Of a stretch of 15,300 nt of DNA, positions 1 through 15,300 are shown piece by piece. Origin of the DNA: Bacteroidota bacterium (GTDB lineage Bacteria; Bacteroidota; Bacteroidia; B-17B0; B-17BO). Where the stretch lies: contig CANHPI010000020.1 in assembly GCA_947462425.1 (NCBI GenBank), positions 1 to 15,300 on the forward strand, written 5' to 3'. Numbering within the stretch: position 1 is the stretch's first letter; each line of letters opens with the position of its first letter. Below the pieces are notes generated by a model. It saw nothing but the letters and a program-made list of their open reading frames with translations. It searched no databases and was not told where the DNA came from. A program made the translations under genes and the position numbers.

Positions 1-345
1 CCCGGTAACTGCCCTGTGGGATTTACTATGAATATTATAGGTGGAAAGTGGAAGCCAAGTATTATTTATATGATACGAACAGAAAGAAATCGTTATAGCC
101 TTTTATTAAAAAATATAACAGAAATTAGTAAACAAACTTTAACAAATCAGTTAAGAGAATTAGAATCAGATGGAATAATTGAGCGTAAAATTTATGCAGA
201 AATCCCGCCAAGAGTTGAATATACTATTACACCATATGGTAGTACTTTGCTGCCAATTATTGATAGTATGTCTAGATGGGCCATAGAACACTCGCACTTT
301 GGGGCAGAAAAAAAGTTACCTATTAAAAATAAATCAGCATTATAA
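1..345 (+). CDS. HxlR-family winged-helix transcriptional regulator (5' truncated by window edge)
   Basis: This is a DNA-binding regulator of the HxlR family, which often senses redox or electrophile stress through an N-terminal cysteine. The reading frame is open from base 1 and reads PGNCPVGFTMNIIGGKWK, so the start lies outside the window; the GTG at 16 is an internal valine. Family marks visible are the N-terminal CPV (Cys codon at 10-12), IGGKWK, the recognition-helix region ISKQTLTNQLRELE, and the wing region ERKIYAEIPPRVEYTITPYG. About 115 codons are present, so only the first few residues are missing. The gene ends one base before the convergent RNase-like gene. I infer that the cysteine could be the sensor, as in YodB/HypR. 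The target genes cannot be told from this window. Confidence 0.9.
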   Translation, partial: PGNCPVGFTMNIIGGKWKPSIIYMIRTERNRYSLLLKNITEISKQTLTNQLRELESDGIIERKIYAEIPPRVEYTITPYGSTLLPIIDSMSRWAIEHSHFGAEKKLPIKNKSAL

Positions 346-346
346 T

Positions 347-1753
347 TTAATCTATAATAAATATTTCGTTTTTAGAAGGAATAATAATGTTATTAAATCC
401 TTCTAAAAGTAACTTATCTCTAAACGAAATTTTAGCAGGAGGATCTCCATGCACCAAGAAAACTTTTTTAACTTTTTGCTTATCCTGACAAGACAGAAAC
501 CGAATCAATTCATTATAATCTGCATGAGCACTGTACGAATCAATGATTTCAACATCCGCATTCACATCATATTCCTCGCCAAAAATTTTTACCACTTTTT
601 GCCCTTCTCTAATTCTACCTCCTAATGAGTTTTGAGAGCAATATCCAACTACGAGTATAGTATTTTTTTGATCAGAAATATTATTTCGTAAATGATGTTT
701 AATTCGTCCGGCATCCATCATCCCAGAAGCGGAAATAATAATACAAGGTTCTTTATTGCTATTTAAATTAATGGAGTCAGCTTTTTCTCTTATATAAATC
801 AAGTTGTTAAACCCAAATGGGTCAGCATCGGTTTTTATATACGTTTGCAATTTAGCATTAAAACAATCTACGTGTTCCCTCATAATATCCGTAACATTGG
901 ATGACATTGGACTATCTACATATACTTTGATATTAGGTAATAATCCTAAATTTTTTAATTTATCTAAGATGAAAACAATTTCCTGAGTACGACCTAAACT
1001 AAAAGCCGGAATAATTAATTTACCTTTTTTTTCTACACAAGTATTTCTAACCACATTAAGTAAATGTAATTCAGCATCTTTTTCTACTTCATGTAATCGA
1101 TCTCCATAAGTTGATTCGCAAATAATATAATCAGCTTGAGGAAAAATTTCAGGATCTTTTAAAAGCATATCATCATACTTTCCAATATCTCCCGTATAAG
1201 ATAACTGTGTAATTTTATGTTCTTTATCTTTTAGTTTTAAATTAACTATCGCACTGCCGAGAATGTGTCCTGCATCTGTAAACAAAAAAGACACTTCTTC
1301 GTTTAAAGTAAACTCTGCATGATAAGGTACGGTTTTAAAATGCTTTAAACAGCGATCAACATCCTTTGAAGTGTATAAGGGTTTTAAAAGTTCTTCTCCT
1401 CTTAGTTCTCTTTTTTTATTAACGTATTCAATATCACTTTCGTGTATTTTTGCACTATCATACAACAATACTTCAACCACCACTAATGTGGGTGGGGTGC
1501 AATAAATAGAGCCTAAAAATCCTTTATTAATAAGAAGAGGTAAATTCCCTGAGTGATCAATATGAGCATGAGATAAAATAACAACATCTATTTCAGATGG
1601 ATTAAAATCGAAATAACGATTTAGTGAATCTGTTTCTTTACCCATCCCTTGGTATAAACCACAATCTAAAAGTACATTGTAACCTTTATCGGTTTTAATA
1701 ATATGTTTACTACCTGTAACAGTTTCGGTAGCACCTAAAAATTTTATTTGCAT
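347..1753 (-). CDS. MBL-fold beta-CASP RNase-like metallohydrolase
   Basis: This is a cytoplasmic metallo-beta-lactamase-fold protein with a beta-CASP domain (COG1236/YSH1 group), expected to be a zinc-dependent RNA endo- or exonuclease. From the ATG at 1753 it has 468 residues. Metal ligands are visible: HAHIDH at 62-67, H163 in DAGHILGSA, D189 in YTGDIG. The beta-CASP signatures are E213 in ESTYGD, PAFSLGRTQE, SAHADY with H410, and VHG with H435. I chose ATG 1753 because the family begins at MQIKFLGATETVTGS; the frame is open up to 1831 but that stretch is Cys-rich and unlike the family. The gene is divergent from a universal stress protein and has its own operator plus -7 box (1757-1800). 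RNA is the expected substrate by family; a specific target is unknown. Confidence 0.9.
   Translation of the reverse strand: MQIKFLGATETVTGSKHIIKTDKGYNVLLDCGLYQGMGKETDSLNRYFDFNPSEIDVVILSHAHIDHSGNLPLLINKGFLGSIYCTPPTLVVVEVLLYDSAKIHESDIEYVNKKRELRGEELLKPLYTSKDVDRCLKHFKTVPYHAEFTLNEEVSFLFTDAGHILGSAIVNLKLKDKEHKITQLSYTGDIGKYDDMLLKDPEIFPQADYIICESTYGDRLHEVEKDAELHLLNVVRNTCVEKKGKLIIPAFSLGRTQEIVFILDKLKNLGLLPNIKVYVDSPMSSNVTDIMREHVDCFNAKLQTYIKTDADPFGFNNLIYIREKADSINLNSNKEPCIIISASGMMDAGRIKHHLRNNISDQKNTILVVGYCSQNSLGGRIREGQKVVKIFGEEYDVNADVEIIDSYSAHADYNELIRFLSCQDKQKVKKVFLVHGDPPAKISFRDKLLLEGFNNIIIPSKNEIFIID
370..408. repeat. Perfect 11-bp inverted repeat (hairpin) in the 3' end of the RNase-like gene
   Basis: TTTTAGAAGGA (370-380) is the exact reverse complement of 398-408. 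Between them lies a second small dyad, AATAA-tg-TTATT (383-394). The structure lies inside the last codons of the minus-strand gene and also just downstream of the plus-strand HxlR stop codon. Neither side is followed by a clean U-tract, so it is not a textbook terminator. It may form an mRNA 3'-end hairpin for one or both convergent transcripts. Confidence 0.55.
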
Positions 1754-1756
1754 ACC

Positions 1757-1800
1757 CAAATCTAATTTACAACTATATAGTATAGAGTGATAATCATCAC
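1757..1800 (-). promoter_or_regulatory. FNR/CRP-type operator plus -7 box for the RNase-like gene
   Basis: GTGAT-AATC-ATCAC at 1787-1800 is a perfect 5+5 palindrome with a 4-bp spacer. On the minus strand it is followed after exactly 22 bp by TAGATTTG (1757-1764), a perfect Bacteroidota TAnnTTTG box. The box ends only three bases before the ATG at 1753, so the transcript would start at or next to the start codon. No separate -33 TTTG is seen; the operator occupies that area, as in class II activation. The same operator could also act on the divergent universal stress gene at 1866, but no box lies 22 bp away in that direction. Confidence 0.7.
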
Positions 1801-1865
1801 AGTATAAACTGATAAAAGTTACTTGAAACAAAAACTTAGTTTAATATATTTAATTAAAAAAATAT

Positions 1866-2696
1866 ATGAATACCATACTAGTTCCTATTGATTTTTCTGA
1901 AACATCAGAAAACGCATTAAACTTCGCAACAAGTTTAGCAAACTATTTATCGGCAAATTTACTGTTGATTCATGTAAATACTCTGCCTGTATATAATAAT
2001 GAATATGAACTTATAACCTATACAATAAAAGATAGTATTGAAACGGGCTTAGAATTACTAAAAGAAAGAGCGTTAAAACTAAAAAAAGACAATTTACTAA
2101 TTGGCGATGTAACATATTATGCAGAAGTTGGAGAATTAGACGCCACTATCACAGAATTTATTTCAAAAAAAAGTATTGATTTAATTGTTATGGGAATAAC
2201 TGGTCATAGCACCAAAATTGGTCAAACACTATTTGGAAGCAACTCACTTACAATATCAAGAAAAAGCAGAGTGCCTGTTTTTATTATACCTAAAAACTAC
2301 AGATATAAAAAAATAGAAAATATTGCGTATGCTTGCGAATACGATGAAAATATTATAGAGCAAACAGGTTTAATTCAGGTTAAAAATATGATCGACATGT
2401 TTAACGCTAATTTAAATGTATTGCATGTAATACCTAATAATCATTTAATAAATCAATCAGAAGCTGAAACTGATTTATATGTTGAACAAAAATTTGAAAA
2501 TACAAATCACAAAACATTTATTTTAACAGAAAACAAAGTAAGCACAGCACTCTTGGATTTTATTGATAAACATCAAATAGATTTAATTATTATTGAGCCA
2601 AAAAAACACACATTTTTTCATAAGATTTTTTATCCTAGTTCTACAAAAGAAATAGCTTTTAATAGTCCGATACCTATATTAACAATTCATAGCTAA
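1866..2696 (+). CDS. Universal stress protein, tandem UspA domains
   Basis: This is a cytoplasmic universal stress protein of 276 residues with two UspA domains (about 1-142 and 148-276). Domain 1 begins MNTILVPIDFSETS with the nucleotide-contacting Asp at D9, and carries a G-x2-G-x10-G-S loop (G110, G113, G124, S125), close to the G-2x-G-9x-G(S/T) motif of ATP-binding members but one residue longer. Domain 2 (IENIAYACEYDE onward) lacks the glycine loop and is probably the degenerate partner, as is common in two-domain forms. The gene is divergent from the RNase-like gene and followed 49 bp later by the DUF1003 gene. The operator at 1787-1800 lies 65 bp upstream of its ATG. Role by family: survival under starvation, oxygen or redox stress; the exact function is not known. 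Confidence 0.93.
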   Translation: MNTILVPIDFSETSENALNFATSLANYLSANLLLIHVNTLPVYNNEYELITYTIKDSIETGLELLKERALKLKKDNLLIGDVTYYAEVGELDATITEFISKKSIDLIVMGITGHSTKIGQTLFGSNSLTISRKSRVPVFIIPKNYRYKKIENIAYACEYDENIIEQTGLIQVKNMIDMFNANLNVLHVIPNNHLINQSEAETDLYVEQKFENTNHKTFILTENKVSTALLDFIDKHQIDLIIIEPKKHTFFHKIFYPSSTKEIAFNSPIPILTIHS

Positions 2697-2745
2697 CTGC
2701 AAACAAGGTTTTAATTTCTAAAACATACTTGTGGGTTAAAATACT

Positions 2746-3441
2746 ATGGATATAATTTGCGCTATCACCAGAAAGAAATGCGATCAATCATCGGCAAACA
2801 GATTAGATACTATTTCTTTGCCTCTGAATAAATTAATTAAAATTGATTTCCCGAAATTAAAAGATGATGAATATGTTTCGTTAGAACAAATCACAAAATA
2901 TCGTAAAAAGTATTTAAATAATTTAATTGAAAATGAACACGGAGAAATTGATATACTAGAAAAGAAAGTAATAGATTCAATTTCGAGAAATCAAATTTTA
3001 TCAGAAAATATTGAATCAGGTATAAGCGAGGAATTAACCATAGGCGAAAAAATTGCAGATAAAATTGCCATATTTGGAGGAAGTTGGATATTTATTATTT
3101 CTTTTTTTACATTTATTATAATTTGGATTGTCATAAATATTATTGCATTATCATCCCATAAATTTGATCCATATCCTTTTATTTTGCTAAATCTAATTTT
3201 ATCTTGTTTAGCTTCTATTCAGGCTCCAATAATTATGATGAGTCAAAATAGAAAAGAGCAGAAAGATAGAAAACGAAGTGAAAATGATTATAAAATAAAT
3301 TTAAAAGCCGAATTAGAAATTCAATTATTGCATGAGAAAATAGATCATTTAATGGTACATCAAAATAAAAAATTACTAGAAATTCAACAAATACAAATTG
3401 ATTTTTTTGAAGATACTTTAAAGCAGATTAAAAGTGGGTAA
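2746..3441 (+). CDS. DUF1003 family membrane protein
   Basis: This protein has 231 residues and belongs to the DUF1003 family, inner-membrane proteins of unknown function. The N-terminal 100 residues are soluble and helical, with two cysteines near the start (C5 and C12) that recall the N-terminal Cys pair seen in family members. Two membrane segments follow, at about 110-135 and 143-165. Between and after them is the family core FDPYPFILLNLILS, then QAPIIMMSQNRKEQKDR and the charged helical tail with LKAELEIQLLHEKIDHL. It follows the universal stress gene by 49 bp on the same strand, probably as one transcript. The tail looks like a cytoplasmic amphipathic or coiled-coil helix. Its role can only be inferred from the stress-gene neighbourhood. 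Confidence 0.9.
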   Translation: MDIICAITRKKCDQSSANRLDTISLPLNKLIKIDFPKLKDDEYVSLEQITKYRKKYLNNLIENEHGEIDILEKKVIDSISRNQILSENIESGISEELTIGEKIADKIAIFGGSWIFIISFFTFIIIWIVINIIALSSHKFDPYPFILLNLILSCLASIQAPIIMMSQNRKEQKDRKRSENDYKINLKAELEIQLLHEKIDHLMVHQNKKLLEIQQIQIDFFEDTLKQIKSG

Positions 3442-3814
3442 TACAAAAAATGATGAAATAATTATAAATGCACAATTAAAAATTATTAAATCGAATTAGA
3501 AATAAAATTTTGAACATTTTTAATATGATTGTACATTTCCAAAAAGCATTCTTAGTAGTTTTTTATGATGAATAGTGCGGATCATGTAAGACAATGGTTT
3601 CAATTTTAAAAGAACTGAAACACAATTAAGTGTTAATCAGCTATCATAAAATCGACTTAGATAAAAATTCAGAGGTTCAAAAATCTATCAAATAAGAAAC
3701 GTTCCACCTTAATACTAATTAAATATGTGAACCTGTTTGGTGTGTTATTTCAACTAATGAATTAGTAAAGATTATTAATCCGTTTCAATAAATATAATAT
3801 ATCAATACATTGAC
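3442..3814. other. Intergenic region without a recognisable gene
   Basis: This 373-bp AT-rich stretch lies between the ends of two convergent genes. All six frames are broken by stops. One plus-strand frame (3594-3791) contains coding-like pieces, such as EPVWCVISTNELVKIINPFQ near its end, but has three internal TAA codons, no more than chance predicts here. I see no operator, tRNA or strong terminator. It may hold the remains of a decayed gene, or nothing. Confidence 0.5.
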
Positions 3815-4198
3815 CTAGAGATGTTTTGCAGCAAAATTTTTAAACTCTGACCTTAACTCATTAAAATTCTTTTCAAAAGCTTCAATTGATTCTTTTTCAC
3901 TCGAGTGGTAAGGAATATTACGATGATCAACTGCAACTGGGTTTTTAATCACCTCACTTTTCAGAGCATCTTCATCCACATTAATTGTATGGGAAATTTC
4001 ATCAATATTATTCTGTTGAACAATAAATTGATTTTGAAAATGTTCAACTTGAGCTAAAACTTCCTTCTCTTTATATTTAGTGGCGATTTGACTTAATCGA
4101 TTTTTTAAAATTGAAATTTCATCATCATAAAATTTCAATTTATTTAACCATTCGTTATTCTCAGCGTGCTGGTTATAAAGTTTATTTTCTTTTTTCAT
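3815..4198 (-). CDS. Small coiled-coil protein of unknown function
   Basis: I do not recognise a named family for this 127-residue protein. It is highly charged, without cysteines, signal peptide or membrane segments. Residues about 12-70 (NNEWLNKLKFYDDEISILKN and the following ISQIATKY- and HFQNQF-type helices) have a heptad-like pattern typical of a coiled coil. A middle segment around VAVDHRNIP breaks the helices, and a final amphipathic helix runs to the C-terminus. It resembles conserved hypothetical proteins of Bacteroidota that lie beside universal stress genes (from memory, not a search). The ATG at 4198 is preceded in frame by a TAA and a 22-codon small ORF (4208-4276). A likely promoter is at 4489-4531, giving a long leader. 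A structural or stress-related role is inference from context only. Confidence 0.75.
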   Translation of the reverse strand: MKKENKLYNQHAENNEWLNKLKFYDDEISILKNRLSQIATKYKEKEVLAQVEHFQNQFIVQQNNIDEISHTINVDEDALKSEVIKNPVAVDHRNIPYHSSEKESIEAFEKNFNELRSEFKNFAAKHL

Positions 4199-4339
4199 AT
4201 GTAGATATTATTGTTTTTTAGTTGTCATATGGTTTAGCCAGTTTATCTTCATTTGTGTTTGTGTTTTAGCAAACATGGCTATTTCATATTTAGATATTTA
4301 TTGTTATTTAGTTATTATGTTGTTAAGCCAATTTTTCTT
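4193..4339. repeat. Imperfect direct repeat with 90-bp period spanning the start of the 127-residue gene
   Basis: Copy 1 (4193-4249) and copy 2 (4282-4339) align over 58 columns with 9 mismatches and one gap by hand count, and share TTTCATAT, TAGATA, TTATTGTT, TTTAGTT and AGCCA blocks. The offset is 89 bp at the CAT of the start codon and 90 bp after the one-base gap, so most of the unit is in frame. Copy 1 contains the real start codon of the minus-strand gene; copy 2 contains an equivalent ATG followed by AAA and TAG. Confidence 0.7.
4208..4276 (-). other. Candidate 22-codon leader ORF upstream of the 127-residue gene
   Basis: On the minus strand an ATG at 4276 opens a short frame (MFAKTQTQMKINWLNHMTTK, then KQ and stop) that ends with TAA at 4208-4210. 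Three more codons in the same frame lead to the ATG of the downstream gene at 4198. It lies in the spacer and repeat copy 1 of the 90-bp repeat. It could be a translated leader peptide, a former N-terminal extension cut off by a stop, or chance. Confidence 0.3.
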
Positions 4340-4373
4340 ATCCACTTAGCTATGGGGATTTGAGGGGCTTTAA

Positions 4374-4419
4374 AGAAATTTAATTGTTTCAATTAAAAAT
4401 AAATGCCTTTTAAATTTCT
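4374..4419. repeat. Nested AT-rich inverted repeats
   Basis: AGAAATTTAA (4374-4383) is the reverse complement of 4410-4419. Inside, TTTAATTG (4379-4386) pairs with CAATTAAA (4390-4397) around a TTT loop. The two hairpins share bases and cannot both form. They lie in the 402-bp divergent intergenic region 4199-4600, within the expected leader of the minus-strand gene. Confidence 0.4.
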
Positions 4420-4488
4420 GGTTTTGTAAATCAGGAATAGAGTTTGATTTTAACCGCACTGTTGATTTCATAATACATAAATTTTTTA

Positions 4489-4531
4489 TAAAAGTAGTTG
4501 GATAAAATAAAAAATTATTGATAAAAATCAT
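4489..4531 (-). promoter_or_regulatory. FNR-type operator with candidate -7 box towards the 127-residue gene
   Basis: TTGAT-AAAA-ATCAT at 4518-4531 matches the FNR consensus TTGAT-N4-ATCAA at nine of ten defined bases. On the minus strand TACTTTTA (4489-4496; one mismatch to TAnnTTTG) follows after 21 bp. The leader to the ATG at 4198 would be nearly 290 nt. The box is weaker than those at the other sites, so the operator is the surer part. Confidence 0.5.
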
Positions 4532-4539
4532 TTTTAATA

Positions 4540-4583
4540 CTGATTGATATCAGACAATAAAAGGTAAATAAAAACCACATTTG
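4540..4583 (+). promoter_or_regulatory. FNR/CRP-type operator plus -7 box for the 120-residue gene
   Basis: CTGAT-TGAT-ATCAG at 4540-4553 is a perfect 5+5 palindrome with a 4-bp spacer. After exactly 22 bp comes CACATTTG (4576-4583), one mismatch from TAnnTTTG, and the ATG follows 17 bp later at 4601. Its centre is 22 bp from that of the operator at 4518-4531, about two helical turns, so two dimers would bind the same face of the DNA. Confidence 0.65.
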
Positions 4584-4600
4584 CATGCATACAAAATAAC

Positions 4601-4963
4601 ATGACAACAATTATTAAAATAGAAAATGAAGTAAAAGTTTCAGAATTAAAGAACGCATTTAATAATCAATTTCCGTTTTTAAAAATTGAATTTTTCAAAA
4701 AGTCTCACAAGCAATTGCAGGGTTCATATAAAAAAGATATTATTACGAAGGACTTTATAATTAAATCTAATCAGCAGGAAAATACAATTACTTATGGTGA
4801 GGACACGTCTGTTTCTGAATTCGAAAAACAGTTTGCTGATAAAGTAAAGCTTAACGTTCAAGTATTTAGGAAATCAGGCAAAACATGGCTAGAAACAACT
4901 TTTACTGATAGTTGGTCGTTGAAAAAACAAAATCAAGAAGGAATGGAATTAAGCCAATTATAA
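4601..4963 (+). CDS. Small protein of unknown function
   Basis: I do not recognise a named family for this 120-residue soluble protein. It has no cysteines, signal peptide or membrane segments. The first 45 residues alternate strand and helix (TTIIKIENEVKVSELKNAFN, then FPFLKIEFF), and the C-terminal half has a helix (SVSEFEKQFADKV) followed by the strand-like LNVQVFRKSG-KTWLETTFTDSW and a short polar tail. The layout suggests a small alpha/beta fold. Similar proteins with an FRKSG-x-x-W-x-E-T motif are familiar to me from Bacteroidota stress clusters, but that is memory and not a search. Its promoter has the operator and box at 4540-4583, so it is probably under the same control as the RNase-like and DoxX genes. 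Confidence 0.75.
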   Translation: MTTIIKIENEVKVSELKNAFNNQFPFLKIEFFKKSHKQLQGSYKKDIITKDFIIKSNQQENTITYGEDTSVSEFEKQFADKVKLNVQVFRKSGKTWLETTFTDSWSLKKQNQEGMELSQL

Positions 4964-4971
4964 TTCATTCC
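4940..4971. repeat. Inverted repeat over the stop codon of the 120-residue gene
   Basis: GGAATG-G-AATTA (4940-4951) pairs with TAATT-CATTCC (4961-4971) with one bulged G and a 9-base loop; the TAA stop is in the right arm. No U-tract follows on the plus strand, so it is more likely an mRNA 3'-end hairpin than an intrinsic terminator. Confidence 0.4.
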
Positions 4972-5079
4972 ATACTATAATTACTAGCTCTTTCATATAA
5001 TAAAACTACTCTACTATCCTTCTACAGGGTGTCTGGTTTAACGCATTTTCAAATCCCATAAAACAATTTAAACCCATTC

Positions 5080-5868
5080 CTATTTATGAATTGATAAAAC
5101 AGGTATTTTTGAAGATAGAATAATTTTTTTAGAATTGCTTTGAATAAACAAGTTTTGAAAAATAGAATAGTGGTGACTGAGCATCATAATAATATCTACA
5201 TTTGATTTTTTAGCATAAGAAATAATACCTGAGTAAAAATCTTTGGCTTTAATATTTGTGATAGAAGTTTGTTTGTATCTAATTAAATTCTCATTTAATT
5301 CATCTTTAGATTCTATATGAACAAATTCAGTATCAACTCCAAGAAATTTTATCGTTGAGTTTATACGCTTGGAAAGTCCTGAACTAATTGATTCATTATT
5401 ATCTATTGCAACCAACATTTTTTTTATAGAATGCTGCATGTATTTTAATGGAACCGTAATAATAGGACAAGATATGTTACCTGTTAAATCAGCACTGGTA
5501 GTACCATAAATAAATTTTTGAATCTTACTTTTAGTTTCAACCCCTAAAACCACTAAACTAATTTTGTTTTGCGCTGATAACTTTCCTACTCTATTTGTAA
5601 TACCATTATAGGTTAACTCAATATCAAATTTTATTTTAGGATATAACTTTGAAAAATGAGCTCTAAGAGTTTCCATTTTTCTTTCTGCGCCTTTACTAAA
5701 TTCGTCGCCAGATATAAAAACTAAACCAGAATTAGTATGAATTAAAGGGGTAGTTAACGCATGAAACAACAAAATTTTTGACTTCGTTTTTTTCGCAATC
5801 TCAATCGCGTAATTGATTGTATTATTGCATGATTTTTTAAAATCAACACCTACTAGTATGGTTTTCAT
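5080..5868 (-). CDS. Universal stress protein, tandem UspA domains, degenerate nucleotide loop
   Basis: This is a 262-residue universal stress protein with two UspA domains (about 1-141 and 149-262). Domain 1 starts MKTILVGVDFKKSC with D9 in the nucleotide-contacting place; domain 2 starts KKMLVAIDNNESI. The ATP loop of domain 1 keeps the first and third glycines (G109, G122) but has Thr at 112 for the second glycine and TT after the third. Domain 2 lacks the loop. ATP binding is thus less certain than in the protein at 1866-2696. I start at ATG 5868; a TTG codon directly upstream is also open. The gene lies 36 bp downstream of doxX on the same strand and is probably cotranscribed from the operator at 6350-6363. 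A 12-bp palindrome, CATCAATTGATG (5866-5877), covers the start codon. Confidence 0.9.
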   Translation of the reverse strand: MKTILVGVDFKKSCNNTINYAIEIAKKTKSKILLFHALTTPLIHTNSGLVFISGDEFSKGAERKMETLRAHFSKLYPKIKFDIELTYNGITNRVGKLSAQNKISLVVLGVETKSKIQKFIYGTTSADLTGNISCPIITVPLKYMQHSIKKMLVAIDNNESISSGLSKRINSTIKFLGVDTEFVHIESKDELNENLIRYKQTSITNIKAKDFYSGIISYAKKSNVDIIMMLSHHYSIFQNLFIQSNSKKIILSSKIPVLSIHK

Positions 5869-5904
5869 CAATTGATGTTTTAACGATGTAAATAAATATT
5901 AATT

Positions 5905-6315
5905 TTAAAGAAGTGTATCAATTCCAAAATAAAAATAATTAGAAAGAATTAAGATTAATGTTATTAATATAACGCGTGGGAATACATGATGTAAATCCCA
6001 AACTGGTTTTAAAAACGAAAATGCCAGACCAACTATAATCAAGTCTAATGCAATAAATAGATTAACAATGTTATGAAATAATCCAAGTATTAATAATATA
6101 CCACCAAAGAACTCGGTAATAGAAGTAAAATAAGAGGTAAAAACAATTATGAAATAGGGAACATGTTTTCGCTCAGCATCTTCTTTAAATGTAATGATTA
6201 CATTTTTTAGCTTAACAATAAATAGTTTATCATAACCTTGAAAAGCAATTAATATTCCTAAGAAACATCGAAGAAATAATTCGGCTATTTTTAAATTAAA
6301 ATCACTTTGATCCAT
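5905..6315 (-). CDS. DoxX-family integral membrane protein
   Basis: This is a 136-residue inner-membrane protein of the DoxX family. The family signature is at the N-terminus: LKIAELFLRCFLGILIAFQGYDKL, where the first membrane helix holds Arg and the F-Q-G-Y-D-K stretch. Further membrane segments run at about 52-82 (two helices around TSITEFFGGILLILGLF), 83-102 and 115-133, making four helices. DoxX proteins are linked to respiratory or redox membrane complexes, but most members have no proven reaction. The gene is the first of a probable two-gene unit with the universal stress gene downstream. Its promoter has the FNR/CRP-type operator, with the -7-like box only four bases before the ATG. 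Confidence 0.88.
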   Translation of the reverse strand: MDQSDFNLKIAELFLRCFLGILIAFQGYDKLFIVKLKNVIITFKEDAERKHVPYFIIVFTSYFTSITEFFGGILLILGLFHNIVNLFIALDLIIVGLAFSFLKPVWDLHHVFPRVILITLILILSNYFYFGIDTLL

Positions 6316-6319
6316 GCAT

Positions 6320-6363
6320 CTAAATTAGATGACTTGCCATGTATACTATATGATAAGAATCAC
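6320..6363 (-). promoter_or_regulatory. FNR/CRP-type operator plus -7 box for doxX and the downstream usp gene
   Basis: ATGAT-AAGA-ATCAC (6350-6363) contains the core TGAT-N4-ATCA. On the minus strand TAATTTAG (6320-6327), one mismatch from TAnnTTTG, follows after exactly 22 bp. The box ends four bases before the ATG at 6315, so transcription would start near or at the start codon. The geometry matches the sites at 1787, 4540 and 9179. Confidence 0.68.
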
Positions 6364-6519
6364 TTTTATTGTTGATTTTTGTTTACAATATAATTAAATA
6401 ACAATACTACTTTAACTCTCTCTAATTGACTTGTTCTAAATAATGTTTCAAAAAGTAAAAGTTAAACTTTATTTATAGTTGTAAGAGAAGGTGCTACTTA
6501 ATGTATATAACCTAAATTA

Positions 6520-7479
6520 TTATTTTAAAACGGCCTTCTTTTGTTTTTGAAAATACTTTTTAAAGGGCCAAGCGTATTTTAATGCTTCCATGTTTTCATT
6601 AAAACCTCCTGCGGCATCTTTAATGTTAATTAAACTCTTATTTAAATTATTAACCATTACCGTGTCATTAAGCAGAGCAGCTATTGCGCCATTGCCCTCG
6701 TTTATTTTTTTGGAAACTGATTTAAAATCTCCCGATATGACTGATAGAGAATCGCTGATGGATTGAATATTAACCATCGTTTGATTCAACTTTTTCGAAA
6801 ATAAAGAGTCTGTCAATATTTTACCGGCTGCACCTTTTCCTGACTTCACATCTTTAACAATGGTATTCAAATCTGCGGCAATTAAGGCGGCTCTTTTACC
6901 TGTAACATTTATATGTGAAATAGCTTCCTTCACATTTTCTGCAACGGTTGTATCCATCAAAATACTCCACACGGTATTTGGTTTAGTTAAACGACTGGCA
7001 ATTTCTTTTATGTCTTCCGTTATATTTTTAATATTTTGATTTGAAACATCAAGTGTTCTCATCATGGCATCTGTTCCAATAGGATTGGTTGAACCAATAA
7101 CATCGCCATCTTCGACACTTGGAGAACTCACATCAGACGATGTAATATTTATTAATTTATTCCCCATCAATCCATCAGTTCCAACATTAGCAGTAGCATT
7201 TTTTTTTATAAACACTTGCACCTTATCTTCAATTACCATAATTACATTAACCGTTGAATCATTTATAATTTCAACTTTTTTAACTGTACCAACATCAATT
7301 CCTGTAAACCTTACGTTATTACCTGGCATTAATCCATTTATGTTTTTAAATTTTGCTTGAAGTTCAAACGTAGCACCAAAAAAGTTTTGCCTATCACCAA
7401 TTAAGTATAATGCAATAATAAGTAAGGCTGTTCCCACTAAAACAAATACTCCTACTTTAACATTTTTAGAAATTTCCAT
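6520..7479 (-). CDS. mlaD: MlaD-like MCE-domain protein, lipid transport substrate-binding subunit
   Basis: This is the MCE-domain subunit of an Mla-type ABC transporter that moves phospholipid between the inner and outer membranes. Its 319 residues comprise a short cytoplasmic start, a single membrane anchor at about 9-27, and a periplasmic MCE domain at about 38-115 with the typical NINGLMPGNNVRFTGIDVGTV and the DGLMGNKLINIT segment. A long helical C-terminal region (about 140-300) follows, longer than in Escherichia coli MlaD (about 180 residues) but usual for Bacteroidota and actinobacterial-type MCE proteins; it may form part of a lipid tunnel. It is the last gene of mlaE-mlaF-mlaD, 8 bp behind mlaF. 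MlaB and MlaC are not in the window. Confidence 0.92.
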   Translation of the reverse strand: MEISKNVKVGVFVLVGTALLIIALYLIGDRQNFFGATFELQAKFKNINGLMPGNNVRFTGIDVGTVKKVEIINDSTVNVIMVIEDKVQVFIKKNATANVGTDGLMGNKLINITSSDVSSPSVEDGDVIGSTNPIGTDAMMRTLDVSNQNIKNITEDIKEIASRLTKPNTVWSILMDTTVAENVKEAISHINVTGKRAALIAADLNTIVKDVKSGKGAAGKILTDSLFSKKLNQTMVNIQSISDSLSVISGDFKSVSKKINEGNGAIAALLNDTVMVNNLNKSLINIKDAAGGFNENMEALKYAWPFKKYFQKQKKAVLK

Positions 7480-7487
7480 AACTACAA

Positions 7488-8264
7488 TTACTCAAAAAAC
7501 TGTTTAACTTTTAAATCTGCTGATTTTTTTAATTCATCCAAAGTTCCGGTAGCATAGCATTTTCCATCAATTAACATCACTATCCGATCTGCAACAATTT
7601 TCACACAATTAATATCATGAGAAATAATAATAGACGATGTTTTATATTTTTTTTTAATATCATTCATTAAATTACTAATCTCCTTGCCCGTTATGGGATC
7701 AAGCCCTGTTGTTGGTTCATCGTATAAAATAATTTCAGGTTTGAGTATTAGTGTTCGGGCTAAAGCAATTCTCTTCCTCATTCCACCTGACAATTCAGCG
7801 GGCATCATGTTAACTGTATTTACTAAACCCACATTATTGAGGGCTTCCAGAATTAAAATATCTTCTTCACTTTTACTTGTTTTAAACCAATGTCTTCTTA
7901 AGGGAAATTCTAAATTTTCACGAACAGTCATTGAATCATATAAAGCATTACTTTGAAATAAAAATCCCACTTTAACGCGTAACTTATCTAATTCTGTTGA
8001 GTTCAAGTGAGGTACTTCTTTTTTAAATACAGTAATAGAGCCCTTATCAGGCTTCATTAAACCAATAATACATTTAATTAAAACTGATTTACCGGAACCT
8101 GACTTCCCTAAAACAACCACATTTTCACCAGGATATAAATTAAAATTAAAATCAATAAGCACTTCATTACTTCCAAACGCTTTATACAAATTTTTTACCT
8201 CAATAACAGGCTTACTGTTATCTAAAATTTCTGAAGTCGTATTTGTATTTATGCTTCTGCTCAT
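7488..8264 (-). CDS. mlaF: MlaF-like ABC transporter ATPase
   Basis: This is the cytoplasmic ATPase of the Mla phospholipid transporter. It has 258 residues from the ATG at 8264. Visible motifs are Walker A GKSGSGKS (53-60), Q-loop Q104 in FLFQSNALYD, ABC signature LSGGMRKR (158-165), Walker B IILYDE with catalytic E183, D-loop GLDP and switch H216 in IISHD. FQSNALYDSMTVRENLEFPL is typical of the MlaF/Mkl group rather than of importers. The stop codon of mlaE and this ATG overlap in TGATG, which points to translational coupling and favours this ATG over the in-frame TTG directly before it. The ATPase works with MlaE (membrane) and MlaD (periplasmic MCE). Confidence 0.94.
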   Translation of the reverse strand: MSRSINTNTTSEILDNSKPVIEVKNLYKAFGSNEVLIDFNFNLYPGENVVVLGKSGSGKSVLIKCIIGLMKPDKGSITVFKKEVPHLNSTELDKLRVKVGFLFQSNALYDSMTVRENLEFPLRRHWFKTSKSEEDILILEALNNVGLVNTVNMMPAELSGGMRKRIALARTLILKPEIILYDEPTTGLDPITGKEISNLMNDIKKKYKTSSIIISHDINCVKIVADRIVMLIDGKCYATGTLDELKKSADLKVKQFFE

Positions 8265-9031
8265 CAATTTAAATTTAAAACGTCGGTAATTTGAACAGCT
8301 AATAAATCGATCACAAAAACCAGTAGGGATGAAATTACAACTGCTGAATTTGCAGACTGCCCGACACCTTCTGTTCCTTTTTTAGAATTAAACCCTTTAT
8401 AACATCCAATTATTCCTATTATAAATCCAAAAAAATATGTTTTCAAAATTGATGGCATTAAATCACTATAAACTACAGTATCAAATACCTGACTCCAAAA
8501 CAAATCCCAACTTACAATACCGCGAATGTTAGCGCCTAAATAAGCACCGTAAAGAGAAATAGCATCTGCCACTGTTACTAATACAGGAATCATTAAAGTT
8601 GTTGCCATTACTCTAGTGACCACTAAATACTTGTATGGATTTGTACCCGAAACATCCATGGCATCAATTTGTTCTGTAACTTTCATAGATCCTAACTCAG
8701 CACCAATGCCAGAACCGATTTTTCCAGCACAAATTAGTGCGGTAATTACAGGAGCAATTTCTCTGATTAATGATACCGAAACCATTTTAGGTAACCAAGC
8801 TTCTGCGCCAAATTCAACAAGTGTTGGACGCGATTGAATGGTAATAACCAAACCCATAATAAATGCTGTAATAGCTACTAAACCAATTGATTTATTACCT
8901 ATATAAAAACATTGCCTTAAAAACTCACTAAATTCAAATCGTGGTTTAAATAATTCAACAAAAAATTTACCGGCAAAACGCGTAACGTCTCCCACTTCAT
9001 CAAAAAAAGTATTTAGAGCATTAAACTTCAT
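8264..9031 (-). CDS. mlaE: MlaE-like ABC transporter permease
   Basis: This is the inner-membrane permease of the Mla phospholipid transporter, 255 residues. An amphipathic N-terminal region (1-45) is followed by about five membrane helices. Family marks are SIGLVAITAFIMGLVITIQ, the conserved cytoplasmic stretch from IREIAPVITALICAGKIGSG to AELGSMKVTEQIDAMDV, and YKYLVVTRVMA. The length fits the family. It is the first gene of the operon; its TGA overlaps the mlaF ATG by one base. The promoter with an FNR/CRP-type operator lies at 9149-9192, leaving a leader of roughly 110 nt. I see no second permease or cognate MlaC or MlaA nearby. Confidence 0.93.
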   Translation of the reverse strand: MKFNALNTFFDEVGDVTRFAGKFFVELFKPRFEFSEFLRQCFYIGNKSIGLVAITAFIMGLVITIQSRPTLVEFGAEAWLPKMVSVSLIREIAPVITALICAGKIGSGIGAELGSMKVTEQIDAMDVSGTNPYKYLVVTRVMATTLMIPVLVTVADAISLYGAYLGANIRGIVSWDLFWSQVFDTVVYSDLMPSILKTYFFGFIIGIIGCYKGFNSKKGTEGVGQSANSAVVISSLLVFVIDLLAVQITDVLNLN

Positions 9032-9352
9032 TGGTTAATTATATACTTACCATTAGATTTAAATTTGTATTCACAAAAAATTATAATATTTACTAAAATT
9101 AATTAAGCCTCATTTCTTCTCTTTCAGATAGAACAAAAATCGCTCAAACAAAATTATAAGGTGTAGCAAGTTTATAATATGATTTAAATCATACCTGATA
9201 CTGATTTCTAATAGTAGAATTTGTGGATATAGTTATTTGCAAAAAAAGTAATACATTAAATTTTAAAAACAAATAACTTTTAAACTGATACCAAGCCAAA
9301 GGCATGATATATTAGATTTACAAAGATTTATGCTTTATAATTTTTACTAATT
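9032..9352. other. Intergenic region holding the mlaE promoter, no gene seen
   Basis: This 321-bp AT-rich region separates algH (ending at 9353, minus) from mlaE (starting at 9031, minus). It holds the operator and -7 box at 9149-9192. I find no open frame with a credible start and no tRNA. On the plus strand, TAGAATTTG (9215-9223) lies 22 bp from the other edge of the same operator, but no gene follows it. Confidence 0.55.
9149..9192 (-). promoter_or_regulatory. mlaE: FNR/CRP-type operator plus -7 box for mlaE-mlaF-mlaD
   Basis: ATGAT-TTAA-ATCAT (9179-9192) is a perfect palindrome that extends to TATGATTTAAATCATA with one further pair of bases (9178-9193). On the minus strand a perfect TAnnTTTG box, TAATTTTG (9149-9156), follows after exactly 22 bp. 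The operator centre is 29.5 bp from the first T of the box, which places it near -41 of the expected start, the class II activator position. Confidence 0.7.
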
Positions 9353-9898
9353 TCAATTTAAAGAAGGATCAAAGGAAAAATCTGTAAAGGCTTTATAGCC
9401 AGGATTTATTTTAACTAACTCATGCCCCCATAATTCAGCTGGTGGAACTTGAATCAATTGATTGTAATTTATGTTTTTCGAAAACCACCTATCACTTTCT
9501 AATTCCTCAGCTAATTGATTTTCACTCCAACCACTATAACCAATATAAAAACGAATTTGATGAGATGTAACTTCTCCTTTTTCAATCATTTCAGACAACT
9601 CGAAAAAATTACCTCCCCAATAAATATCATCAACTACATGCTGACTATCGTTTATTTTTTTTCCTAAGGTATGTGTATAAAATAATTGATTTGGAGATAC
9701 AGGGCCTCCTTCAAATAATGGAAAATTTCCGTTTTTTAGATGGGGGAAAATATCACAAAGTAATAACCCGTGAGATTTATTAAGAGTAAACCCCAAGCTA
9801 CCGAATTGATTATGTTCGCAAACATAAATAACTGAACGTTTAAAATATGCGTCCTGAGAAAATGGCTTAGTAATTAATATATCACCTGCTTTTATCAA
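9353..9898 (-). CDS. algH: AlgH/YqgE family protein (DUF179)
   Basis: This is a 181-residue cytoplasmic protein of the AlgH/YqgE family, widely conserved in Gram-negative bacteria and of unproven function (named for alginate regulation in Pseudomonas). The family marks are at the N-terminus: GDILITKPFSQDAYFKRSVI, CEHNQFGSLGFTLNK (28-41), FEGGPVSPNQLFYTH, and the C-terminal GYSGWSENQLAEELESDRW and PAELWGHEL. The reading frame begins at TTG 9898. No in-frame ATG lies before the family start, and a TAG codon at 9905-9907 closes the frame upstream, so a TTG start is the only fitting one. The gene is divergent from pdxH with only 35 bp between them. Length matches the usual 180-190 residues. Confidence 0.93.
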   Translation of the reverse strand: MIKAGDILITKPFSQDAYFKRSVIYVCEHNQFGSLGFTLNKSHGLLLCDIFPHLKNGNFPLFEGGPVSPNQLFYTHTLGKKINDSQHVVDDIYWGGNFFELSEMIEKGEVTSHQIRFYIGYSGWSENQLAEELESDRWFSKNINYNQLIQVPPAELWGHELVKINPGYKAFTDFSFDPSLN

Positions 9899-9909
9899 AA
9901 ATAACTATA

Positions 9910-9917
9910 TATATTTG
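9910..9917 (+). promoter_or_regulatory. pdxH: -7 box of the pdxH promoter
   Basis: TATATTTG is a perfect Bacteroidota TAnnTTTG box, 16 bp before the pdxH ATG. A good -33 TTTG is not obvious; T-rich bases around 9889-9893 lie about where it would be. The expected start is near 9921, giving a leader of roughly 13 nt. Confidence 0.55.
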
Positions 9918-9933
9918 TGTAAAATTACAAAAA

Positions 9934-10587
9934 ATGAGTCACGTAAACCAGCATATCTCTCAATTAAGAGAGGATTTTATGAAAGGAGAATTAATTGAAT
10001 CTAATTTACTTAAAACGCCTGATTTACAATTTGAACAATGGATGAAAGACGCCATTGATGCAAAAGTAAACGAAGTGCCTGCTTGTAATCTAGCAACGGT
10101 AAATAGCAACAATAAACCATCTGCTAGAATAGTTTATTTAAGAGAATTTTCGGAGAACGAATTTTATTTTTATACTAATTACGATTCTAAAAAAGCACAT
10201 GAGATTACAAACAACCCAAATGTATGTTTAACTTTTTTTTGGCCTGAACTAGAGAGACAAATTCGCATTGAAGGTGTTATTTCTAAAAAAGCAGAATCAG
10301 AAAAAAGTGATGCGTATTTTAATGCACGACCTTTGGACTCAAAGATTGGCGCATGGAGCTCTCCACAAAGTAAAGTTTTAAATGGACGGGAAGAATTAAA
10401 TACATTTATTGAAAACAATAAAGAGAAGTATAAAAATCAAGAAATTCCTCGACCCGAATTTTGGGGCGGTTACATCATTAAAGCTAACTATTATGAATTT
10501 TGGCAAGGACGTAAAAATCGCTTGCACGATAGAATTGCCTTTACTTTAGAAAACAATAATTGGAAAATCGAAAGGCTTGCACCATAA
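9934..10587 (+). CDS. pdxH: Pyridoxamine/pyridoxine 5'-phosphate oxidase
   Basis: This is the FMN-dependent cytoplasmic oxidase that converts pyridoxamine or pyridoxine 5'-phosphate and O2 to pyridoxal 5'-phosphate, the last step of vitamin B6 synthesis and salvage. Its 217 residues match the family length. FMN-binding parts are visible: RIVYLRE (65-71), FYTNYDSKKAHE (79-90) and QIRIEG (109-114). Substrate-binding parts are Y128, R132 and S136 in DAYFNARPLDSKIGAWSSPQS, and R196-L-H198 in the conserved GRKNRLHDR (192-200). The C-terminus WKIERLAP is typical. The gene is divergent from algH, with its own -7 box at 9910-9917. Nothing is missing, and the assignment is firm. Confidence 0.97.
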   Translation: MSHVNQHISQLREDFMKGELIESNLLKTPDLQFEQWMKDAIDAKVNEVPACNLATVNSNNKPSARIVYLREFSENEFYFYTNYDSKKAHEITNNPNVCLTFFWPELERQIRIEGVISKKAESEKSDAYFNARPLDSKIGAWSSPQSKVLNGREELNTFIENNKEKYKNQEIPRPEFWGGYIIKANYYEFWQGRKNRLHDRIAFTLENNNWKIERLAP

Positions 10588-10698
10588 ACAGTTATTAGTT
10601 ATTGGTTATTTGTTTTTTGATAATTGATATACTATAAACTTGAACTTTATTAGATTTAACTCCAAAAACCAACAACTGATTTCAAACAACTAAATTAT

Positions 10699-11742
10699 AT
10701 GAACAAACAAGAAAAAATAAAAAACTTTGATCCAAACTCTGTTGGTGATGTTAATGCTAACATGTTTGGTTTACCATTTACGGTAGCAGAATCTGAAACA
10801 GTAATTATTCCTGTACCATGGGAGGTAACCGTTAGTTACGGTGGTGGAACTATTGATGGTCCGGAACAAATATTTGATGCTTCATTTCAGGTTGATTTAT
10901 TTGATCCCATTGTACAAGATGCCTGGAAAATGGGAATTGCTATGGATGATGTTAATCAGTACTTGAAAGATAAAAGTGAAATTTATCGTCCGGTTGCCGA
11001 AATTATAATTGACAGACAATGCAATGGTGAACCATCTTCAGAAATTTCTGAAATAAAAGACATTAACAAAGTGTGCGAAGAAATGAATGCCTGGGTAAAA
11101 CAACGCTCGCTACATTTTTTGAAACAAAATAAAACAGTTGGTTTGATTGGCGGTGATCACTCCACTCCATTAGGTATGATTGATGCTTTGGGAGAACACA
11201 TAGGTGAGTTTGCTATTTTACAAATTGACGCACATGCCGATTTAAGAAATGCATATGAAGGTTTTGAATATTCACATGCTTCTATTATGTACAATGCATT
11301 AAAAAGACATAGTGTACAAAAATTAGTGCAAGTGGGTATTAGAGATTATTGCCAAGCTGAATTAGATATAATTAATAACTCAAAAGGACGAGTAAAAACA
11401 TTTTTTGACAGAGACATCAAACAAGATCAATACAAAGGAAAATCATGGGATGCAATTTGCCAAGAAATTGTAGCTGAGTTGCCTCAAAAAATATATTTGA
11501 GTTTTGATATTGATGGCTTAGATCCAAAATTATGTCCGGGAACAGGAACACCAGTAGCTGGAGGGTTTGAAACTGATCAGGTTTTGTATTTATTAGAACA
11601 AGTGGTTGCAGCAGGAAAAACGTTTGTAGCATTTGATATTAATGAAGTAGGAGGCGAAGATGAATGGAACGCCAATGTCGCGTCTCGTTTATTATACCGC
11701 ATTGCAAACCTGGTAGCACATAGCCAAGGAAAGAAAGCTTAA
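10699..11742 (+). CDS. Agmatinase/arginase-family ureohydrolase
   Basis: This is a 347-residue manganese ureohydrolase that cleaves a guanidino group to release urea. The metal-binding motifs are complete: GGDHST with H154, DAHADLR with D177, H179 and D181, and SFDIDGLDP with D270, D272 and D275. An N-terminal extension of about 30 residues precedes the core, and a charged insert around 105-125 (QCNGEPSSEISEIKD) is unlike the short SpeB form. Candidate substrates are agmatine (polyamine pathway), arginine or guanidinobutyrate; the family alone does not decide, and no arginine decarboxylase lies nearby. Agmatinase-like proteins of this kind are common in Bacteroidota. It is a single gene with a strong terminator 21 bp after its stop codon. 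Confidence 0.9.
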   Translation: MNKQEKIKNFDPNSVGDVNANMFGLPFTVAESETVIIPVPWEVTVSYGGGTIDGPEQIFDASFQVDLFDPIVQDAWKMGIAMDDVNQYLKDKSEIYRPVAEIIIDRQCNGEPSSEISEIKDINKVCEEMNAWVKQRSLHFLKQNKTVGLIGGDHSTPLGMIDALGEHIGEFAILQIDAHADLRNAYEGFEYSHASIMYNALKRHSVQKLVQVGIRDYCQAELDIINNSKGRVKTFFDRDIKQDQYKGKSWDAICQEIVAELPQKIYLSFDIDGLDPKLCPGTGTPVAGGFETDQVLYLLEQVVAAGKTFVAFDINEVGGEDEWNANVASRLLYRIANLVAHSQGKKA

Positions 11743-11762
11743 ACAGAATTTATTTGTAATTG

Positions 11763-11791
11763 AAAAAGGTTGAAGGTTTTCAACCTTTTTT
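11763..11791. terminator. Bidirectional intrinsic terminator after the ureohydrolase gene
   Basis: A perfect 12-bp stem (AAAAAGGTTGAA, 11763-11774, with TTCAACCTTTTT, 11779-11790) encloses a GGTT loop and ends in a T-run on the plus strand. The A-run at the left arm gives a U-run on the other strand, so it may also stop minus-strand transcripts from the M20 gene about 170 bp away. Confidence 0.85.
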
Positions 11792-11960
11792 GAAAGAATA
11801 GCAAGTTAAGAAATGATTGTTTAGCGAACATCTTTGTAAAAAAAGTTCTTGTGGAATTAGGGATGGAAACTATTAAATTAACTTTTAATTAAATTTCTAA
11901 TTTCTTTTTCTGATTAAAACCTAATAAATTAAAACTATTTCGCCTCAAAGAAAAGTTTCA

Positions 11961-13172
11961 TTAAGTAGATGATTTCAATACCATCCAAGCCATTAAACCG
12001 CATGAAATTTCGAGTGCCTGTTCATCTATATCAAAGGTTTCTGTATGCACACTTGATATTATTCCTTTCGCTTTATTTCCGGTTCCTACTCTGTAAAAAC
12101 AACTTGGCACTTGTTGTGTGATATATGCAAAATCTTCAGCTGTCATTCTCAAAGGCAATTCTTCCACATTTTCTTTGTCTAAATACTCAATAGCGGCTTG
12201 TTTACATTGATTTGTAACCTCAACATTATTGATCAAAAAGGGATAGCCATGTATAATGTTTATGTCTGTTTTTACTTTATATGTTTGGCAAACATCATTA
12301 ATAATTTGTTCAATCTTTACTTTTACCTCATTTCTCCATACCTCGTCCATTGTTCTAAAAGTGCCTGCTAAATAAACACTTTCAGGAATTATGTTGGTAG
12401 CGCCTTTACCTTCAATTTTCCCAAAAGCAATAACTGTGGGAATATTATTATATAAGTTTCTAGCAACACCTTCCTCATCAACTACAAAGGGAAATTGATT
12501 TTCTATTTCTTTAATTATACTTGCCGCAACTACCAGAGGGTTTTTGTATTCTCCAACCATCGCTGCATGCCCGCCTTTACCCGTAATAGTAATATGTATT
12601 TCATCCGTGCTTGCCATATACATACCACTTTTAAACCCAACTTTTCCAACTTCCATACTCGGAAAAACGTGTTGAGCAATAGCTATATCAACTTTTGGGT
12701 TATGCAAAACACCTTCCTTTATCATTAATGAAGATCCGCCAGGCAAAACTTCTTCGCCAGGTTGGAACATAATTTTTACAGTTCCTTCAAACTCATTCCT
12801 TAATTCATTTAAAATAATAGCCGTTCCTAAAACAGATGCTGTATGTGCATCATGTCCGCAAGCGTGCATTACACCTTTGTTTTGAGAAACATACTCTACA
12901 TTGTTTTTTTCTTCAATTGGCAAAGCATCTAAATCAGCTCTTAATAAAATTGTTTTTTTACTAGGATTTTTACCTTCAATAATGGCAACAATCCCTGTTT
13001 TTACAATTCCATTTTTGTATGAAATAGAATGTTTATTCAAAACTGAACAAACATATTCGGAAGTTTTAAATTCTTGAAACGACAATTCAGGATGTTGATG
13101 AATGTGTCTTCTAAAATCTACCACATCTTTAAAGTGCTTGTTTGCTAATTTTTTTACGATTTCAATGGTCAT
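11961..13172 (-). CDS. M20-family amidohydrolase (peptidase M20D type)
   Basis: This is a 403-residue cytoplasmic metal-dependent amidohydrolase of the M20D group (HipO, AbgB and N-acyl amino acid amidohydrolases), which cleaves N-acyl or peptide-like amide bonds. The N-terminal RRHIHQHPELSFQE and LLRADLDALPI are typical. Metal ligands are visible: C105 and H107 in MHACGHDAHTA (102-111), E140 and E141 in PGEE, H168 in IAQHVFP, and H376 in SSVHTETFDID. The dimerisation domain with GKGGHAAMV lies at about 195-310. It is the last gene behind the DUF4296 lipoprotein, with a 10-bp gap. The natural substrate is not clear; hippurate, acyl amino acids and peptidoglycan-derived peptides are all possible by family. 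Confidence 0.92.
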   Translation of the reverse strand: MTIEIVKKLANKHFKDVVDFRRHIHQHPELSFQEFKTSEYVCSVLNKHSISYKNGIVKTGIVAIIEGKNPSKKTILLRADLDALPIEEKNNVEYVSQNKGVMHACGHDAHTASVLGTAIILNELRNEFEGTVKIMFQPGEEVLPGGSSLMIKEGVLHNPKVDIAIAQHVFPSMEVGKVGFKSGMYMASTDEIHITITGKGGHAAMVGEYKNPLVVAASIIKEIENQFPFVVDEEGVARNLYNNIPTVIAFGKIEGKGATNIIPESVYLAGTFRTMDEVWRNEVKVKIEQIINDVCQTYKVKTDINIIHGYPFLINNVEVTNQCKQAAIEYLDKENVEELPLRMTAEDFAYITQQVPSCFYRVGTGNKAKGIISSVHTETFDIDEQALEISCGLMAWMVLKSST

Positions 13173-13182
13173 CTCAATTACT

Positions 13183-13539
13183 TTATTCTACCGTTCCTTT
13201 TGCCTGAGCTATACTCAGTTTATCTAAAACCTTATCATAAATAACTTTAAACTTCTTTGGGTGCCTTGTGTAATAAACCATCGTAGAATCAAACTTTAGT
13301 TTATCAACATGATGTTCCTCTAATGGGTTGAAAAGATAAGTTGAATCAAATTTCTCTCCCGAAACATTCTTTATGTTAATTCCCGAAGCACCTTCCGCCA
13401 AATAAGCATCGGTTAATATATTTATTAATTGCTCTTCCGTTAACAGATTTTCAGGCACGTTATCGTTATCGTCGTTCTTTGGAGCACACGAAAAAAGTAA
13501 AACAAAAACAATAAATAGTTTAATTAGGTTTATATACAT
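13183..13539 (-). CDS. DUF4296 lipoprotein
   Basis: This is a 118-residue lipoprotein of the DUF4296 family, found in Bacteroidota and of unknown function. The signal peptide (MYINLIKLFIVFVLLF) ends in a lipobox-like LFSC with the lipidated Cys at 18, so the mature protein is anchored to a membrane in the envelope. The body has the family features: PENLLTEEQLINILTDAYLAEGA, the FDSTYLF stretch and the YYTRHPKKFKVIYDKVLDKL region. I start at ATG 13539 because it gives a proper signal peptide; the open frame extends to 13629 but that part lies wholly inside the regulator gene. The start overlaps the end of the MerR-type gene by 20 bp, which suggests translational coupling. Confidence 0.85.
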   Translation of the reverse strand: MYINLIKLFIVFVLLFSCAPKNDDNDNVPENLLTEEQLINILTDAYLAEGASGINIKNVSGEKFDSTYLFNPLEEHHVDKLKFDSTMVYYTRHPKKFKVIYDKVLDKLSIAQAKGTVE

Positions 13540-14440
13540 TAAATGCAAAGTTAACACTATGCAGCACATTTTTAAACTGTTCGTGCGATTCGAACAAAAT
13601 AACATTTTCTGGCAATGTAATTGGCTCATTTGGTATAAAAAACTGACGTCCAGATACCATAATAGTTGAGTTTTTGAATGAACTAGCTAGATTATTTAAA
13701 TATTCCTGAGTAGAAATGCCTTCCATTCGACTAGTAAAAGTGGTGACAATTATGTCGGGATGCGCTATATTGGTTACTGAAAACAAATCATTAAAAGGAA
13801 CTGATTGTCCTATGTATAAGCATTTATGTCCCTTTGATTTAATCAAAAAATTGCAATATAGTAGCCCTAATTCGTGCAATTCGTTAGATGGTAAATACAA
13901 TAAAAACGTTTTTGGATTTGTTAAAGGCTCAGGAAATAGTCCGTCGATTCCAACAATGATTTTTTGACGAACTAAATGTGTAATAAAATGTTCTTGTAGA
14001 GGATTTACAATACCAACTTGCCACATGTTTCCAATTTGTCGCATAAATGGAAATATAATTTTTTCAACGGTGTTTTCAAATCCAAAATGAATAATACAGT
14101 TTGAAATTATTTTTTCAAACCTAGCCTCATTCATTTCCATCATACAAAGCACCAAATTGTCTATTTGATCACTTTCTTTATTATAATTATTTAAAATGGA
14201 TTGAACTTGTTTAACAAGTTCCTGGTCGGGAAGTTTGGCAATTTTTGATATTTTAAAGCCATTATTATTTAATAATGAAATATTTAAAATACGTTTTAAA
14301 TCTTCTGATGTATAGTAGCGTATATTAGTATCAGTTCGCTCTGGCTTTAAAATGCTATAACGCTGTTCCCAAATACGTAACGTATGAGCCTTTATTCCTG
14401 AAAGCCTTTCTAAATCTTTGATAGCGTATTGAGTAGGCAT
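13520..14440 (-). CDS. MerR-family regulator with cobalamin-binding domain (CarH/LitR-like)
   Basis: This is a 306-residue transcription factor joining a MerR winged-helix domain (about 4-72; YAIKDLERLSGIKAHTLRIW) to a four-helix bundle (about 85-170) and a Rossmann-type B12-binding domain (about 176-300). Two CarH marks are present: W140-x9-E150-H151 in the bundle (MWQVGIVNPLQEH), and E187-L-H189-E-L-G, where H189 fits the lower cobalt ligand (H177 in Thermus CarH). CarH/LitR proteins use adenosylcobalamin as a light sensor and repress genes such as those for carotenoids in the dark. Here Gln141 stands where CarH has H132, the second ligand of the light state. It is the first gene of a unit with the lipoprotein and amidohydrolase. 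A dyad upstream (14486-14506) may be its operator. I am sure of the domains, less of light sensing. Confidence 0.88.
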   Translation of the reverse strand: MPTQYAIKDLERLSGIKAHTLRIWEQRYSILKPERTDTNIRYYTSEDLKRILNISLLNNNGFKISKIAKLPDQELVKQVQSILNNYNKESDQIDNLVLCMMEMNEARFEKIISNCIIHFGFENTVEKIIFPFMRQIGNMWQVGIVNPLQEHFITHLVRQKIIVGIDGLFPEPLTNPKTFLLYLPSNELHELGLLYCNFLIKSKGHKCLYIGQSVPFNDLFSVTNIAHPDIIVTTFTSRMEGISTQEYLNNLASSFKNSTIMVSGRQFFIPNEPITLPENVILFESHEQFKNVLHSVNFAFNVYKPN

Positions 14441-14485
14441 AATAAATTATTTCTTAGTAAACAAGACTTAATGAGTATTGTTTAG

Positions 14486-14506
14486 TTCGATTGATATTAA
14501 ATCGAA
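14486..14506. promoter_or_regulatory. Candidate operator of the MerR-type regulator
   Basis: TTCGATT (14486-14492) and AATCGAA (14500-14506) form a perfect 7-bp dyad around a 7-bp AT-rich spacer. It lies about 45 bp upstream of the regulator's ATG at 14440, where an autoregulatory MerR-type site would be expected. No assigned promoter elements confirm it. Confidence 0.4.
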
Positions 14507-14680
14507 AATTAATTTCAATTCATGTAGTAACTTTGTTTCCTCAATATACTTGCACACTCAGAAAACATTATTAACCTTTTAAATAATCAAACAATAATAT
14601 TAGTATTCAGCTCAAAAATTAAAAACTTTAACATTAATTCAAAAATTGTAAAACTGTTAAATTTTTCTTTTTTAGTTTAC

Positions 14681-14706
14681 AAAAAACATATCCAAAAACT
14701 TTTGGA
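14681..14706 (-). terminator. Intrinsic terminator of the transaldolase-CBS gene
   Basis: On the minus strand TCCAAAA and TTTTGGA (14691-14697 and 14700-14706) form a 7-bp stem with a short loop, followed by TATG and a run of six T (complement of 14681-14686). It lies 48 bp behind the stop codon. The stem is short and AT-rich. Confidence 0.55.
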
Positions 14707-14754
14707 CGTGATTGTCAAAATTGAGCTAAATAAAACTTAGATTTTTACAGAAAC

Positions 14755-15300
14755 CTATCCTTTTAAATCTTGAATATCTAACATGCCAACTGGTTTTCCT
14801 CCATCGGTAACAACAATCGTATCAACGTTTGTTTTCTTAAATAAAGCGCTGGCATCATTTAACAATACATTACTATCAATTGTAATTGGCTCGCGGTAGT
14901 CTAAATCAGATAAATTTTTTGTTAAGATATCTCTTCCTTTTTCTCCTATTAATTTACGTAAACCTCCATCAGTAAAAACACCTTTAATGCTTCCATCTGC
15001 TTTTGTAACTGTAACAGCACCAAAACCAAATTCAGTCATTTTTACAATAGCATCCGTTACAGATGTGTTTTCAGCTACTATAGGATTAATTGCTTTAATT
15101 GCTTCTTTTACTTTTACCATCATCATGCGCGTATCTGCAATAAACTGATCAGTACCTAATGTTGTAAAATTATTTTCTGTTAATTGTTTAATAACCTTTA
15201 ATGGAACTGTGATTGTATGAACACCAATATTAATTGCATTACGAACATGCTCAGCATGACGAACAGAAGAGAACATGATTTTTGTATCATAATCATATAA
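14755..15300 (-). CDS. Transaldolase-like enzyme fused to a CBS-domain pair (5' truncated by window edge)
   Basis: This is the C-terminal 181 residues of a larger protein; the frame is open through base 15300. Upstream of the ATG at 15276 it still reads LYDYDTKIMFSSVRHAEHVR, which matches the ETKILAASIRHPRHV region near the end of small transaldolases (TalC/fructose-6-phosphate aldolase type). The transaldolase part ends at about residue 57 of this piece (TITVPLKVIKQLTENNFTT, then GTDQFIADT). Two CBS domains follow: NTSVTDAIVKMTEFGFGAV with KGVFTDGGLRKLI, and ITIDSNVLLNDASALFKKTN with VVTDGGKPVGMLDIQDL. The CBS pair looks most like that of KpsF/KdsD arabinose-5-phosphate isomerases. I infer a sugar-phosphate aldolase or transaldolase with nucleotide-sensing control. 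The active-site lysine lies outside the window, so activity cannot be judged. Confidence 0.82.
   Translation of the reverse strand, partial: LYDYDTKIMFSSVRHAEHVRNAINIGVHTITVPLKVIKQLTENNFTTLGTDQFIADTRMMMVKVKEAIKAINPIVAENTSVTDAIVKMTEFGFGAVTVTKADGSIKGVFTDGGLRKLIGEKGRDILTKNLSDLDYREPITIDSNVLLNDASALFKKTNVDTIVVTDGGKPVGMLDIQDLKG

Follow-up and report, generated by a model that had tools for sequence, protein, structure and literature searches.

Four predicted promoters in the window (the whole 15,300-nt stretch of DNA analysed here) each carry a tandem pair of candidate CRP/FNR-type operators, TGAY-N4-RTCA, whose centres lie 22 bp apart, or about two helical turns. At the sequence level, the same geometry recurs across Bacteroidota genomes and is associated with the gene for a response regulator that has a Crp-type output. 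The pairs resemble a low-oxygen or stress switch, because in relatives they surround sensor and regulator genes and precede those for a high-affinity oxidase. We consider it probable that a FixL-like kinase and a fused FixJ-FixK-like activator, acting on the paired operators, drive a low-oxygen/stress gene set. In such a circuit, a PAS histidine kinase would phosphorylate the adjoining response regulator (receiver, cNMP-binding fold and Crp-type HTH), and two dimers of the active regulator would then occupy the same face of the DNA to activate transcription. The proximal dimer would occupy the class II position, its operator centred at -41.5 relative to a sigma-A type promoter, with the distal operator at -63.5. 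Targets would include the regulator's own kinase-regulator genes as well as those for cbb3 oxidase, a P-type ATPase, universal stress proteins (Usps), DoxX, Mla and an MBL RNase.

Paired operators and promoter geometry in the window

An earlier note had placed TGAT-N4-ATCA at positions 1788, 4519, 4541, 6351 and 9180, and all five sites are found there. Its description of the sites as intergenic holds for these five, but two further copies, not listed in it, occur within genes, at 2564 inside Usp1 and at 10947 inside an arginase-like gene. The resulting seven copies in the window compare with 0.53 expected, and at least seven were reached in 0 of 200 shuffles; intergenic DNA makes up 2,327 of the 15,300 bases by our own gene calls. 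The 1788 site falls within the longest mechanical open reading frame of the MBL gene (TTG at 1831), but is counted as intergenic because an alternative start at 1753 (MQIKFLGATETVTG) agrees with that of the L005 relative (MKVKFIGATESVTG). The full 14-mer TTGAT-N4-ATCAA is present at none of the five intergenic sites, and the sole perfect copy in the window, at 2563, is inside Usp1. The operator is better written as TGAY-N4-RTCA than as TGAT-N4-ATCA.

At all four promoters, the 12-mer operator is separated from a TAnnTTTG-like box by 23 bp. The distance is as constant as had been claimed, although the 22 bp originally given applies when counting from the 14-mer. Of 45 offsets compared, the one at 23 bp matches the box in 22 of 24 letters and the runner-up in 14. 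The -7 box is placed at -12 to -5 (PMC9723704, excerpted text). With a 23-bp gap to the box, the operator centre therefore falls at a predicted -41.5, in agreement with the class II position already proposed for these sites of CRP/FNR kind; relatives give the same placement, likewise by predicted promoter position.

The unit is not the single palindrome originally described, but a tandem pair. Exactly 22 bp beyond the promoter-proximal sites are distal operators at 1810, 4519, 6373 and 9202, with 1, 0, 2 and 2 mismatches, so that two of the four in the window carry two. Their mismatches sum to 5 at this distance, whereas the next best distance gives 14 and the mean over 12-60 bp is 20.6 (P about 3e-10, for that one distance). 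With only eight fixed bases and two copies inside genes, the palindromes might be thought to reflect chance in A+T-rich intergenic DNA, or else repressor sites. Chance is hard to reconcile with the shuffles, the fixed spacing and box offset and the genome counts against controls given below, and a centre at -41.5 at a fixed distance from the -7 box is activator geometry, while repressors tolerate varied positions. Either explanation is thus very improbable.

The genes named in the earlier note as a regulon are indeed those marked by the sites. Between the predicted target gene for an MBL/beta-CASP/RMMBL RNase-like protein (468 aa; 347..1753, minus strand) and that for Usp1 (1866..2696, plus strand), also a predicted target, one pair would serve both directions. 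Its first member, TGATGATTATCA (1788..1799, minus strand), is proximal for the MBL gene, with its centre at about -41.5, and distal for Usp1; the second, TGATAAAAGTTA (1810..1821), lies 22 bp from it, has one mismatch to TGAY-N4-RTCA and is proximal for Usp1. The MBL promoter has the -7 box TAGATTTG (1757..1764, minus strand) 23 bp from its operator, and a box-like TATATTTA (1845..1852, plus strand; 5/6 letters) faces Usp1 at 23 bp from the 1810 operator. A DUF1003 gene (2746..3441, plus strand) is probably co-transcribed with Usp1, and the one relative of it examined, in L199, has its own tandem operator with one mismatch.

The gene for a 120-aa protein (4601..4963, plus strand) is preceded by a mismatch-free distal operator, TGATAAAAATCA (4519..4530), a proximal operator 22 bp from it, TGATTGATATCA (4541..4552, plus strand), and, after 23 bp, a box-like CACATTTG (4576..4583, plus strand; 5/6). 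The protein has no Pfam family and no relative among PDB sequences at E<=0.01, and three of nine rows of its relatives show a tandem operator (<=1 mismatch), one gene accounting for two of these rows. A possible divergent -7 box, TACTTTTA (4489..4496, minus strand; 5/6 and weak), lies 22 bp from the 4519 operator and points at the gene for a 127-aa protein about 300 bp off (3815..4198, minus strand). This protein, too, has no Pfam family; a tandem operator (<=1 mismatch) is found upstream of all four relatives examined.

The DoxX-Usp2 promoter consists of the proximal operator TGATTCTTATCA (6351..6362, minus strand), a degenerate distal operator 22 bp away with two mismatches, TGATTTTTGTTT (6373..6384), and a box-like TAATTTAG (6320..6327, minus strand; 5/6), 23 bp from the proximal operator and 4 nt ahead of the ATG of the DoxX-family membrane protein (5905..6315, minus strand), behind which Usp2 follows (5080..5868, minus strand). 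All three DoxX relatives examined have a tandem operator without mismatches. Leaderless transcripts were considered as a regulon rule and rejected: of 65 cases in relatives, just three have a start 4 nt past the box, and two of these are the same gene. Upstream of the mlaE-mlaF-mlaD operon (6520..9031, minus strand) are the proximal operator TGATTTAAATCA (9180..9191, minus strand), a degenerate distal operator 22 bp from it with two mismatches, TGATTTCTAATA (9202..9213), and the -7 box TAATTTTG (9149..9156, minus strand) at 23 bp. Tandem operators precede mlaE relatives in 12 of 37 rows at <=1 mismatch and 16 of 37 at <=2; with two doubled genes counted once, 11 of 35 genes have one (<=1 mismatch). 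For the pairs at 6351/6373 and 9180/9202, a two-way role was rejected, since by our gene calls nothing reads away from them on the far side and the best opposite box matches 4 of 6 letters.

Recurrence of the pairs in other Bacteroidota

The regulon was initially described as local, which is too narrow. Tandem sites were found in 34 members of a set of 38 Bacteroidota genomes and in 59 of a set of 118, and cbb3-oxidase genes lie downstream of some of them. The 38 genomes hold 250 tandem sites, compared with 9 for the reversed pattern and 22 at 26-bp spacing. A genome scan for site plus box gave 19 matches at a 23-bp gap and none in the reversed control; a 22-bp gap from the 12-mer gave 7 matches in 10 genomes against 2 in the control, and was abandoned for the better 23 bp. 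Across 26 regions that contain the regulator gene or lie near it (470 kb), the partner lies at 22 bp in 51 counts and at 23 bp in 13, while none of the remaining spacings between 12 and 60 bp exceeds 3. Among 52 gene-facing directions, exact TAnnTTTG boxes occur at offsets of 22 (4), 23 (15), 24 (1) and 53 bp (1) from the pair and at none of the others of 55 offsets, so that 20 of 21 exact boxes in relatives fall at 22-24 bp.

Genes behind tandem sites in relatives include ccoNO, mlaE and genes for Usp, DoxX, hemerythrin, NiFe hydrogenase and PAS kinase, along with Hsp20, CBS, PaaA_PaaC and secreted or unknown proteins. In two clusters, the sites surround the PAS histidine kinase and response regulator genes. 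The nearest relative, G001, holds the regulator, the kinase, the MBL RNase (79%) and Usp1 (56%), with an operator pair between the latter two at the same place as in the window, and its P-type ATPase gene and ccoNO are preceded by tandem operators as well. The first five loci of an MlaE scan (G001-G005) all belong to genomes with a full-length regulator, 68-100% identical to the query, which was the protein of G005. The window's organism is predicted to carry the kinase-regulator pair outside the window. G007, whose MlaE is 85% identical to that of the window, has no match to the regulator and one perfect tandem site; its assembly may be incomplete, the contigs seen being short.

In the 118-genome set, at least three tandem sites are found in 13 of 17 genomes with the regulator and 7 of 101 without it (no match at E<=1e-60), the genomes not being independent samples. 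Those with the regulator hold 111 sites against 3 in the reversed control, although two of them, G141 and G145, have none. The contrast is weaker in the 38-genome set (P 0.017, again for genomes that are not independent), where G011 and G038 have 9 and 12 tandem sites and no full-length regulator. Because the 101 regulator-less genomes include these seven and together still hold 75 sites against 19 in the control, part of the sites must be due to some other binder or to regulators that escaped the search. This excess would also suit a model in which the pairs are bound by a one-component protein of CRP/FNR type (some 220-250 aa, such as a relative of PDB 2gau) and the fused regulator is a mere neighbour. 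CRP/FNR proteins generally read TGA-N6-TCA-like sites such as these, and one-component paralogues are present in many of the same genomes. However, G020, G024 and G029, three genomes that have a paralogue (34-36% across the Crp portion) but no fused regulator, contain only 1, 2 and 0 tandem sites. Moreover, the sites cluster near the fused regulator gene (in G001, 3 of 5 lie on its 13-kb contig; in G002, 3 of 6 within 6 kb; in G003, 5 of 12 within 30 kb) and precede its kinase. The one-component model is thus unlikely, and the fused regulator is the preferred candidate for binding the tandem sites and activating from them.

The candidate regulator and its kinase

The L005 protein combines a receiver, a cNMP-binding domain and a Crp-type HTH, with PF00027, PF13545 and PF00325 above cut-off. 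In all 24 aligned regulators, the acidic pocket, phospho-Asp, Thr/Ser and Lys of the receiver are kept, as are the Glu and Arg of the recognition helix; by domains and residues, the candidate is predicted to be both a member of the CRP/FNR superfamily by its output and a two-component response regulator. FNR, to which the sites had first been compared, is rejected because the candidate lacks a cysteine cluster and the outer site bases are not kept, the full 14-mer being absent from the intergenic sites. The 24 proteins begin with the receiver domain and none has an N-terminal cysteine cluster; 13 have a single cysteine, nine have two, one has three and one has five. Nor do the candidates appear to match cAMP-CRP in ligand contacts, which in CRP are of the Glu72 and Arg82 type. 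After the FxG-type motif, all 24 have Tyr, Phe or Ile rather than Glu, and no Arg-Ser pair is seen, in a comparison made by eye on a regulator alignment that does not include CRP itself.

The kinase gene directly adjoins that of the regulator in 23 of 24 regions; in the other, L218, no kinase was found next to it. Among the 17 PDB sequences matched by the kinase PAS domain, 11 carry the name FixL or DosP, and another two are heme-PAS proteins (1v9y and 1s66, the latter, yddU, being DosP). In 23 of 24 kinases, His occupies the column of the FixL heme ligand, and that of the L005 kinase aligns with the heme-ligating His in FixL 1d06 and 1dp6. The kinase may thus sense oxygen through heme. It is also possible, if somewhat less likely, that the fused regulator binds as proposed but that its kinase has a PAS domain without heme and responds to another redox or energy signal. 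The distal Arg of FixL contacts O2, and its column is variable here (of 24 kinases, 11 have Arg, 4 Met, 2 Lys and the rest other residues); targets such as Hsp20, CBS, Usp, PaaA_PaaC and secreted or unknown proteins would also be compatible with a broader signal. The conserved His column, the predominance of heme sensors among the nearest solved PAS domains and the presence of cbb3 oxidase, hydrogenase and hemerythrin genes among the targets argue for the heme-based reading.

The fullest version of this model, for and against which we see the balance as even, is a widespread Bacteroidota oxygen circuit with a heme-PAS kinase, a fused FixJ/FixK and a dimer pair at -41.5/-63.5, in which phosphorylation controls pairing on DNA and the window cluster is one branch. 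If so, phosphorylation would govern dimer pairing on DNA, instead of a ligand governing a single dimer, and the paired dimers would keep a nearly invariant 22-bp phase. The window cluster would then be a regulon branch through which RNA turnover, lipid transport and Usps are linked with cbb3 respiration.

Relation to known systems

Response regulators with a CRP output appear in domain censuses. Among the matches listed in a search that left subscription journals mostly outside, we found no literature on low-oxygen regulators in environmental Bacteroidota and none that describes, for this phylum, the motif, the paired arrangement of sites or the fused regulator. The rule of two TGAY-N4-RTCA operators 22 bp apart, 23 bp before TAnnTTTG, may allow regulon prediction in many environmental Bacteroidota genomes; it also puts small proteins without a known family into context and is a clear example of class II geometry in a phylum whose promoter is unusual.

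FNR/Anr class II promoters have a TGA...TCA-type palindrome at -41.5 and anaerobic or microaerobic target genes, and the candidate system shares both this placement and low-oxygen-type targets. It differs in the lack of an Fe-S cysteine cluster, in the loss of the outer bases of TTGAT-N4-ATCAA, in having two operators rather than one, and in its -7 box and sigma factor. The class III promoters of E. coli CRP also have two sites, one dimer sitting near -41.5 and the other farther upstream along the same face of the helix, but their spacing varies between promoters, whereas 22 or 23 bp dominates here, and the cassette residues appear unlike the cAMP-binding ones. The DosR dormancy regulon is similar as a two-component, hypoxia-type response with several Usp genes; DosR, however, is a NarL-type regulator with another motif.

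In Flavobacterium psychrophilum, the cbb3 oxidase is induced by oxygen limitation, according to the excerpted PMC9723704, in whose main text neither 'Crp' nor 'Fnr' was found. CRP/FNR homologues in Flavobacteriales and Saprospiraceae MAGs have been predicted to be carbon sensors from their place near MalR, as stated in part of PMC8510549. The system may also be compared with FixL-FixJ-FixK of Alphaproteobacteria, which, as far as the excerpted PMC4999443 describes it, shares the FixL-related PAS histidine kinase, control of cco, a CRP/FNR-type regulator without Fe-S cysteines and feedback on its own genes. FixJ and FixK are separate proteins in that description, whereas the candidate system would unite receiver and Crp output in one protein, and would differ further in its tandem operators and TAnnTTTG promoter.

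Operators and promoter boxes in the window

The palindrome TGAT-N4-ATCA occurs seven times in the window against 0.53 expected, a number reached in none of 200 shuffles. Five copies are intergenic, and the positions that an earlier note listed for them (1788, 4519, 4541, 6351 and 9180) are correct; the other two, missing from that list, lie within genes at 2564 and 10947. A perfect TTGAT-N4-ATCAA 14-mer occurs just once in the window, at 2563-2576 within the Usp1 gene (1866..2696, + strand). With each promoter read in its own direction, the boxes TAGATTTG, CACATTTG, TAATTTAG and TAATTTTG start 23 bp past the operator 12-mer, an offset at which 22 of 24 box letters match TAnnTTTG (the runner-up among 45 offsets has 14). 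The fixed operator-box distance claimed earlier is thus constant at all four promoters, but its value of 22 bp holds from the 14-mer; from the 12-mer it is 23 bp. An excerpt of PMC9723704 places the TAnnTTTG box of Flavobacterium psychrophilum at -12 to -5. Together with the 23-bp gap, this would put the operator centre at -41.5, the class II position, in agreement with the earlier estimate of about -41.

A second operator, overlooked in the first reading, stands exactly 22 bp distal to each of the four promoter-proximal sites, with 1, 0, 2 and 2 mismatches to TGAY-N4-RTCA. The mismatch sum of 5 at this distance compares with 14 at the runner-up distance and a mean of 20.6 across 12 to 60 bp, so the pair at 4519/4541 is the rule and no exception. 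Because a box-like TATATTTA lies 23 bp from the 1788/1810 pair on its Usp1 side, that pair may be shared by two genes, those of the MBL RNase (347..1753, - strand) and Usp1.

The -7 boxes of the MBL RNase and DoxX (5905..6315, - strand) stop 3 and 4 nt short of the ATG (1753-1764 and 6315-6327), which predicts mRNAs with no leader or almost none; among relatives the gap from box to start is 4 nt in 3 of 65 cases and at least 14 nt in the remainder. The MBL/beta-CASP protein scores 399 bits to the NCBIfam type VII CRISPR Cas14 model (cut-off 800) and 302 bits to the aCPSF1 model (cut-off 580), both far under the curated cut-offs. The gene at 13520-14440 encodes a putative MerR-type regulator whose long C-terminal part resembles, by eye, B12-binding light or redox regulators.

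Gene clusters of relatives

Almost all of the 80 MlaE loci carry Bacteroidota titles. In the 400 bp ahead of the MlaE match, 31,604 bases over all loci, 13 loci hold 14 copies of TGAT-N4-ATCA, about six times the density elsewhere (96 copies in 1,323,884 bases). The clusters at two relatives' loci, L004 and L005, retain the 127-aa protein (3815..4198, - strand, in the window), DoxX, Usp2 (5080..5868, -), the 120-aa protein (4601..4963, +), mlaEFD (6520..9031, -), Usp1 and the MBL RNase. In mid-cluster they also encode a histidine kinase with PAS, HisKA and HATPase domains, along with a response regulator in which receiver, cNMP-binding and Crp HTH domains are fused. Tandem operators stand there upstream of a gene for a 107- or 109-aa protein, in the stretch separating the 127-aa protein from DoxX, and ahead of mlaE; in L004 the last of these precedes a 120-aa-type protein that lies upstream of mlaE. 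The 127-aa and 120-aa proteins, neither with a Pfam family, are repeated neighbours or targets of this regulon in L004, L005 and L200.

In the nearest relative (G001, MlaE 90%), a 13-kb contig carries the fused regulator and the kinase, an MBL RNase and a Usp1 (79% and 56%, respectively, to those of the window), a patatin, a P-type ATPase and the cbb3 oxidase subunits ccoNO (above the NCBIfam cut-off) and ccoP (under its cut-off). Perfect tandem operators lie ahead of the kinase gene, the ATPase gene, called ccoI here from its position, and ccoNO; in the gap between the MBL RNase and Usp1 an operator pair has the same place as its window counterpart, with one perfect half and 2 mismatches in the other. 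The window cluster thus resembles a rearranged section of a regulon which in other genomes takes in the high-affinity oxidase.

Tandem operators across genomes

Allowing one mismatch or none, 38 genomes contain the tandem pattern 250 times (it is present in 34 of them), against 9 for the pattern read backwards and 22 with a 26-bp spacing; these genomes were hand-picked from MlaE loci, some for a pre-mlaE site, so this density is no fair sample of the phylum. Twenty-six regions (470,542 bases), selected for holding or adjoining the regulator, inform on geometry rather than frequency. Here a perfect site has a partner of one mismatch or none at 22 bp in 51 counts and at 23 bp in 13, other spacings from 12 to 60 bp giving at most 3 each (two perfect sites forming a pair are counted twice). 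Of 39 tandem pairs in the relatives' regulator regions, 38 lie outside genes. The operator-box relation recurs, an exact TAnnTTTG being found 22 to 24 bp from the pair in 20 of 52 gene-facing directions (4 at 22 bp, 15 at 23 bp, 1 at 24 bp), with one more at 53 bp and none at the remaining offsets of 0 to 54. Before mlaE in the Flavobacteriaceae relatives L034 and L041 (the latter the same gene as L223) the tandem spacing is 23 bp, not 22.

Targets of tandem operators in relatives are ccoNO, ccoI, mlaE, the kinase gene, DoxX and the 120-aa and 127-aa proteins. Thirteen of 19 further targets, several dependent on a box matching 5 of 6 letters, have a Pfam family above cut-off and six have none; the families are D-2-hydroxyacid dehydrogenase, Hsp20, pyruvate phosphate dikinase, CBS (two), hemerythrin, PaaA_PaaC, ethylbenzene-dehydrogenase type (two), NiFe hydrogenase small subunit, Usp, a secreted protein with a sorting tail, and carbonic anhydrase. 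At a threshold of one mismatch, a tandem operator precedes 4/4 relatives of the 127-aa protein, 3/3 of DoxX, 1/1 of DUF1003 (2746..3441, + strand), 3/9 rows for the 120-aa protein (2/8 after merging a gene fetched twice) and 12/37 MlaE relatives with upstream DNA (16/37 allowing two mismatches; 11/35 at one mismatch after merging duplicates, L015 with L205 and L041 with L223). It precedes none of three MBL RNase relatives (one has two mismatches), of two Usp1 relatives (both have two mismatches) or of two arginase relatives; PdxH, YqgE and the amidohydrolase have no relative among these loci at the thresholds used.

Among 118 tool-drawn genomes of the phylum, a full-length relative of the regulator (E<=1e-60) is present in 17; tandem sites in these number 111, against 3 for the reversed control. 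At least three sites occur in 13 of these 17 and in 7 of the 101 others (rank test P 1.4e-7, or 4.7e-7 minus the query genome, kinship ignored). The exceptions are G141 and G145, with regulator and zero sites, and G039, G055, G114, G115, G149, G151 and G153, with at least three sites and no regulator match. The 101 genomes hold 75 sites against 19 for the control, so sites exceed chance there too, though they are far rarer. In the 38 MlaE-picked genomes, the 29 with a full-length regulator average 7.6 sites, and the other nine have 3, 9, 2, 2, 1, 0, 2, 0 and 12 (P 0.017, kinship ignored); the two richest, G011 (9) and G038 (12, with a partial match), look like fragmentary assemblies, judged by contig numbers and sizes. 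G022, G026, G028 and G071 each have two full-length copies of the fused regulator. Among ten genomes first searched, G007 (MlaE 85%) has no regulator match, and the sole match in G006 is of 35% identity.

It may be that a one-domain Crp paralogue binds the tandem sites instead, as G007 and the sites in genomes lacking the regulator would allow. However, the Flavobacterium genomes G020, G024 and G029 have such a paralogue and few or no tandem sites, which counts against it as the binder; we regard this reading as unlikely. The best explanation, which we hold to be probable, is a kinase-driven fused regulator acting through tandem operators; G007 and the sites in regulator-less genomes lower confidence in it slightly, and raise that in the paralogue slightly.

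The fused regulator, its kinase and known systems

The receiver acidic pair, phospho-Asp, Thr/Ser and Lys, and the Glu and Arg of the recognition helix, are retained in 24/24 regulators; the cAMP-type residues appear to be missing from the cNMP cassette. The kinase gene adjoins the regulator gene in 23/24 regions. The closest solved structure to the kinase PAS domain is a multi-sensor kinase (10jx), followed by FixL and DosP; of the 17 sequences matched, 11 carry the name FixL or DosP and a further two are heme-PAS entries. The FixL heme-His column has His in 23/24 kinases and the FixL Arg column Arg in 11/24. On this sequence evidence the kinase is likely FixL-like and would sense oxygen or redox. 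Two dimers of the regulator would sit on the same DNA face with two helical turns between them, the nearer dimer occupying the class II position.

Our search, mainly of the open literature with few subscription journals, found no prior description of this system. Insofar as the excerpted account (PMC4999443) describes it, FixL-FixJ-FixK works alike, but FixJ and FixK are here fused into one protein. Class II promoters of FNR are similar in mode of working, but FNR, from the FNR/CRP family proposed in the earlier note, does not fit, as its features fail and the N-terminal cysteine cluster is absent from the aligned fused regulators. Because of this fusion and these failing features, the system belongs neither to FixL-FixJ-FixK nor to FNR.
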